Assembly (NCBI RefSeq): GCF_021631985.1
Contig: NZ_CP070225.1
Location: forward strand, 1 to 64,000
Origin: Sandaracinus amylolyticus
GTDB taxonomy: Bacteria; Myxococcota_A; Polyangia; Polyangiales; Sandaracinaceae
Direction: 5' to 3'
Length of the DNA stretch: 64,000 bases
This document shows positions 1-64,000 of the stretch, in pieces (the stretch's first letter is position 1; each line of letters opens with the position of its first letter). Below the pieces are notes generated by a model. That model searched no databases. It saw nothing but the letters and a program-made list of their open reading frames with translations, and was not told where the DNA came from. Both the position numbers and the translations under genes were made by a program.

Positions 1-1
1 G

Positions 2-815
2 TGGACCGCCGCGAACAGCCCCTACGAGAGGTGCGCGGCGACGTGACCGTGCCCGCGGGGGCGTTCCTCGTGATCCAGAGCGGCGTGACCGTGCGGTTCG
101 CGACCAGCGATCTGACCGGCTCGGGCAGCGCTCGCCGGTGACGCTCGAGTGCGCGGGGAGCTCGGGGCAGTGGGAAGGCGTGGCGCTGCTGCCGGGCTCG
201 AGCGCGTCGAGCCTGCGCGGCATGGTGATCACCGAGGCCGAGGTCGCGCTGCGCGTGGAGCGCACGCCCGCGCTGCTCGACGCGCTCACGCTGACGGGCA
301 ACGCGATCGACGGTCTCGCGGTGCGCGGTGACGCGAGCGCGACGAACCCGTTCTTCGTCGCGCCCGGCACCGACCTGCGGCTCACCAGCGGCAGCCAGTG
401 CATCGACGCGGGCACGTCGACCGGCGCGCCGACGAGCGATCGCGACGGCACCGTGCGCCCGCTCGACGGCGACGGGATCAACGGACCGGCGCACGACATG
501 GGCGCGTACGAATACGCGGCGGTCACGGTGTGCGGCGACTCGGTCGTCGGCGCCGGCGAGTCGTGCGACGACGGCGCGCTCAACGGGATGTACGGGCGCT
601 GCAACGCGTCGTGCACCGGGCCCGGACCGCGCTGCGGCGACGCGACGACGAACGGGCCCGAGCAGTGCGACGACGGCAATGCGAGCGACACCGACGCGTG
701 CCTCGGCTCGTGCGTGTCGGCGCGCTGCGGCGACGGCGTGGTGCGTGCCGGCGTCGAGGACTGCGACGACGTGATCGGCGTCGCGCTCGCGGTGCGACGC
801 CGTCGCCGAGCGTGA
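2..815 (+). pseudogene. Frameshifted beta-helix / DUF4215-type Cys-rich surface protein, 5' end beyond window
   Basis: Three reading frames each carry a piece of one protein. Frame 2 begins WTAANSPYE; frame 1 continues with VRGDVTVPAGAF and VIQSGVTVRFATSDLTG, a typical start of a parallel beta-helix repeat; from about base 138 frame 3 continues with TLECAGSSGQW and an AYEY end motif. Two cysteine modules of the myxobacterial DUF4215 type follow (CGDSVVGAGESCDDG, CGDATTNGPEQCDDGNASD), and a third breaks off at EDCDD. The tail VIGVALAVRRRRRA resembles the end of a MYXO-CTERM anchor with most of its membrane helix missing. The first shift is explained by an extra AG in GAGAGG near base 30; the second lies near bases 125-140. 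Either this is a decaying gene or the assembly has indels here. The call rests on frame continuity, not on a database match. Confidence 0.65.
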
Positions 816-850
816 TCGGTCGCAGGGGGAGGGTTGCTCGCAGGCAACCG

Positions 851-856
851 TACTCT
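851..856 (+). promoter_or_regulatory. Candidate leaderless -10 element TACTCT
   Basis: TACTCT lies 8 nt before the ATG at 865, so transcription should begin at or next to the start codon. No Shine-Dalgarno sequence is present. An inverted repeat GGTTGC/GCAACC (832-837 and 844-849) directly precedes it and could be an operator or the end of the upstream transcript. Inferred from spacing that recurs at ten other genes in the window. Confidence 0.5.
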
Positions 857-864
857 GGCGACGC

Positions 865-2880
865 ATGCGCACATTCCACTGCTCGACGCGGGCGCTCGCG
901 ATCACGATCCTCGCCGTGCTCGCGGGCTGCGAGAACGAGCGCCCCGCGGACGAGACCGACGCGGGCGCTCGTCACGACGCCGGCGCGACGCAGGTGACTG
1001 CACGCGGTGAGTGCCGCCTCTTCCCGCTCGCGAACGGGCGACAGGTCTGCCTCCTCACCGAGCCGCAGGGCCCGGTGGTCGAGGCCGCGATGCGCGAGAG
1101 CACCGAGGGCGTGCGCGTCGAGCCGCTGCTCGATCCCGACTTCGTGGGCCCGCTTCCTCCGAGCCACGATCTGCGCGCCGAGTCGCTCGGCGGCTGCCTG
1201 CAGGTGCGCGATCAGCGCGAGTGCGGCTGGTGCGTCGCGCACGCCGCGGGCGCGGTGCTCGACGCGCTCTACTGCGCCGAGGGCTGTCCGCCGCCGCGCG
1301 TGTCGATGGGGCACCTCTGGTCCACCGGTCACGGCGGGACGATCGGTGACTGCGGCTTCGGGTGGGACGTCGAGGAGGGCATGCGCGCCGTGACCGGCGC
1401 GACGCCCCTCGTGCCCGAGTCGACGTGGCCGTACACCGGCGGATCGCGATCCATGAACGACACGCGCCCGAGCGACGCGACGCTGATGGCCGACGGTCGT
1501 TATCGCGCGACCGGCTACACGATGATCCCGAACGACGCCGACAAGCTCGAGCGCATGAAGCGCGTGCTCGCGTCGGGCCGCGCGATCGCCGTGTGGAGCG
1601 GCCTCTGCTGGAGCGGCGGCTGGGGCGACGGACAGGCGACGATCCAAGCGCCGATGTTGCCCTGCGCGGCCGACGGCACGAGCGACTACGACGGCTATCA
1701 CGCGTACACGATCGTCGGCTACGACGACGCGACGATGGAGTTCATCGCGCTGAACTCGTGGGGCCAGGACTGGGGTCAGAACGGGTACATGCGCCTCTCG
1801 TACGACTTCGTGCAGAACGAGGTCGCGGGCGGCGGCTACCTGCAGGACATCGATCGCACCCACGGCGCGTGCGACGTGCCCGACGGCGGCATGCCTCCGG
1901 GATCGACCGCGGAGCGCTGCGAGACCATCGGCGCGTGCGCGGCGTGCGCCGAGACGACCGGATGCCTGTGGTGCGACGGTCACTGCGTCGCGAGCGACGA
2001 CACCGGCACTGCGCCTGCGACGGGCTCGTGCACGATGCCCGATCGGTCGGCGACGCGTGGCGCGGAGTGCTCGCTCCCGATGGACGCGTGCACCTCGAAC
2101 ACCGACTGCGCGAGCTGCGCCGACGCGCCCGGATGCGCGTGGTGCGAGCAGCGCGGCGCGTGCATCGCGTGGCCCGGCGGCGCGGGCACGTGCGGCGATC
2201 GTCGCCTCGCGACGGCGCGCGATCAGTGCAACGACGTGACGCGCGCGTGCGAGATGGCGGCCGACTGCGGCGCGTGCACGATGCTCGAGGGCTGCGGATG
2301 GTGCGGCGGCGCGTCGGGCTCGATCCACAGCGCGCCCGGCACGACGAGCTGCTTCGGTGGCGACGCGACGGGCGCCGATCGCGCGTCGTGCGCGGCGGGC
2401 TGGGTCGGGCCGGCGGGGATGTGCCCGATGCCTCCGATGGACGACGCAGGCGTCGCCGAGGACGGCGGCGTGAGCGACGGCGGCACGGGTAGTGACGCCG
2501 GCACCGGCGGCGACGGCGGCACGACGGGCCCCGTCTGCGGCATGGTCGGTGGCCCGTGTTACCGAGACGCGCAGTGCTGCGACGGCATGCAGTGCGTCGC
2601 GAACGCGTGCCGTGACGCGTCGCGGTGCGGTGTCGAGGGCGCGACGTGTGCGAACGGATCGCAGTGCTGCGGTGGTCTGTCGTGTCTGCCCGGGTCGTTC
2701 GGCGGTGCGCGCGCGTGCTGCGTCGGGTTCGAGGGCGGCAGCTGCGAGAGCGACGCGGACTGCTGCGGCGAGATGACGTGCAGCGGCGGGCGTTGTCTGA
2801 AGCGGCGCGCGGGTCAGAGCTGCGCGAGCAACTGGGACTGCGCGGGCACGCTGCGCTGCAACGGCGGGACGTGCGGCTGA
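865..2880 (+). CDS. Papain-like (C1 family) cysteine protease lipoprotein with PSI-like and Cys-rich modules
   Basis: A 671-residue surface lipoprotein. The signal peptide ends in a lipobox (AVLAGC) and is followed by an Asp/Ala-rich linker. Residues about 100-340 form a C1 peptidase-like domain: ECGWCVAHA holds the nucleophile candidate Cys123, GYHAYTIVGYDD the His279, and NSWGQDWGQNGY the Asn297, so the catalytic triad appears complete. The usual CGSCWAF is altered to CGWCVAH. Residues about 352-515 carry three plexin/PSI-like modules (pattern C..CAxC....GCxWC). After a Gly/Asp linker there is a Cys-rich C-terminus with repeated GxxCxxxxxCC units, like small knottin or dickkopf-type folds. 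Probably a cell-surface or predatory protease whose modules bind targets; that role is inferred. The start follows a TACTCT element at leaderless distance. Confidence 0.85.
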   Translation: MRTFHCSTRALAITILAVLAGCENERPADETDAGARHDAGATQVTARGECRLFPLANGRQVCLLTEPQGPVVEAAMRESTEGVRVEPLLDPDFVGPLPPSHDLRAESLGGCLQVRDQRECGWCVAHAAGAVLDALYCAEGCPPPRVSMGHLWSTGHGGTIGDCGFGWDVEEGMRAVTGATPLVPESTWPYTGGSRSMNDTRPSDATLMADGRYRATGYTMIPNDADKLERMKRVLASGRAIAVWSGLCWSGGWGDGQATIQAPMLPCAADGTSDYDGYHAYTIVGYDDATMEFIALNSWGQDWGQNGYMRLSYDFVQNEVAGGGYLQDIDRTHGACDVPDGGMPPGSTAERCETIGACAACAETTGCLWCDGHCVASDDTGTAPATGSCTMPDRSATRGAECSLPMDACTSNTDCASCADAPGCAWCEQRGACIAWPGGAGTCGDRRLATARDQCNDVTRACEMAADCGACTMLEGCGWCGGASGSIHSAPGTTSCFGGDATGADRASCAAGWVGPAGMCPMPPMDDAGVAEDGGVSDGGTGSDAGTGGDGGTTGPVCGMVGGPCYRDAQCCDGMQCVANACRDASRCGVEGATCANGSQCCGGLSCLPGSFGGARACCVGFEGGSCESDADCCGEMTCSGGRCLKRRAGQSCASNWDCAGTLRCNGGTCG

Positions 2881-3146
2881 GTCCTTGCCGGAGTGCTCGT
2901 CCCGCGGGTCCCGGACGGGAGCGCGCGAAGCGCGCGTACGGTAGGGAGCGGCGGGCGAGCCGATTTTTCGTCCTTGCCGGAGTGCTCGTCCCGCGGGTCC
3001 CGGACGGGATCGCGCGAAGCGCGCGGACGGTAGGGAGCGGCGGGCGAGCCGATTTTCGTCCTTGCCGGAGTGCTCGTGCCGCGGGTCCCGGACGGGATCG
3101 CGCGAAGCGCGCGGACGGTAGGGACCGGCGGGCGAGCCGATTTCTC
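2881..3146 (+). repeat. Three tandem copies of an 88-89 bp intergenic repeat
   Basis: Units at 2881-2969, 2970-3057 and 3058-3146 begin GTCCTTGCCGGAGTGCTCGT and end GGCGAGCCGATTT. They differ at only a few positions. Each has three short dyads: CCCGCGGG, TCCCG-GA-CGGGA, and a CGCGC-GAA-GCGCG hairpin. The array starts on the base after the protease stop codon and fills the gap to the convergent regulator gene, so it could serve both as a bidirectional terminator. Divergent single copies occur elsewhere in the window in the opposite orientation. There are no spacers, so it is not CRISPR. Confidence 0.9.
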
Positions 3147-3157
3147 GACAGCGCGGG

Positions 3158-4690
<1,533 letters not shown>

Positions 4691-4698
4691 GATGCGCG

Positions 4699-4704
4699 AG
4701 TATA
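4699..4704 (-). promoter_or_regulatory. Candidate leaderless -10 element TATACT
   Basis: TATACT on the minus strand lies 8 nt before the GTG at 4690. This is the best match to a sigma-70 -10 hexamer in the window. It supports both the chosen start codon and leaderless transcription of the PocR-type activator. Confidence 0.6.
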
Positions 4705-4716
4705 CGTGGGCCGCGA

Positions 4717-5349
4717 TCAGCGCGGCTGCTGATCCCGATGGCGCTGCACCATCGTGCGCATCAGGCGGCGCAGCTGATCGCGCGTCGACTCGGGCTCGCC
4801 CAGCGCGGGCAGCACGTCGGCGACCGCCTCGAGCGTCGAGACGTACTCGCGGCGCGGCTCCTTGCGGGCGCGCCCGTAGATCGAGGGCTCGCGCGGACGT
4901 AGGACCACGCGCGCGAGCTTGAGCAGCCACGGGTTGCGCCACCACAGCGCCTTCGCTTGGCTCCACGTGCCGTCGAGCACGACGATGCCCTCGAGCGGCG
5001 GCGCGTCCTCCGCGCGCTCGCGCCCCTTGCGATCGAGCACCAGCACCGGTCGCTCGCGCGCCTCCGGGGAGACGCTGGCATCGAGCTTGGTGGGGTACAC
5101 GACGGCCCATCGCGTCGGGTCGGCGTCCTCGCGATCGAGCGCGTGCGCGAGCGAGGCCCACGAGAGCCCGGTGCGCACCTCGCACGAGGGAAGCGAGGCA
5201 GCGAGCAAGGGCGCGGTGCCGAGGATCGCGTCGTCCTCCTGCGGATGCCGGAGCACCAGCACGCGCACCTTGGTCGGGAGGGAGACCACGCGATCGCAGA
5301 CGCAGATCGCGGGCGGCTTGCCGCACTTGTCGCAACGCTCTTCGGACAC
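4717..5349 (-). CDS. DTW-domain protein, probable tRNA-uridine aminocarboxypropyltransferase
   Basis: A 210-residue protein with an N-terminal zinc-knuckle-like CDKCGKPPAICVC and the signature DGTWSQAK (DxTW) around residue 130, then REPSIYGRARKEPRREYVSTLEA, typical of DTW enzymes. Family members of the YfiP/TapT type transfer the 3-amino-3-carboxypropyl group of S-adenosylmethionine to uridine in tRNA, giving acp3U in the cytoplasm. Length is normal for the family. The start is GTG at 5349. It lies 26 bp upstream of the PocR-type activator in the same direction, but that gene has its own -10 element, so co-transcription is uncertain. Confidence 0.88.
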   Translation of the reverse strand: MSEERCDKCGKPPAICVCDRVVSLPTKVRVLVLRHPQEDDAILGTAPLLAASLPSCEVRTGLSWASLAHALDREDADPTRWAVVYPTKLDASVSPEARERPVLVLDRKGRERAEDAPPLEGIVVLDGTWSQAKALWWRNPWLLKLARVVLRPREPSIYGRARKEPRREYVSTLEAVADVLPALGEPESTRDQLRRLMRTMVQRHRDQQPR

Positions 5350-5370
5350 GGGGCGCGCAGTGTGACGCGA

Positions 5371-5751
5371 TCAGCCGACCACGTCCTCTGCCGACGTCGC
5401 GGTGAGGATGCGATCCGCCATCACGTCGAGCTCGTCGGACGTCGCGTGACGCACGCGATCGATCACCGAAGGCGCGAGCTCGCGGAAGCGCAGGCGGAGC
5501 TGCCGCAGCACGAGCTCGGCCTTTCCTTCCGCCTTCCCCTCGGCCTTTCCCTCCGCCTTCACCTTGTCGAACGCGTCCATGACGACCTCCTCGAGCTCGA
5601 TCCCGCCGTGCGCGCGGGCGGCTCCGAGCAGAGCCTCTCGGTCCTCGATCTTCTCGACCTGACGAAGGTACTGCAGCACGGCGGCGCCGTTGACATCACG
5701 GATCGCGCGCGTGATCGTCCGCGCTCGCGCAGGGCAGGGGGCCCTGCGCAC
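5371..5751 (-). pseudogene. C-terminal remnant of Rpn/PD-(D/E)XK nuclease family protein
   Basis: The readable 126 residues match only the tail seen in Rpn-type (PD-(D/E)XK transposase-like) proteins: a helical LQYLRQVEKIEDREALL segment, then EEVVMDAFDKV with four KAEG repeats, then LVLRQLRLRFRELAP and DELDVMADRIL. The N-terminal nuclease domain of roughly 200 residues is missing; the sequence runs into a divergent gene instead. The first ~18 residues (MRRAPCPARARTITRA) look like read-through of non-coding DNA. I read this as a truncated relic. A short standalone protein is possible but less likely. Confidence 0.6.
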
Positions 5752-5765
5752 GAGAGGGGGCTCTC

Positions 5766-6449
5766 ATGAGCGTGCAATGGAAGTCGCGCCGGCTCGCGCC
5801 GCGCGCGCTGAAGGTTCTCGAGCGACACAAGGGCTCGAGCCCAGCGGTCGCCGTGTTCGAGGCGCCGCTCGGCACCGCCGCGCGGGCGTACGTGGCCGCG
5901 TATACGGAAGCGAGCGCGTACAAGGCGCGGTGGCGCGTCGAGATGGACGAGGGGCGTGGCTCGATGCTCGCGCTCAAGAAGGAAGTCGACGTGTGGAAGC
6001 CGCACGTCGCGCGTGAGCGTCCCGGGTTCGATCTCGCGGGCATCGGAGACAAGCCCACGGTGCCGGAGGATCTGATCGAGGACGCGCAGGCGCTCGCCGA
6101 GGAGCTACGCGAGGTGCGCGGTGCCGACGGTGAGACCGTCGCGTGGGCCGCGGCGGCTGCCACGGCGATCACCGAGAAGGCGAGCGCGACCGAGAAGGAG
6201 ACCGACGAAGCCGCGGCCGCCGACGCTCGCTACAGCTCGCTGCTCTCGCAGGTGCGCGAGTCGCAGGCGGTGTTCGACGCCGAGCTCAGCCGGTTCCGCG
6301 CGACGCTGCGCTCGCTGCTCGGCAGCTCGCACCCGGACTTCCAGAAGCTCCGCGTGAACCGCGCCTCGTCGCGCGATGCCGACGACGATCCCAGCGGACC
6401 CGCGCCGTCCGAGCCGATCACGCCTGCTCCGACGCCACCGCGCGCCTGA
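5766..6449 (+). CDS. Hypothetical alpha-helical protein
   Basis: A 227-residue cytoplasmic protein with no signal peptide or membrane segment. It is mostly helical, with Ala/Glu/Lys-rich stretches (ATAITEKASATEKETDEAAAAD) at about 130-155 and a coiled-coil-like VRESQAVFDAELSRFRATL segment. The Pro/Ser/Asp-rich tail is probably disordered. I do not recognise a family. A purine-rich GAGAGGGGG precedes the ATG with workable spacing. It is divergent from the Rpn remnant, and a dispersed repeat copy begins 14 bp after its stop. Confidence 0.7.
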   Translation: MSVQWKSRRLAPRALKVLERHKGSSPAVAVFEAPLGTAARAYVAAYTEASAYKARWRVEMDEGRGSMLALKKEVDVWKPHVARERPGFDLAGIGDKPTVPEDLIEDAQALAEELREVRGADGETVAWAAAAATAITEKASATEKETDEAAAADARYSSLLSQVRESQAVFDAELSRFRATLRSLLGSSHPDFQKLRVNRASSRDADDDPSGPAPSEPITPAPTPPRA

Positions 6450-6463
6450 TCGAGTGTCCCAAG

Positions 6464-6550
6464 ATCGGCTCGCCCGCCCCGGGTCCTCCCGTCCGCGTGC
6501 TCCGCGCGCTCCCGTGCGGGCCCGGCGCAGGCGAGCACTCCAGCTGGGCT
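6464..6550 (-). repeat. Divergent copy of the 88-bp dispersed repeat
   Basis: Read on the plus strand this matches the reverse complement of the triplicated element: ATCGGCTCGCCCGC, then CCGTCCGCG..CCGCGCG, and GCGAGCACTCC at the end. It lies just after the 5766-6449 gene, again between convergent genes. Confidence 0.75.
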
Positions 6551-6701
6551 GAGCGCGAGGCGAGCGGCCTCGATTCGTCGAACGGCGGCCTCGCGAGCGA
6601 TCGCGGGGCCGCCGTGTCGTTCGTGAAGGGGCGCGAGCGCGAGCGCCGCGGCCCCGAGCCGTCGAGCGCCGGCCCCGATTTCCCAGGACCACTCCTCGAA
6701 C

Positions 6702-6785
6702 GCGCCGATCGGCGGCCTCGCGGAAGTGATCGGGGGGCCCGCGGAAGTGATCGGCGGCCTCGAAGAAGTGATCGGCGGCCTCCCG
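6702..6785. repeat. 21-bp tandem repeat, about four units
   Basis: The unit GAAGTGATCGGCGGCCTCG plus two variable bases occurs at 6723, 6744 and 6765; a degenerate first unit starts at 6702. A minisatellite-type repeat in non-coding DNA. Confidence 0.8.
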
Positions 6786-6874
6786 AGGCCGTGCGGAGGG
6801 TACGAAAACGGCCGCGGCGGGCACGATCGCGAAATTCGACGCTTTCGTGATACGTCGCGCCGCCGAGCCCGCGC

Positions 6875-8686
6875 TCAGGGGCAGGTCTCGACGGTGGGCG
6901 CATTGCCGCCCAGGCCGCCCGCGCCGTGCTCCGACGTGATCGATCCGCCGCAGCGCTGCACGAACGTGCCGCTGTTCTGGAGCGAGCCGTACGGACGCCG
7001 GAACGTGAGCGCTCCGGCGAGCTCCATCGCGCCCTCGTTGAGCGCGGGGAACCACACCTCGGCGGTCGCGCCGGCGGCGATCACGACCGTGCCGCTCCCG
7101 CCGATCCGGAACGGAGCGCTCGTCCGGAACGCGCCGCGGTTCGTGAACGTCCCGGCGCACGAGAAGCCCTGCTGCGAGTCTCCCCCGGCCTGGTTGCTCA
7201 GCGTGCCCTCGTTGACGAAGGTGCCGCCGTTCTCGAGGTCGTTGCGGTTCGCGAACGTCGCGGTCGCGGTGTTGGTGAACGTGCCGCCGTTGGTCAGCAC
7301 CGCCCACGAGACGTTCTGGACGACGAAGGTGCCGCGGTTCGTGATCGAGCCCGCGTTGATCATCGGACAGTAGAGATCCACCTGTCCGGCGCTCGTGAGC
7401 GTCGCGCCCGCGGCGTTGGTGAAGCGGCACGCCACCGAGAGATCGAAGACCAGCTCGATCCGGCCGGAGCTGTCGAAGGTCCCGTGGTTCTCGAAGAAGT
7501 GGTCCGAACGGAAGGTGCCGCGGTTCACGATCGTGCCGGTGTTGGTGGCGACCTCGAACGACGGCAGGGTCGTCGCCAGGACCGCCCCCGCGGCGATCGT
7601 CAGCGTCCCCGAGTTGTGGAACGAGCACGATGCCGTCGTCGTGCAGTGCATCGCGCCGCGGGCGATCACGAACGTCCCCGCGTTGCCGAACCGGTTGTAC
7701 TGGACGGACCCGTAGGTCGTGAACGTGGCGCCGGCCGCGTTCGAGATGGCGGCGAGGCCCGACGCGCCGGCCGTGCTCACCAGCTCGCCGCGCAGCATGA
7801 AGGTGCCGGCGTTGCTGAACGTGCCGGCCACCGCAGGGTTGGGGCCGCTCACGAGGAGATGTCCGTCGATCGTGAGGTTGCCCTGGTTGACGAGCGTGCC
7901 CGCCACGCGCACCCGCGAGCAGGCGTACGTGCGGACCGTCAGCCCCGACGGGATCGTCACCGTGATGCCCGTCGGGATCACGATGATCCCCGTCGACGAC
8001 GTGGGGACGACGCCGCCTCCCCACGTGCCCGGCGCGTTCCAGTGGCCGCTCGCTGCGGCGGTGATGGTCGATCCGCTGCACGAGGCCTCGCACGCGTCGC
8101 CGCCGAAGCCGTCCGCGCAGTCGCACGTGTACTCGTCGATTCCGTCGACGCAGGTGCCCCCGTTCATGCAGGGGCTCGGGCTCGGGCAGTCGTCGACGTT
8201 CGTCTCGCAGTGGGTTCCGCTGAACCCCGGCGCGCACTCGCAGGTGAAGCTCGCCAGGCCGTCGGTGCAGGTCCCTCCGTTCTGGCAAGGGTTCGGCGCG
8301 CACTCGTCGATCTCCTCCGAGCACGTCGCGCCGGTGTAGCCGGCGGCGCACGAGCACTCGAATCCGCCGGCGTCGTCAGTCGCGCACGTGCCGCCGTTCT
8401 CGCAGGGATTCGTCGCGCAGGGATCGCCGTCGCCGCCGTCGACCTCTTCGGTCGAGGCGTCCTCTTCGGTCGAGGCGTCCTCGTCGGTCGAGGCGTCCTC
8501 TTCGGTCGCGGCGTCCTCCGCCGTCGAGGCGTCCGGAGCCGTCGAGGCGTCCAGCGCCGACGCGTCTCGGGCCGTGCCGCCGTCGTCCGAGGCCGACGGA
8601 CCGGGTTCGGAGCCGCATCCGCCCGCGATGACCAGCGAGGCGAGGACGAGTAGGCGAAGGCGACTGGCGAGCTGACTCGAGCGCAT
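6875..8686 (-). CDS. Lipoprotein with three EGF-like domains and a beta-solenoid body
   Basis: A 603-residue lipoprotein with signal peptide and lipobox VIAGGC. A low-complexity stalk of DAST/EEDAST hexads follows (residues about 40-75). Then come three EGF-like modules of the calcium-binding type (NPCENGGTC...C.CAAGYTGATC; DECAPNPCQNGGTC; DDCPSPSPCMNGGTC). The remaining ~400 residues begin GHWNAPGTWGGG and repeat short NxGTFxNxG units, predicting a right-handed beta-helix. Probably an adhesin or matrix-binding protein on the outer surface; that role is inferred from architecture. A GAGGAAG Shine-Dalgarno precedes the ATG. The hexad stalk is encoded by a near-perfect 18-bp DNA repeat at about 8436-8560, likely variable in length. 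Confidence 0.85.
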   Translation of the reverse strand: MRSSQLASRLRLLVLASLVIAGGCGSEPGPSASDDGGTARDASALDASTAPDASTAEDAATEEDASTDEDASTEEDASTEEVDGGDGDPCATNPCENGGTCATDDAGGFECSCAAGYTGATCSEEIDECAPNPCQNGGTCTDGLASFTCECAPGFSGTHCETNVDDCPSPSPCMNGGTCVDGIDEYTCDCADGFGGDACEASCSGSTITAAASGHWNAPGTWGGGVVPTSSTGIIVIPTGITVTIPSGLTVRTYACSRVRVAGTLVNQGNLTIDGHLLVSGPNPAVAGTFSNAGTFMLRGELVSTAGASGLAAISNAAGATFTTYGSVQYNRFGNAGTFVIARGAMHCTTTASCSFHNSGTLTIAAGAVLATTLPSFEVATNTGTIVNRGTFRSDHFFENHGTFDSSGRIELVFDLSVACRFTNAAGATLTSAGQVDLYCPMINAGSITNRGTFVVQNVSWAVLTNGGTFTNTATATFANRNDLENGGTFVNEGTLSNQAGGDSQQGFSCAGTFTNRGAFRTSAPFRIGGSGTVVIAAGATAEVWFPALNEGAMELAGALTFRRPYGSLQNSGTFVQRCGGSITSEHGAGGLGGNAPTVETCP

Positions 8687-8832
8687 GCGTGATGTCTTCC
8701 TCGGCGTGGGGCGAAGAAGGCACCCCGCGCGGCAACGGAAAACTACGCAGCGGCTGCGGCGCCCGATATCCAGTTCGCGACGCGCCGTTATCCGAATTGC
8801 GCAGCCGTCGTCGTCGACCGACGGCGGCGCGA

Positions 8833-10011
8833 TCAGTCCTCGCGCAGCAGCTCGAAGGTCACGCGGCGGTTCCGCGCGTGGCAGTCGATGCTCTCGTCCT
8901 CGCGGCACAGCGGCTGGGTGTCGCCGTACGAGACCGCCTCGATGCGCTCGGGCGCGACGCCGCACAGCACGAGCTGCTCCGCCACCGCACCTGCGCGCGC
9001 CGCGCCGAGCCGCGCGTTCGCCGCCGCGGTGCCCTGCTCGTCGGCGTGGCCGATCACGCGCACTCGCACCGAGGGCTGATCCCGCAGCAGCGTGCACACC
9101 TCGGCGAGCTCGCTCGAGTAGCGACCCGAGACGCGATCGGAGCCGACGCGGAAGAGGACCTCCTGCGAGAGCGGCTCGCCGTGCGCGCGCCCGCGTTCCG
9201 CAGCGGGCGGTGCGCTCACCGGCTCGGGCGGCGGCGCCTCGTCGGGGCAGCCGTCGTCGTCCTGGAACCCGTTGCGCACTTCCGCGGCCGCGGGGCACGC
9301 GTCGCTCGCGTCGCCGAGCCCGTCGTGATCGACGTCGTCCTCGGGGCAGCCGTCGGTGTCGTCGATGCCGTCCCCGTCCTCCGCGAGATCGGGGCAGCGA
9401 TCGGACTCGTCGCGCAGGCCGTCGCCGTCGGTGTCGACCGGCGCGGGGGCCGGCTCCTCCACGCGCTCTCCGCCACCGCCGACGTCGATGCGCGCGGTGA
9501 GGCTCAGCCCGAACGAGAGCAGGTGCGCGTCGTCGGGTCGCGCCTCGCCGTCGGGCTGCACGATCTGCTGGTAGCGCACCACCGGCCCGATCCCGAGCCA
9601 CGGGACCGGGAGCAGCTCCCAGCCGGCGCCCACGTCGAACACCAGCCGCACCAGGTCGCCGGTGATGCCGACGCCGACGTTCGCGTCGACGAAGGGACCG
9701 CCGAAGACGCGATCGATCACGAAGAAGCCGCGCGCGCCGAGCTCGAACGCGTAGAGGTTGCCGGGATCCTGATCCGGCACCGGGAACCACGCGGTGCCCA
9801 CGCCGAGCTGCAGCGCGAGCGGGCCGATCAGCTCGACGCCGGCGCGCGCGAAGCCGAGCCCGCCCCAGTCGAAGCGGTCGCGGTACGAGTCGGTGAGCAT
9901 CACCTGCGCCGCGCCCTCGAGCTGCAGCGTCGGCGTGACGTCGTCGGCATGGGCGCGCGACGCGATCGACGCGAGCGCGAGCACCGCCGTGACGAGAGCG
10001 CGCCTGCTCAT
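8833..10011 (-). CDS. OmpA-family outer-membrane protein with thrombospondin type-3 repeats
   Basis: 392 residues: signal peptide ending ASRAHA, a ~200-residue beta-barrel-like region, then Asp-rich calcium-binding TSP3 repeats (DTDGDGLRDESDRCP, EDGDGIDDTDGCPEDD, VDHDGLGDASDACP), and a C-terminal OmpA peptidoglycan-binding domain (VRVRVIGHADEQGTAAANARLGAARA, SYGDTQPL, NRRVTFELL). It would tie the outer membrane to the cell wall. Its ATG overlaps the TGA of the 28-repeat lipoprotein by 4 bp (10008-10011), which implies one transcript and translational coupling, so the two products probably act together. Confidence 0.9.
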   Translation of the reverse strand: MSRRALVTAVLALASIASRAHADDVTPTLQLEGAAQVMLTDSYRDRFDWGGLGFARAGVELIGPLALQLGVGTAWFPVPDQDPGNLYAFELGARGFFVIDRVFGGPFVDANVGVGITGDLVRLVFDVGAGWELLPVPWLGIGPVVRYQQIVQPDGEARPDDAHLLSFGLSLTARIDVGGGGERVEEPAPAPVDTDGDGLRDESDRCPDLAEDGDGIDDTDGCPEDDVDHDGLGDASDACPAAAEVRNGFQDDDGCPDEAPPPEPVSAPPAAERGRAHGEPLSQEVLFRVGSDRVSGRYSSELAEVCTLLRDQPSVRVRVIGHADEQGTAAANARLGAARAGAVAEQLVLCGVAPERIEAVSYGDTQPLCREDESIDCHARNRRVTFELLRED

Positions 10012-13000
10012 CGCGACACCGTGAGGCGGTAGGTGCGGCAGTCGTTGCCGGCCGAGACGCGGCTCACGCGGATCCACACCGAGGTCGCCCAGGTGACGTT
10101 GCGCGTGCTGCAGTTGGTCCCCGTGTCCGAGCACGAGTCGCGGAAGGCCCAGGTCGTGAGCGCCGCTCCGCACGAGGGTCCGGCGGCGCACGTGGAGCGC
10201 ACCTCGAAGCGGAAGATGCCGCCGTCGTTCACGGCGAACGAGATCGACGGCGCGCCGCTGCCGCGCTGGTTGAAGTCGGGGTTCAGCGGGAAGCGCACGA
10301 GGAACCACTCGGTCTGTCCGGCGGCGGGCAGCGAGAGGCTCGGCGTCGTGATCGACGAGCCCGCGGCGATGGTGCCGAGATCGGTCGGGGCATCGCAGGT
10401 GTTCGAGGTCCCGTCCTCGCACGCGCCGCCACCCGGGCACGCGACCTGGCCCGGCGGGCACGAGGAGGTGCACGCGCCGCCGGAGCAGATCTGGCCGGGG
10501 CCGCAGACGTTGCCGCACGCGCCGCAGCTCAGGCGATCGTTCCAGAGGTCGCGGCAGACGCCGCTGCACGGAGAGAGGCCCCCGCCGCAGGTGATCGCGC
10601 AGCTGCCGGACGAGCACACGTAGCCGGGGAGACAGGCGCGGCCGCACACGCCGCAGCTCGTGGAATCGGTCGCGAGGTTGCGGCAGACGCCCCCGCAGCT
10701 CGTCTGGCCCGGAGGGCAGCTGACCGTGCACACGCCGCCGTCGCAGACCTCACCGGCGCTGCAGGCGCGCCCGCACAGGCCGCAGTGGAGGCGATCGGTG
10801 ACGAGGTCGCGGCAGCTGCCCGAGCACTCGGTGAGGCCGACGCCGCAGCTGACGCGGCACGCGCCGCCGTCGCAGACCTGACCGGCGGGGCAGACGTTGC
10901 CGCACGCGCCGCAGTTCAGGCGATCGGTCTGGACGTCGCGGCAGACGCCGGAGCAGTCCATCTGGCCGGCGCCGCAGCTCAGCATGCAGGTGCCGCCGGC
11001 GCAGAGCTGGCCGGCGGGGCAGGCGTTGCCGCAGCCGCCGCAGTGGAGGCGATCGCTCAGGAGATCGCGGCAGGTGCCACCGCACCCGACCTGGCCCGCG
11101 GGGCAGCTCAGCACGCACGTCCCCGCCATGCAGGCCTCGCCGGGATCGCAGGTGGTGCCGCACGCGCCGCAGTTCAGGCGATCGGTCTCGAGGTCGCGGC
11201 AGACGCCGCTGCAGTTGTCGAGGCCACCGCCGCAGCTGACGGTGCACGCGCTCGCGGTGCAGACCTCGCCGGGATCGCAGGTGGTGCCGCACGCGCCGCA
11301 GCTCAGGCGATCGGTGGTGAGGTCGCGGCAGCTGCCGCCGCAGTCGGTGGTGCCCGCGCCGCAGCTGACGACGCAGGCGCCGCCCGAGCAGACCTCGCCG
11401 GGGTCGCAGGCGTTGCCGCACGCGCCGCAGCTCAGGCGATCGGTGTCGAGGTCGCGGCAGGTGCCGCTGCACTCGGTGAGGCCGGCGCCGCAGCTCACGG
11501 TGCAGACGCCCGACGAGCAGACCTCGCCGGGATCGCACGCGACGCCGCAGGCGCCGCAGTGGAGCCGATCGCTCGCGACGTCGCGACAGACGCCGCCGCA
11601 GTTCTCGAGCCCGCCGCCGCAGCTCACGGTGCAGGTGCCGCCGGCGCAGACCTCGCCCGCGCCGCAGGTGGTGCCGCACGCGCCGCAGTTCAGGCGATCG
11701 GTGGTGAGATCGCGACAGGTCCCGCCGCACTCGTCGAGGCCGGCGCCGCAGCTGACGACGCAGGCGCCGCCCGAGCAGACCTCGCCCGCGCCGCAGGTGT
11801 CGCCGCAGGTGCCGCAGTGGGCGCGATCGGCCGTGAGGTCGCGGCACACGCCGCTGCACTCGGTGAGGCCTGCCCCGCAGCTCACGGTGCAGACGCCCGA
11901 CGAGCAGACCTCGCCGGGGTCGCACCCAGCGCCGCACGCGCCGCAGCTCGTGCGATCGGTCGCGAGGTCTCGGCACACGCCGCTGCACTCGGTGAGCCCG
12001 CCGCCGCAGCTGACCTCGCACGCGCCGGACGAGCAGACCTCGCCCGCTGCGCACGCATCGCCGCACGCGCCGCAGTGGAAACGATCGGTCGTGAGATCGC
12101 GGCAGGTGCCGCCGCAGTTCGTCTGACCTGCGCCACACGTCACGACGCACGCGCTGCCCGAGCAGACCTCGCCGGGATCGCAGGCGTTGCCGCACGCGCC
12201 GCAGCTCGCGCGATCGGTGCTCAGATCACGGCAGGTGCCGCCGCAGTCGGTGAGCCCGGCGCCGCAGCTCGTCTCGCAGGTGCCGCCGCTGCAGACCTCG
12301 CCGGCCGCGCACGCGATGCCGCAGCCGCCGCAGTGCGCGCGATCGGTCGCGAGGTCGCGACAGACGCCGCCGCACTCGGTGAGCCCGGTGCCGCAGCTCA
12401 CGACGCAGGTGCCGCCGTCGCAGATCTCGCCCGACGCGCAGTCGTTGCCGCACGCGCCGCAGCTCAGGCGATCGGTCTGGAGATCGCGGCAGACGCCGCC
12501 GCAGTTGTCGAGGCCGGCGCCGCAGCTCGTCTCGCAGGTGCCGGCGACGCACGACGTGCCGGCGACGCAGGGGCTCGCGCATGCGCCGCAGTGCAGCGGG
12601 TTGCTCTCGAGGTCGCGGCAGATCCCGCCGCAGTCGGTGGTGCCGCCGCCGCAGCTCAGCGTGCACACGCCCGCGGAGCAGACCTCGCCGGCGTCGCAGG
12701 TGGTGCCGCATCCACCGCAGTTCGCGCGATCGGTGTCGAGGTCGCGGCAGACGCCGCCGCACTCGGTGAGGCCGGCACCGCAGGTCGTCGCGCAGGTGCC
12801 GCCGCTGCAGATCTCGCCGGCCGCGCAGGCCACGCCGCAGCCGCCGCAGTGGAGGCGATCGGTCGCGAGATCACGGCAGACGTCGCCGCAGTCGGTGAGG
12901 CCGGTGCCGCAGCTCGTCTCGCACACGCCCGCCGAGCAGACCTCGCCGGCGGCGCACGTCACGCCGCAGCCGCCGCAATTCGCGCGATCGGTGTCGAGGT

Positions 13001-14201
13001 CGCGGCACACGCCGAGGCAGTCGGTGGTGCCTGCGCCGCAGCTCGTCGCGCAGGTGCCGCCGCTGCAGATCTCGCCCGCCGCGCAGGCCACGCCGCAGGC
13101 GCCGCAGCTCGCGCGATCGGTCGCGAGGTCGCGACACACGCCGCCGCAGTCGGTGGTGCCTGCGCCGCAGCTCACCTCGCACGCGCCGGCGCTGCACACC
13201 GTGCCGGCGGGACAGACGTTGCCGCAGGTGCCGCAGCTCGTGCGGTCGGTCTGGAGGTCGCGGCAGACGCCGTCGCACTCGGTGGTGCCGCCCCCGCAGG
13301 TCGTCTCGCAGCTGCCCGCGGAGCAGACCTCGCCCGCGGCGCACGCCATGCCGCACGCGCCGCAGTGCGCGCGATCAGTCGCGAGATCACGGCAGACGCC
13401 GCCGCAGTCGGTCGTGCCGGCGCCGCAGGTCGCCTCGCACGTGCCGGCGGAGCAGACCTCGCCCGCGCCGCACGCGTTGCCGCACGCGCCGCAATTCGTG
13501 CGGTCGGTCGTGAGGTCGCGGCAGACGCCGTCGCAGTTGTCGAGCCCGGCGCCGCACGTCGCCTCGCACGCGCCTCCGGTGCAGACGGTGCCGGGATCGC
13601 AGGGGTTGCCGCACGCGCCGCAGTGGAAACGATCGAGCGCGAGATCCACGCACGCTCCGTCGCACTCGACCTGGCCCGCCGGGCACGCGATCACACACGC
13701 GCCCGCCTCGCAGATCGCGCCGGCGTCGCACGCGTTGCCGCACGCGCCGCAGTGCGCGCGATCGGTCTCGAGATCGGCGCAGCGCTCGGTGCCCTCGGGG
13801 GTCGCGCAGCGCGCGAGACCGGTGCCGCAGGTCAGGCTGCACGCGCCGTCGGCGCAGAGGAGGCCAGGCTCACATGCGGTGTCGCAGCCGCCGCAGTGCG
13901 CGAGATCGGTGCGCGGATCGACGCATCGTCCGCTGCACTCGAGCTGCCCTGCCGGGCACGAGATCTCGCAAGCGCCGGCGACGCACACCGATCCGACGTC
14001 GCACGCGTTGCCGCAGGCGCCGCAGTGCCGCGGGTCGACGGTGGTGTCGATGCAGTCGTCGCCGCAGCGCGCTTCGGATGGAGCGCACGAGACGATCGAT
14101 GCGTCCATCCCGTCGCCTGGACCGCCTACGAGGGGCTGCCCGGAGCACGCCGCGAAGAGAAGGACGAAGAGAAGCGCCCCATGAGAACGACAGCGGAGCA
14201 T
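10008..14201 (-). CDS. Giant lipoprotein with 28 tandem 43-residue Cys-rich repeats
   Basis: 1397 residues. The signal peptide ends in LFAAC19, a lipobox. Residues 39-1247 are 28 consecutive modules of 43 residues (one of 48) with eight cysteines each, consensus C-x6-C-x3-C-R-D-L-x-T-D-R-x2-C-G-x-C-G-x2-C-x5-C-x4-C. A 29th partial module leads into a ~120-residue C-terminal domain (TEWFLVRFPL, IRVSRVSAGNDCRTYRL) resembling a beta-sandwich pre-peptidase-type domain. The modules resemble the Stig1-like Cys repeats common in myxobacterial surface proteins. With four potential disulfides each they should form a long rigid fibre. Function is unknown; a stalk or adhesin is inferred. It has its own leaderless -10 (TAGTGT, 7 nt before the ATG) and overlaps the OmpA gene. 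Confidence 0.88.
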   Translation of the reverse strand: MLRCRSHGALLFVLLFAACSGQPLVGGPGDGMDASIVSCAPSEARCGDDCIDTTVDPRHCGACGNACDVGSVCVAGACEISCPAGQLECSGRCVDPRTDLAHCGGCDTACEPGLLCADGACSLTCGTGLARCATPEGTERCADLETDRAHCGACGNACDAGAICEAGACVIACPAGQVECDGACVDLALDRFHCGACGNPCDPGTVCTGGACEATCGAGLDNCDGVCRDLTTDRTNCGACGNACGAGEVCSAGTCEATCGAGTTDCGGVCRDLATDRAHCGACGMACAAGEVCSAGSCETTCGGGTTECDGVCRDLQTDRTSCGTCGNVCPAGTVCSAGACEVSCGAGTTDCGGVCRDLATDRASCGACGVACAAGEICSGGTCATSCGAGTTDCLGVCRDLDTDRANCGGCGVTCAAGEVCSAGVCETSCGTGLTDCGDVCRDLATDRLHCGGCGVACAAGEICSGGTCATTCGAGLTECGGVCRDLDTDRANCGGCGTTCDAGEVCSAGVCTLSCGGGTTDCGGICRDLESNPLHCGACASPCVAGTSCVAGTCETSCGAGLDNCGGVCRDLQTDRLSCGACGNDCASGEICDGGTCVVSCGTGLTECGGVCRDLATDRAHCGGCGIACAAGEVCSGGTCETSCGAGLTDCGGTCRDLSTDRASCGACGNACDPGEVCSGSACVVTCGAGQTNCGGTCRDLTTDRFHCGACGDACAAGEVCSSGACEVSCGGGLTECSGVCRDLATDRTSCGACGAGCDPGEVCSSGVCTVSCGAGLTECSGVCRDLTADRAHCGTCGDTCGAGEVCSGGACVVSCGAGLDECGGTCRDLTTDRLNCGACGTTCGAGEVCAGGTCTVSCGGGLENCGGVCRDVASDRLHCGACGVACDPGEVCSSGVCTVSCGAGLTECSGTCRDLDTDRLSCGACGNACDPGEVCSGGACVVSCGAGTTDCGGSCRDLTTDRLSCGACGTTCDPGEVCTASACTVSCGGGLDNCSGVCRDLETDRLNCGACGTTCDPGEACMAGTCVLSCPAGQVGCGGTCRDLLSDRLHCGGCGNACPAGQLCAGGTCMLSCGAGQMDCSGVCRDVQTDRLNCGACGNVCPAGQVCDGGACRVSCGVGLTECSGSCRDLVTDRLHCGLCGRACSAGEVCDGGVCTVSCPPGQTSCGGVCRNLATDSTSCGVCGRACLPGYVCSSGSCAITCGGGLSPCSGVCRDLWNDRLSCGACGNVCGPGQICSGGACTSSCPPGQVACPGGGACEDGTSNTCDAPTDLGTIAAGSSITTPSLSLPAAGQTEWFLVRFPLNPDFNQRGSGAPSISFAVNDGGIFRFEVRSTCAAGPSCGAALTTWAFRDSCSDTGTNCSTRNVTWATSVWIRVSRVSAGNDCRTYRLTVSR
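10461..14087 (-). repeat. 28-unit 129-bp coding tandem repeat
   Basis: 3.6 kb of in-frame direct repeats encode the Cys modules. Units differ mostly at third positions and at a few variable residues, but stretches such as GCGATCGGT and GAGGTCGCGGCA recur in nearly every unit. Long enough to recombine, so copy number may vary between strains; short-read assemblies may collapse it. Confidence 0.95.
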
Positions 14202-14208
14202 CGGTCCG

Positions 14209-14214
14209 ACACTA
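14209..14214 (-). promoter_or_regulatory. Candidate leaderless -10 element TAGTGT
   Basis: TAGTGT on the minus strand lies 7 nt before the ATG of the 28-repeat lipoprotein, in the 57-bp gap after the TonB-dependent receptor gene. It suggests independent transcription of the lipoprotein-OmpA pair. Confidence 0.45.
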
Positions 14215-14258
14215 CGCGCGGTCCGGCGTGGCTGTCATCGCCCCCCCGGACGGTTCGA

Positions 14259-16505
14259 TCACAGCTCCGCGCGGATGCCCAGGCTCGGCAGGAAGATCGG
14301 GGGCGCGGTCTGCACTGCGCACGGCGCTTCGGGGCGACCGTTCGAGTCGTGGTTGCACTCGAGCGCGATCGGCTCCTCGGAGAGCGTCACGTTCGTCCAT
14401 CCGAGCGACACCCTCAGCCGCCCCCATCCCGCGTCCCACGCGTACGCGATCTCCGCGTCGCCTCGGAAGAACCACGGCAGTCGCTGCTCGTATCGCTGGG
14501 CCGTCAGCTGCGTCGGCTCGATGAAGTAACGACCGACGACCCGCCCCGAGCGCACCAGCACGCGAATCGCGATCTCGAGGCCCTCCCAGATGCGCGCGCG
14601 GCCCATCGCCTGGATCACGTGGCGCACGTCGAAGCCCGGCACGAACTCGAACCCTTCGTGGGCGCGCGCCGTCGCCTCGCTCAGCGTGTAGCTGATCCAT
14701 CCGCTCACGTCGCGACCGTCGCGCCGCGCGAGCACCTCGAGGCCGAGCACCCGCGCGCGCGCCCGCGGATCGAGCTCCACCTGGGTGCACCACGACTGCA
14801 CGCAGATCTCGCGATCCTGCACGTAGAGGTCGGGCAGCAGCACCTGATCGAAGTAGTGGAAGAAGCCCTGCGCCTCGAGCGAGATGCCGAGCGGCAGCGC
14901 GAGCGAGATGCCCCAGTCGCTCTGCAGCGAGCGCTGGAGGCCGCGATCGACCGCGAGATCGGCGAAGCCGGGCAAGGGTAGGAAGAGCACCGCGGGCTGA
15001 TGCGCCAGGCCCATCGCGGCGTGCAGATCGACGCCTTCCCACACGTGCACGACCAGCCGCGCGCGCGGTGAGGGCGCGACCTGGACCTCGCGCGCCGTGA
15101 CCCACGTGTCGATGCGCGCGCCGAGCTCGAGCCGCAGCACCCCGGGGATCGGCAGCAGCGCCTCGACGTACGCGCCCGCCGCGGTCCGGGTGCGCGCGCC
15201 GGAATAGGCACCTTCGCGGATCAGCGCGCCGGCGATCGCAGGATCGTCGCTGCGCCCCGACTCGATGCGTCCTCCGCTCGCGACGAGGTCCGCGCCGACT
15301 CGCAGCCTCGCGAAGCCGAGCGCGAACGAGCTCCACAGGCGCGGGCTCGCGCTCCACACCTCGACACCGACGGCCTCGCCGAGCTGCGACTGGTCGTAGC
15401 CGAGCCGCAGCGCTGCCCCGAATTCCGCGCCTCCGCCGAGCGAGCGCACGTGTCGCGCCTCGACACGATGGAAGTGCAGCAGGACGTCGGACTGCTCACC
15501 GAGGGTCTCGATGTCGGTGAGGTCCTGTCGCAATCGGTCGTACGCACCGAGCGCGATCAGTCGAGTGTGACCGCCGTGTCCGTCGTCGAGATCGGCAGTC
15601 AGCTGGTAATCCCAATAGTCGAGCTCGACGCCTGGAAGCGCTGCGCCGACGATCCATCCTGGATAGCCGTATCGACCCGATGCCTGCACCACGTGGCGGC
15701 GATCGATCGGCACCGTGATCATCCCGTTCACGTCGAGCAGCCGCAGCTCGACCTCGCCTCCGAGCCGCGGCTCGATCGGCGCTGCCGCGCCCAGCACCAC
15801 GCCGCCGACGTGACGTCCGTAGCGCGCGGGCGCGACGCCGGGCCAGAGCCGCATCTCGCCGAGGCGCGCCGCGTGGATCGTCGAGGGCCCCGCCGCGACG
15901 TGGAAGAGCGAGGGCACCGGGATGTCGTCCCAGAGCGTGATCGTCCCCGCGGGCGGCGCGCCGCGCACGTAGAGGAACGGCAACCCGCTGAGCAGTGGCA
16001 CGACGCCGGGGAGCGTCTCGACGACACGGAATGGATCGCCCTGCAATCCCGGGAGATCGCGCACTTCTTCGGCCTCGAGGATCATCGCGCTCGTCGGCTC
16101 CGGCGTCGTGCGGGCGAGCGCTCGGAACGAGGGCTCGATCGGCGGTGGCTCGATCACCGGCGCAGGCGCGACCTCGCGCGCTCGCACGTCGAGCCGCACC
16201 CTCGCCCGCGCGACGATCGCGGTCCCGTCGCGCGTCGCCGGTGCGATGCGAGAGCGCGCGATCGCGTCCTCGACCGCGCCGCGCAGCCCGGGCTCCATCA
16301 CGTCGTGATCGAGGCTCGCGCGACCGTCGCGATCGACGATCACGCGGACCTCGATCGACGCGCCGACCTCGGCGACGCGTGCCGCGTCGAGCTCGACCGG
16401 GGCGAGCGCGATCACCTGCGGTGGCTGGAGCGACTGGGCGCGCGCCGGAGCGGTGGCCGCGATCCACGCGAGCACCACGATCGCGAGCGCGCTCCTGCCC
16501 GACAT
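14259..16505 (-). CDS. TonB-dependent receptor with N-terminal TonB-C-like domain
   Basis: 748 residues: signal peptide ending TAPARAQ, then residues about 30-110 resembling a TonB C-terminal domain (IEVRVIVDRDGRASLD, IARSRIAPATRDGTAIVARARVRL). A plug domain follows (LPGLQGDPFRVVETLPGV, FLYVRGAPPAGTITLWDDIPVPSLFHVA), then a beta-barrel. This fits a gated outer-membrane transporter or a receptor-like protein; a substrate cannot be read from the sequence. Fusion of a TonB-C-like domain to the receptor may let it interact with TonB partners or peptidoglycan (inference). The ATG at 16505 is preferred over one at 16523 because TAGCCT lies 8 nt upstream of it. First gene of the minus-strand surface cluster. 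Confidence 0.8.
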   Translation of the reverse strand: MSGRSALAIVVLAWIAATAPARAQSLQPPQVIALAPVELDAARVAEVGASIEVRVIVDRDGRASLDHDVMEPGLRGAVEDAIARSRIAPATRDGTAIVARARVRLDVRAREVAPAPVIEPPPIEPSFRALARTTPEPTSAMILEAEEVRDLPGLQGDPFRVVETLPGVVPLLSGLPFLYVRGAPPAGTITLWDDIPVPSLFHVAAGPSTIHAARLGEMRLWPGVAPARYGRHVGGVVLGAAAPIEPRLGGEVELRLLDVNGMITVPIDRRHVVQASGRYGYPGWIVGAALPGVELDYWDYQLTADLDDGHGGHTRLIALGAYDRLRQDLTDIETLGEQSDVLLHFHRVEARHVRSLGGGAEFGAALRLGYDQSQLGEAVGVEVWSASPRLWSSFALGFARLRVGADLVASGGRIESGRSDDPAIAGALIREGAYSGARTRTAAGAYVEALLPIPGVLRLELGARIDTWVTAREVQVAPSPRARLVVHVWEGVDLHAAMGLAHQPAVLFLPLPGFADLAVDRGLQRSLQSDWGISLALPLGISLEAQGFFHYFDQVLLPDLYVQDREICVQSWCTQVELDPRARARVLGLEVLARRDGRDVSGWISYTLSEATARAHEGFEFVPGFDVRHVIQAMGRARIWEGLEIAIRVLVRSGRVVGRYFIEPTQLTAQRYEQRLPWFFRGDAEIAYAWDAGWGRLRVSLGWTNVTLSEEPIALECNHDSNGRPEAPCAVQTAPPIFLPSLGIRAEL

Positions 16506-16513
16506 CCGCGCCG

Positions 16514-16523
16514 AGGCTATCAT
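16514..16523. promoter_or_regulatory. Overlapping divergent leaderless -10 elements
   Basis: On the minus strand TAGCCT (16514-16519) sits 8 nt before the ATG at 16505. On the plus strand TATCAT (16518-16523) sits 7 nt before the ATG at 16531. The hexamers share two base pairs, so RNA polymerase should not be able to occupy both at once. Only 25 bp separate the two start codons. Confidence 0.55.
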
Positions 16524-16530
16524 CGCGTCG

Positions 16531-19149
16531 ATGTCGAGGCCGCTGGCGGTCGTGGCGCTGAGCTTCGTCGTGGTGATGGGGTGCGAGGCCGAGGGCTTCC
16601 GCATCCGCGACACCGGCGTGCGCATCGACCCACCGGAGTGTTTCGAGCTCGGCGATTGCGACGACGGGATCGACTGCACCTCCGAGGACTGCATCGGGCT
16701 CCGCTGCTTCCACGGCCGTCCGCCGGGGTTCTGTCCGGGCAGCGCGTGCGTGCCCGATCTCGGCGCGTGCGCGAGCGCCATCGCGTGCACCTCGGACCTC
16801 GACTGCGCCGACGACGACCCCTGCACCGCCGACGAGCGCTGCGAGCTCGGCGCGTGTGCGGTGCGCTACCTCGGCGACCGCGACGGCGACGGCGATCTCC
16901 AGCCCGAGTGCGGCGGCGGCGACTGCGACGACGACGACCCGCGCGTCTCGGTCTACGCCGCGGAGGGCTGCGACGGGCGCGACGACGACTGCGATCGCGA
17001 CGTCGACGAGCGCTCGTGCGGGCTCGGCGAGTGTCTCGCGGGCGCGTGCGTTTGCCCCGAGGGCACGTCGATCTGCGACGGCGTCTGCGTCGACACGCGC
17101 ACCGACGTCGAGCACTGCGGCGGCTGCGGCGTGGCGTGTCCGACCGGCGGCGTGTGCGAGGGCGGCGCGTGCCGGTGCCCGATCGGCCTCGAGCTCTGCG
17201 AGGAGCAGAACGCGTGCAACACGATCGGCACCTCGGTGCGCAGCTGCGGCGTGTGCCGCGTGTCGTGCGACGACGGGACGCAGTGCATCGACGGCGAGTG
17301 TCTCTGCCCCGACGACTTCCTCACGTGCCGCGGGCTCTGCGTCGATCCCCGGACCGATCGCGAGCACTGCGGCGCGTGCGGCGTGTCGTGTCAGTGGTGC
17401 GAGGAGTGCGTCGAGGGCGCGTGCGTGCCCCGCGCCGACGCCACGCTCTGCGACGGGCGCTGCACGCAGATCGCCTACGACGAGCGGAATTGCGGCGCGT
17501 GTAGCCACGCGTGCGCCCCCGCGGAGTCGTGCAGCGGCGGCGAGTGCACGTGCAACGGCACCTACTGCGACGGAGTGTGCAGCCAGACCTGGTCCGATGC
17601 CGCGAACTGCGGCGCGTGCGGGAACGCGTGCGCGCCCGGCGCGCGCTGCGACGGCGGGCAGTGCGGATGCGTCCCCTGCGATGCGTCGGGCGCGCGCTGC
17701 GCGGACGTGGCGCTCGACGCCGATCACTGCGGCGGCTGCGACCTCGCGTGCCCCGCGGGTCAGGGCTGCGTCGACGGTGGGTGCGTCACCACGACGTCGT
17801 GTGTCGCGCGCCGCGGTGGCTCGTGTGGCGACGAGGTGCTCGATCTCCGGCCCGCGGGCTCGCTCTGCGCGAGCGCGGCGTACGAGTGGTGCCCGCGCAC
17901 GCCGGGCATCGCAGGTGTGGTGCGGCTCGACGACCTCGACACGAGCGAGGTCGATCGCACGATCCCGCTCGCGATCGCCGCGGCGCGACAAGGCGTGTGC
18001 GTCGCGACGCTCGGGTGGCTGCCCGAGTGGGGCACCCACGGTGCGCGCTCGTGGTGCTTCGATCCTCAAGGGCGCAGCACGGGCGCGTCGATCGCGATGA
18101 GCGGAGCGCGTGCGGAAGCCGTGCTCGACGTGGCGCAGCAGCCGTCGGGGTCGTGGATGGTGTCGACGCGCGAAGAGGCGGGCGTCCAGTACGTCAGCTC
18201 GTGGTGGCCCGGGGGCGCGCTCGTGCTCCGGGGCGACGCGGTGCTCGGCGAGGGGCTCGCTCGCGTGCCGCGCGGGCCGGTGATCGCCGGGACGTTCTCC
18301 GGCACGCTGGGCCACGGCTGCGGGATGGACGAGTGCCTCGCGTACGTCACGGCGCGCGGGGCGCGCGACGGGTACGTCGCGTTCTTCGACTCCGAGTCGT
18401 CCGTGCACGTCGTCGGTGGGCGCGACGACGACGCGCTGCACGCGATCGCGACCCTCGACGACGACGTCGTGGTGGCAGGTCTGTTCCGCGGCACGTGGGA
18501 CGAGCTGGTGTCGCGCGGAGAGCGCGACGCGCTCGTCGCGCGCATGCGGAGCGACGGCACCTACACGTGGCGCGTCGGGCTCGGCGGCACGTCGTTCGAC
18601 GAAGCGCTGCGCGTGGTGACGCTCCCGGGCCGGGTGATCGTCGCGGGCTTCTACTCGGGATCGATCACGCTCGGCGGGGTCACGCACACCGCGCGCTCGG
18701 GCACCGGCGTGTTCGTCGTCGCGCTCGACGCCGCGACCGGGGCGCACCTCTGGTCGCACGCGATCGACGCGTCGCCGTGGATTGTCGCGCTCGACGTGGA
18801 GCCGCTGCTCGGGCTCCGCGATCTGCGCGTCACGATCCCCCTGCGGCTCGGGCTCGCTGCGTCGCCGGCGCACGGCGTCGCGCTCGCGGCCACGTTCGCG
18901 GGGACGATCGACGTCGGGGGCACGAGCGTGACCAGCGCGGGGAGCGACGACGTGCTGCTCGCGCGCTTCACCGCCGACGGCGCGGTGATCGACGCGCGAG
19001 CGCTCGGCGGACCGGGGCGCGACGCGGCGGCCGACGTCGCGATCGACGAGACCGGCACCGCCTGGATCGCGGCGCACCTGCGCGCGCCGATGTCGATCGG
19101 ACCCGTGACGGTCCGCGAAGGCGCGGTGTTGATCGGCGTCCTGCCCTGA
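16531..19149 (+). CDS. Cys-rich lipoprotein with metal-binding motif and beta-propeller-like C-terminus
   Basis: 872 residues. Lipobox VVMGC. Residues about 30-170 hold Cys/Asp-rich modules, including a MopE-type metal-binding pattern (DRDGDGDLQ, GGGDCDDDDP, GCDGRDDDCD). Residues about 180-430 carry degenerate copies of the same Cys module as the 28-repeat protein (TDVEHCGGCGVACP, DREHCGACGVSC, NCGACGNACAPG). The last ~430 residues contain repeats such as GYVAFFDSES, LVARMRSDGTYTWRVGLGG and VVALDAATGAHLWSHAI, which look like SBBP/PQQ-type propeller blades. Probably a surface lipoprotein displayed on a Cys-rich stalk. It is divergent from the receptor gene with overlapping -10 elements, which suggests co-regulation or mutual exclusion. 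A long hairpin starts at its stop codon. Confidence 0.82.
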   Translation: MSRPLAVVALSFVVVMGCEAEGFRIRDTGVRIDPPECFELGDCDDGIDCTSEDCIGLRCFHGRPPGFCPGSACVPDLGACASAIACTSDLDCADDDPCTADERCELGACAVRYLGDRDGDGDLQPECGGGDCDDDDPRVSVYAAEGCDGRDDDCDRDVDERSCGLGECLAGACVCPEGTSICDGVCVDTRTDVEHCGGCGVACPTGGVCEGGACRCPIGLELCEEQNACNTIGTSVRSCGVCRVSCDDGTQCIDGECLCPDDFLTCRGLCVDPRTDREHCGACGVSCQWCEECVEGACVPRADATLCDGRCTQIAYDERNCGACSHACAPAESCSGGECTCNGTYCDGVCSQTWSDAANCGACGNACAPGARCDGGQCGCVPCDASGARCADVALDADHCGGCDLACPAGQGCVDGGCVTTTSCVARRGGSCGDEVLDLRPAGSLCASAAYEWCPRTPGIAGVVRLDDLDTSEVDRTIPLAIAAARQGVCVATLGWLPEWGTHGARSWCFDPQGRSTGASIAMSGARAEAVLDVAQQPSGSWMVSTREEAGVQYVSSWWPGGALVLRGDAVLGEGLARVPRGPVIAGTFSGTLGHGCGMDECLAYVTARGARDGYVAFFDSESSVHVVGGRDDDALHAIATLDDDVVVAGLFRGTWDELVSRGERDALVARMRSDGTYTWRVGLGGTSFDEALRVVTLPGRVIVAGFYSGSITLGGVTHTARSGTGVFVVALDAATGAHLWSHAIDASPWIVALDVEPLLGLRDLRVTIPLRLGLAASPAHGVALAATFAGTIDVGGTSVTSAGSDDVLLARFTADGAVIDARALGGPGRDAAADVAIDETGTAWIAAHLRAPMSIGPVTVREGAVLIGVLP

Positions 19150-19188
19150 CGTGGCGCACGATCGCGCGCGGGGCGCGTTGCCACGTCA
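19147..19188 (+). terminator. Hairpin starting at the stop codon
   Basis: TGACGTGGC (19147-19155, beginning with the TGA stop) pairs perfectly with GCCACGTCA (19180-19188). The GC-rich 24-nt loop can fold further. TT follows but there is no long U-tract. A probable terminator for the Cys-rich lipoprotein gene. Confidence 0.6.
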
Positions 19189-19218
19189 TTCCTCGCGAGA
19201 AGTCCCCCGTTTCCGGTG

Positions 19219-19234
19219 TGGCACCGACACTGCT
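19219..19234 (+). promoter_or_regulatory. Candidate sigma-54 promoter
   Basis: TGGCAC-N5-CTGCT matches the sigma-54 consensus TGGCAC-N5-TTGCW at all but one base, with GG and GC at the required spacing. From the GC, the ATG at 19248 is 15 nt away, so the predicted transcript would have a leader of only 3-4 nt. The same spacing recurs before the TolC-like gene. Confidence 0.5.
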
Positions 19235-19247
19235 CCGGGGTCGTCGC

Positions 19248-20570
19248 ATGCAGGCCGACACGCCGAGCCCCGAGCTGCACTTCGATGCGCGCCGCACCGA
19301 ACGGGCGCGTGCTCCAGGCCACCCGCGGCTGCGCCGCGCCGGACGCTTCGGTGCGAGGCTCGCGACGCGCACCGGCAAGGTGCTGCTCGCGCTCGTCGTG
19401 CTGCTGATCGCGGCGCGTATCGCGCTGCCTTACGTCGTGGAGCACGTGCTCAACGAGCGGCTCGCGCGCCTCGAGGGCTACCACGGGCACATCGACGACG
19501 TGGACATGGCCCTGTGGCGCGGCGCGTACCGCATCGAGGGCCTCCGCATCGTGAAGACCGGCGGCGAGCAGCCCGAGCCGTTCTTCACCGCACCGGTGAT
19601 CGACATCTCGGTCGAGTGGGAGTCGCTGCTCGACGGCAAGGTCGTCGCCGAGATCGAGCTGATGCGGCCGGTCCTCAACTTCATCGTCGCGGGTGGCGGC
19701 GCGCAGGCGCAGACCGGCGAGGAGAACGACTGGCGCGCGACCGTCGACGACCTGGTGCCGCTCACGATCAACCGCTTCGTGGTGCGCGAGGGCGAGGTGC
19801 ACTATCGCGACTACGGCGCGCGCCCGCCCGTCGATCTGCGCGCCGATCGCATGCAGGTGCTCGCGCGCGGCCTCAGCAACGTGCGGCGCGAGCGCGAGGA
19901 GCTCCCGGCGAGCGTGCACCTCGAGTCGCGGGTGCAGCGCAGCGGATCGCTGACGGTCGACGCGCGCCTCGACCCTTGGCAGGAGCAGCCGACGTTCAAC
20001 CTCTCGCTGCGCATGCGCGACCTGCCGGCGCGCGAGCTGAACCCGATGATGCGCGCCTACGCGGGCGTCGACGCCGAGGGCGGGACGACGTTCCTCTACT
20101 CCGAGATCCGCGCGCGCGAAGGGCGCTTCGGTGGGTACGTGAAGCCGATGGCGGAAGGGCTCTCGCTCTTCGAGCTCGACGAGGAGGGCGACTTCTTCGA
20201 CGTGCTCGGCGATGCGATCGTGCAGCTCGTCGCCGAGGTGTTCGAGAACCAGGGCGAGGATCGCCTCGCGATCGAGGTGCCGGTGTCGGGAACGTTCGAG
20301 TCGCCGGACGTCGATCCCTGGGCCGTGGTGGGCTCGGTCCTCCGCAACGCGTTCGTCGAGGCCATCCGGCACGGCCTCGCGAGCCCCGGTGACTGGACGA
20401 GCGCGGAGGAAGCGCGCGAGCAGCGTCGCGAAGAGCGTGAGCAGCGCCGCGAGGAAGCACGCGAGCGCCGCGAGGAGGCGCAGGAGCAGGCCGAGGAGCG
20501 CCGCGAAGAAGCGCGTGAGCGTCGCGAGGAGCGCCGCGAAGAGGCGCGTGAGCGTCGCGAGGACGGGTGA
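19248..20570 (+). CDS. AsmA/DUF748-like envelope protein with charged C-terminal coiled coil
   Basis: 440 residues: a basic N-terminus, one membrane segment at about 44-60 (VLLALVVLLIAARIALPYVV), then a periplasmic region of AsmA/DUF748 type (GYHGHIDDVDMALWRGAYRIEGLRI, PEPFFTAPVIDISVEW, LIDGK-like LLDGKVVAEIELMRPVLNF, EGEVHYRDYGARPPVDL, NLSLRMRDLPARELN). Family members span the periplasm and are linked to lipid transport and outer-membrane assembly. The last ~55 residues are an almost uninterrupted E/R coiled coil (EQRREEREQRREEARERREE). It may be driven by the sigma-54-like promoter just upstream. It ends in a TGATCA shared with the convergent zinc-ribbon gene. Confidence 0.8.
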   Translation: MQADTPSPELHFDARRTERARAPGHPRLRRAGRFGARLATRTGKVLLALVVLLIAARIALPYVVEHVLNERLARLEGYHGHIDDVDMALWRGAYRIEGLRIVKTGGEQPEPFFTAPVIDISVEWESLLDGKVVAEIELMRPVLNFIVAGGGAQAQTGEENDWRATVDDLVPLTINRFVVREGEVHYRDYGARPPVDLRADRMQVLARGLSNVRREREELPASVHLESRVQRSGSLTVDARLDPWQEQPTFNLSLRMRDLPARELNPMMRAYAGVDAEGGTTFLYSEIRAREGRFGGYVKPMAEGLSLFELDEEGDFFDVLGDAIVQLVAEVFENQGEDRLAIEVPVSGTFESPDVDPWAVVGSVLRNAFVEAIRHGLASPGDWTSAEEAREQRREEREQRREEARERREEAQEQAEERREEARERREERREEARERREDG

Positions 20571-21890
20571 TCAGTACGGCGTCGTGATCGCCGGGAGCTC
20601 CTTCGACATCCGGCCCTGCGCCCACGCGAGCACGACGTGCCCGAAGAGCGTGATCCCGACGAGCACGAGCACCGAGAGCGGCACCGCGATCTGCAGCGCC
20701 CACGACACCGCCTCCTCGGCGCGGGTGCGCGCGGCGTCGACCATCGGCAGGAACGTGTGCTTGCGCGCCTTCCGCTTCCGGCGCGGCTGGGGCTCCTCGA
20801 TCTCGTCGTCGTCGTCGCCCGCGAGCTCGTCCGCGTCGACCGTCGTGCCGCCCGACGCCAGCCGACCGCGCAGCGCCGACGCGCCACGGAAGAGCATCCA
20901 CCACGGCGCCGCCGCGCCCGGGCTCTTCTTCAGCGCGAGCAGCGTGCGGCTCGGAATTCGGCACTGAGTGCCACAATACGTGCAGCGCGCGGCGTGCGCG
21001 CCCTCGGGCACGTCGAGGCCCGCACCGCAGCTGGGACAGCGCACCGCGACGACCATGCCCGCGCTCGTCGCGTCGAGCCGCGCGTCGGGGCGATCGACGC
21101 GCAGGTCGTCGCCGATCGCTGCGACCAGCCCCGGCGCCATGTTCTTCGCGCGCACCGGGAAGCGGTACTGCGCGCGCTCGCCGCACCCGACGCAGCGCGT
21201 GGTCGCCTCGTCGACGCGCACCTCGACGTCGACCGGGCATCCGCACGACGTGCACAGCGGCTGCCCCGGCGCCGCGGTGAGCGCGAGGTTGCGCGTCTTC
21301 ATCACGCCGTTCTCGATCGACATGCCGGTCGTCTCGAGCGTCGCGTGCGCGCTGTCGTCGCCGATGTCGGCGAACGGATTCCCTCCCGGCAGCGCGACGT
21401 CGCGGCCGCGCATCGAGGGCGCCGCGAGATCGCCGACCGCGTGGGCGTGCGCCAGGCCCTCGGACCACGCGTCGACGTCGAACGCCTGCGCCGCGCCGCA
21501 GTGCCCGCACTGCACGGTGCCGTCGAGGTCGAGCGCGTCGAGCGGGGAGCGACGACCGCACTGGCGGCACGTGAGCTCGGTGCGGACCTGCACCCAGTAC
21601 GCGCCGTCGGCGCGCGGCGGCACCGCCTCGAGCGAGGTCCCGATCGGCGCGCCGCAGGTGCCGCACGACGAGCGCTTCGTCGGCGCGATCGCCCCGCACG
21701 AGTGGCAGATCGGCATGCCCCGTCCCGCCGCGACGAAGCCCGCGCGCGCCGTGGGCATCGCGACCGCGGGCACCGCCGGCTGCGCGGCGATCGGCGCGAC
21801 ACGCGCGCCGCATCCATCGCAGAACGTCGCGAGCGAGGGCAACGCCTTCCCACAACGAGCGCACGCCACCGTGCCCGGGATCTGCTGCAT
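20571..21890 (-). CDS. Multi-zinc-ribbon protein with C-terminal membrane anchor
   Basis: 439 residues containing five paired CxxC zinc-ribbon motifs: CARCGK/CDGCGA, CHSCGA/CGTCGA, CRQCGR/CGHCGA, CTSCGC/CVGCGE and CPSCGA/CTYCGT. A low-complexity DDDDEIEEPQPRRKRKARK linker is followed by one hydrophobic helix near the C-terminus (VPLSVLVLVGITLFGHVVLAW). Ribbons of this kind mediate protein or nucleic-acid contacts; no enzymatic motif is visible. Likely a cytoplasmic scaffold tethered to the inner membrane. TACAAT lies 6 nt before the ATG, consistent with a leaderless message. It is divergent from the pentad-repeat gene. Confidence 0.75.
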   Translation of the reverse strand: MQQIPGTVACARCGKALPSLATFCDGCGARVAPIAAQPAVPAVAMPTARAGFVAAGRGMPICHSCGAIAPTKRSSCGTCGAPIGTSLEAVPPRADGAYWVQVRTELTCRQCGRRSPLDALDLDGTVQCGHCGAAQAFDVDAWSEGLAHAHAVGDLAAPSMRGRDVALPGGNPFADIGDDSAHATLETTGMSIENGVMKTRNLALTAAPGQPLCTSCGCPVDVEVRVDEATTRCVGCGERAQYRFPVRAKNMAPGLVAAIGDDLRVDRPDARLDATSAGMVVAVRCPSCGAGLDVPEGAHAARCTYCGTQCRIPSRTLLALKKSPGAAAPWWMLFRGASALRGRLASGGTTVDADELAGDDDDEIEEPQPRRKRKARKHTFLPMVDAARTRAEEAVSWALQIAVPLSVLVLVGITLFGHVVLAWAQGRMSKELPAITTPY

Positions 21891-21896
21891 CGCGCG

Positions 21897-21902
21897 ATTG
21901 TA
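21897..21902 (-). promoter_or_regulatory. Candidate leaderless -10 element TACAAT
   Basis: TACAAT on the minus strand lies 6 nt before the ATG at 21890. No Shine-Dalgarno is present. On the other strand TACGCT (21929-21934) lies 10 nt before the ATG at 21945, so this 54-bp gap may hold two divergent promoters. Confidence 0.5.
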
Positions 21903-21944
21903 CCGTGCGTGCGGCGCGACGCGCGGTGTACGCTCGCGGCGCGC

Positions 21945-22616
21945 ATGCGGTTCTTCGCGATCGGTCAGGAAGCGGAAGGGTTCATCGCGATCGGCCAGAT
22001 CGCGACCGGCGTGATCGCGATCGGACAGATGGCGACCGGCGTGATCGCGATCGGTCAGGTCGCGCGCGGCGTCGTCGCGGTCGGGATGCTCGCGTTCGGC
22101 ATGGTCTCGGTCGGTATGCTCTCGGGCGGGCTGATCTACGCGGTGGGGATGATCGGCGCGGCGGGACGTCGCGGGCCCGGGTTCATCCTGCCGCTGGTGC
22201 CGATCCCGCGCGCGACGCCGCAGCTCCCCGAGCTCACGACGCTCGAGGCGATCTCCGGGTCGCGCCGCGAAGGATGGCTGCGCGCGAAGCTGCAGCTCGG
22301 CACGAGCGGCATGCCCGAGCTCGTGCACGAGGGCAGGGTGCTCCCGGTCACGCTCGCGGCGAAGCTGCTCGGCGCCGCGACGTCGCACGCGCAGATCGGC
22401 AGCGAGGTCGTCGCGCGCATCGGGCCCGGCAAGAACGGGCTGCGCGTGCACGAGCTCAAGGTGCTGCCGCTCGGCGGCGCGATGCTCGTCGGACGCGCGC
22501 TGCAGATCGCCGCGCTCTTCGCGCTCGCCTACGCGTACTGGCATCTCGTGCTGGTGGATCTCGGCGACATGCTCGTCGGCACCGCGCGCGCGTTCATGAC
22601 GGGACAGGTGCAGTGA
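21945..22616 (+). CDS. Protein with 12 xxAxG pentad repeats and a C-terminal membrane helix
   Basis: 223 residues. Residues 3-62 are twelve consecutive pentads of the form xxAxG (FFAIG, QEAEG, FIAIG, QIATG, VIAIG, QMATG and so on); Ala becomes Ser in the last two. This gives an apparent 10-residue super-repeat. It resembles a pentapeptide-repeat solenoid but with invariant Ala and Gly rather than the A(D/N)LxX code. A middle domain (ISGSRREGWLRAKLQLGTSG) and a hydrophobic helix near residues 190-205 follow. Probably a membrane-associated beta-solenoid; function unknown. The stop overlaps the next start (TGATG), so it is coupled to the histidine phosphatase. Confidence 0.7.
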   Translation: MRFFAIGQEAEGFIAIGQIATGVIAIGQMATGVIAIGQVARGVVAVGMLAFGMVSVGMLSGGLIYAVGMIGAAGRRGPGFILPLVPIPRATPQLPELTTLEAISGSRREGWLRAKLQLGTSGMPELVHEGRVLPVTLAAKLLGAATSHAQIGSEVVARIGPGKNGLRVHELKVLPLGGAMLVGRALQIAALFALAYAYWHLVLVDLGDMLVGTARAFMTGQVQ

Positions 22617-23365
22617 TGGCGCACGCGCGCTTGGTCTTGATCCGGCACGGTCAGGCCTCCGCGGGCTCGCTCCGATCGAGCAGCTCGATGACCGGCGACT
22701 ACGATCAGCTCTCGGAGCTCGGGCGCGAGCAGGCGCGCCGTCTCGGCCCCTGGCTCGCGCGGTGGGCGCGCGAGCCCGCGCACGTGCTGGTCGGTCCGCG
22801 CAAGCGTCACCGCGAGACCTACGAAGAGGCGCTCGCGACCGCGCGCGATGCGGGCGCGATCTGGCCCGATCCCGAGGCGACCGAGGGCCTCGACGAGCAC
22901 CACGGCATCCAGCTGGTGCACCACGTCGGCGCGGAGCTGGCGTCGCGTCCCGACGAGATCGGCGAGCTCGCGCGCGCGGCGTTCTCGGCGAAGAGCGATC
23001 CCACCAAGCACTGGCTGCGCATGTTCAAGGCGCTGATGGTCGCGTGGGCGCGCGGCGAGGTCGGGCACGAGGCGGTCGAGCCGTGGCTCGCGTTCCGTAC
23101 CCGCGTGCGGCGCGTGCTCGAGGACGCCGCGACGCGCAACGGGACGGTGATCGCGTTCACGAGCGGCGGCGCGATCGGTGCGGCGGTCGGCGAGGTGCTC
23201 GGGCTCGATCACGTCCCGGGCGGGGTCGAGCGCACGCTCGATCTGTGCTGGTCGGTGCGCAACGCGAGCGTGCACGAGATCCACGTGGGCGAGCGCGGCG
23301 CGACGCTGCTCTCGTTCAACGGCGTCTCGCACCTCGATCGCGACGATCTGATCACGATGGTGTGA
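22616..23365 (+). CDS. Histidine phosphatase superfamily (phosphoglycerate-mutase-like) protein
   Basis: 249 residues with the N-terminal catalytic signature LVLIRHGQAS (residues about 6-15; His phospho-acceptor in RHG), then DQLSELGREQARRLG and the partner motif VLVGPRKRHRET. A C-terminal VIAFTSGGAIGAAVGEVLG takes the place of the usual xGHG. Cytoplasmic; the substrate cannot be assigned. The ATG overlaps the pentad-repeat gene stop by one base, indicating an operon. An 8-bp-stem hairpin follows the stop. Confidence 0.85.
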   Translation: MAHARLVLIRHGQASAGSLRSSSSMTGDYDQLSELGREQARRLGPWLARWAREPAHVLVGPRKRHRETYEEALATARDAGAIWPDPEATEGLDEHHGIQLVHHVGAELASRPDEIGELARAAFSAKSDPTKHWLRMFKALMVAWARGEVGHEAVEPWLAFRTRVRRVLEDAATRNGTVIAFTSGGAIGAAVGEVLGLDHVPGGVERTLDLCWSVRNASVHEIHVGERGATLLSFNGVSHLDRDDLITMV

Positions 23366-23371
23366 TCGCGA

Positions 23372-23390
23372 TCGCCAACGACGTTGGCGA
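23372..23390 (+). terminator. Short hairpin after the histidine phosphatase gene
   Basis: TCGCCAAC (23372-23379) and GTTGGCGA (23383-23390) form a perfect 8-bp stem with a GAC loop, 6 bp after the stop codon. There is no U-tract. Confidence 0.5.
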
Positions 23391-23461
23391 CGCCGGTGAT
23401 CGCGACGGTCGGGATGCGCGCAAGAGCCGTCGTGGAGCGCGCGTTGCACACGCGCGTGCAC

Positions 23462-24610
23462 ATGACGTTGCGATGGGCCTCGCTCGCCGGGTGTGCGTTC
23501 CTCGTGTCGTGTGGCGGGCCATCGGACGCGCCGGAGCCGTGGTGGGAGGGACATCGCAGCGAGGCCCGCGGGCTCGAGCGCGTCGAGGTCGTGGTCGTGC
23601 TGGATGCGCCGCCGGGATCGAGCGCGAGAGAGATCGGCGAGCGCGCGGTGCTCGAGAACCTCGCGTACCTGCTCGGCCAGCGCGACGACGGAACGGCGAG
23701 GCCTCGCGCGGGAACGCTTCGAGCGCGCTTCGTCGGCTCGGCCGCGTCGTGCGGTGGGGCGCTCGAGGGCGTCGAGCGGTGTGGCGCGTCGGGCGATCAG
23801 CCAGTCCTGTCGCGGGAGTATTGGTCGCCGGATCGCGACGACGCAGCGCTTCTCGAGACCGCGGGCTGCTTGCTGCGAGAGGCGCGCAGCGCGTGCGACG
23901 CGCCGGAGTCGCTCGACGTGCTCGACGATGTCCTCGAATCGACGGAGACCGCGCCGATCGGCGTGCTCGTGATCACCGAGCGCGACGATGCATCGCGGAC
24001 CAGCGGTCACGAGCTCGCAGCTCGGCTCGAGCGACCTGGTGGGCTGGGCGTCATCGGGATCGACGTGTCCTCCGCGCCGCGATGGGCGGCGGCGCGAGAC
24101 GAGGTCGACTTGCGCTCGGACGCGTGGGTCGACGCCGAGTGCGAGCCCTCCGACGCTTGCCGGCTCCGGTCGTTCGCGGATCTTCTGATCTACGAGTACG
24201 CGTGGATGCCCGCGCTCGCCGTCGACTCGAGCGGGCACGTGGCGTGTCGCCTGCTCGAGCGCGTGCCCTCCGGTCGATCGTGCGCTGCGCTCTCGCATCT
24301 CGGCCGCTCGGCGACCGCCGAGGCAGATCGCTGTGCGGTCCGGCAGGACCACGCGTCGGGCTGGTACTACGTGCAGGAGCTGCGAGAGCTCCGCTTCGCG
24401 CGAGGCCACGAGCCGGTGACCGGCAGCGAGATCGTCGTCGAGTGCGCGCCCGATGCTCGCGCGTGCGGGGGTCACGACGAGTGCGGCGGCGCGCGGCCGC
24501 ACTGCGACGCGATGCGCGGCGAATGCGTCGAGGACTGCGGACCGGTCTCCGCGCGCTGCGCCATCGACCAGACGTGTGATGATGCGCGCGGTCTCTGTGT
24601 GCCGGAGTAG
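23462..24610 (+). CDS. Lipoprotein of unknown function, VWA-like
   Basis: 382 residues from an ATG giving signal peptide MTLRWASLAGCAFLVSC with lipobox FLVSC. RVEVVVVLDAPPGSS at about 45-60 and APIGVLVITERDDASRTSG at about 165-185 resemble strands of a von Willebrand A-type Rossmann fold, but I do not see a full MIDAS. The C-terminus has a Cys cluster (CGGHDECGGARPHCDAMRGEC, CGPVSARCAIDQTCDDARGLC). Probably secreted or outer-membrane-anchored. A longer TTG-initiated form from 23384 would destroy the signal peptide. Confidence 0.65.
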   Translation: MTLRWASLAGCAFLVSCGGPSDAPEPWWEGHRSEARGLERVEVVVVLDAPPGSSAREIGERAVLENLAYLLGQRDDGTARPRAGTLRARFVGSAASCGGALEGVERCGASGDQPVLSREYWSPDRDDAALLETAGCLLREARSACDAPESLDVLDDVLESTETAPIGVLVITERDDASRTSGHELAARLERPGGLGVIGIDVSSAPRWAAARDEVDLRSDAWVDAECEPSDACRLRSFADLLIYEYAWMPALAVDSSGHVACRLLERVPSGRSCAALSHLGRSATAEADRCAVRQDHASGWYYVQELRELRFARGHEPVTGSEIVVECAPDARACGGHDECGGARPHCDAMRGECVEDCGPVSARCAIDQTCDDARGLCVPE

Positions 24611-24685
24611 CGTCGCGCGCAGCGTCGGTAACAGCCGCGCTCGTGGCGCCGCGAAAGCTGGTGCTCCTCACCCACGAGGTGCCAG

Positions 24686-25966
24686 ATGCTGGATCGGATC
24701 GCGTCCCGTGCTCGCTGGTGTGCGATCGTCCTGTTGCTCGCGGCGTGCTCGGAGAGCGCGAGCGACGCGCCCGACGCGACATCGCCCGGCGATCGCGACG
24801 CGCAGGTCGAGCCGATCGATGGTGGATCGATGGACGCCGCGATCCTCGTCGAGGACGCGACGATCCCGATCGACGGCGATCCCGGCCCCGTCGACGCCGC
24901 GCCGCCGCGCCCCGATGCCGACGTCACGGGCCTGCGCAGCATCGCCGAGTGGCAGGCGCTCTTCGACGGCGCCACCGAGCGCGAGCATGCGCGCTACGAG
25001 CCGCTCAGCGCGTCGGGCAACAGCTGGAGCTATTACGACCTCGCGTACTCGATCGACGGATTGACCGCGATGTTCCGCGCGACCGGCGATCGTCGTTATC
25101 TCGATCGCGTGCTCGGGTACGTCGAGAACATGGTCGAGGACGCGCGTCCCTCGTCGTCGCTCCCCGCGAGCCAGTTCCGCGACGAGTACCTGGGCTGGCC
25201 CGCGATGGACCACCCGGAAGACGAGAACATCCGCGGCGGCGAGTACCCGCTCTTCGAGAGCTACTGCTTCCGCTACGTCGCGCGGATGCTCCGCGCGATG
25301 CGCGACGATCCCTCGGTCTACGGCGATCCCGCCTACCGCGCGCGCTACGACACGCTGCTCGCGTTCGTGCGGCGCAACATCTTCGACAAGTGGATGTCGC
25401 GCGGCGCCAACTCGTACGTCTATCGATCGCGCACCCACATGGCCGCGCACTGGGCATACATCGCGCTCGAGCTCGCGGCGCTGACCGACGATCCGACGCA
25501 GCGCGCGCGGTATCGCGCGGTGGTCGACGCGATCGATCGCGATCTGCCGAACGAGGATTCGTCGCTGCGCGGACAGATTCGCCCGCACCCGCGCGCGCCC
25601 GGCGCGTACACGTGGAGCGATCAGTGGGGCCTCACGACGCCCGCGCAGGACGTCGCGCACGGGAACAACGTCGTCGCGTACCTCGTCGAGGCGCACGACG
25701 ATGGCAGCGAGTGGAACGACGACGACATGCGCGCGCTCGTCACGCTGATGCTCGACGTGCTCTGGCAGCGCAGCACGACCGGCGCGACGTACCCCGAGCT
25801 CGTCGACGGCACCGGCGGCGGCGATGGCTGGTTCAACGACGGCTTCTGCAAGCTCGGGCGCTACGACGTGCGCGTGCAGCGCAGGCTCGAGACCCACGAC
25901 GTCGGTCGCAACTGGCAGCTCTACGGAAACGCGGCGCTCAACGCACGGCTGCTCGGCGTGCGGTGA
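24686..25966 (+). CDS. Lipoprotein with six-hairpin (alpha/alpha) glycosidase-like fold
   Basis: 426 residues. Lipobox LLAAC, then an Asp/Pro/Ala linker to about residue 80. The rest is helical with repeats such as SWSYYDLAYSIDGLTAMFRATGD, RYLDRVLGYVENMV, MAAHWAYIALELAALTDD and DVAHGNNVVAYLVEAHD, as in (alpha/alpha) toroid enzymes that act on polysaccharides (lyases or unsaturated glucuronyl hydrolase relatives). The specific activity is not identifiable. A GAGGTGCCAG Shine-Dalgarno supports the ATG. It may help break down prey or matrix polysaccharide (inference). Confidence 0.65.
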   Translation: MLDRIASRARWCAIVLLLAACSESASDAPDATSPGDRDAQVEPIDGGSMDAAILVEDATIPIDGDPGPVDAAPPRPDADVTGLRSIAEWQALFDGATEREHARYEPLSASGNSWSYYDLAYSIDGLTAMFRATGDRRYLDRVLGYVENMVEDARPSSSLPASQFRDEYLGWPAMDHPEDENIRGGEYPLFESYCFRYVARMLRAMRDDPSVYGDPAYRARYDTLLAFVRRNIFDKWMSRGANSYVYRSRTHMAAHWAYIALELAALTDDPTQRARYRAVVDAIDRDLPNEDSSLRGQIRPHPRAPGAYTWSDQWGLTTPAQDVAHGNNVVAYLVEAHDDGSEWNDDDMRALVTLMLDVLWQRSTTGATYPELVDGTGGGDGWFNDGFCKLGRYDVRVQRRLETHDVGRNWQLYGNAALNARLLGVR

Positions 25967-25983
25967 TCACCCGTCGCGGCGCG

Positions 25984-26005
25984 GGGGCGGGTAGACTCCC
26001 GCCCC
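25984..26005 (+). promoter_or_regulatory. Perfect 22-bp palindrome enclosing a leaderless -10, candidate operator
   Basis: Arms GGGGCGGG (25984-25991) and CCCGCCCC (25998-26005) flank TAGACT (25992-25997). The right arm ends at the base before the ATG. TAGACT is 8 nt from the ATG, so it can serve as -10 of a leaderless transcript, and a repressor bound to the dyad would cover it. It could also act as terminator for the preceding gene. Confidence 0.5.
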
Positions 26006-27214
26006 ATGCCCGTGCCGCCCTCCGAACGCGCGTTGGACGTCGTCGCGCGCACACGCGCCTTCGTCGACGACGAGCTGATCCCGCTCGAGCCCGACCTGCT
26101 GAGCAAGGGCTGGGTCGCGATGCTTCCCACGCTGCGCAGCAAGCGCGACGAGGCGAAGAAGCGCGGCCTCTGGGCGCCGTTCCTGCCGAAGGAGCACGGC
26201 GGGCTCGGCCTCTCGTTGCTCGAGTACGCGCACGTCAGCGAAGCGCTCGGTCGCGGCCTGCTCGCGCACTGGGTCTTCAACTGCCAGGCGCCCGACGTCG
26301 GCAACATGGAGCTGCTGATCGCGCACGGCACCGACGCGCAGAAGAAGCAGTTCCTCGAGCCGCTCACGCGCGGCGACATCCGATCGTGCTTCGGCATGAC
26401 CGAGCCCGAGCACGCGGGATCGAACCCGGTGTGGATGAGCACGCGCGCCCGCCGCGAGGGCGACTCGTTCGTCATCGACGGGCACAAGTGGTTCACGACC
26501 GGCGCCGACGGCGCGTCGTTCTGCATCGTGATGGCGGTGACCGATCCCGAGGCGCCGCTGCACGGCCGCGCGTCGCAGATCCTCGTGCCGACCGACACGC
26601 CGGGGTTCCGCATCGTCCGCAACATCAGCGTGATGGGCGAGCCGGGCGCCGATCATCCTTCGCACTCCGAAGTACGTCTCGAGAACGTGCGCGTGCCCGC
26701 GTCGAACCTGCTCGGCCCGCAGGGCGCGGGGTTCGCGCTCGCGCAGGAGCGCCTCGGCCCGGGGCGCATCCACCACTGCATGCGGTGGATCGGCATCTGC
26801 GAGCGCGCGTTCGAGCTGATGGTGAAGCGCGCCGCGACGCGCGAGCTCTCGCCCGGCAAGCCGCTCGGCACGCAGCAGCAGATCCAGCTCTGGATCGCCG
26901 AGAGCCGCGCCGAGATCCATGCCGCGCGGCTCATGGTGATCGACTGCGCGGAGCGCATCGATCGCGTGGGGGCTCACGGCGCGCGCGACTACGTGTCGAT
27001 GATCAAGTTCCACGTCGCGAACGTGCTGCAGCAGGTGCTCGACCGCGCGATCCAGGTCCACGGCGCGCTGGGCATGACCGACGACACGCCGCTGGCGTAC
27101 TGGTACCGCCACGAGCGCGCCGCGCGCATCTACGACGGCCCCGACGAGGTCCACAAGGCATCGGTGGCGAAGCGGATCCTCCAGGCCCACGGCATGCAAT
27201 CGAAGAAGGACTGA
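26006..27214 (+). CDS. Acyl-CoA dehydrogenase, ACAD10/11-like
   Basis: 402 residues, full length for the family. FAD/substrate motifs are present: CFGMTEPEHAGSNPVWMSTRA, VIDGHKWFTTGADGA, ISVMGEPGADHPSHSEVRLENVRVP, LAQERLGPGRIHHCMRWIG and the C-terminal AIQVHGALGMTDDTPLAYWYRHERAARIYDGPDEVH. The latter is typical of the ACAD10/11 subgroup, which handles 4-phosphorylated hydroxyacyl-CoAs in 4-hydroxy acid breakdown. Four bases downstream lies an APH-like kinase of the kind fused to this enzyme in mammals. The start sits directly after a perfect palindrome with a -10 in its loop, without a Shine-Dalgarno. Confidence 0.93.
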   Translation: MPVPPSERALDVVARTRAFVDDELIPLEPDLLSKGWVAMLPTLRSKRDEAKKRGLWAPFLPKEHGGLGLSLLEYAHVSEALGRGLLAHWVFNCQAPDVGNMELLIAHGTDAQKKQFLEPLTRGDIRSCFGMTEPEHAGSNPVWMSTRARREGDSFVIDGHKWFTTGADGASFCIVMAVTDPEAPLHGRASQILVPTDTPGFRIVRNISVMGEPGADHPSHSEVRLENVRVPASNLLGPQGAGFALAQERLGPGRIHHCMRWIGICERAFELMVKRAATRELSPGKPLGTQQQIQLWIAESRAEIHAARLMVIDCAERIDRVGAHGARDYVSMIKFHVANVLQQVLDRAIQVHGALGMTDDTPLAYWYRHERAARIYDGPDEVHKASVAKRILQAHGMQSKKD

Positions 27215-27218
27215 TCGT

Positions 27219-28298
27219 ATGAGCTCCAACGATTCCCTCGATCGCGCCGAGAGCGTCCGCAAGGGCGCGGAGCTGGATCTCGAGCGACTGCGCACCTGGC
27301 TCGAAGGGCAAGGCGTGCGCGGCGAGATCGAGGTGCTGCAGTTCCCGCGCGGCTACTCGAACCTCACGTATCTGCTGCGCGTGGGGGACCGCGAGATCGT
27401 GCTGCGACGTCCGCCCGTCGGCGTGAAGATCGCGTCGGCCCACGACATGGGGCGCGAGCACCGCATCCTCAGCAAGCTGCACGCGGTGTGGCCGAAGGTG
27501 CCGCGCACGCTCGCGTTCTGCGAGAACGACTCGGTGCTCGGCGCGCCCTTCTACGTGATGGAGCGCGTCGAGGGCGTGATCCTCCGCGCGAAGACGCCGC
27601 CCGGGCTCGAGCTCGGCGAGCAGCGCATGCGGCACCTCAGCGAGTCGCTCGTCGACACGCTGGTCGAGATCCACTCGGTCGATCTCGCGGCCGCGGGCCT
27701 CTCCGATCTCGGCAAGCCGCAGGGCTACATCGAGCGCCAGGTACGAGGCTGGACCGAGCGCTACGAGAAGGCGAAGACCGACGAGATCCCCGAGCTCGCC
27801 GAGGTCGCGAAGTGGCTCGCGGAGAACATGCCGCCGGAGAGCGGCGCCACGCTGATCCACAACGATTTCAAGTACGACAACGTCGTGTACGCGCCGGACC
27901 TCTCGCGGATCGTCGCGGTGCTCGACTGGGAGATGGCGACCCTCGGCGATCCGCTGATGGATCTCGGGTGCACGCTCGGCTACTGGATCGACGCCACCGA
28001 CCCGCCGATGATGCAGGCGATGCGCTTCGGCCCGACGAACCTGCCGGGCAACCTGACGCGCATGCAGATCGTCGATCGCTACCAGGAGAAGAGCGGTCGC
28101 GAGGTCACCAACCTGCCGTTCTACTTCACGTTCGCGCTGATGAAGCTCGCGGTCGTCGGCCAGCAGCTCTATGCGCGCTACGTGAAGGGGCTCACGCAGG
28201 ACCCGCGTTACGCGCTTCTCATCGAGGGTGTGCGCGGACTCTCGCGTGCCGGCATCCAGGTCATCGCATCGAGGCGAATCGACACGCTCTCCACGTGA
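27219..28298 (+). CDS. APH-family phosphotransferase, partner of ACAD10/11-like dehydrogenase
   Basis: 359 residues of aminoglycoside-phosphotransferase fold: GYSNLTYLLRVGDREIVLRRPP near the N-terminus (nucleotide loop and Lys), the catalytic HNDFKYDNVVY around residue 212, and VLDWEMATLGDPLMDLG (metal-binding Asp). It most resembles the kinase half of ACAD10/11 and LvaA-type 4-hydroxyacyl-CoA kinases. With the dehydrogenase it would phosphorylate and then remove the 4-hydroxyl of acyl-CoAs (known for the families, inferred here). AAGGA precedes the ATG; the 4-bp gap indicates an operon. Confidence 0.88.
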   Translation: MSSNDSLDRAESVRKGAELDLERLRTWLEGQGVRGEIEVLQFPRGYSNLTYLLRVGDREIVLRRPPVGVKIASAHDMGREHRILSKLHAVWPKVPRTLAFCENDSVLGAPFYVMERVEGVILRAKTPPGLELGEQRMRHLSESLVDTLVEIHSVDLAAAGLSDLGKPQGYIERQVRGWTERYEKAKTDEIPELAEVAKWLAENMPPESGATLIHNDFKYDNVVYAPDLSRIVAVLDWEMATLGDPLMDLGCTLGYWIDATDPPMMQAMRFGPTNLPGNLTRMQIVDRYQEKSGREVTNLPFYFTFALMKLAVVGQQLYARYVKGLTQDPRYALLIEGVRGLSRAGIQVIASRRIDTLST

Positions 28299-28433
28299 CC
28301 TACGTGCGCGGAGCGTGGCACGCACGCCGTGCGTGCTCGGGAATCGTGGCGTGAATGCGACGTGGGGCGGGGTGCTACCACGCAGGATTCCTGGGAGATC
28401 CGGCAGGCACTCGGGTTGCTGAGCAACGCCGCC

Positions 28434-28817
28434 GTGACCATCCCTCCGAACGATTCCGATGCCGACGACCTCCACGCGGAGCTCGATCGGTTGGACCGCG
28501 AGCTCGAAGTGCTCCGCACGCGGCTCGCCGACGACAAGGGCGCGTTGCTCGAGGCGCAGGCTCGGTGTCGCGCGTTGCGCGAGCGGAGCGTGGAGCCCGA
28601 GCCGGAGCCGAACGCGGGCGGGCGCCGCATGGCGCGGACGTCGCGGCTCGCGTCGACGCGCCTGAGCTCGCGGACGGCGCCGGTCGTGCTGCGCGCGATC
28701 GCGGGCGGCGCGTCACGCAACCCGGCGCTGACCTCGGCGGAGATCGCGACGGCGCGTGCGCGCGCGGCGCTGGCGAACGACGAGACCGAAGAGCAGGGCG
28801 GGCCCGACGCGGCGTGA
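28434..28817 (+). CDS. Small hypothetical protein with N-terminal coiled coil
   Basis: 127 residues if started at this GTG. Residues about 8-45 form a heptad-like coiled coil (DDLHAELDRLDRELEVLRTRL). The rest is Arg/Ala-rich (ASTRLSSRTAPVVLRAIAGG, TSAEIATARARAAL). No family recognised. The frame is open further upstream, and the start is uncertain: no ATG or Shine-Dalgarno is evident. Third-position GC is high throughout, which supports coding. A bidirectional terminator hairpin follows. Confidence 0.5.
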   Translation: MTIPPNDSDADDLHAELDRLDRELEVLRTRLADDKGALLEAQARCRALRERSVEPEPEPNAGGRRMARTSRLASTRLSSRTAPVVLRAIAGGASRNPALTSAEIATARARAALANDETEEQGGPDAA

Positions 28818-28826
28818 TGATCGACC

Positions 28827-28855
28827 CGGCTCCGCGCGCAGGGGGCGCGGAGCCG
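28827..28855. terminator. Bidirectional terminator hairpin
   Basis: CGGCTCCGCGC (28827-28837) pairs perfectly with GCGCGGAGCCG (28845-28855) around a 7-nt loop. It fills the 47-bp gap between two convergent genes. Confidence 0.75.
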
Positions 28856-28864
28856 AGTCGTCGT

Positions 28865-29818
28865 TCAGCTCGTGAACCCGCAGCAGCCCCAGCTCTCGCA
28901 CACGCTCCCGTCACCGACCTCGTCCCACGCGCCGGGCGAGCACGAGGTCTCGACGCCGTCGGCGTTGCAGTCGCACTCCCACACGCCCGAGGTCCCGAGC
29001 CGGCAGGCGATCGCGAGGTCCGGCCCACGCGGATCCTGCATCGAGCACGTGCCGTAGACCTCGTGCTCGTCGTCGGTGAGATCGCCGTCGCAGACCGACG
29101 GCGCGTTGCACACGCCGGGCGTGCCCTGCTCCGCGGAGCAACCGTTCGACGCGCACTCGTCGTCGCTCGTGCACTCGGCGCCATCGGCCTTCGGCTCGAC
29201 GCACGTGCTGCTGCCGAGGTCGCAGCGCAGGCCCTCGGCGCACTGGCCGGTCGGGCACTCCGCGCCGACGCCGGGCAGCGCCGCGCACGTGCCCTCGACG
29301 CCGCTCGAGACACCGCGGCAGTAGCCGCTCGCGCACTCCCACGGCGCACCGCACGCCGCTCCTTCGGCGCCGAGGCCGGTGATCGGATTGCAGCCGAGCG
29401 GCGCGTCGCCCATCAGCCGGAGGCGCGCGCTGTACTCCTCGCACGAGAGCGCCTCGAGCGCTGCGACGCACTCGGCCGCGCGCGCGCCGTCCCAGGTCGA
29501 TCGACCGCGCTCGATCGAGGGTCGGACGAACGCCTCGAGGTCGAGGAAGTTGCCGAGATACGCTTCGCAGCTCGCCTGATCGGTCACCGGCGCGTCGGCG
29601 AGCGAGAACTGATGGTGGAGCTCGATCGGCGCGCAACAACCGACCGCCTGCGCGCACGTCGCGGCGGCGAGCTGGTCGCCGTACTCGGCGATCGTGAGCT
29701 CGACCTGGGCCCCGCCATCACCGGTGCCGCCATCGCCGCCGCCGGTGCCTCCTCCTCCTCCGCCGCCGCAGCCGCAGAGGATCAGGATCGAGAGCCAACA
29801 CATCCAGTCCGAGCGCAT
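28865..29818 (-). CDS. Cys-rich lipoprotein
   Basis: 317 residues. Lipobox ILCGC, a Gly-only linker (GGGGGGGTGGGDGGTGDGG), then a helical domain with paired Cys (ATCAQAVGCCAPIELH, ASCEAYLGNFLDLE, AECVAALEALSCEEY) and a long Cys-rich tail of dickkopf-like GxxCxxxxxCxxGxC units (ACGAPWECASGYCRG, AECTSDDECASNGC). This layout is common among myxobacterial lipoproteins of unknown role. A GGAGGC Shine-Dalgarno precedes the ATG at 29818; an upstream in-frame start would lengthen the signal peptide unnaturally. Confidence 0.75.
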   Translation of the reverse strand: MRSDWMCWLSILILCGCGGGGGGGTGGGDGGTGDGGAQVELTIAEYGDQLAAATCAQAVGCCAPIELHHQFSLADAPVTDQASCEAYLGNFLDLEAFVRPSIERGRSTWDGARAAECVAALEALSCEEYSARLRLMGDAPLGCNPITGLGAEGAACGAPWECASGYCRGVSSGVEGTCAALPGVGAECPTGQCAEGLRCDLGSSTCVEPKADGAECTSDDECASNGCSAEQGTPGVCNAPSVCDGDLTDDEHEVYGTCSMQDPRGPDLAIACRLGTSGVWECDCNADGVETSCSPGAWDEVGDGSVCESWGCCGFTS

Positions 29819-29881
29819 CGCCAAGCCTCCAGTCCGTGGGTGATCGAGGTCGGACGACTCTGCCGACACGGGCTTACCGCT

Positions 29882-29926
29882 CGATTACGCGCGCACGCGG
29901 CACGCGATTAATCGGCGCAGTAATCG
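29882..29926. promoter_or_regulatory. Inverted-repeat cluster in divergent promoter region
   Basis: CGATTAC (29882-29888) and GTAATCG (29920-29926) flank a perfect palindrome CGATTAATCG (29905-29914). AT-rich dyads stand out in this DNA. They lie between a divergent lipoprotein and a hydrolase-like gene and may be operator sites. Confidence 0.45.
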
Positions 29927-29948
29927 CTGCTCGCTACAGCCCCCGGGC

Positions 29949-30422
29949 ATGACGGATCGACCCTCGTTGCCCGACGGCCCGCCCGTGCTCCGGACCGGCA
30001 CCACCGAGACGCACTACCACCGCGCCGGTCAGGGCCCGCCGGTCCTGCTCCTGTTCGCCGACGCGACCGCGGACGAGCTCGGCGCGCAGCTGTTCGAGCG
30101 CCTCGCCGCCTGCTTCCGGGTGATCGCGCCGGTTCGTCCTGCCGGCGTCGACATCGCGAGCTGGCTGCGCGATCTGATCGAAGGGCTCGGGCTGATCCGA
30201 CCGGCGATCGTCGCCGACGAGCCGTTCGTGCTCGCGAGCCTCGCGCTCTCGACGCAAGAGCCCGATCGAGTGGGCGCGATCGTCGTGATCGCGCGCGCGC
30301 CGCACGATGGCGAGGCGGGCGGCATCCTCTGCGTGCGCGTCGATCCCGCGAGCGACACCACGACGCGCGCGGCCGCGGCGGAGGCGGAGATCGTGCGCTT
30401 CCTGAGCCGAGGCTCGCGCTGA
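29949..30422 (+). CDS. Alpha/beta-hydrolase-like protein lacking the nucleophile
   Basis: 157 residues. THYHRAGQGPPVLLLFADATADE and FRVIAPVRPAGVDIASWLRDLIEGLGLIRPAIVADEPFVLASLAL follow the first half of an alpha/beta-hydrolase fold. Where GxSxGG should carry the catalytic Ser there is ADEPFV, and the lid and catalytic Asp/His region are absent. Probably a non-catalytic or degenerate relative. Twenty-eight bases separate it from the STAND/BTAD regulator on the same strand, so it may be co-transcribed and could serve as a sensor partner (inference). Confidence 0.6.
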   Translation: MTDRPSLPDGPPVLRTGTTETHYHRAGQGPPVLLLFADATADELGAQLFERLAACFRVIAPVRPAGVDIASWLRDLIEGLGLIRPAIVADEPFVLASLALSTQEPDRVGAIVVIARAPHDGEAGGILCVRVDPASDTTTRAAAAEAEIVRFLSRGSR

Positions 30423-30450
30423 GCGTCGATGGTACGCTCGCGGGTCGCGC

Positions 30451-33258
30451 ATGACCCAGCCGTTCGCGCCGAGCTTGCCGGTCCAGCTCAGCGGTTTCGT
30501 GGGCCGCGCACCCGAGGTCGCCGAGGTGCGGCGGCTGCTCGCGGAGACGCGGCTCGTGACGCTGACCGGCGCGGGCGGCAGCGGGAAGACGCGCCTCGCG
30601 ATCGAAGCGGCGGCGCAGCTCGCGCGAGAGCCGTCGCGGAGCGTCGCGTGGGCCGAGCTCGCGGGGCTCTCGGATCCGGCGCTGATCGCGCAGGGCGTCG
30701 CGGAGCAGCTCGGCGTGCGCGACGAGCGGAGCGGCTCGGCGACGCGCGCGCTCGTCGAGCGCTGGCGCGATCGACCGATGCTCCTCGTGCTCGACAACTG
30801 CGAGCACGTCGTCGACGCCGCGGCGCAGCTCGTCGACACGCTCCTGCGAGGCTGCGAGCAGCTCTCGGTGCTCGCGACGAGCCGCGAGCCGCTCGGCATC
30901 GCGGGTGAGCGCGCGTGGATGGTGCCGTCGCTCGCCCCCGCCGACGCGACGCGCCTCTTCGTCGAGCGCGCGCGCGACGTCGCGCCCGCGTTCACGCTGG
31001 GGCCGAGCAACGCCGAGGCGATCCACGAGATCTGCCGCCGGCTCGACGGCCTGCCGCTCGCGATCGAGCTCGCCGCGGCGCGCGTGAAGCTGCTGGCGCC
31101 GGAGCAGATCCTCGCGCGGCTCGACGACAGCTTCCGGCTGCTGACCTCACGCGCGCGGACTGCGATCCCGCGGCACAGGACCCTGCGCGCGACGATCGAC
31201 TGGAGCTACGCGTTGCTCTCGGCCGAGGAGCAGCTCCTCCTCGATCGGCTCTCGGTCTTCCGCGGCGGCTTCACGCTCGACGCCGCGGAGGCGGTGTGCG
31301 CCGACCCCGAGGACGCGTCGGGCGTCCTCGACGTGCTCGGTCAGCTGATCGATCGCTCGCTGGTCGCGATGCGCGAGGAGCGCGGCGCCGCGCGCTACGT
31401 CCTGCTCGAGACGGTGCGCCAGTACGCTGCCGAGCGCCTCGGCGCGCGCGGCGAGACGTCGGCGCTCGAGCGCCGCCACGCCGAGCACTTCGCGGCGCTG
31501 GTCGCGGCCGCCGAGCCGCACCTCGTGACCCGCGCGCGGCCTGCGTGGCTCGATCGTCTCCACCGCGAGCTCGACAACGTTCGCCAGGCGCTCGCGTGGA
31601 GCCGCGACGCCGATCCCGCGTTGTTCCTCGCGCTCGCTGGGCGCCTGTGCTGGTTCTGGTTCTCGACGGGCTTCTGGTCCGAGGGGCGCAGGTGGTCGGA
31701 GAGCGCGCTCGCGCTGCCTGCGTCGACCGCGCCCACGCGCGAGCGTGCGTCGGCGCTGTTCGCTGCGGGGGTGATCGCGTCGCTGCAGAGCGATGCGGAG
31801 CGCGCGCGCGGGTGGCTCGCGGAGGCGGTCGCGATCGCGGATGCGCATGGTGACGCGCGGCTCCTCGCGTACGCGCGCAACTACCTCGGCCTGGTGCTCG
31901 TGTCGGAGGGGCGCGCCGAGGGCGAGGCTCCGATCCGCGACGCGCTCGAGTGGTTCCGCGCGAACGACGATCTCTACGGGCTGCGTCTCGCGTGGCTCCT
32001 GCTCGGCACGCTCTACACGACCCAGGGAACGCTCGATCGCGCGCTCGACGCGATGGAGCAGGGCGTCGCCGCGGCGCGACGCTTCGGCTTGCCGCGCGAG
32101 CTCGGCATCGCGCTGCAGATGCTCGGCTCGTCGCTCCTGCGCCGGGGCGATCTCGATCGTGCGGCGGCGCTGTTCCGCGAGTCGTTGGCCGCGCTGCGCG
32201 ACGATCCCCAGCACCTCTTCCTCGCGCGTGGCCTCGAGATGCTCGGCGCCGTCGCGTGTGATCGCGGCGCGTATGGCGAGGCCCTGGTGATGTTCGGCGC
32301 CGGCGAGGCGATCCGCGAGCGGATCGGCGCGAGCATGCTCCCGACCGATCGCGCGCACTTCGCGCCGCGCATCGAGAGGCTCCGCGCGGCGGTCCCGCCC
32401 GACGAATTCGCGGCCGGGTGGACCGACGGCAAGCGACTCGCCCTCGACGCCGCGCTGGATCGCGCGCTCGCGCATGCGCCGGTCGTGACCGCGCACGCGC
32501 CGGTGGAGACACGCGCTCCCGCGCCGCAGCTCACGGTGCGCGCGCTCGGGCCGCTCGAGATCGAGTGCGGCGCGACGCGGCTCGACGGAGATGCTTGGAG
32601 CTCCAACAAAGCGAAAGAGCTGCTCCTGTGTCTCCTCTGCCATCCTGCCGGGCGAACCCGCGATCAGATCGGGCTCGTGTTCTGGCCGGACTCGTCGACG
32701 GCGCAGATCAAGAACAGCTTCCACGTCGTCCTCCACCGGCTGCGCAAGGTGATCGGCCGCGCCGACGTCGTGGTCCTCGAGGGCGAGCGCTATCGGATCA
32801 ACCCGGGCCTCGACCCCTGGTTCGACGCGACGCGGTTCGAGACCGAAGCGGGCCTGGCGCTCCGCGCTCCGCGATCGAGCGAGCACATCGACGCGGCGCT
32901 CGCGCTCTACCGCGGCGACTTCCTCGAGGGGGAGACGATGGGCGACTGGTCGCTCGAGCTCCACACCCGGCTGCGCCGCATGCACCACGACGTGCTCACC
33001 GCGGCGTCCGAGCTCCGGCTCGACCGCGGGGACGCGGCCGGTGCCGCCCAGATGCTCGAGCAGCTGATCCGCGCCGACGCGCTGCGCGAGGACGCGCACC
33101 GACGCCTCATGCGCTGCCATGCGCGCGCGGGCGAGCGTGACCGCGCGCTGCAGCAGTACGAGCGCTTGGTCGCGGTGCTCGCGGATCGGCTCGGCGCGTC
33201 GCCGGAGCGCGAGACCATCGCGCTCCGTGACCGGATCCGGCGTGCCGAGCCGGTGTGA
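30451..33258 (+). CDS. STAND ATPase regulator with C-terminal winged-helix and BTAD domains
   Basis: 935 residues. The N-terminal STAND/NB-ARC-like ATPase has Walker A TGAGGSGKT at residues 39-47, Walker B MLLVLDNCEHV and GLPLAIELAAARV. The middle ~300 residues are TPR-like helices (ARNYLGLVLVSEGRAEGEAPIRDALEWF). From about 690 a winged-helix domain (LTVRALGPLEIECG, WSSNKAKELLLCLLCHPAGRTRD, VVLHRLRKVIG) leads into a BTAD domain (WFDATRFETEAGLAL, LYRGDFLEGE, ALQQYERLVAVLADRLGASPERET). SARP/AfsR regulators usually have DNA-binding first, then BTAD, then ATPase; here the order is reversed. A TACGCT lies 12 nt before the ATG. It is probably a signal-integrating transcription activator of unknown target. 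Confidence 0.88.
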   Translation: MTQPFAPSLPVQLSGFVGRAPEVAEVRRLLAETRLVTLTGAGGSGKTRLAIEAAAQLAREPSRSVAWAELAGLSDPALIAQGVAEQLGVRDERSGSATRALVERWRDRPMLLVLDNCEHVVDAAAQLVDTLLRGCEQLSVLATSREPLGIAGERAWMVPSLAPADATRLFVERARDVAPAFTLGPSNAEAIHEICRRLDGLPLAIELAAARVKLLAPEQILARLDDSFRLLTSRARTAIPRHRTLRATIDWSYALLSAEEQLLLDRLSVFRGGFTLDAAEAVCADPEDASGVLDVLGQLIDRSLVAMREERGAARYVLLETVRQYAAERLGARGETSALERRHAEHFAALVAAAEPHLVTRARPAWLDRLHRELDNVRQALAWSRDADPALFLALAGRLCWFWFSTGFWSEGRRWSESALALPASTAPTRERASALFAAGVIASLQSDAERARGWLAEAVAIADAHGDARLLAYARNYLGLVLVSEGRAEGEAPIRDALEWFRANDDLYGLRLAWLLLGTLYTTQGTLDRALDAMEQGVAAARRFGLPRELGIALQMLGSSLLRRGDLDRAAALFRESLAALRDDPQHLFLARGLEMLGAVACDRGAYGEALVMFGAGEAIRERIGASMLPTDRAHFAPRIERLRAAVPPDEFAAGWTDGKRLALDAALDRALAHAPVVTAHAPVETRAPAPQLTVRALGPLEIECGATRLDGDAWSSNKAKELLLCLLCHPAGRTRDQIGLVFWPDSSTAQIKNSFHVVLHRLRKVIGRADVVVLEGERYRINPGLDPWFDATRFETEAGLALRAPRSSEHIDAALALYRGDFLEGETMGDWSLELHTRLRRMHHDVLTAASELRLDRGDAAGAAQMLEQLIRADALREDAHRRLMRCHARAGERDRALQQYERLVAVLADRLGASPERETIALRDRIRRAEPV

Positions 33259-33261
33259 TCG

Positions 33262-34917
33262 TCAGTCCGTGCGCTCGCGGAAGTGATTCGCGCGCACGAT
33301 CGCAGCGAGCACGTCGCGGAGCGGGGCCGACTCGTCGACGACGACGTCGTCGCAGCCCTCGATGCCGTACGAGTAGTACGAGAGGTAGTGCGTGAAGCAG
33401 GAGCGCGCCTGCGCGCTGTCTGCGAGCCAGTCGATCAGGCTCTCCGCTCCGTCGAGCGGCACGTCACCGCCCGGCGCGCCGTGCACCACGCCCGTCACGT
33501 CGATCGGCATGCCGTTCTCGTCGGCGCGATATCGTCCGAACGCGTCGTAGTGCTCGAGGCTGAACCCGATCGGATCCATCAGGCGATGGCACGCCGCGCA
33601 CGTCTCGTTCGCGGAGTGCTCGAGATAACGCTGCCGCGTCGTGGTCGTCCCCGGCGTGCGCACCGAGTCGGTGGGGACGCCCGGCGGCGGCGCAGGGAGG
33701 TCCTCGCAGAGGAAACGCTCGCGCACCAGGTGGCCGCGCGCGACCGGCGACGACGTCGCAGCGAGCGCGTGACGCGTGAGGACGCTGGCGTGCCCGAGCA
33801 CGCCCGGCGCGCGCACTGCCGGCAGCGTGACGCGCTGGAATTCGCCGCCTCCGCCGCCGCCCTCGGTGATGCCGTAGTGCGCCCGCAGCGGTGCGTCGAC
33901 GAAGGTGTAATCGGCCGTGAGCAGCTCGCGGAGCGTGCCGCCCTCGCGGAGCACGTGGAGGAAGAGCGTGCGCGTCTCGCCCAGCATCGACGCGCGGAGC
34001 GCGGGCGTCAGCATGAAGACCGCGTCGTCCTTCGCGCGCGAAGGGAGGTCGGCGATCTCCAGCCATCCCATCGCGAACTCACCCATCGTGTCGGCGGCCG
34101 CCGGAGTCGCGAGGATGCGATCGAGCTCGCGCGCGAGATCGTCGGGCGTCGCGAGCTGGCCCGCATCCGCGGCGGCGCGCAGCGTCGAGTCGGGCGGTGC
34201 GTCGGTGAGCAGATAGGCGAGCTCACTCGCGAGCTCGTGGGGCGTGAGTCGGTGTCGACCCGCGGTCTCCGGCGTTCCGATCTCCCGTCGATAGAGGAAA
34301 TACGGAGACTGCAGCATCGCCGCGATCACGAGCTCGGCGGCCGCGGGGAACGTCGACTCGGAGTCGAACAGCGCGGCATATGCGGACAGCTGCGTGTCGG
34401 AGAGCGGCTCTCGGAACACGCGTGCTCCGAGACTGCGCACGAACTGATCTCGACACGTCGCGTCGATGGTCTGGCAGGTCGTGATCACGGCCAGTCGGTT
34501 CGCCACCGCCCACGATGCGACGCGCTCGGCGTGCGTCATCACCTGCTGCGCCCCGAGGTCGCGGATCACGGCCTGCGTCGCGTCGACGCGGAAGCCGTGC
34601 ACGACCGGATCGGAGAGCACGTCCGCGGTCGGCACGTCGGGTGATTCGAAGATCGCCTCGAGGCTGCGCTGGTATTGGCGCGCGGTGAGGCGGCGCACCA
34701 TTCGCGGTCCGACGTCGTCACCGCACGTCGTCGGCTCGGGCTCCGGTCCGGGCCGCGGCCCCGAGTCGGACGTCGGCTCGATCCCTCCATCGGTGCCCGG
34801 CCCGGGCGTGGGCCCGGGGCCAGGACCCGGCCCGCCGGAGGGCTCTCCGAGGACGCCGAGACAGCCCGTGGCCGCCATCGCGATCGACAGCGCGAGAACG
34901 ATGCGGGTCATCTTCAT
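33262..34917 (-). CDS. DUF1592-family (DUF1595/1592/1588/1585) cytochrome-like lipoprotein
   Basis: 551 residues. Lipobox AATGC, then a Gly/Pro linker. MVRRLTARQYQRSLEAIF is the DUF1587-like start; FVRSLGARVFREPLSDTQLSAYAALF is DUF1595; MLQSPYFLYRREIG and AYLLTDAPPD is DUF1592; VRERFLCEDLPAPPPGVP is DUF1588 and CAACHRLMDPIGFSLEHYDAFGRYR carries the single CxxCH haem site. Such proteins pair with DUF1552 proteins in planctomycetes and myxobacteria; the reaction is unknown. Its ATG overlaps the DUF1552 stop by 4 bp (34914-34917), so it is translated second. Its end lies 3 bp from the convergent regulator gene. Confidence 0.88.
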   Translation of the reverse strand: MKMTRIVLALSIAMAATGCLGVLGEPSGGPGPGPGPTPGPGTDGGIEPTSDSGPRPGPEPEPTTCGDDVGPRMVRRLTARQYQRSLEAIFESPDVPTADVLSDPVVHGFRVDATQAVIRDLGAQQVMTHAERVASWAVANRLAVITTCQTIDATCRDQFVRSLGARVFREPLSDTQLSAYAALFDSESTFPAAAELVIAAMLQSPYFLYRREIGTPETAGRHRLTPHELASELAYLLTDAPPDSTLRAAADAGQLATPDDLARELDRILATPAAADTMGEFAMGWLEIADLPSRAKDDAVFMLTPALRASMLGETRTLFLHVLREGGTLRELLTADYTFVDAPLRAHYGITEGGGGGGEFQRVTLPAVRAPGVLGHASVLTRHALAATSSPVARGHLVRERFLCEDLPAPPPGVPTDSVRTPGTTTTRQRYLEHSANETCAACHRLMDPIGFSLEHYDAFGRYRADENGMPIDVTGVVHGAPGGDVPLDGAESLIDWLADSAQARSCFTHYLSYYSYGIEGCDDVVVDESAPLRDVLAAIVRANHFRERTD

Positions 34918-36200
34918 GCTCCGATTCCGTCGAGCGGGAGTCGGCTGTTTCCGCCGAAGTTGGTCCGGCCGAACCCTTCGAGGTTCGAGATGCCCATCGC
35001 CGTCGCGCAGCTGAGGAGCGCGCGCTGGTGGGCCTCGCCGCGCCCCACGACGTAGCGTCCTTCGGGCGACGTGCGCAGCGCGCCACCCGCGCCGCCTGCG
35101 AACACGAAGCGCATGTCGTTGCCGGTGTGGCTGGGCGCATCGCCCATGTCGCGCGCCCAGACGAAGAGCGTCTGATCGAACAGCGTTCCTCGACCGTCGG
35201 GCGCAGCGAGCGACTTCGAGCGCGTCACCGCGCCGGCGAAACGCTGCGCGAGCCAGCGCTCGACGCGAGTGAGCTCCGGAATCAGCCCGCTGTGGATGAA
35301 CCCACTGTGCCAGTCGCCATTGCCGATCTCGGGAATTGCGATCTGAGTGCCGTTGTTGTTCCCGAACTCGACCGCGACGACGCGCGTGAGATCACACGCC
35401 ATCGCGTCGACCGCGAGGTCGAGACAGGCGGCGTTCTGGAGGAGGATCTCCGAGCTGTCGACGGGGCTCGCGGGGGGGCGGCAACCGCCGCCGCCGGGCT
35501 CCATCTCGCTCGCCGCGAGGCGCTCTTCGAGCTGGCGGATCGAGTCGAGGTGGAGCTCGAGCCGATATCGCTCCGAGGCGCCGAGCTGCCCCGAGAGCGC
35601 GCCGATCTCGCCGCGCAGGACGTCGAGGACGCTGCGACGACGGCGCAGCAGATCCGAGGGCATCGTCGCGGGTGGCGTCGTCGCGCCCGCGAAGATCGTG
35701 TCGAACGCCGCGACGGGCGAGGCGATCGGCGCGAGCGCCATCCCGCTCCGGAAGAACGTCGAGCGCATCTGTCCGGGATGACCACCGAGGACCAGATTGG
35801 GAATCGACGTGCGCTCACCCGACTCCGCGAGTCGATCGCTCACGAACTGCTCGATCGAGACGTGGCCGAAGTCCGAATAGCCCTTCGCGCAGAGACCGCC
35901 CGGCGAGCCGTGGGTGCCCGCGGTGCCGAAGCTGTCGAGCCCTTCGACGATCACCAGGCTGTCCTTGATGACCGAGAGCGGCTCGTTCATCGGCGTGAAC
36001 GCGATCCGCGTCTCGCTCGAGCCCGCGGCAGGGGTCCAGTCGCGCGAGCTCGTTCCGGGCGTCACGAAGAGACACAGATACTTCGCGCGTCCCGTGACCT
36101 GCGCCGATGCGCTGCGATCGCTCAGCGACGCGAGGAACGGTGAGAGCAACGCTGCGAGGCCGACGTGCTTCGCGAACGTGCGACGGGCGATCCGGGACAT
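34914..36200 (-). CDS. DUF1552 protein with Tat-type signal
   Basis: 428 residues beginning MSRIARRTFAKHVGLAALLSPF, a twin-arginine signal. DUF1552 features follow: YLCLFVTPGTSS, NLVLGGHPGQMRSTFFRSGM, RRRSVLDVLRGEIGALSGQLG, LELHLDSIRQLEERL and DGRGTLFDQTLFVWARDMGDAPSHTGNDMRFVFAGGAGG. The last part resembles sulfatase/DUF1501-type folds. Exported folded and paired with the DUF1592 cytochrome-like partner encoded just downstream with a 4-bp overlap. A GGAGGTG Shine-Dalgarno five bases before the ATG supports the start. Confidence 0.88.
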   Translation of the reverse strand: MSRIARRTFAKHVGLAALLSPFLASLSDRSASAQVTGRAKYLCLFVTPGTSSRDWTPAAGSSETRIAFTPMNEPLSVIKDSLVIVEGLDSFGTAGTHGSPGGLCAKGYSDFGHVSIEQFVSDRLAESGERTSIPNLVLGGHPGQMRSTFFRSGMALAPIASPVAAFDTIFAGATTPPATMPSDLLRRRRSVLDVLRGEIGALSGQLGASERYRLELHLDSIRQLEERLAASEMEPGGGGCRPPASPVDSSEILLQNAACLDLAVDAMACDLTRVVAVEFGNNNGTQIAIPEIGNGDWHSGFIHSGLIPELTRVERWLAQRFAGAVTRSKSLAAPDGRGTLFDQTLFVWARDMGDAPSHTGNDMRFVFAGGAGGALRTSPEGRYVVGRGEAHQRALLSCATAMGISNLEGFGRTNFGGNSRLPLDGIGA

Positions 36201-36270
36201 CGACGCACCTCCATCGTGTCGGGGGCGCGGAGGCTCGAGTTCGGGTCACTCGAAGTTGAGAAAATGCCGA

Positions 36271-36314
36271 GGAACATCGGGTGTTCCGCGCGGCGCACGG
36301 AGCGCTCCGTGCGC
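36271..36314 (-). terminator. Tandem hairpins downstream of the Lcl-like lipoprotein gene
   Basis: Reading minus: a perfect 22-bp palindrome with arms GCGCACGGAGC/GCTCCGTGCGC (36293-36314), 10 bp after the stop. Next come GGAACA/TGTTCC arms (36271-36287) with a 5-nt loop, followed shortly by TTTT. Probably a terminator separating this gene from the DUF1552 operon. Confidence 0.6.
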
Positions 36315-36324
36315 TGCATCGAGA

Positions 36325-37020
36325 TCACTCGGAGCGCGCGACGAATCCGCTGCGTCCTTCCTGACAATCACATCCGCTCGGGAGCGGAGTCGCGACTGCC
36401 GCGGTGCCGCGCACACAGATCGTCCCGTCGGAGTTGCCCGGGCCGACCCAGCCGCAGCCGAGCGCGCCCGCAGTGTCCCAGTGCGTGATTCCGCAGTAGT
36501 GGAAGTTGCCGAGATCGGTGGCGCCCGAGGGCACGTAGCGCGGCGCGGTGCCGAGCCGTCCGATCCACGGAATCGCCGAGAGCGGCAGGCTCGCGAGCTC
36601 GGTGACGGTGGGCATCCGCCAGTCGTCGAAGCCGCCGGCCGTGAGCGCGCCGCAGTACGCCTTGGCGGGCTCCCAGTTGCCGCCGCCGACGAAGCCGGGG
36701 TGGGCCTCCCACATCAGGCAAGTCGCGTCGTCGCGAACGACGTCGGGACCGATCTCCGTCGTTCCCGAGCTCGGTGTGCAGGCCGGCGGCGCGATCGATG
36801 CGTCGACGTCGACGTGTGCGTCGGGCTCGTCGGGCATGCCGCCGTCGATCGGCGCTTCGTGTCGTCCCGCGTCGCTGGGCGTGCCGCCGTCGCTGGGCGT
36901 GCTCGCATCGTCGCCGCGCACGGTGCTCGCATCCTGTGAGGCCTCCGTGCCGGGCTCCGCGCCACAGCCGGAGAGCACGCAGAAGACGATGCAGACTCGC
37001 ACGCACGTTCCCGTCGTCAT
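36325..37020 (-). CDS. Lipoprotein with Lcl/DUF1566-type C-terminal domain
   Basis: 231 residues. Signal peptide with lipobox CVLSGC, an Asp/Ser/Gly linker with DAS/DGG repeats to about residue 90, then a DUF1566 (Lcl C-terminal) domain: VVRDDATCLMWEAHPGFVGG, NWEPAKAYCGALTAGGFDDWRMPTVTELASL and DGTICVRG. In other bacteria this fold occurs in surface collagen- or fibre-binding proteins and in many uncharacterised lipoproteins. Role here unknown. It is followed by two strong hairpins. Confidence 0.75.
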   Translation of the reverse strand: MTTGTCVRVCIVFCVLSGCGAEPGTEASQDASTVRGDDASTPSDGGTPSDAGRHEAPIDGGMPDEPDAHVDVDASIAPPACTPSSGTTEIGPDVVRDDATCLMWEAHPGFVGGGNWEPAKAYCGALTAGGFDDWRMPTVTELASLPLSAIPWIGRLGTAPRYVPSGATDLGNFHYCGITHWDTAGALGCGWVGPGNSDGTICVRGTAAVATPLPSGCDCQEGRSGFVARSE

Positions 37021-37088
37021 CGTCGGGTCAGGTGGCGCGTCGTCGCCGCATCGGGTCAGCGGAGCCAAGGAATCGCGCGGGGCCGGCG

Positions 37089-37094
37089 TATCCT
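37089..37094 (+). promoter_or_regulatory. Possible leaderless -10 element TATCCT
   Basis: TATCCT lies 5 nt before the ATG at 37100, slightly closer than in the other candidate leaderless genes. No Shine-Dalgarno is present. Confidence 0.3.
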
Positions 37095-37099
37095 GGGCC

Positions 37100-37780
37100 A
37101 TGCGCCGAGCCCTCGTGTCGGTCCTGCTCGCCGCGATCGCGGCACCGGCCTTCGCACAGTCGATCGCGCCCGACGTCACGTCGCTCACCGGCGCGCTCGC
37201 GCTGCACGGCGTGATCGAGGGATCGCGCGCGCACGGCTGCTCGCAGTCGTTCGCGTCGACGTCGCACCGCGCCGAGCTCGCGCTCGACGTGGACGCGCGC
37301 GGGGTCGCGGCGCTCACGATCGATCACCACACGCACGAGACGTTCGGGCCCTCGCCGGGCCGCTACATGCGCGAGGGTGGCGAGACCACGCGCACCACCG
37401 AGCACGTGCGCGTCGTGATGCGCGGGGTCGCGACGCGCACCGCGACCGGGCTCGACCTCGCGCTGACGAGCGCCGAGCGTGCGAGCGTGATGTGGCAGGG
37501 CTGGGGGTCGCTGCCGCTCCCCGTGGCGACGACGACGGTCGTGAGCACGACGATGCGCTGCGCGATCGCGCGCGTCGACGTGCTGCCGAGCACGGGTCGT
37601 GAGGGCGAGACTCCCCGCGCGCACGCGGCGCTCGAGTGCACGTTCGACGCCGCGCCGGAGCCCCTCGATCGCTACGAGCCCGGACCGATGATGCTGGGTC
37701 GGGGCGCGGGGTTCGTGGTGCGGACCGACTCGCCGATGTGGTCGCACACGCCGGAGCGATCGATCCGCGTCGCGCCGTGA
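37100..37780 (+). CDS. Secreted hypothetical protein
   Basis: 226 residues with a clean signal peptide (MRRALVSVLLAAIAAPAFAQS). The mature part is beta-rich with alternating polar residues (HRAELALDVDARGVAALTIDHHTH, TTRTTEHVRVVMRGVATRTATGLDLAL) and two cysteines in CSQS and MRCAIA that may pair. It may be a periplasmic beta-sandwich. No family recognised. It ends 14 bp before the VOC gene on the same strand. Confidence 0.65.
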   Translation: MRRALVSVLLAAIAAPAFAQSIAPDVTSLTGALALHGVIEGSRAHGCSQSFASTSHRAELALDVDARGVAALTIDHHTHETFGPSPGRYMREGGETTRTTEHVRVVMRGVATRTATGLDLALTSAERASVMWQGWGSLPLPVATTTVVSTTMRCAIARVDVLPSTGREGETPRAHAALECTFDAAPEPLDRYEPGPMMLGRGAGFVVRTDSPMWSHTPERSIRVAP

Positions 37781-37794
37781 TACACGCGTGCTCG

Positions 37795-38463
37795 ATGAGT
37801 CGCTTCGTCCGCTACGAGCTGCGCACCCGCGACGTCGACGCGGCGCGCGCGTTCTACTCCGACGTGATCGGCACGCGCGACGATCTCGCCTTCTCGACGC
37901 TGCCCGAGCGCGCGGCCGCGGCGGGCGCGCCTGCGCACTGGCTCGGACATCTCGCGGTGGACGACGTCGAGCGCGAGGTCGCGGAGCTCGGGTGGCAAGC
38001 GCTCGGACCGACGACGCGCGAGCGCGCGATCCTGCGCGATCCCTTCGGCAGCGTGGTCGCGCTGTGCAGCGCGATGGTCGCGGCATCGTCGAGCGTCGTC
38101 TGGCACGAGCTGCACACGAGCGATCTCGAGCGCGCGTGGGCGCTCTACGGCGTGCGCCGCGGATGGCGCGACACCGGCACGATCGAGCTCGAGGGCGTCG
38201 GGCCGTATCGCACGTTCGCGTGGGACGGCCCGAGCGTCGGCGGGATGGTGCAGTCGGTGCGCCTGCCGGCGGTGCACCCCCACTGGCTCTTCTACTTCGA
38301 GGTGCCCGACCTCGACGCCGCGCTCGCGACGGTGGGCGCGCGCGGCGGCAAGGTCGTCGGTCCTTTCCTTCGTTCGGCCGGCGAGCGCGTGGCGCGTCCG
38401 ACCCGTTGCGCCGCGTGCGACGATCCCCAGGGCGCGGCGTTCGGTCTCGTCCAGCGCGTCTGA
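37795..38463 (+). CDS. VOC-superfamily (glyoxalase/bleomycin-resistance-like) protein, two domains
   Basis: 222 residues in two similar halves: FVRYELRTRDVDAARAFYSDVIG with WLGHLAVDDVEREVAELG and LRDPFGSVVAL, then VVWHELHTSDLERAWALYGV with HWLFYFEVPDLDAALATVGARGGKVVG and CDDPQGAAFGLVQ. His and Glu at the expected metal positions (H in YE/HE and GHLAV) suggest a metal-binding VOC fold. Substrate unknown. It converges on the RND gene with zero spacing (TGATCA). Confidence 0.85.
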   Translation: MSRFVRYELRTRDVDAARAFYSDVIGTRDDLAFSTLPERAAAAGAPAHWLGHLAVDDVEREVAELGWQALGPTTRERAILRDPFGSVVALCSAMVAASSSVVWHELHTSDLERAWALYGVRRGWRDTGTIELEGVGPYRTFAWDGPSVGGMVQSVRLPAVHPHWLFYFEVPDLDAALATVGARGGKVVGPFLRSAGERVARPTRCAACDDPQGAAFGLVQRV

Positions 38464-41400
38464 TCACTCCGCGGCGATCGGCTCGGGCTCGATCGCGGCG
38501 ATCGGCGCGCGGGCTTCCGTCTCGTCGTCCTCGCCGATCGTCGGCGGCAGCAGCTTGTACATGATCGGCGTGACGATGCGCGCGAGCAGCGTGGAGCTCA
38601 CGAGCCCGCCGAGGATGACCCACGCGAGCGGCGAGTAGAGCGGCGAGCGCTCGAGCGCGAGCGGCACGAGACCGCCGATCGCGGTGAGCGTCGTCAGCAG
38701 GATCGGCACGAAGCGCGTCTCGCCGGCGCGCTGGATCGCCTCGTCGAGCGACGCGCCCTCCTCGCGCAGCTGGTTCGTGAAGTCGACGAGCAGGATCGAG
38801 TTCTTCACCTCGATGCCCATCAGCGCGACGAAGCCGATCATCGCGGTGAACGAGAGCGTGTTTCCCGTGATCAGCAGCGCGACGAGGCCGCCGATCACGC
38901 CGAGCGGGATCACCGACGCGACGATGAGCGTGCCGCGGAACGTGCGGAACTCGAGCACGAGCACCGCGAGGATGCCGAACGCCGCGACGATGATCGCGGA
39001 GCCGAGCCCGCCGAAGCTGCGCGCGCGGCTCTCGACCTCGCCCGCGACGACGAGCCGCACGCCCGAGGGCAACGACACGCCCGCGAGCCGCGAGAGCACG
39101 TCGCGCGTCACGCGATCGGTGTTCTCGCCGGTGCGCGTGAACGCGGTGACCGTCGCGCTGCGCGTGCCGTCGTAGTGACGGATCGTGGTGGGCGAGGGCT
39201 CGAGCTCGATCGCCGCGATCGCGGAGAGCGGGACTGCGCCGCCGTCGCGCGTCGGGACGAAGACCTGCTCCAGCGTCTCGAGCGTCGGGCGCGACGCACC
39301 GAGCGTGAGATCGGGCGCTTCGTCGCGCGCGAGCACCACGCGGATGTCGCGCGCGTCGTCGTCACCGGGATGGCGGAAGCGCCCCGCGGGCACACCGCCG
39401 ATCGCGAGGCGGATCGCGCGATCGACCTCCGACGCGACCGCGCCGAGCGCGGCGGCGCGCGTCTCGTCGACCCGCACCCGCAGATCGGTGCGGCGCTCGC
39501 GCGCGGGGTTCACCACGTCGCGCGTGCCCGGCGTCGCGGCCAGCACCGCTTCGACGCGCGCCGCCGCGTCGGCGAGCGACTCCACGTGGTCGCCCATGAG
39601 GCGCATCGCGATCGGCGCCTCGAGCGGCGGGCCGTTCTCGAACTCGAGGAGGCGGATGCGCGCGCCGGGGTACGACGCGAGCTCCTCGCGCAGGCGATCG
39701 AGCAGGGCCGGCGAGTGATCGGGATCGAAGTGATCGAGCGATGCGAAGACCTCTCCGATGTTCGCGCGCTCGTTCTGGACCGGCACGTTGTAGTAGACGA
39801 GCGGGTTGCCCTTGCCGACGTTCGCGACCTGCCACGCGATCTCGTCGTGCGACGCGAGCACGCGCTCGACGAAGCGCGTCGCGCGATCGGTCTCGGCGAG
39901 GCTCGCGCCCTCTTCGGTCTCGACGCGCACCAGGAACTGCGCGGTGCCCGCCTTGGGGAAGAGCGAGAACCCGATCCGCGGCACCAGCGCCATGCTGCCC
40001 ACGAAGAGCGCGATCGCCGCGACCAGCGTGAGCTTCGGCCAGCGCAGCGCGACCGAGAGCACCGGGCGATAGCTGCCCTCGATCACGTGCATCATCCCGC
40101 GGAACACGACGTTGCCGTGCTCGGCCTCGGGCTTGAGCACGCGGCTCGCGAGGAAGGGCACGACCGTGAGCGAGACGAGCAGCGACGCGGCGACGGTGAG
40201 CACCACCGCGAGCGGCAGGCTGCGGATGAATTCGCCCGACGTGCCGGGGAGCGCGAGCAGCGGCACGAACGCGAGGATCAGCGTCGCGGTGCAGCCGAGC
40301 ACCGAGAGCGTGATCTGCTTGGTCGCGAGGATCGCGGCCTCGCGCGGCGTGTGCCCGAGGCGCAGGAAGCGCGCGATGTTCTCGACCACGACGACCGAGT
40401 CGTCGACCAAGAGGCCGAGCGCGATCACGAACCCGACGATCGAGAGCTGGTTGATGCCGTAGCCCGCGCCGAAGAGCATCGTGAGCCCGACCGCGATCGA
40501 GAGCGGGATCGAGATCATCACGACGACCGACGCACGCACGCCGAGCGGCAGGAGCGTCACCAGCACGAGCAGGATCGCGAGCACGAAGTCGCGCGCGAAG
40601 CCCGAGAGTCGGTGCTCGACGTTGTGCGACTGGTCGAACGTGCGCGCGAGCGTGACGCCCTCGGGCAGCGTGGGCTCGAACGAGGCGAGCGCCTCCTCGA
40701 TGCCGTTGCGCACCGTGAAGATGTTCTGCCCTTCGCGCTGGTTGACCGCGACCGTGACCGCGCGACGTCCGTTCACGCGCACGAGGTGCACCGCTTCGGC
40801 ATCGCCGAACGTGACGTTCGCGACGTCGCGCACCCGCACCACGCGTCCTGCGCTCGCGCGCACCACGGTGTCGCGCACCGCGTCCACGCTCTCGTAGTCG
40901 CCGCGCGTCTGCACCGTGAAGCGACGCGCGCCGGCCTCGACGCTGCCCGCGGGGATCGTGCGGCTCTCCGCGCTCACCGCGCCGAGGATCTCCGCGGGCG
41001 AGATCCCGAGCGCGCGCATCCGCCCGAGGTCGAGCTCGATGCGCAGCTCCTGCGCCGGCAGCCCCGCGATCGTCGCCTCGCCCACGCCGGGCACCGCCTC
41101 CAGTCGATCCTCGAGCGCGCGCGCGAGCCGATCGAGGTCGGCGTAGGTCGCGTCGTCGGACACGAGCCCGACCTGCACGATGTTCACGTTCGCCGCGTTC
41201 GCGGTCTCGAGGTCGAGGCGCACCAGCTCGGAGGGAAGGGTGGGGCGCAGCGTGTCGAGCTCGCGGCGCAGCTCGTCCTCCTTGCGCGGCACGTCGACGC
41301 CCGCCTCGTACTCGACGCGGATCACCGCGAGCCCGTCGCGGATCGTCGTCTCGACGCGGTCGAGATCGTCGAGCGCCTGCACGCGCTCCTCGATCGGATC

Positions 41401-41595
41401 GACGACGAGCTGCTCGAGATCGAGCGGCGATGCGCCGGGCAGCACCGCGACGACGACGAAGACCGGCAGCGGGAACGTCGGGTCCTCGCTCTTCGGGATC
41501 GCGACGAGCGACGAGACGCCCAGCGCGAGCAGCATGCCGAAGACGACGAGGGTGAACTGCCAGCGTTTGACGGCGAATTCCGAGATGTTCGGCAT
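38464..41595 (-). CDS. RND efflux pump permease, HAE1-type
   Basis: 1043 residues, full length for an RND transporter. MPNISEFAVKRWQFTLVVFGMLL is TM1; the TM4 proton-relay motif is GLLVDDSVVVVENIARFL; the second half repeats the fold (GFVALMGIEVKNSILLVDFTNQLREEGASLDEAI). The ATG at 41595 follows GGAGGAG at 8 nt. Third gene of a TolC-MFP-RND operon, 5 bp after the MFP stop. It would export amphiphilic compounds across both membranes by proton exchange; substrates are unknown. Regulation probably by the adjacent histidine kinase and NtrC-type regulator. Confidence 0.93.
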   Translation of the reverse strand: MPNISEFAVKRWQFTLVVFGMLLALGVSSLVAIPKSEDPTFPLPVFVVVAVLPGASPLDLEQLVVDPIEERVQALDDLDRVETTIRDGLAVIRVEYEAGVDVPRKEDELRRELDTLRPTLPSELVRLDLETANAANVNIVQVGLVSDDATYADLDRLARALEDRLEAVPGVGEATIAGLPAQELRIELDLGRMRALGISPAEILGAVSAESRTIPAGSVEAGARRFTVQTRGDYESVDAVRDTVVRASAGRVVRVRDVANVTFGDAEAVHLVRVNGRRAVTVAVNQREGQNIFTVRNGIEEALASFEPTLPEGVTLARTFDQSHNVEHRLSGFARDFVLAILLVLVTLLPLGVRASVVVMISIPLSIAVGLTMLFGAGYGINQLSIVGFVIALGLLVDDSVVVVENIARFLRLGHTPREAAILATKQITLSVLGCTATLILAFVPLLALPGTSGEFIRSLPLAVVLTVAASLLVSLTVVPFLASRVLKPEAEHGNVVFRGMMHVIEGSYRPVLSVALRWPKLTLVAAIALFVGSMALVPRIGFSLFPKAGTAQFLVRVETEEGASLAETDRATRFVERVLASHDEIAWQVANVGKGNPLVYYNVPVQNERANIGEVFASLDHFDPDHSPALLDRLREELASYPGARIRLLEFENGPPLEAPIAMRLMGDHVESLADAAARVEAVLAATPGTRDVVNPARERRTDLRVRVDETRAAALGAVASEVDRAIRLAIGGVPAGRFRHPGDDDARDIRVVLARDEAPDLTLGASRPTLETLEQVFVPTRDGGAVPLSAIAAIELEPSPTTIRHYDGTRSATVTAFTRTGENTDRVTRDVLSRLAGVSLPSGVRLVVAGEVESRARSFGGLGSAIIVAAFGILAVLVLEFRTFRGTLIVASVIPLGVIGGLVALLITGNTLSFTAMIGFVALMGIEVKNSILLVDFTNQLREEGASLDEAIQRAGETRFVPILLTTLTAIGGLVPLALERSPLYSPLAWVILGGLVSSTLLARIVTPIMYKLLPPTIGEDDETEARAPIAAIEPEPIAAE

Positions 41596-41600
41596 GGTGC

Positions 41601-42653
41601 TCACTCCTCCGTGACCGGCTCGACGTGCGCGCCCGGGTCGAGGCGATCCGCGCCGATGCCGATCACCGCGTCGATCTCGTCGAGCGGGCTCGCGAGCACC
41701 GCGTGATCGCCGCGCAGGAACGCGATGCGCACCGGGATGCGGCGCGCGCGCCCGGCGTCGACGACGAGCACCGCGGCATCGTGATCGTGGCCGTCGACCA
41801 GCGCGGAGAGCGGCACGCTCGCGGTGAAGGTCTCGCCGATCGGGATCGACGCACGCCCGACGAGGCCGGTGCGCATCGTGAGCTCGGTGGGCGCGTCGAA
41901 CGCGATCTCGACGTCGTAGGTGCCGCTGCCCATCGAGGGCAGTCGCGCGATCTCGACGATGCGCGCGTCGATCGCGCGCTCGGGCATCGCGTCGAGCGTG
42001 ATCGTCGCGACATCGCCCTCGTGGAGGCGTGCCACCGAGCGATCCGGCACCGCGACGCGCAGCACCCACCCGCGCGCGCGGCTCGCGATCCGCAGCACCG
42101 GCTGGCCGGGGCCGATCACCTCGCGCGCATCGACGAGGCGGGCGTCGACCCAGCCGTCGTCGGGCGCGCGCAGCGTCGAGTAGCGCAGCGCGAACCCCGC
42201 GGCGGCGACGTTCGCGCGCGCGACCTCGGCACCGGTCTGCGCGTCCTCGTAGGTCGCGGAGGGGAGCGAGCCGCTCTCGCTCAGCGTTCGCGCGCGGCCG
42301 AGGTCACGCTCGGCGCGCGTCAGGCTCTCGCGTGCCTGCATCACCGTCGCGCGCGCGGCCGTCGCGTCGAGGCGCGCGAGGACCTGCCCGCGGTGCACCT
42401 CGTCGCCCGCGTCGACGAGCACGTCGAGGATCACGCCGCCGCCCGGGAACCCGAGGTCGAACGTGTCGCGCGGCATCACGAGGCCGGGCAGCTCGAGCGG
42501 CTCGCGCGCCGGCGTCCGATCGATCGCCGCGAGGCGCACCGGGATCGCGGCCGTGGGCTCGGCCTCCTGCGCCGCGGCGGGCTCGGACGTGCTGCATCCG
42601 GAGAGCGCGAGCGCGATCAGCGCGAGCGTGATGGTGGTCGTTCGAATCGTCAT
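41601..42653 (-). CDS. RND periplasmic adaptor (membrane fusion protein) lipoprotein
   Basis: 350 residues. Lipobox LALSGC. Barrel-sandwich lipoyl-like halves (VILDVLVDAGDEVHRGQVLARLDA; LRAPDDGWVDARLVDAREVIGPGQPVLRI), a short alpha-hairpin between (VMQARESLTRAERDLGRARTLSESG), and beta-barrel/membrane-proximal parts (VGRASIPIGETFTASVPLSAL). It links the inner-membrane RND pump to the TolC channel. The ATG at 42653 is preferred because GAGGAG sits 7 nt upstream (42661-42666); an upstream in-frame start at 42668 lacks this. Confidence 0.92.
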   Translation of the reverse strand: MTIRTTTITLALIALALSGCSTSEPAAAQEAEPTAAIPVRLAAIDRTPAREPLELPGLVMPRDTFDLGFPGGGVILDVLVDAGDEVHRGQVLARLDATAARATVMQARESLTRAERDLGRARTLSESGSLPSATYEDAQTGAEVARANVAAAGFALRYSTLRAPDDGWVDARLVDAREVIGPGQPVLRIASRARGWVLRVAVPDRSVARLHEGDVATITLDAMPERAIDARIVEIARLPSMGSGTYDVEIAFDAPTELTMRTGLVGRASIPIGETFTASVPLSALVDGHDHDAAVLVVDAGRARRIPVRIAFLRGDHAVLASPLDEIDAVIGIGADRLDPGAHVEPVTEE

Positions 42654-42682
42654 CGATCGTCTCCTCAAGGACTGTCGAAAAA

Positions 42683-42732
42683 CTCAGCTCGCCCGCGGGG
42701 GCCCTACCGTCCGCGCCCTTCGCGCGCTCCCT
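42683..42732 (-). repeat. Partial copy of the 88-bp dispersed repeat, overlapping the TolC-like gene end
   Basis: Plus-strand AGCTCGCCCGC and CCCTACCGTCCGCGC-CTTCGCGCG-CTCCC match the reverse complement of the triplicated element. The copy supplies the last ~9 codons and the TAG stop of the TolC-like gene (stop at 42704-42706). Confidence 0.6.
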
Positions 42733-44137
42733 CCTCGATCGCGCGGCGCCAGCGTGCGTCGGCCACCGCGAGATCGATCCGGGCGTTCAAGAGGTCGAGG
42801 CGCGCGCGCACCAGCAGCGTCTGCGCGTCGATCACCGGGAGTCCGGTGCCGCGCCCCGCGCGGAACACCTCGGATGCCTGGCGCAGCGCGCGCTCGGCGG
42901 CGTCCACCTGGGCATGGCGCGACGTCATCGCGCTCACCGCGTCGCGACGCTGGCGATCCGCGTCGACGATCTCGGCGCGCACGCCTTCTTCGACCGACTC
43001 TCGCGACGCGCGCGCCGCGGCGATGCGCGACTCGAGCGCGCGCCGCGAGGGATCGGCGGAGAGCGCGTCCGCGAGCTGCCAGCTCACCTGCGCGCCCACG
43101 GCCCACGTCGTCTCGAAGCGCTCCTGCGCCGGCACGAAGCGTGGGTTCGGGTTCGCGAGGAGCACCTCGCCGATCAGATCGAGCCGCGGGATCAGCGCCG
43201 CGTCCTGCACGATGCGCTGGGCCTCGAGCGCCTCGACCTGCGCGCCGATCGCGCGCAGCTCGGAGCGACGCTCGAGCGCGCCTGCGACCGCATCGTCGAT
43301 CGACGCGTGGATCGCGGGCTCGTCGGGGAGCGTGTCGCCGATGGCGTCGGGGATCGTGCTCACGTGCATCACGGTGCGGAGTCGATCCGCGAGCGCGTCG
43401 CGCAGGTGCTCGGTGGTCGCGACGAGCTCGTGCATCGCCGCGACCTGCGCCTCGGCGCGCGACACGTCGGCGCCGGTCGCGAGGCCCGCCTCGAACACGC
43501 GGCGCGCGTCGTCGCGATGGGCCTCCGCGGTGGCGAGCCCGGTGCGCGCGACCACGAGGCCGAGCCGCGCGCGCGCCCAGCCCCAGTAGAGCTGCTCGGC
43601 CTCGAGCGCGAGCCGCGCCTCGGTGGCCTCGAGCGTCGCCTCGCCCGCGTGCACCACGTGCTCGGCCGCGTCGCGACCGGGCAGCACGCGCAGGAAGTAA
43701 TCGCTCACCGGCACCACGAGCTGCGCGCGGACCTGCGTCTGATCGAGCAGCACCGGGAACGAGATCGGCACGCTCACGAGGGGCGTGCCCGGCTCGATCA
43801 CACCACCCTGCGTCTGATCGACCGGCGCCGCGACGAACCCGAGCGTCGGCGCCTCGATCTCCGAGAGGCGCATGTAGCTCGCGCTGAGGCCGACGCGCGG
43901 CACCAGCGCGAGCCACGCACGATCGACGTCGGCGCGCGCGGCCTCGATCTCGGCGAGGCGCGCGCGGCGATCGAAGCTGCTCTCGACGACGGCGCGCACC
44001 ACGTCCTGGGCGCGAAGGCCTCCGGGCACCGCGAGCTCGGCTGCGAGCACGTCGTCGTCCTGCGCGTGCGCGGAGGTGGTCGTCGCGAGCATCGCGCCCA
44101 GCGCGAGCAGCGAGACGGAGCGAATCGTTGGCGACAT
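42704..44137 (-). CDS. TolC-family outer-membrane efflux protein
   Basis: 477 residues with signal peptide ending TTTSAHAQ. Two TolC-type repeats with long helices: ARLAEIEAARADVDRAWLALVPRVGLSASYMRL and SELRAIGAQVEALEAQRIVQDAALIPRLDLIGEV, and the closing ERALRQASEVFRAGRGTGLPVIDAQTLLVRARLDLLNARIDLAVADARWRRA. It forms the outer-membrane channel of the pump. The C-terminal EEGAREGRGR is encoded by a fragment of the dispersed repeat. First gene of the operon. No Shine-Dalgarno, but a sigma-54-like promoter lies 15 nt from the ATG and a nested palindrome further up. Confidence 0.92.
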   Translation of the reverse strand: MSPTIRSVSLLALGAMLATTTSAHAQDDDVLAAELAVPGGLRAQDVVRAVVESSFDRRARLAEIEAARADVDRAWLALVPRVGLSASYMRLSEIEAPTLGFVAAPVDQTQGGVIEPGTPLVSVPISFPVLLDQTQVRAQLVVPVSDYFLRVLPGRDAAEHVVHAGEATLEATEARLALEAEQLYWGWARARLGLVVARTGLATAEAHRDDARRVFEAGLATGADVSRAEAQVAAMHELVATTEHLRDALADRLRTVMHVSTIPDAIGDTLPDEPAIHASIDDAVAGALERRSELRAIGAQVEALEAQRIVQDAALIPRLDLIGEVLLANPNPRFVPAQERFETTWAVGAQVSWQLADALSADPSRRALESRIAAARASRESVEEGVRAEIVDADRQRRDAVSAMTSRHAQVDAAERALRQASEVFRAGRGTGLPVIDAQTLLVRARLDLLNARIDLAVADARWRRAIEEGAREGRGR

Positions 44138-44150
44138 GCCGCCGGCCGTG

Positions 44151-44166
44151 AGCAGCCCTCGTGCCG
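44151..44166 (-). promoter_or_regulatory. Candidate sigma-54 promoter of the efflux operon
   Basis: On the minus strand CGGCAC-N5-CTGCT matches the TGGCAC-N5-TTGCW consensus with both GG and GC at correct spacing. The GC to ATG distance is 15 nt, as for the DUF748-like gene, giving a predicted 3-4 nt leader. A sigma-54-type response regulator is encoded divergently. Confidence 0.5.
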
Positions 44167-44193
44167 CGCGAATTGGCGCGATTCTCCGCGATC

Positions 44194-44235
44194 CCGCTGT
44201 ACGGCGCGCCGACGTGTCGGAGGTCCGTACAGCGG
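44194..44235. promoter_or_regulatory. Nested 42-bp palindrome, candidate upstream activator site
   Basis: Outer arms CCGCTGTACGG (44194-44204) and CCGTACAGCGG (44225-44235) are perfectly complementary. Inside, sharing the same centre, CCGAC (44209-44213) and GTCGG (44216-44220) flank GT. It lies about 30 bp upstream of the sigma-54-like element and between the efflux operon and the kinase gene, which fits an enhancer-binding-protein site. Confidence 0.6.
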
Positions 44236-44258
44236 CTCGCGCGCGGTGCTCCGACGCT

Positions 44259-44272
44259 TTTCCGCGCGGAAA
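44259..44272. promoter_or_regulatory. 14-bp perfect palindrome upstream of the histidine kinase gene
   Basis: TTTCCGCGCGGAAA is a perfect dyad 57 bp before the kinase ATG and 24 bp from the nested palindrome. It may be a second operator, for autoregulation. Confidence 0.45.
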
Positions 44273-44329
44273 CGAATCTCCCGCGCGGCTCGAAACACGG
44301 CGCGACTTTCGCTAGCGTTCCTCGAGCCG

Positions 44330-45622
44330 ATGGACGCGGAGACCCTCGAACGCCGTTATGCCGAGGCGCGCGACGCGCTGCTCATCGAGTTCGGAACGCG
44401 ATGGGTCGAGCGCAAGCCGCTCCTGATGTCGGTCCAGCGCGGGCTGGTGATCGTCATCATGGTGCTCGCGGGGTACACCGGGCCGCGCTTCTTCGCGCTG
44501 CTCGGGCTCTACGCGCTGACGTTCGCGTTCGATCTCTACGAGCGACATCGCATCCGCCGCACCGAGTGCACCGAGCACCACATCGCGTACGGCACCATGA
44601 TCGCGATGTTCCTGATGGCGGTGGGCTGTGCGTTCACCGGCGGCTACGCGAGCCCGATCCTGCCCGCGCTGCTCGCGCCCGCGGTGATCCCCGCGGCGGC
44701 GTTCGGCCGTCGCCCGCCGACGTGGATCCTGCTCGGCGAGCTCGTGGTGCTGCTGCTCGTGCTGCTCGGCCTGCCCGAGTGGGTGACCGGACCGATCATG
44801 CCGAAGCCGTGGGTCTCGATCGGCATCGGCACGTCGATCGTGTTCGCGGTCTGGGTGAGCGTGGTGAACCTCGTGACGCTGACCGAGGTCTACACGCGTG
44901 CGGCGGTGCACGCGGCGCAGATGCGCGAGGAGGTGCTCGAGCAGCACGAGTCGCGCGCGCGCGGCCTCGAGACGATGGGCGCGAAGGTCGCGCACGAGCT
45001 CAAGAACCCGCTCGCCGCGATCGCCGGCCTCGCGCAGCTGCTGCTGCAGGGCCAGCACGACGACAAGACGCGCGAGCGCCTCTCGGTGATCGCGAGCGAG
45101 GTCGGTCGCATGGAGAAGACGATGCGCGAGTACCTCGCGTTCTCGCGACCGCTCGACGAGGTGCGCCCGATGGACGTCGAGCTCGCGACGCTCGCCGACG
45201 ACGTGCTGGTGCTGCTCGAAGGACGTGCGCGCGCGCGCTCGGTGACGCTCGAGCGGACCGGCGAGCGTCTCCGCGCGAGGGTCGATCCCGCGCGCCTGAA
45301 GGAGGCGCTGATCAACCTCGTCGACAACGCGATCGAGGCGTCGTCGGCGGGCGGGCGCGTGACGATCGAGCTCGCGCGCGTTCCCGGCTCGACGCACGTG
45401 CGGGTGCGCGATCGCGGCGAAGGGATCGCGCCCGAGGTGCTCGCGCGCGTGGGCACGCCGTACTTCACGACGCGCAGCGAGGGCACCGGGCTCGGCGTGG
45501 TGATCGCGCGTGCCGCGATCGAGCAGCACGGAGGGACGCTCGCGCTGCACAGCCAGCGCGGCGAGGGCACGCTCGCCGAGATCGTGCTGCCCGACGCCGC
45601 TGCGCCCGCGAGGGCCGCATGA
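44330..45622 (+). CDS. Membrane sensor histidine kinase
   Basis: 430 residues. About five to six membrane helices in residues 30-190 (GLVIVIMVLAGYTG, IAYGTMIAMFLMAVGCAFTGG, LLGELVVLLLVLLGLPEW, IGTSIVFAVWVSVVNLVTL), with almost no periplasmic loop, so it probably senses within the membrane. The H-box is KVAHELKNPLAAIAGL with His222; the N-box NLVDNAIEAS, G1 VRDRGEGI and G2 GTGLGVVIARAAIEQHGG are all intact. It overlaps the response regulator by 4 bp, so they form a two-component pair. Divergent from the efflux operon, its likely target. Confidence 0.92.
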   Translation: MDAETLERRYAEARDALLIEFGTRWVERKPLLMSVQRGLVIVIMVLAGYTGPRFFALLGLYALTFAFDLYERHRIRRTECTEHHIAYGTMIAMFLMAVGCAFTGGYASPILPALLAPAVIPAAAFGRRPPTWILLGELVVLLLVLLGLPEWVTGPIMPKPWVSIGIGTSIVFAVWVSVVNLVTLTEVYTRAAVHAAQMREEVLEQHESRARGLETMGAKVAHELKNPLAAIAGLAQLLLQGQHDDKTRERLSVIASEVGRMEKTMREYLAFSRPLDEVRPMDVELATLADDVLVLLEGRARARSVTLERTGERLRARVDPARLKEALINLVDNAIEASSAGGRVTIELARVPGSTHVRVRDRGEGIAPEVLARVGTPYFTTRSEGTGLGVVIARAAIEQHGGTLALHSQRGEGTLAEIVLPDAAAPARAA

Positions 45623-46977
45623 GCCGCGCGCGGATCCTGCTCGTCGACGACGAGCCGGGCGTCCTCTACATGCTGCGCGAGGTGCTCTCGGAGCGCGGCC
45701 ACGACGTGGTCGCGGTGTCGTCGGGCGCCGCCGCGCTGGGGCACATCGATGCTGCGTCGCTGGTCGTCAGCGATCTCGCGATGCCGGGGATCGATGGTCT
45801 CGAGCTGCTCGCGCACGTGCACGAGCGGAGGCCCGAGCTGCCCTTCGTGCTGATCACCGCGCACGGCAACGAGCGCGTCGCGGTCAGCGCGATGAAGGCG
45901 GGCGCGCACGACTACCTCACGAAGCCGGTCGACATCGACGAGCTGCGGCTCGTGGTGGATCGCGCGCTCGAGCGCTCGCAGCTGCGCACCGAGGTGCGGC
46001 TGATGAAGGCCGAGCGCGCGCTCGGTCGCCGATTGATCGCGGAGAGCGCGGTGATGCGGCGCCTGCTCGAGTCGATCGAGCGCATCGCCGACAAGGACCT
46101 CACGGTGCTGGTGCGCGGCGAGACCGGCAGCGGCAAGGAGCTCGTCGCGTCGCTGGTGCACGCGCAGAGCCGCCGCGAGAGCGGACCGCTGGTGCGCTTC
46201 AACTGCGCGGCGCTGCCGGCCGAGCTCGCGGAGGCGGAGCTCTTCGGGCACGCCCGCGGCGCGTTCACCGGCGCGGTCGCGACGCGCCGCGGGTTCTTCG
46301 CGGAGGCGGATCGCGGGACGCTCGTGCTCGACGAGATCGGCGAGCTCCCGATGACGCTCCAGCCGAAGCTGCTGCGCGCCCTGCAGGACGGCGAGATCCA
46401 GCCGATCGGTGGGCGCATCGAGAGGGTCGACGTGCGTGTGGTCGCGAGCACGCATCGCGATCTCGCGGCCGAGGTGAAGGCGGGACGGTTCCGCGAGGAT
46501 CTCTACTACCGGCTCGCGGTGGTGGAGCTCGTGGTGCCTCCGCTGCGCGAGCGCCGCGACGAGATCCCTGCGCTCGCGCGCGGCTTCGCCGAGCGATACG
46601 GCGAGCGCTTCGGGATGCCCGACGTCTCGCTGTCCCCGGAGCTGCTCGACGCGCTCTGCCGCGCGGAGTGGCCGGGCAACGTGCGCCAGCTCGAGAACAC
46701 CATCGCGCGCATGGTCGCGCTCTCGGGCCCGCGGGTCGGGCTCGACGCGTTCTTGTCGCCGAGCGCGCCGGCGCCCGAGCCCGACGCCGAGCCGCCCGCC
46801 GAGGGAGAGAGCGACGCCGCGCCGCTGCCGCTGCGCGCGCAGGTCGAGGCGTTCGAGCGTGGATTGGTGGTGCGAGCGCTCGCCGACTGCAAAGGCAATC
46901 AGTCGCACGCCGCGCGCCGATTGGGCATCGGTCGCGCGACGTTGATCGACAAGATGAAGCGCTACGGGATCAAGTGA
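45619..46977 (+). CDS. NtrC-family sigma-54-dependent response regulator
   Basis: 452 residues. Receiver domain residues 1-120 with acidic pair DDE at 10-12, phospho-acceptor Asp52 (VVSDLAMPG) and Lys in LTKPVD. AAA+ domain with Walker A GETGSGKE, canonical GAFTGA loop and Walker B GTLVLDEIGE, R-finger region GRFREDLYYRL. Fis-type HTH at the end (CKGNQSHAARRLGIGRATLIDKMKRYGIK). Phosphorylated by the kinase encoded upstream with ATGA overlap. It probably activates the divergent TolC-MFP-RND operon through the nested palindrome and a sigma-54 promoter. Its stop abuts the convergent phosphoesterase stop with no gap. Confidence 0.93.
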   Translation: MSRARILLVDDEPGVLYMLREVLSERGHDVVAVSSGAAALGHIDAASLVVSDLAMPGIDGLELLAHVHERRPELPFVLITAHGNERVAVSAMKAGAHDYLTKPVDIDELRLVVDRALERSQLRTEVRLMKAERALGRRLIAESAVMRRLLESIERIADKDLTVLVRGETGSGKELVASLVHAQSRRESGPLVRFNCAALPAELAEAELFGHARGAFTGAVATRRGFFAEADRGTLVLDEIGELPMTLQPKLLRALQDGEIQPIGGRIERVDVRVVASTHRDLAAEVKAGRFREDLYYRLAVVELVVPPLRERRDEIPALARGFAERYGERFGMPDVSLSPELLDALCRAEWPGNVRQLENTIARMVALSGPRVGLDAFLSPSAPAPEPDAEPPAEGESDAAPLPLRAQVEAFERGLVVRALADCKGNQSHAARRLGIGRATLIDKMKRYGIK

Positions 46978-48009
46978 CTAACGCGGGTAGGGGAACGAAT
47001 CGACGCTTCCCCACACCGCCGTGTCCGGGTTGAGCAGATCGAATTCGCCCGACTCCGTGTCGCAGCGGATGACCCAGAACGAGTCCTCGTCGTAGCGCGT
47101 CGAGCCGAGCGTCACGTGCCAGCTGCCATATCGGCGCTGGTGGTTGAACCATCGATGCAGGTGGCCCGAGAGCGCGACGAGCACGTTCCCGTGGCGCCCG
47201 AGCACCGCGTGGATGTCGGCGAAATCGGCATCCTCGAGCTCGTCCTCCGCGAGGACGAGCGGGTGGTGGTGGAACATCACGAAGCTCGGCAGTCCCTCAG
47301 CGAGCTGCTCGTCGAGCCAGCGCAGCTGGGCCTCGCCGAAGCTCCCGTAGGTCGTGTCGTATCGCGCGCTCGCCGCGTCCCAGGTGTCGCCGAGCTGACT
47401 GTCGAGCACGATGAATCGGAATCCTCGGTGATCGACCGAGTAATACGAGCGCTCGAGCCCGAGCTTGTCGCGGAAGAGCTCGTGCACGAATTCGCGCGGC
47501 ATCTCCGGGACGAAATAGTCGTGATTGCCGAGCGCGAGGTGCACCGGCATCTCGAACGTCTCGAGCACGCTCGCGACGATGTCGTGCGCCGTGAGGTTCG
47601 AGGGCTCGTAATAGAACATCGGATCGAGCGAGTTGTACTCGTGGATCACGTCGCCCAGGACGAACGCATGCGCGATCGGCATGTCGAGCGCGTGGATGCG
47701 ATCCCGCGCGCCGACGAGGCGCTCGTTCGCGGCGAGGATCGACGTGGTGTCGAGCTCGCCGTTCTCCGGGCCGGTGTACCACTCGTCGATCACGTGAGGA
47801 TCGGAGAGCAGGACGACCTGGAAACAGTTGTCGCGCGAGCAGTCGAGCGGCGGGAGCTCGACGCGCATGCGCAGCGGATCCGGCGGGCGCTGCGGGCCCG
47901 CGTCGGTGGCGGGTGTCGCGGCGTCGGGCGTGGGGGACGCGTCCGAGGAGCCGCAGGCCACGAGCGCGAGGGAAGAGAGCGAAAGGGTGAAGTGAAGCGC
48001 GAGGCGCAT
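46978..48009 (-). CDS. Calcineurin-like metallophosphoesterase lipoprotein
   Basis: 343 residues. Lipobox LALVAC and an Asp/Pro/Ala linker. Metal-binding motifs in order: VVLLSDPHV, FVLGDVIHEY, LALGNHDYF, FVMFHHHPLV, and ALSGHLHRWF, the full set for the class III phosphodiesterase/CpdA-like fold with two metals. It is anchored in the envelope, so the substrate is extracytoplasmic; a nucleotide or phosphodiester is possible but not evident. TACCGT lies 9 nt before the ATG and no Shine-Dalgarno is visible. Confidence 0.88.
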   Translation of the reverse strand: MRLALHFTLSLSSLALVACGSSDASPTPDAATPATDAGPQRPPDPLRMRVELPPLDCSRDNCFQVVLLSDPHVIDEWYTGPENGELDTTSILAANERLVGARDRIHALDMPIAHAFVLGDVIHEYNSLDPMFYYEPSNLTAHDIVASVLETFEMPVHLALGNHDYFVPEMPREFVHELFRDKLGLERSYYSVDHRGFRFIVLDSQLGDTWDAASARYDTTYGSFGEAQLRWLDEQLAEGLPSFVMFHHHPLVLAEDELEDADFADIHAVLGRHGNVLVALSGHLHRWFNHQRRYGSWHVTLGSTRYDEDSFWVIRCDTESGEFDLLNPDTAVWGSVDSFPYPR

Positions 48010-48018
48010 GGCGGCGCG

Positions 48019-48024
48019 ACGGTA
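48019..48024 (-). promoter_or_regulatory. Candidate leaderless -10 element TACCGT
   Basis: TACCGT on the minus strand, 9 nt before the ATG at 48009. A weaker match than the others. Confidence 0.35.
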
Positions 48025-48092
48025 GCGAGCGGTTGCGCCCACAACCATCGCGCTGCGTGACAGTCGCGTGAGGAATCGACGACGCGCTCGGA

Positions 48093-48605
48093 TCAGCGCT
48101 TCTTCGCAGCGGCCTTCTTGGTCGCGGCCTTCTTCACCGGAGCCTTCTTCGCGGCCGCTTTCTTCGCGACTGCCTTCTTCGGCGTCGGGAGCGTCGGAGT
48201 CGGCTTCGCGGGCGTGGTGGCGACTGCTCCGCTCGCGAGCGTCTTCACCAGCGTCTTGGGCGCGACCGCGCGATAGCTCTCGTCGAGCCAGTCGAGGAGC
48301 ATCGGAATCGGCACGTCGTCGTCGACCCCGAACTTCGCGCTCACCCATCCGCTCTTCCCGAGCCCGTACCCGGTCGGCTGCGCGAAGGGGAGCATCAGCG
48401 CGACGTTGTTCGACTCGGGCAGCTTCATGCTCAACGAGAGCCCGGTCGCGTCGGTGAAGAGGAAGCAGAACGTCTTGTTCTTCACCTTGAAGGCCGCGTG
48501 ATCCCACGGCCGATCCTCGTGGGTCCCGGGATAGGCGAGGGCCTTCGCGCGAATCGTCTCTTCGTGCGCCTTGATGTGCGCCGGCGGCTCGGTCGTCGGA
48601 TGCAT
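48093..48605 (-). CDS. MmcQ/YjbR-family protein with histone H1-like basic tail
   Basis: 170 residues. Residues 1-115 match the YjbR/MmcQ fold (LAYPGTHEDRPWDHAAFKVKNKTFCFLF, GWVSAKFG, WLDESYRAVAPKTL). Residues about 130-170 are an Ala/Lys/Pro tail with repeated KKAxxKKA units, as in H1-like bacterial DNA-binding tails. The combination suggests a DNA- or RNA-binding protein; YjbR itself has a DNA-binding-like fold. It lies 12 bp after the NADAR gene and also has a TAGACT 9 nt before its ATG, within the NADAR stop. Confidence 0.82.
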   Translation of the reverse strand: MHPTTEPPAHIKAHEETIRAKALAYPGTHEDRPWDHAAFKVKNKTFCFLFTDATGLSLSMKLPESNNVALMLPFAQPTGYGLGKSGWVSAKFGVDDDVPIPMLLDWLDESYRAVAPKTLVKTLASGAVATTPAKPTPTLPTPKKAVAKKAAAKKAPVKKAATKKAAAKKR

Positions 48606-48614
48606 GCGCCGTCG

Positions 48615-48620
48615 AGTCTA
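48615..48620 (-). promoter_or_regulatory. Candidate leaderless -10 element TAGACT
   Basis: TAGACT on the minus strand lies 9 nt before the ATG at 48605 and its first three bases are the TAG stop of the NADAR gene. Confidence 0.45.
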
Positions 48621-49064
48621 CCGCTCGCTCGCGAGCTTCGCGCGCACGTCCATGAGGATGCGACCGAGCATGTTCTTGCCGCTCCCGTCGCCGCCATCGC
48701 CCCAGTAGTCGTCGTTCTCGGTGTGCTCGACCAGCTTCGCGTCGCCGGTCGCGAGGAGCAGCGCGCGCAGCTCGTCGTGCTGCGAGAACTTCGCCTCGAC
48801 CGCCTCGCGCATGATCGAGACCTTCACCGACTCCCAGTCACGCCGCAGCTTCCGACTCCGATCCCGTCCCAGCCGCGCCGCGATCATCGGCGTCTTCGCG
48901 CGCCGAACGGCGTCGCGGTCCTTCGCGTCGACGAGCTTCTGCGCCTGGAAGTAGTGCTCGCTCGTCGCCCAACGCTCGCCGCGCACGACGATGGGAAATG
49001 GCGCGAAGTTCGAGAATTCCCCGTACTCGTCGGTGACGCTGTAGAACCGAATCACGTTCGTCAT
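48618..49064 (-). CDS. NADAR family protein (YbiA-like N-glycosidase)
   Basis: 148 residues from the ATG at 49064. Typical NADAR motifs: IRFYSVTDEYGEFSNFAPFPI, WATSEHYFQAQKL, DRDAVRRAKTP, REAVEAKFSQHDELRALLLATGDAKLVEHTENDDYWGDGGDGSGKNMLGRILMDVR. The family cleaves N-glycosidic bonds of ADP-ribose derivatives or riboflavin intermediates; some reverse DNA ADP-ribosylation or take part in phage defence. No DarT-like toxin lies nearby. An alternative GTG is two codons upstream. Confidence 0.9.
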   Translation of the reverse strand: MTNVIRFYSVTDEYGEFSNFAPFPIVVRGERWATSEHYFQAQKLVDAKDRDAVRRAKTPMIAARLGRDRSRKLRRDWESVKVSIMREAVEAKFSQHDELRALLLATGDAKLVEHTENDDYWGDGGDGSGKNMLGRILMDVRAKLASER

Positions 49065-49419
49065 CCGCACGAATGTGCCGCACGTCCAATTCGGCTCCAG
49101 TCGCGCGCCTTCGGCGCGCGCTGCCGGAACGCGCGGACGACCGAGAAAGCGCGAAGCGCGCCTCGGTCGTTCGCGCCCTCCTCAGCCCCACAAGCGCGAG
49201 ATCCTCATGCGTGCCGAAGCCGTGCAGCAGGGCGCGGGGCATGGTCCCCGAGCGATCCCGCAGCGAGGGCCACACGACGCATCACCGAGCGTGCATGGTC
49301 CGCGACGCGTGCGTCGCACGCGACGCGGACACTCCGCTTCCCGACGTCTCACCGGCTCGTGATCGGCAGCTCGCGAGGACTAGCGAGGGGATCATGCCCC
49401 GCGCCCGCACCGAAGCGCC
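49065..49419. other. 355-bp intergenic region with three strong hairpins
   Basis: It holds CGCGCGCC-TTC-GGCGCGCG (49102-49120), arms CGACCGAG/CTCGGTCG (49138-49145 and 49162-49169) enclosing a smaller GCGC-GAA-GCGC hairpin, and a 33-bp near-perfect palindrome (49298-49330, arms of 16 with one mismatch). The first part resembles the dispersed repeat (TCGGCTC, CGCGCGC..GCGCG) but too weakly to claim. The last hairpin, about 90 bp after the DUF1552 stop, may end that operon. I see no gene. Confidence 0.65.
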
Positions 49420-50826
49420 TCATGCCTTGATCTGCGAGTACTCCCCGGTCCGCCCCCGACTCGTATCCCCGAACCCCTCGCTCGCAGCGCCCACGGCGTT
49501 CAGCAGCGTCGTCAGCAGCGCGTTGTGCGGCGCGCCCTCGATCGCGCCGTAGTCACCGCCGCGCGAGCAGTCGACGACCTCGCCCTGCTTCAGATATCCG
49601 CCCGCCGACCCCGCGATCACGATCGGCAGGTTGTTGAAGTGGTGCGCCTTCCCGTCGGAGAGCTCGTTGATCCACATCACCGCGCTGTGATCGAGCACGG
49701 TCCCGTCGCCTTCTCCGAACTGATCCATCCAACCCAGCAGCTCGGCGAAGCGCGACGCGTACCAGCGATCGATGTCGCCGATCATCCGCTCGATGCCCGG
49801 AAGATCCGCGCCCGCCGCGTCGTCGCGACCGGTGCGGTGCGAGAGCTGGTGGTGCGTGAATTCGTGGTCGATCCCGTCCCACCGGAACGTCGGACCACCC
49901 GATCCGCGCGACCACTGGATCGTCGACACGCGATTCTGATCGCACACCATCGAGAGCACCGACAGGCGCATCAACATGCGCCCTGCCTCGCGGAACTCTC
50001 CGTCGCTGCCGACCTGGTCCGCGCTCATCCCGTCGTAGCGATCGACGCCGGTGATCCCGAGCGCGCCCGGCGTGCCCGCGTCGCAGAGCCCGGGCATCGA
50101 CGTCTCGGTGTCGCGCACCAGCGCGAGCCACGCGTCGATCTTCGTCCGATCGTCGCTCGACATCGGCATCCGACGCAGCGTCTGCAGATCCTCGCGCACG
50201 AGATCCGCGACGCTCTGACGGCGACGCACGATGCGATCCTCGGCCTCGCCTCCGGGGATGATCCCCATCAGCGATCGATAGACGTTCCAGGGGTTGTTCT
50301 CCCCTGCATAAGGGGTATTCGCCGCTGAATAAGAGACGAAGTCCGTCGCACCGCCGCTCGCGGGATCGATGCGTCGTCCCACTTGGAGCACCAGCGGATC
50401 GACACCGCCCGGATTGATGCGCCGCGCTGCCTCGAAGTCGACCGAGTGACCGAGCGCGTAATTGCGCGAGTCGTCGCTCAGCCCGACCGCGGTGAGCTTG
50501 CAGCTCATGCCCTTGCGGTGATCGCACCCCGCGATCCCGTCGAGCCCGAACCCTCGCGGCGACATGTGGATCCCCCGCGGAACGAGCAGCTTCGAGCGGA
50601 ACGACGCCAGCGGCTCGACACCGCGCCCGACGAACGACGCGTCGGTGAGCGCCCCGCGATCGTTCGCGGGGAAGAAGTCGCTCATGTTCACGCCGTTCGG
50701 CTGGAAGAAGATCACGAGCCGCTTGATGGGCTCGCTCGGCTGCGCGAAGAGGCTCGGCACCGAGCTCAGGATCGGCAGCGCCACGGCAGCCCCGCCGAGG
50801 CCGCGGAGGAAGGTGCGTCGCTTCAC
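49420..50826 (-). CDS. DUF1552 protein with Tat-type signal (second copy)
   Basis: 468 residues. GTG start whose GTGA overlaps the stop of the DUF1592 gene (50823-50826). MKRRTFLRGLGGAAVALPILSS is a Tat signal. DUF1552 motifs: RLVIFFQPNGVNMSDFFP, PRGFGLDGIAGCDHRKGMSC, RRRQSVADLVREDLQTL, DHEFTHHQLSHRTGRDD and DHSAVMWINELSDGKAHHFNNLPIVIAGSAGGYL. Only modestly similar to the DUF1552 protein at 34914-36200, so the two pairs are old paralogues rather than a recent duplication. Exported and presumably acting with its DUF1592 partner. Confidence 0.88.
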   Translation of the reverse strand: MKRRTFLRGLGGAAVALPILSSVPSLFAQPSEPIKRLVIFFQPNGVNMSDFFPANDRGALTDASFVGRGVEPLASFRSKLLVPRGIHMSPRGFGLDGIAGCDHRKGMSCKLTAVGLSDDSRNYALGHSVDFEAARRINPGGVDPLVLQVGRRIDPASGGATDFVSYSAANTPYAGENNPWNVYRSLMGIIPGGEAEDRIVRRRQSVADLVREDLQTLRRMPMSSDDRTKIDAWLALVRDTETSMPGLCDAGTPGALGITGVDRYDGMSADQVGSDGEFREAGRMLMRLSVLSMVCDQNRVSTIQWSRGSGGPTFRWDGIDHEFTHHQLSHRTGRDDAAGADLPGIERMIGDIDRWYASRFAELLGWMDQFGEGDGTVLDHSAVMWINELSDGKAHHFNNLPIVIAGSAGGYLKQGEVVDCSRGGDYGAIEGAPHNALLTTLLNAVGAASEGFGDTSRGRTGEYSQIKA

Positions 50827-52487
50827 GGCGTCGTCTCCGTACCGACCGCGCGATTGCGGAACGCGTCGGTCTGCGTGAGGTCCACGAGCAGATCGAGGAT
50901 CGAATATCCGTCTTCGCCGAGGCGCGTGCCGAGCTGCTCGATGGTGCAGCGGTCGCTCGCGACCTGGCGCGCATACGCGTACTCGACCCAGTGGCGCGCA
51001 TAACAGCGCTGCGCGGTCGGCGAATTCGCGATCGCCGTCGAGAGATCGGCTGCGCCACCGAACGACGTCTCTTCGCGCCCACCGAGCATCGCAGTGCCGG
51101 TCGAGTCGACCGCTTCGCCGTTGTCGAGATCGCGATACGCACCCAGCGCATCGAAGTGCTCGAACGCGAACCCCACCGGATTGATGAACTGGTGATGACA
51201 GCTCGCGCACGCCTCGGACGAGGTCTGTTGTGTGACGCGCTCTCTCGTCGTGACGAGATCGGGGCTCGGCGCGGGCAGCGGCGTCATCTCCGCGCCGGGC
51301 GGCGGCGAGCCGAGCTCGAGGCAGAGCACTTCTTCCTGCAGGTATGCGCCGCGCAGGATCGGCGACGTGCGGTCGTACATCGCGTGCGACGCGAGGAACC
51401 CGAGGCGGGTGAAGATGCCCGCGCGCTCCGCCGCATCGAGCGTCACCGGCTCGAGCGCCTCGCCGTAGCCCGAGGGATCGAGCCCGTAGAGCGGCGCGAG
51501 ATCGGCGTTCACGAACGCGGTGGGCTCGGTGATCAGCGTGCCGAAGCCGCCCTCGCGCTCGAACACGACGTGCTCGACGAAGCGCAGCGTCTCGTCGCGG
51601 AAGAGCGGCACCATGTCCTCGCGGAACCCGGGATAGCGCGCGGGATCGCGCACGATCTCGCTCCATCGCGCGGCGTGGCTGCCCTCCATGCCGAGCCAGC
51701 GGCGATGGAACGACTCGACCATGCGGTGCGCGCGCGGGTCCTGGAGCATGCGCTCGGCCTGCGCGCGGATGTCGTCGGTGCTCGAGAGCCGCCCCGCGTC
51801 CGCCGCGTCGAGCAGCACGTCGTCGGGCATGCTGCTCCACAGCATGTACGAGAGGCGCGTCGCGACGTCGTGATCCTCGAGCGCGATGCGCGCGCCGTCG
51901 CGATCGGTGCTGCGCTCCGCGCGCAGCAGGAAGCTCGGCGACTGCAGGAACGCCTCGACGAGGAGCTGCACGCCCTCTTCGAACGTGCCGGTCTCGGTGA
52001 GATCGGCGCGCAGTCGGAAGAGCTCGTCGAAGCGCGCGATCTCGTCGGTCGAGAGCGGACGGCGGAACGCGCGACGACCGAACGCGACGACGAAGTCGTG
52101 CGCGCACGCCGCGCCGTCGCCGCTCGGCGTGCACGGCAGGAGCGCCGCGAGCGCGCCGGGACGCGCCGCGATCTCGGTCGCGACGGTCTCCGCGGCGACG
52201 CGATAGCCGTCCCACAGACGCGCATCGATCGGGCCGGTGGTGTCGGGCGGCAGCATCTCGGACGGTGCGAGGTCCGGTGCGCGCAGCAGGTCGGCGACCG
52301 AGTTGTCGTACTGGTCGTGCGTGAGCCGCGGGATGCGGCTGGTCTCGGGGAGATCGTCGCAGCTCGAGGGTCCCCGCGTGCGTGGGCCGCCCAGCGGACC
52401 GCTCGGGTTGTCGGCGAGCGTGCCGGTGCAGCCTCCGCCGAGCACGGCCGCGAGCGCGAGCACCGCGAGCGTGGCTCTGGCTCTCAT
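50823..52487 (-). CDS. DUF1592-family cytochrome-like lipoprotein (second copy)
   Basis: 554 residues. Lipobox LGGGC. DUF1587-like PRLTHDQYDNSVADLL; DUF1595 FVVAFGRRAFRRPLSTDEIARFDELF; DUF1592 FLQSPSFLLRAERS and RLSYMLWSSMPDDVLLDAADAG; DUF1588 RGAYLQEEVLCLELGSPPPGA; DUF1585 with CASCHHQFINPVGFAFEHFDALGAYRD, a CxxCH haem-binding site. It is the upstream gene of its pair, the opposite order to 33262-36200. The downstream DUF1552 gene overlaps it by 4 bp. Confidence 0.88.
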   Translation of the reverse strand: MRARATLAVLALAAVLGGGCTGTLADNPSGPLGGPRTRGPSSCDDLPETSRIPRLTHDQYDNSVADLLRAPDLAPSEMLPPDTTGPIDARLWDGYRVAAETVATEIAARPGALAALLPCTPSGDGAACAHDFVVAFGRRAFRRPLSTDEIARFDELFRLRADLTETGTFEEGVQLLVEAFLQSPSFLLRAERSTDRDGARIALEDHDVATRLSYMLWSSMPDDVLLDAADAGRLSSTDDIRAQAERMLQDPRAHRMVESFHRRWLGMEGSHAARWSEIVRDPARYPGFREDMVPLFRDETLRFVEHVVFEREGGFGTLITEPTAFVNADLAPLYGLDPSGYGEALEPVTLDAAERAGIFTRLGFLASHAMYDRTSPILRGAYLQEEVLCLELGSPPPGAEMTPLPAPSPDLVTTRERVTQQTSSEACASCHHQFINPVGFAFEHFDALGAYRDLDNGEAVDSTGTAMLGGREETSFGGAADLSTAIANSPTAQRCYARHWVEYAYARQVASDRCTIEQLGTRLGEDGYSILDLLVDLTQTDAFRNRAVGTETTP

Positions 52488-52663
52488 GGCGAGGTCGGTA
52501 CCTCGAGCCCTTGCGAACGGCTCATGCGTGTCCCTCCGACGCCGCTCGTCGCACCCCGCGAGCGGAACGTGGGGCGCCCTCGAGCAGCGCTCGTGCCACC
52601 GGCGCAGCGCGCGGATTCGCCCTGTTTTTCTGGGGAGATCGGGGAGGGTGGCAGGGTGTTGCC

Positions 52664-52679
52664 GGCCCCTCGTGGGGCC
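52664..52679 (-). terminator. GC-rich hairpin after the antiporter gene
   Basis: GGCCCC (52664-52669) and GGGGCC (52674-52679) around TCGT, about 20 bp beyond the antiporter stop. There is no U-tract. The rest of the 211-bp gap shows nothing else clear. Confidence 0.4.
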
Positions 52680-52698
52680 CGAGGCCCCCGCGCGAGCC

Positions 52699-54078
52699 TC
52701 AGGTCGTGACCGCGTCGCGACGACGCGCGGGCTGGCTCGCGCGCTCGCGATCGATCCAGCGCACGAGCGGCGTCGCGGTCACGCCGTGGAGCACGATGCT
52801 GGTCGCGACGCAGGTGATCGCGAGGTCCGCGAGGCGCGCGGCCGGTCCCTCGAGCGCACCCTCGCTCGCGGCCCACGCGACGTAGTAGAGCGTTCCCGCG
52901 CCGCGGATCCCGAGCCATCCCGCGATGGCCTTCTCGCGCGCGTCGAACGGGCTCGGCGCGAGCGTGACGAGCGCACCGATCGGTCGCGCCACGAGGAAGA
53001 GCACCGTCGAGAGCACGAAGCCCGCGGGATCGAACGAGCGCGCGAGCATCGCGCCGGCGCACACGACGACGGCGATCTCGCCGACGCGCTCGAGCGTGCC
53101 CGCGAGGCGGCTCGTGTCGTGGAGCACGGTTGCAGCTGCAACCGTGGGATGACGGCGCGCTTCGTCGCTCACCGCGGGCTGCATCAGCGCGTCGGCGGGC
53201 GCGCCCTCGTCGAGCTCGAGCCGGGGCGTGACGTGCTCGCCGGGGAGCCCGGCGCGTGCGACCACGCGCATCTCCGCGCGACGCAGCGCGACGCCGGTCG
53301 CGAACACCGCGAGGAAGCCCCACCCGCGCATCGTCTCCGCAGCGACGTACGAGAGCGCGACCACACCGATCGCGAGCAGCTCGTCGATGCCCTCGGTGCG
53401 ACCGGCGCGCGCACGCGCGACGAACGCGACGCGGCCGATCGTCCAGCCGATCGCGGTGCCGATCACGAGCCCCGCGGGCACGGCCCAGACGACGCGCTCG
53501 AGCGCCCACGTCGAGAGCGTCGTCGCATCGATCGGGGCTGCGCTCGTCACCGCGAGCACACCGAGCGCGACCAACGGGAACGCGGTCCCGTCGTTGAGCC
53601 CGGCCTCGACGGTGAGCGCGGCGCGCAGCGCGTTCTCGTCGCGCGGCGAGCGCAGCGCGACCTCGCTCGCGAGCACGGGATCGGTCGGCGCCATCACCGC
53701 GCCGAGCAGCAGCGCCTCGTCCCACGCGAGCCCGAGCGCGAGGTGCGCGCCGATCGCGACGACCGCGGCAGTGACGACGAGACCGGGCCCCGCGAGCATC
53801 ACCGCCGCACGCAGCCCAGGCGCCCGCCACGGCGCGCGCACCTTGAGCCCGCTCGCGAAGAGCGATGCGAGCACCGCGACCTCGGTGAGGCGCAGGAGCC
53901 ACGGATCATCGATGCGTGGCGCCATCGCACGCAGGCCGAGCGGGCCGAGCGCCACACCGAGGCCGAGATAGAAGATCGCGACGGTGACCGGGCGATCGCG
54001 CAGCGCCGCGGCGCCGAGCGCGACCAACACCAGGAGCGCGCCGACGATCGCGACGGCCGCCGTGAGCTCGATCGACAA
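52699..54078 (-). CDS. Cation:proton antiporter, CPA1/NhaP-type
   Basis: 459 residues with about 12 membrane helices. The core motif APTDPVLASEVALRSPRDENALRAALTVEAGLNDGTAFPL (residues about 125-165) contains the TDP and ND ion-binding residues of CPA1 exchangers; GWLGIRGAGTLYYVAWA lies near the C-terminus. A hydrophilic insert at about 263-325 contains LELDEGAPADALMQPAVSDEARRHP and is probably cytoplasmic and regulatory. It exchanges Na+ or K+ for H+ across the inner membrane. The TTG start is the only sensible one before TM1. It lies 49 bp after the penicillin-acylase gene on the same strand. Confidence 0.87.
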   Translation of the reverse strand: MSIELTAAVAIVGALLVLVALGAAALRDRPVTVAIFYLGLGVALGPLGLRAMAPRIDDPWLLRLTEVAVLASLFASGLKVRAPWRAPGLRAAVMLAGPGLVVTAAVVAIGAHLALGLAWDEALLLGAVMAPTDPVLASEVALRSPRDENALRAALTVEAGLNDGTAFPLVALGVLAVTSAAPIDATTLSTWALERVVWAVPAGLVIGTAIGWTIGRVAFVARARAGRTEGIDELLAIGVVALSYVAAETMRGWGFLAVFATGVALRRAEMRVVARAGLPGEHVTPRLELDEGAPADALMQPAVSDEARRHPTVAAATVLHDTSRLAGTLERVGEIAVVVCAGAMLARSFDPAGFVLSTVLFLVARPIGALVTLAPSPFDAREKAIAGWLGIRGAGTLYYVAWAASEGALEGPAARLADLAITCVATSIVLHGVTATPLVRWIDRERASQPARRRDAVTT

Positions 54079-54127
54079 CCAAGCGAGAGGAGCACGCGGC
54101 GGGCCAAGCCCGTCGCGCGCTTCGATC

Positions 54128-57100
54128 TCACTGCATCGGAACGAGCACCTCGCGACCGACGCCGCCCTCGACGACGTCCTCGACGTGCCAGCGCATCGGG
54201 ATCGTCTCGTTGCCGAGCCAGAGGCGCACCTGATCGTCGAAGTGCTCGCTCTGCGTGATGCCCGACTGCCCGCCGGGGATCACGTTCCAGCCCTCGACGC
54301 CCTGCTCGCCGCCGAGCGCGATCACCATGCGGAACACCGGTCCGCTGCCGTGCGTGAAGCGCTCGCCCGAGAGCCCCGGGTTCGCCGCGTCGACGTCGAA
54401 TTGATCGCCGGGCCGCGGGAAGAACGTGAGCCCCGCGCGCGGATCGCCCTCGCCGATCCCGTCCGCGAGATCGATGCGCTCGGGCGTGATCGAGAAGTTG
54501 TCGACGAAGACCGAGAACATCGGATCGTCGCCGAGGAAGTCGGCGAGCAGCGACTCGAAGCGCACGCCGTGGCGCAGCCCCCAGATCCAATCGTCCGGAT
54601 CGTCCGATCCGAACCCACCCTCGCCCGGCGCGCTCGGCTCGCTGCGCAGGAACACGAGCGCGTCGCGCAGCGCTCGGACCACGATCTCGTGGCTCGTCTC
54701 GGTCTCGGTCGTCGCCACGTCGTCGAAGAACACCGACTCCTCGCGCGTCGGCTCGTAGCTGCCGAGCGACTCGGGATTGCCCGGCCCGCGGCCGCGCACG
54801 AGCAGCAACATCGTCTGCATGCGGTAGGTGTCGCCGGTCACCGCGGGCGAGAGCCCGCCGGGGATGCCCTCGTCGTCGAGCGTCCCGCGCACGAAGCGCG
54901 GGAACCACGTGCCGAAGATCGTCGTCGCGATCGCGTGCGCGCGATCCTCCGCGGCAGGCGTCGAGTAGAACGTCTCGACGCCCGAGGGAGTCGGATAGTC
55001 CGCGTCGCGCCACGCGCGCAGTCGTCCTTCGACGTCCTCGAACGCTGCCTGCTCGGCGCGCCACATCGCCGCGACGCGCGCATCGCTCGTCCCCTCGGCC
55101 GGCGTGCCCGCTGCGGTCGTGCGCGCGCGCTCGAGCTCCTCGAGGAAGAGCGGCACCCACTCCTCGCCGAGGTTCGAGCGGTGATCGCCCTGGATGTCCT
55201 GCATCTCCGCGATCGTCGCGCGCTCCGCCGCGATCGCCTGCTCGAGCCGCTGCGCGATGCGCGACGCGCGATAGCCCTCGATCCACGGCCCACCGATGTA
55301 GTGCGGATCGTCGAAGAGGTCTCCGTCGGTCGCGATCGCGCCGGGATCGTTGTTCGCGTGCTGCACGTAGCCGCGCGCGGGCGAGAGCGCCTGGGGCCAC
55401 TCGTCGAAGGGCACCGCGCACCCATCGGGATCCGTCGCCGCCGCGGCCTCGTCGACGCGACCCTCCGCGGTGAGCGGGATCGACCAGCCGCCGTACTGCG
55501 TGCCGTCGATCAGCCGCCGCGGATCGGCGCCCTCGATCCACCGGTTCGTGGTGCCATCGCGCGGCAGGTACGAGCGACACGGCACCGCGTGGTACGCGCT
55601 GTAGAGCACGTCGCCCGCCGTGTCCGACGCCATCATCGATCCGCCGTAGCCGATGAAGTGGCGCATCGCCTGGCGATAGTCCTCGACGTTCTCCGCGAGC
55701 CCGAAGAGCCGGAACGCGCGCAGCAGCACGCCTCCGTCGAAGGGCCCGTAGTCGAAGCTGACCGCGCTCACGACGCCGTCGCCGTCGACGTCGCCGGGCA
55801 CGATCCACTCGCCCATCATGTTCACCGCGCTCGCGGGGCGCTCCGCTCCGTCCTCGACCGTCTCGCCCTCGATCGACGTGATCCACCGTCCGTCGAACGT
55901 CGTGAAGCGCGCGATCGTTTCGGTGCGACCCACGCTGTCGAGCGCGGGCACGTCGGCGATCTCGTACTCCTCGTCGACGCGCGCGAGCGCGCGCTCCTCG
56001 CCCTGGAAGCGCGCACCGCGCGGCAGCCCGTCCTCGCCGAGCACGATCTCCTCGCGGTACCAGTCCGTCACGTCCGCGAAGTACGCGGTCTGGCTCCACG
56101 CGACGTGCCCGTTCGTGCCCACGCCGATCGTCGGCAGGCCCGGGATCGTCGCGCCGAGCAGGCGCGTGTCGTCCGCGCCCTCCGAGAGGAACGCGGTGTC
56201 GATCCCGACCTGCCAGAAGAGCGCAGGCACGCTGAGCTGCAGGTGTCCGTCGCCCGAGAGCAGCGAGCGACCATCGGGCGTCGAGCTGCCCGCGACCGCC
56301 CACACGTTCGAGCCGTAGCCCTCGCCCGGCGTGCGCGGCATGCGCGCGACGATGCGCTCGAGGTGCTCCGTCAATCGATCCATCACCGCGGTCTCGACGC
56401 TCGCGTGGTGACGCGCGCGACCACGACGTCGCGTCACGCGCGCGCTCTTCGACGCCGTCTCGAGGCCCCATCCCGACGCCGACGACGTGTCGCGCGGCGG
56501 CGCGTAGCGCTCCATCACGTCCTGCCGAACGCCCGCGAGGCGCAGCGCGCGATCGGGCATGCCCTCGAAGAGCGTGTCGACCCGCGCGTGATCACGATCG
56601 CGCCCCACGTCGCCGGTCTCGAAGCTCGTCGAGTAGAGCACCGTCACGCCGCACGCGATCACGTCGCGCCGATCCCACTCGTGCAGCAGCGACCACGGCC
56701 GCGTGCCCGCGCCGAGCAGCGCCGCGCCGAGGCGGACCTCCGAGGGCAGCGGCACATCGCCGTTGCTCGCCGCCGCGACGTACGCGTTGATGCCCGCGGC
56801 GAATGCGTCGACCTCGCGCGCCTCGTCGTCGGTGAGCGCGTTCGTCTGCAGATCGGTGACGAACGCGCCGCCCTTCATGCGCTCTTCGATGTCGGTCGCG
56901 AGCGCGGCGTCCCCGAGCAGCTCGGAGAGGCGCCCCTGCGACAAGCGCCGCGTGAGGTCCATCTGGAAGAAGCGATCGCGCGCCATCACGAACCCGAGCG
57001 CGCAGAACGCGTCCTCGCGCGACGCCGCGTAGATGTGCGGGACGTTCATCTCGGTGCGGACGATCTGCGCTTCCTCGGAGAGACACGGGATCGTGAAGCG

Positions 57101-57238
57101 CTCGGTCTCGGGCACCGAGTGCAGGATCGTCTGCGGCCCCGCATCGCTGCCCGCATCGACGGGCGCTGGATCGTCCTCGCACGAGCAACCCATCACGAAG
57201 GACGCGAACAGCGAGACGCACACAGCCACACGACGCAT
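54128..57238 (-). CDS. Penicillin acylase family (Ntn-hydrolase) lipoprotein
   Basis: 1036 residues. Lipobox FVMGC and an Asp/Ala/Gly linker. The alpha-chain region has VRTEMNVPHIYAASREDAFCALGFVMARDRFFQMDLTRR, typical of the family. The autocatalytic Ser is Ser310 in EGYGSNVWAV, followed by SGDGHLQLSVPALFWQVG and PGLPTIGVGTNGHVAWSQTA (oxyanion-region Asn). Family members cleave amide bonds in beta-lactams or N-acyl-homoserine lactones. At 1036 residues it is longer than usual (about 750-850), mainly in the beta chain. An envelope-anchored acylase may degrade signals or peptides of other bacteria (inference). TACTCT lies 6 nt before the ATG. Confidence 0.9.
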   Translation of the reverse strand: MRRVAVCVSLFASFVMGCSCEDDPAPVDAGSDAGPQTILHSVPETERFTIPCLSEEAQIVRTEMNVPHIYAASREDAFCALGFVMARDRFFQMDLTRRLSQGRLSELLGDAALATDIEERMKGGAFVTDLQTNALTDDEAREVDAFAAGINAYVAAASNGDVPLPSEVRLGAALLGAGTRPWSLLHEWDRRDVIACGVTVLYSTSFETGDVGRDRDHARVDTLFEGMPDRALRLAGVRQDVMERYAPPRDTSSASGWGLETASKSARVTRRRGRARHHASVETAVMDRLTEHLERIVARMPRTPGEGYGSNVWAVAGSSTPDGRSLLSGDGHLQLSVPALFWQVGIDTAFLSEGADDTRLLGATIPGLPTIGVGTNGHVAWSQTAYFADVTDWYREEIVLGEDGLPRGARFQGEERALARVDEEYEIADVPALDSVGRTETIARFTTFDGRWITSIEGETVEDGAERPASAVNMMGEWIVPGDVDGDGVVSAVSFDYGPFDGGVLLRAFRLFGLAENVEDYRQAMRHFIGYGGSMMASDTAGDVLYSAYHAVPCRSYLPRDGTTNRWIEGADPRRLIDGTQYGGWSIPLTAEGRVDEAAAATDPDGCAVPFDEWPQALSPARGYVQHANNDPGAIATDGDLFDDPHYIGGPWIEGYRASRIAQRLEQAIAAERATIAEMQDIQGDHRSNLGEEWVPLFLEELERARTTAAGTPAEGTSDARVAAMWRAEQAAFEDVEGRLRAWRDADYPTPSGVETFYSTPAAEDRAHAIATTIFGTWFPRFVRGTLDDEGIPGGLSPAVTGDTYRMQTMLLLVRGRGPGNPESLGSYEPTREESVFFDDVATTETETSHEIVVRALRDALVFLRSEPSAPGEGGFGSDDPDDWIWGLRHGVRFESLLADFLGDDPMFSVFVDNFSITPERIDLADGIGEGDPRAGLTFFPRPGDQFDVDAANPGLSGERFTHGSGPVFRMVIALGGEQGVEGWNVIPGGQSGITQSEHFDDQVRLWLGNETIPMRWHVEDVVEGGVGREVLVPMQ

Positions 57239-57244
57239 GCGGCG

Positions 57245-57250
57245 AGAGTA
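57245..57250 (-). promoter_or_regulatory. Candidate leaderless -10 element TACTCT
   Basis: TACTCT on the minus strand, 6 nt before the ATG at 57238. It is the same hexamer as before the protease gene at 865. Confidence 0.5.
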
Positions 57251-57263
57251 AACGAATTGGGCG

Positions 57264-57348
57264 ATCGGCTCGCCCACGTCGGTCGTTTCCGTCCGCGCGC
57301 GACGCGCGCTGCCGTGCGCGCCCGCCATGAGCGAGCACTCCTGTCGGG
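57264..57348 (-). repeat. Divergent copy of the 88-bp dispersed repeat
   Basis: Plus-strand ATCGGCTCGCCC, CCGTCCGCGCGC-GA-CGCGCG and GCGAGCACTCC match the reverse complement of the triplicated element. Here it lies between divergent genes, so it is not tied to transcript ends only. Confidence 0.7.
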
Positions 57349-57356
57349 AGATCCGG

Positions 57357-57362
57357 TACGTT
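57357..57362 (+). promoter_or_regulatory. Candidate leaderless -10 element TACGTT
   Basis: TACGTT lies 7 nt before the GTG at 57370. No Shine-Dalgarno. It supports this GTG as the start. Confidence 0.5.
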
Positions 57363-57369
57363 CCGCGCC

Positions 57370-57816
57370 GTGCCCAGAGCGATCATCGAAGCGAGCTCCG
57401 AGATCGACGCCCCGCCCGAGCGCGTGTGGTCGATCCTCGTCGACCTGACGAGCTACGCGGAGTGGAACCCGTTCACACCGCGCATCGACGCGAGCCTGCG
57501 CGTCGGCGAGCCCGTGGTGCTCCACGTCGCGATGACACCCGGCCGGCCGCGGCTGGTGCAGCACGAGGTGTGCACCGCGAACGACGCGAGCAAGCACGAG
57601 CTCGGCTGGGGCACGACGATGCTCGCGCGCTTCGTGCTCCACGCGAATCGCGTGCAGCGCCTCGAGCCGCTGCCCGGCGGCCGCACGCGCTACTACACCG
57701 CCGACGAGTTCGAGGGCCTGCTCGTGCCCGTGGTGATGTGGCTCTATCGCAGCGACATCCAGCGCGGCTTCGACGGCGTCGCGCGCGCGCTGAAGGCGTA
57801 CGCCGAGCGCGCTTGA
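57370..57816 (+). CDS. SRPBCC (START/polyketide-cyclase-like) protein
   Basis: 148 residues. IIEASSEIDAPPERVWSILVDLTSYAEWNPFTPRI is the classic N-terminal strand-helix of SRPBCC proteins; RVQRLEPLPGGRTRYYTADEFEGLLVPVVMWLY and the C-terminal helix GFDGVARALKAYAE complete the fold. It binds a hydrophobic ligand in a deep pocket; the ligand is unknown. GTG start with a TACGTT element at leaderless distance. Confidence 0.88.
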   Translation: MPRAIIEASSEIDAPPERVWSILVDLTSYAEWNPFTPRIDASLRVGEPVVLHVAMTPGRPRLVQHEVCTANDASKHELGWGTTMLARFVLHANRVQRLEPLPGGRTRYYTADEFEGLLVPVVMWLYRSDIQRGFDGVARALKAYAERA

Positions 57817-57849
57817 CGCGCGCGCCCGAAGCCGCGCCCACTCTCACGC

Positions 57850-58476
57850 ATGGAAGCGCTGGCGTCGGTTCCGTGGTGGGGGTTCTGCATCGCCGCGTTC
57901 GCGTTCGTCGTGACGATCGTGGGCGTGGTGGTGTGGCAGGTGATCCAGTCGCGCCTCGAGAAGCAGGAAGAGGCTCAGTTCGCGTCGGGGAAGGGGCTCG
58001 CACCGCCCACGCATCCCGAGCCGCTGCACGCGTGGACGACGATGGCGTGCGGCGTGTGCGACGGCGGCGCGTCGTGGATGAACGAGAGCGCGCAGGCCGG
58101 GCAGAACATGCTGGTCGGCTCGTGGGGCGTGTCGAGCGCGGTGCTGCTCGATCACCGTCTCTCCGAGCTCGCCGCACAGCAGCGCGACGCGTGGAGCCTG
58201 GTGCGCGCGCTGCGCATGGTCCTCGCCGCGCGCGCCGCGGGCTACCTCGATCCCGGCGGATGCTGGAACCGCGCGCGACCGATCGCGCAGGAGCTGCAGC
58301 ACCGCTACCCGTCGTTCGACGCGATCGCGCACGACTACCTGCGCGGCCTGCGCGCCTGGATGCAGGTCCCGCCCGACGGCAGCGCGGACAACCCCGAGGT
58401 GCAGCGCTGCGCGGGCAACGTCGCGCGCCTGGCCGCCGCCTCGTGGAACGGCGTCCCCTACCGCGCACCCCTCTGA
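57850..58476 (+). CDS. Membrane-anchored DUF1266-like protein
   Basis: 208 residues. One N-terminal membrane helix (FCIAAFAFVVTIVGVVVWQVIQ), then a cytoplasmic-type domain: SWGVSSAVLLDHRLSELAAQQRDAWSLVRALRMVLAARAAGYLDPGGCWNRARPIAQELQHRYPSFDAIAHDYLRGLRAWM. The pattern of a Gly-Trp start, Arg/Ala helix, GYLD, Trp-Ala and Tyr/Ser-Phe fits DUF1266. Function unknown. It lies 33 bp after the SRPBCC gene on the same strand. Confidence 0.7.
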   Translation: MEALASVPWWGFCIAAFAFVVTIVGVVVWQVIQSRLEKQEEAQFASGKGLAPPTHPEPLHAWTTMACGVCDGGASWMNESAQAGQNMLVGSWGVSSAVLLDHRLSELAAQQRDAWSLVRALRMVLAARAAGYLDPGGCWNRARPIAQELQHRYPSFDAIAHDYLRGLRAWMQVPPDGSADNPEVQRCAGNVARLAAASWNGVPYRAPL

Positions 58477-58493
58477 GCCGGGAAAGGAAGGCT

Positions 58494-58527
58494 GCTACGG
58501 AATTCGTAGCGCTACGGATTCCGTAGC
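58494..58527. promoter_or_regulatory. Two adjacent 17-bp palindromes upstream of the Ser/Thr kinase gene
   Basis: GCTACGGATTCCGTAGC (58511-58527) is a perfect palindrome around a central T. It directly abuts GCTACGGAATTCGTAGC (58494-58510), an imperfect version with the same arms. Two in-phase copies about 1.6 helical turns apart suggest a dimer-of-dimers operator, or a strong leader hairpin. Confidence 0.6.
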
Positions 58528-58633
58528 GGTGCTCCGACGTGGCCTTCCCCTCCTGAGAATCTCTCTCTCCCGACCACCGATTGATCCCACGCCGGGATCT
58601 CCCGTAGCCTTTTCCACCGCAGCGACAACCGTC

Positions 58634-60487
58634 GTGTTCCAGGTCGGCGACGTCATCGGGAGCTACACGATCCTCGCCCACCTCCGGACGGGCGGGATGG
58701 CATCGCTCTATCTCGCGCGCCGTACCGGAGCCGCGGGCTTCGCGCGCTTGGTCGCCATCAAGGTGGTGCACCCACGCCTGTCCGAGGACTCCGGACTCAT
58801 CCGGATGTTCGTCGACGAGGCGAAGCTCACCGCGCGCATCGAGCACCCGAACGTGGTGCACGTCGAGGAGCTCGGCGAGAGCGAGGGCACCTACTACCTC
58901 GTGATGGAGTACGTGCACGGCTGCTCGCTCGCGCAGCTGATGCGCTCGCTCGGTCGATCGAAGCGGCGCCTCTCGCCGCTGGTCGCCGTCGCGATCTGCG
59001 CGCGCGTCGCCGAGGGCCTGCACGCCGCGCACGAGACGACCGGTGACGACGGCCAGCTGCTCAACATCGTGCACCGCGACGTGAGCCCGCAGAACATCCT
59101 GCTCTCGCATCGCGGCCACGTGAAGCTGATCGACTTCGGCATCGCGAAGGCGAAGCTCGATCGCGGCGAGACCAACACGAAGTCGCTCAAGGGCAAGGTG
59201 CGCTACATGGCGCCCGAGCAGGCGACGACGGGCCGGGTCGATCGACGCACCGATCTCTACGCGCTCGGCATCGTGCTCTGGGAGCTGCTCACGATGCGGC
59301 GCCTGTTCTCGGGCCGCACCGAGTTCGAGATCCTGATGCAGGTGCGCAAGCCGCGCGTGGTGCCGCCGAGCCGCTACGCGACGGAGATCCCGGCCGAGCT
59401 CGACGCGGTCGTGATGCGCGCGCTCTCGACGAGCCCCGACGAGCGCTTCGCGAACGCGAAGGAGCTTCGGCGCCAGCTGGTGCGCGCGCTGCCGCGCGCC
59501 GCGGGCATCGACAGCGCGCACCTCGCGGACCTGCTGGTGAACGTCGTCGGCGACGCGCTCGATCAGGAGCGACACGAGCTGCCGCAGGACGTCTCTCGCG
59601 TGCTGCGCGCCGAGCAGCAGCGCGTGGTCGGCCTCGAGAAGCAGGAGCGCGAGAAGAGCGCGGAGCAGCCGCTCGACGAGCCCGCGGTCGCCGCGGCGAA
59701 CGGCGTCGTCGACGCGTACACGCTGCACTCGGGCGAGCTGCAGTACGAGGACGAGTCGCCCTCCGACGGTCGCGACATCGACGACGACACCGAGGACAGC
59801 GGCGAGGCCGCGCCCACCGAGCGCGCGCAGCGCCCGCCGGCCGAGGCGTTCGCACCGCGCACCGCGATCCCCATCCAGACGCCGGATCCCTCGCGGCGTC
59901 CGATCGTCGCACCCCAGGTCACGACGGCGCCCGAGGACGACGACGAGGACGACAGCCCGACCGACGTCTCCGACGAGGCGCCGGTGATCAAGTCGCCGCT
60001 GCCGCCGCCGCTGGTCACGCCCGCGGCGGTGATCGCGCGTCCACCGATCGATCCCGCGAACGATCCCTTCCGCTCTCCGGATCCGATCACGCCCGAGCCG
60101 CGCCCGCAGGATCGCAGCCTGCTCGGCTACGGCGTCGCGCTCGGCGCGTCGATGGCGATCGGTGTCGCGCTCGCGCTCTGGGCACCGAGCTGCGAGCGCG
60201 AGGCCGCGACCGCGGTGCCGACCTCACCGACGCCCGAGACGCTGCCGGTCGCTGCGCCGGCGGCGCTCGATCCCGCGCTCGCCGCGCCGCCGCCCGCGCC
60301 GGTGGTAGTGACGCCGAGCGAGCCCTCGCAGGAGCGCCCCGTCGTCGCTCCGCGCCCGCGCACCGCGACCACGATCACGCCGCCGCGACCGCGCGACGAA
60401 GCGATCACGCCGCCGCCCGTCGAGCCCCCGCCGCCGCGCGAGACGACGATCGTCGGTGGCGTCCCGATCGCGCGCGACCTGCAGTGA
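58634..60487 (+). CDS. Ser/Thr protein kinase (Hanks type) with C-terminal membrane segment
   Basis: 617 residues. Kinase domain about 8-270: glycine loop HLRTGGMASLYLA, Lys43 in VAIKVV, HRDVSPQNILL with Asp149, LIDFGIAKA (DFG), MAPEQ and TDLYALGIVLWELLT. Residues about 300-490 are acidic and Pro-rich, probably disordered. A membrane helix (YGVALGASMAIGVALALW) at about 495-515 leaves a Pro/Thr-rich periplasmic tail. The GTG at 58634 is chosen because codons between 58529 and 58633 have low third-position GC (aga, tct, att, gta, ttt), unlike the gene; the family also starts near this residue. Convergent and abutting a TPR/PEGA protein. Confidence 0.88.
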   Translation: MFQVGDVIGSYTILAHLRTGGMASLYLARRTGAAGFARLVAIKVVHPRLSEDSGLIRMFVDEAKLTARIEHPNVVHVEELGESEGTYYLVMEYVHGCSLAQLMRSLGRSKRRLSPLVAVAICARVAEGLHAAHETTGDDGQLLNIVHRDVSPQNILLSHRGHVKLIDFGIAKAKLDRGETNTKSLKGKVRYMAPEQATTGRVDRRTDLYALGIVLWELLTMRRLFSGRTEFEILMQVRKPRVVPPSRYATEIPAELDAVVMRALSTSPDERFANAKELRRQLVRALPRAAGIDSAHLADLLVNVVGDALDQERHELPQDVSRVLRAEQQRVVGLEKQEREKSAEQPLDEPAVAAANGVVDAYTLHSGELQYEDESPSDGRDIDDDTEDSGEAAPTERAQRPPAEAFAPRTAIPIQTPDPSRRPIVAPQVTTAPEDDDEDDSPTDVSDEAPVIKSPLPPPLVTPAAVIARPPIDPANDPFRSPDPITPEPRPQDRSLLGYGVALGASMAIGVALALWAPSCEREAATAVPTSPTPETLPVAAPAALDPALAAPPPAPVVVTPSEPSQERPVVAPRPRTATTITPPRPRDEAITPPPVEPPPPRETTIVGGVPIARDLQ

Positions 60488-61258
60488 TCAGCGCACCCGG
60501 ATCGTGCCGGGCTCGAGGTTGCCGACGAAGGGCTCCTCGTCCTCGTCGCTGACCGCGACCGCGACGCCGATGCCCACCGCGCCCGCCGCGACGATGCCCA
60601 CGATCGTCCAGAAGATCGGCGACTCGAACCACTCCTCGCGCCGGCGCGTCGGGATCTGCAGCGGCGGGAGCTCGGTCTCCGACTCCACGCCGCGGTGCGC
60701 GTCGTCGCTCACCCGCAGATCGAGCCGCAGTCGCTCGCCCTCGTAGAGCCGGAAGTCCTCGCGCAGCACCTCGACGCCGCCGCGCGTGACCATCACCGCG
60801 TGGCGCCCGGGATCGATCCGGAGCTCGTCTCGATCGTCGGCGCTCGGCAGGGTGCCCTCGTCGAGCTGCACGACGTCGCCCTCGACCAAGGTGCCGTGGA
60901 AGTCGACCACCAGCCGCGGCACGCGCGGCTCGAGCATCGCGCGCGCATCCCGCGCTGCCTCGCGCAGTGCGTCGCTCGCGCCGCCCTCGCCCGACTCGAC
61001 GCGCGCATACGCCTCGACGGCCGCGACGAGCCGGCCCGTCTGCGCCCGCGCGCCCGCGAGGTTGAGCAGCACCTGCGGCCGCGGCAGCAGCGCGTACGTC
61101 TCCTCGAAGAGCGCGCGAGCGTCCTCCCATCGCCCCGCGTCCGCCGCGTCGACGCCGCGCCGGAAGAGCTCCCGCGCGCGCGTCGTGTCGTCGGCCGGTG
61201 GCTGCGCGTGCACCGGGGCCGTCACGATCGCGCAGGCGATCGTCGCGAGGAGCGCCAC
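60488..61258 (-). CDS. TPR/PEGA-domain membrane protein
   Basis: 256 residues. A signal peptide ends APVHAQ; TPR-like helices lie at about 25-100 (ARELFRRGVDAADAGRWEDARALFEETYALLPRPQVLLNLAGARAQTG); a PEGA-like beta domain at 110-185 (RLVVDFHGTLVEGDVVQLDE, LRIDPGRHAVMVTRGG); and a C-terminal membrane helix (IFWTIVGIVAAGAVGIGVAVAV). These often accompany Ser/Thr kinases in myxobacteria. The only standard in-frame start before the signal peptide is GTG at 61258; TAAGCT lies 7 nt before an in-frame ATC at 61282, which would give a longer, more basic signal peptide, but ATC starts are rare. Confidence 0.75.
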   Translation of the reverse strand: MALLATIACAIVTAPVHAQPPADDTTRARELFRRGVDAADAGRWEDARALFEETYALLPRPQVLLNLAGARAQTGRLVAAVEAYARVESGEGGASDALREAARDARAMLEPRVPRLVVDFHGTLVEGDVVQLDEGTLPSADDRDELRIDPGRHAVMVTRGGVEVLREDFRLYEGERLRLDLRVSDDAHRGVESETELPPLQIPTRRREEWFESPIFWTIVGIVAAGAVGIGVAVAVSDEDEEPFVGNLEPGTIRVR

Positions 61259-61315
61259 GGTGCAGCGAGTCGTCGCGCGGATGACGACGAGCTTACCAGC
61301 CCGCGCGGGTCGCGA

Positions 61316-61768
61316 TCATCCGCCCCCGACGGCGATGCGGTGCTCCACCATCAGACATCGGTCCTGCACCACGCGGATGCCCGCGCGCGCCAGCGCCTCC
61401 GCGACCTGATCGTTCCGGATCCCGCTCTGGAGCCACACGCACTTCGGCGTCGCGGCGAGCAGGTCGTCGAGGTGCCCCGGCACGTCCTCGCTGCGGCGGA
61501 AGACGTCGACGATGTCGATCGGGCCCGGCACGTCGACCACGCGTCGCACCACCGGGACTCCGAGGATCTCCGTCACGTCCGGGTAGTACACCGGCACCGG
61601 GACGACCTCGACGCCCGCTCGTTGGAGCGCCGCCGCGACGTAGAACGCGGGCTGTCCCGACTGCTTCTCGGTCTTGATGCCCAGCACCGCGATGCGCTTC
61701 GCGGCGCGCGCGATCGTGCGGACCTCGTCCGTGGACTCGACCAGGTTCGCTCGCCAGTCGTCGTGCAT
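61316..61768 (-). CDS. CoA-binding domain protein, YccU-like
   Basis: 150 residues. RIAVLGIKTEKQSGQPAFYVAAALQRAGVEVVPVPVYYP and GPIDIVDVFRRSEDVPGHLDDLLAATPKCVWLQSGIRNDQVAEALARAGIRVVQDRCLMVEH are diagnostic of the small CoA-binding (YccU) family, a Rossmann fold. It binds CoA in the cytoplasm; its role is unclear. It ends 57 bp upstream of the TPR/PEGA start on the same strand. Divergent from the lipoprotein at 61990. Confidence 0.9.
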   Translation of the reverse strand: MHDDWRANLVESTDEVRTIARAAKRIAVLGIKTEKQSGQPAFYVAAALQRAGVEVVPVPVYYPDVTEILGVPVVRRVVDVPGPIDIVDVFRRSEDVPGHLDDLLAATPKCVWLQSGIRNDQVAEALARAGIRVVQDRCLMVEHRIAVGGG

Positions 61769-61989
61769 GTCCCCACTCTGGTCCCCGGGCACAACGTTGC
61801 ACAGCGTCGGGCGGACTTGGTCCGACGGGTTCACGGTCGGGCGGCCACTGCATCGTGAATTGCACGAGGGCAGGGGTGTTTCCGAAACGGCATCTCTCGT
61901 GCACTCTGGAAACGCGACGACTACGTGCCGACTCTCCACGTCGGCGCGAACGCGACCCTCGGGGGCGCCGCAGCGGAGGAGTCGAGGCA

Positions 61990-63942
61990 ATGCGAAAGCT
62001 CGGTTGGTGGACGGCGGGCGGGTTGGCGACACTGCTGGCGGGCTGCCCTGGCCCAGGACCGGGGGGCGATCCCCCGCCGGTGGATCCGCCGATCGACGGC
62101 GGTGGACCCGTGACCAGCGCGCTCTTCATGGATCCTCGCGTCGAGGATCGCGCGCCCCAGTTGCTCGCCGACACGCCTCCGCCGATCAGCGGCGGCACGC
62201 TGCACGTCCTCCGCAGCGCGCGCATCGCCGTCGTCGCGGACCCCGATCGCGACCGCATCCTCGTCGTCGATCTCACCGCGCGCCAGATCCTCGGCCAGAC
62301 CGAGCACCTGCCCCCGGGCGCCGAGCCCTCGCGCATCACCGAGGACGCGGAAGGTCGCGTCCACGTCGTCCTGCGCGGCACCGGCGAGATCTACTCGTTC
62401 GATCCCGAGCGCGTCGACGAGGGCACCCGCCGCCAGGTCTGCGCGATGCCGCGCGGCCTCGCGTACGACGGCGTGAACGATCAGCTCCACGTCGCGTGCC
62501 GCGGCGGTGAGCTCGTGACGCTCCCGCCCGAGGGCGGCGCGGCGATCCGCACCGTGCAGCTCGATCAGGATCTGCGCGACGTCGTGGTGCACGGCGATCG
62601 CCTCTTCGTGTCGCGCTTCCGCACCGCGGAGCTGCTCGAGGTCGACGCGGCGGGCGCGCTCGCCGGCACGCCGCTGCGCCCTTGGGCGTCGAGCGCGTTC
62701 GGTGGGGGCCTGGTCGAGCCGGGCTTCATGGATCGCCCGGCGCCGGGCGTGGATGGTGAGGCGCGCTTCGAGCCCGCGGTCGCGTGGCGCACGATCAGCG
62801 CGCCCGCGCAGAGCGCGCCGGATGGCGCCGCCGAGCCCGACGACATCGCGATGGTCCACCAGCGCGCGAGCGGCCAGGAAGTGCAGCCCGTGCCCGGTGG
62901 CTACGGCGGCGGCGGCGGGTGCGAGTCGAGCATCGTCCACTCGAGCGTGACCTTCTTCGATCCCGAGACCGGCAACGTCACCCAGGGCCCCGACCTCGCG
63001 CGCGCGACGCTCCCCGTCGACATCGCGATGTCGCCGCGGTTCAGCGATGGCGCCGAGTACATCGCGGTGATCGCGGCGGGCAACGAGTCGGGTGAGTCCG
63101 TCTTCCTCTACCAGCGCACGAGCCTCGAGTTCACGGCGCCCGGTCAGTGCATGTTCCCCGAGGCGCGCACCGAGTCGGTCGTGAACGCGACCTCGGCGGC
63201 GTGGACCGACGACGGCACGCTCGTCGTCCTCTCGCGCGACGCGATCGACGGCAGCGGCGCGGAGCTCGCGCTGATCTCGCCGCGCGACGGGCGCACCCAG
63301 CGCATCCCGCTCGGCGGCGTGGAGAGCTACGACACCGGTCACGCGGTGTTCCACGCGAACTCGGGCGGCCACATCGCGTGCGCGTCGTGTCACCCCGAGG
63401 GCCAGGAGGACGGCCGCGTCTGGACGTTCGGCAGCATCGGCCCGCGCCGCACGCCCGCGATGCACGGTGACCTCCGCGGCACCGAGCCGTTCCACTGGGA
63501 CGGCGACATGAACGACCTGAACCACCTCACGCACGAGGTCTTCACCGGCCGCATGCAGGGCCCCGCGCTCCGCACGCAGCAGGTCGACGCGCTCGGGCAC
63601 TGGCTCGACGAGCTGCCCCGCCCGGTGAACGCGATTCCGACGGACGTCGCGGCGGTGGAGCGCGGTCGTGAGCTCTTCTACGGCGCGGCGCAGTGCGGGA
63701 CCTGCCACTCGGGCGCGCTGCTCACGAACAACGCGACGGTCGACGTCGGCACCGGCGGCGCGTTCCAGGTCCCCTCGCTCGTCGGTGTGCAGTACCGGAC
63801 GCCGGTGATGCACTCGGGCTGCGCGGTGACGCTGACCGGTCGCTTCGACGTGACCTGCGGCGGTGGTGATCGCCACGGCCGCACCAGCGACCTGAGCGAA
63901 ACGCAGATCGCCGACATGGTCGCGTACATGCGCACCCTCTGA
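61990..63942 (+). CDS. Di-haem-type lipoprotein with beta-propeller and c-type haem sites
   Basis: 650 residues. Lipobox LLAGC. Residues about 70-430 show propeller-like repeats (ARIAVVADPDRDRILVVDL, EDAEGRVHVVLRGTGEIYSFDPE, MPRGLAYDGVNDQLHVACRGGELV). The C-terminal third has two CxxCH haem sites, CASCHPEGQEDGRVW at about 460 and CGTCHSGALL at about 573, plus AMHGDLRGTEPFHWDGDM, as in cytochrome-c-peroxidase/MauG-like proteins. It probably carries out electron transfer at the envelope. GGAGGAG lies 9 nt before the ATG. A weak sigma-54-like CGGCAT-N5-GTGC occurs near 61888, but I do not rely on it. Confidence 0.88.
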   Translation: MRKLGWWTAGGLATLLAGCPGPGPGGDPPPVDPPIDGGGPVTSALFMDPRVEDRAPQLLADTPPPISGGTLHVLRSARIAVVADPDRDRILVVDLTARQILGQTEHLPPGAEPSRITEDAEGRVHVVLRGTGEIYSFDPERVDEGTRRQVCAMPRGLAYDGVNDQLHVACRGGELVTLPPEGGAAIRTVQLDQDLRDVVVHGDRLFVSRFRTAELLEVDAAGALAGTPLRPWASSAFGGGLVEPGFMDRPAPGVDGEARFEPAVAWRTISAPAQSAPDGAAEPDDIAMVHQRASGQEVQPVPGGYGGGGGCESSIVHSSVTFFDPETGNVTQGPDLARATLPVDIAMSPRFSDGAEYIAVIAAGNESGESVFLYQRTSLEFTAPGQCMFPEARTESVVNATSAAWTDDGTLVVLSRDAIDGSGAELALISPRDGRTQRIPLGGVESYDTGHAVFHANSGGHIACASCHPEGQEDGRVWTFGSIGPRRTPAMHGDLRGTEPFHWDGDMNDLNHLTHEVFTGRMQGPALRTQQVDALGHWLDELPRPVNAIPTDVAAVERGRELFYGAAQCGTCHSGALLTNNATVDVGTGGAFQVPSLVGVQYRTPVMHSGCAVTLTGRFDVTCGGGDRHGRTSDLSETQIADMVAYMRTL

Positions 63943-63961
63943 TCTCGACGACATCACGGAG

Positions 63962-63991
63962 AAGGCCTCGGTCCTCACGGACCGGGGCCTT
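63962..63991 (+). terminator. Intrinsic terminator hairpin
   Basis: AAGGCCTCGGTCC (63962-63974) pairs with GGACCGGGGCCTT (63979-63991) around a TCAC loop. The single mismatch is a G-U pair in RNA, so the 13-bp stem is continuous. It lies 20 bp after the stop of the cytochrome-type gene. Confidence 0.8.
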
Positions 63992-64000
63992 CGTCGTTCC

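Follow-up and report, generated by a model that had tools for sequence, protein, structure and literature searches.

The 192-bp spacer that separates an RND efflux operon of Sandaracinus amylolyticus from a divergent kinase/regulator gene pair is likely to be a sigma-54 control region that acts in both directions and is switched on by that pair, which would thereby activate its own expression. As we picture it, the membrane kinase would phosphorylate the NtrC-type regulator, two dimers of which would bind a palindrome in the spacer (at 44197-44232), their site centred ~74 bp upstream of the predicted start of the pump operon and 110 bp upstream of that of the kinase gene; the bound dimers would assemble the AAA+ ring, which would activate two divergent -24/-12 promoters, one for the OMF-MFP-RND genes and one for the regulator pair itself. 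The original prediction was that the divergent regulator controls the operon with sigma-54 by way of the palindrome, and as a prediction it is supported by the comparative evidence given here; beyond it go a second box on the kinase side, the reading of the palindrome as two operator-like sites that abut, predicted transcripts almost without leaders, and the return of the arrangement beside pumps of other classes. Positions are those of the window, the whole stretch of 64,000 nucleotides that was analysed.

Results

Genes for an OMF, an MFP and an RND permease lie side by side and form a tripartite RND efflux operon, upstream of which a histidine kinase gene and a regulator gene run in the opposite direction (Table 1). 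The pair had been described as intact and divergent, and the domains of both proteins are indeed found: the regulator has the receiver, the AAA+ domain with GAFTGA and the Fis-type HTH of an NtrC-type response regulator, and it scores under the NCBIfam equivalog cut-offs for ntrC (416 of 559 bits), AtoC (397 of 714) and ZraR (345 of 760). A single rpoN gene (one PF04552 match) is present both in this genome (G000) and in G001, the genome of a second species of the same genus. Convergent with the regulator pair, positions 46978-49070 hold a metallophosphatase gene, a YjbR gene (48093-48605) and a NADAR-domain gene (48618-49070).

Table 1. Genes and proposed control elements around the spacer.
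Feature	Position	Strand	Basis or detail
Outer-membrane efflux protein (TolC-like OMF)	42704..44137	-	Pfam OEP 1.7e-35
RND periplasmic adaptor (MFP)	41601..42653	-	TIGR01730, above cut-off
RND permease, HAE1-like	38464..41595	-	ACR_tran 1.5e-201; top NCBIfam RND_permease_2, under cut-off
Membrane-bound sensor histidine kinase	44330..45622	+	HisKA, HATPase_c
NtrC-type response regulator	45619..46977	+	Receiver, AAA+ with GAFTGA, Fis-type HTH
-24/-12-like element facing efflux operon	44151..44166	-	CGGCACG-AGGG-CTGCT; predicted start ~44140
Second -24/-12-like element, facing kinase	44298..44313	+	CGGCGCG-ACTT-TCGCT; predicted start ~44324
42-bp double palindrome, proposed operator of response regulator	44194..44235	.	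Conserved core 44195-44234
Proposed regulator dimer site A	44197..44214	.	CTGTACGG-CGCG-CCGACG; analogy with related loci, whose sites read TGTCGG-N4-CCGACA
Proposed regulator dimer site B, abutting site A	44215..44232	.	TGTCGG-AGGT-CCGTACAG; analogy with sites of related loci

The sigma-54-like box that was expected just beside the palindrome is there, on the minus strand, with 10 of the 12 consensus letters (TGGCACG-N4-TTGCW-like, GG-N10-GC); the kinase-side box has nine. As the pattern of the pump-side box is not enriched genome-wide (50 matches versus 50 for its reversed control), the motif alone is weak and would by itself prove little; at the genome-wide rate ~0.0008 matches would be expected per 192-bp spacer on both strands (hand arithmetic). 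CTGCT and TCGCT are -12 variants in Nla28 target promoters of Myxococcus xanthus, where sigma-54 promoters with these variants have in vitro and in vivo support and one of these target promoters serves an RND plus ABC efflux locus (PMC9765219). The promoter scan found no sigma-70-type promoter; by eye, a sigma-70-like element, TCGAAA-N17-TAGCGT, can alternatively be read in sequence that overlaps the kinase-side box. Given that this second box faces the kinase from within a conserved block (see below), both transcription units probably use sigma-54.

The palindrome reads CCGCTGTACGG-CGCG-CCGAC-GT-GTCGG-AGGT-CCGTACAGCGG and is, just as it had first been described, a double structure in which perfect outer arms of 11 bp and perfect inner arms of 5 bp share one centre. 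Arms of 11 bp are by themselves not rare: nine palindromes in the 64-kb window have them, and Markov controls gave 1-12. What is uncommon is a concentric inner arm of at least 5 bp, which a single palindrome of the window has and no palindrome of six Markov controls. The exact form is found only in G000 and G001, as a single copy in each genome, and for this reason a shared regulon was rejected; two half-sites near a paralogous locus (L036) fall in repeated coding sequence. An RNA hairpin or terminator was likewise rejected, since the scan found no terminator-like site and both predicted starts are downstream of the palindrome.

What the regulator might recognize is suggested by its relatives. 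When TGTCGG/CCGACA half-site pairs were searched for in 37 kinase-upstream regions, a spacing of 4 bp stood out sharply, with 13 sites spread over 11 of the 37 loci and 0-4 sites at any other spacing. The resulting TGTCGG-N4-CCGACA sites are often tandem, with 18-24 bp between copies, and are carried by EmrAB-type spacers; a genome inspected once the motif had been formulated has a perfect 12/12 site with a second copy 18 bp away. Against this motif the two parts of the palindrome score 8/12 and 9/12, or 17/24 as a tandem (P ~0.007; above 99.3% of palindromised shuffles), which is suggestive, by analogy, of two adjoining 18-bp degenerate copies of the site. The recognition region of the regulator is somewhat different from those of its relatives, and its closest relative, from the second pair of G166, is accompanied by no clear copy of the TGTCGG-N4-CCGACA site. 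Tandem CGTCGG-N4-CCGACG-type sites also occur upstream of a paralogous kinase gene with no pump adjoining (L032 4247-4282, L033 10017-10052).

It is unlikely, in our view, that the palindrome is instead the operator of some other regulator, such as a TetR-type repressor, with the pump on a sigma-70 or ECF promoter. Orthologous RND permeases (62-65% identity) in other genera do lie within MFP-RND operons that, at L091 and L093-L097, adjoin a divergent TetR-like gene and palindromic operators, and the top match in the window to the regulator-site family is just 9/12. However, those operators are of the CTTGACAnTGTCAAG and TAGACACTGTCTA kind and unrelated to the palindrome, so that a remnant TetR operator was also rejected; no TetR gene is found among the genes adjoining the operon, a search of G000 and G001 gave no TetR orthologue (best 38%), and the promoter scan was negative for a sigma-70-type site. 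Since the orthologues face a TetR gene that has no orthologue in G000 or G001, the regulator of the pump was probably exchanged in this genus: the TetR-controlled operons of related genera are alike in their orthologous MFP-RND genes but have a TetR gene and CTTGACAnTGTCAAG operators where the kinase/regulator pair and the palindrome stand here.

Related pairs elsewhere in the order, with regulators 52-65% identical to that of the window, face pumps of several kinds: EmrAB or EmrAB-TolC lies opposite the pair in G108, G166, G028, G013 and G022, and in G033 the facing gene is TolC-like. G166 also has a pair that faces a different MFP-RND operon, and within G000 and G001 there is one that faces an HlyD-ABC exporter. 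On the regulator tree, seven pairs, that of the window among them, form a clade (support 94/89), and six of these are labelled pump-linked; the seventh, the second pair of G166 and sister to the window pair, on inspection faces MFP-RND. The label requires three changes on the tree, versus 8.2 on average after shuffling. That sensor pairs of one kind face several pump types is suggestive of a reusable efflux-control module; pump linkage is not universal, as other branches of the tree face other genes. One branch of the regulator family adjoins genes for secreted trypsin-like proteases (L256, L259, L260, L261).

The boxes recur at these loci as well. On the kinase strand a GG-N10-GC box of at least 9/12 is present in all 11 compared spacers (chance ~0.08 each), reaching at least 10 in eight, and on the pump strand a box of at least 10/12 is present in the RND and ABC loci (chance ~0.01 each); the EmrAB loci keep the -24 part and the TG at the -12 position of the pump-side box, with the C of the -12 usually missing. 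The kinase start codons of G028 and G033 are uncertain, because in these two genomes the reading frame of the kinase extends further upstream and takes in the kinase-side box. Elsewhere in the S. amylolyticus genome, a paralogous pair (L036 439-7500) lies opposite an HlyD gene and the ABC-2 exporter genes that follow it, and each strand has a -24/-12-like box there (10/12 and 11/12). Two pairs of the clade are found together in G166, facing EmrAB-TolC and MFP-RND (L262, L263).

The exact combination of operon and regulator is known from two genomes only. G001 has the same five genes (90-97% identity, tblastn) and a spacer of the same length, in which there are 23 substitutions, none of them within 44151-44166 or 44195-44234. 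Three blocks are conserved: 44150-44168 (19 bp, the box), 44195-44234 (40 bp, the palindrome core) and 44282-44329 (48 bp, upstream of the kinase), the last being the longest and containing the second GG-N10-GC element. For the pump-side box and the palindrome core to be without substitution, P = 0.0002, which is a fair test because both were defined before the comparison, except for trimming of the outermost base pair, which is substituted in G001 and leaves a core with 10-bp arms; adding the kinase-side box, which was defined after the comparison, gives P = 8e-6. At the level of sequence, then, it is conservation and not the motif match that decides the reality of box and palindrome.

The conserved blocks also bear on whether the palindrome might serve the regulator's own expression only, with the pump expressed independently. 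The greater length of the kinase-side block would fit this, as would the own-genome paralogues that have tandem sites upstream of the kinase and no neighbouring pump, yet we consider it quite improbable: the pump-side box is conserved exactly and lies nearer the palindrome, and the box recurs on the pump strand of other RND and ABC loci. It is hardly credible that GC-rich DNA produced the box and the palindrome by chance, as the parity of the box pattern with its reversed control and the commonness of 11-bp arms might suggest, given the absence of the concentric form from the controls, its conservation together with the box, and recurrence in independent loci.

If the spacer is a bidirectional sigma-54 control region, its promoters would lie very close to their genes. 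With transcription placed to start 12 bp after the C of the -12 element (hand arithmetic), the predicted leaders are 3 nt for the OMF gene and 6 nt for the kinase gene; leaders as short as these are unusual. The OMF ATG is the first start codon past an in-frame stop and opens a signal-peptide-like sequence. Read by eye, a ribosome-binding site is evident in front of the downstream MFP and RND genes but not in front of the OMF and kinase genes. From the short leaders and the lack of such sites, near-leaderless transcripts of the OMF and kinase genes are predicted. Predicted leaders elsewhere are 3 nt for the HlyD paralogue (L036/L043) and 2 nt for the EmrA gene of G022.

Discussion

Efflux pumps are usually described under local repressors. 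The original prediction held sigma-54 control of efflux to be uncommon, and uncommon it is, but there are precedents in Nla28 (PMC9765219) and CbrB (PMC6296734). Nla28 of M. xanthus is likewise an NtrC-type regulator, acting on sigma-54 promoters of the form TGGCACG-N4-CTGCT/TCGCT, and its targets include the RND plus ABC efflux locus MXAN7147 and CusAB (MXAN989); however, its role is that of a starvation regulator with wide action, and its half-sites, CT(C/G)CG(C/G)AG, are direct repeats, whereas the pair here is divergent from and adjacent to its pump and the proposed sites are inverted repeats (PMC9765219). CbrB of Pseudomonas putida resembles the present case in combining an NtrC-type regulator with a sigma-N-type promoter and a presumed RND pump, PP2810-13, but it is a global carbon regulator not dedicated to the pump, with different subsites and the involvement of IHF (PMC6296734). 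AtoSC and ZraSR share the kinase/regulator domain architecture and are among the top NCBIfam matches, all under cut-off; they have different targets, and their equivalog cut-offs are not reached here. Control of efflux genes by sigma-54 and NtrC-type regulators is therefore known already. What appears new, as far as the searched literature goes, is the dedicated, pump-adjacent and pump-swapping arrangement, no report of which was found in that incompletely covered literature.

It is tempting to go further and propose a dedicated NtrC-type two-component module with a bidirectional sigma-54 region and nearly leaderless transcripts that has repeatedly been joined to the unrelated pump classes RND, EmrAB-type MFS and ABC within a single order and has taken the place of a TetR repressor on one occasion or more; for this fuller account we consider the case evenly balanced. 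Were it true, a dedicated, self-activating sigma-54 two-component switch reused across pump classes would show how regulators pass from one pump to another, and it would open a route to the signals sensed by these bacteria ahead of pumping. The control of pumps would also join the roles of NtrC-type regulators, of which this group has very many.
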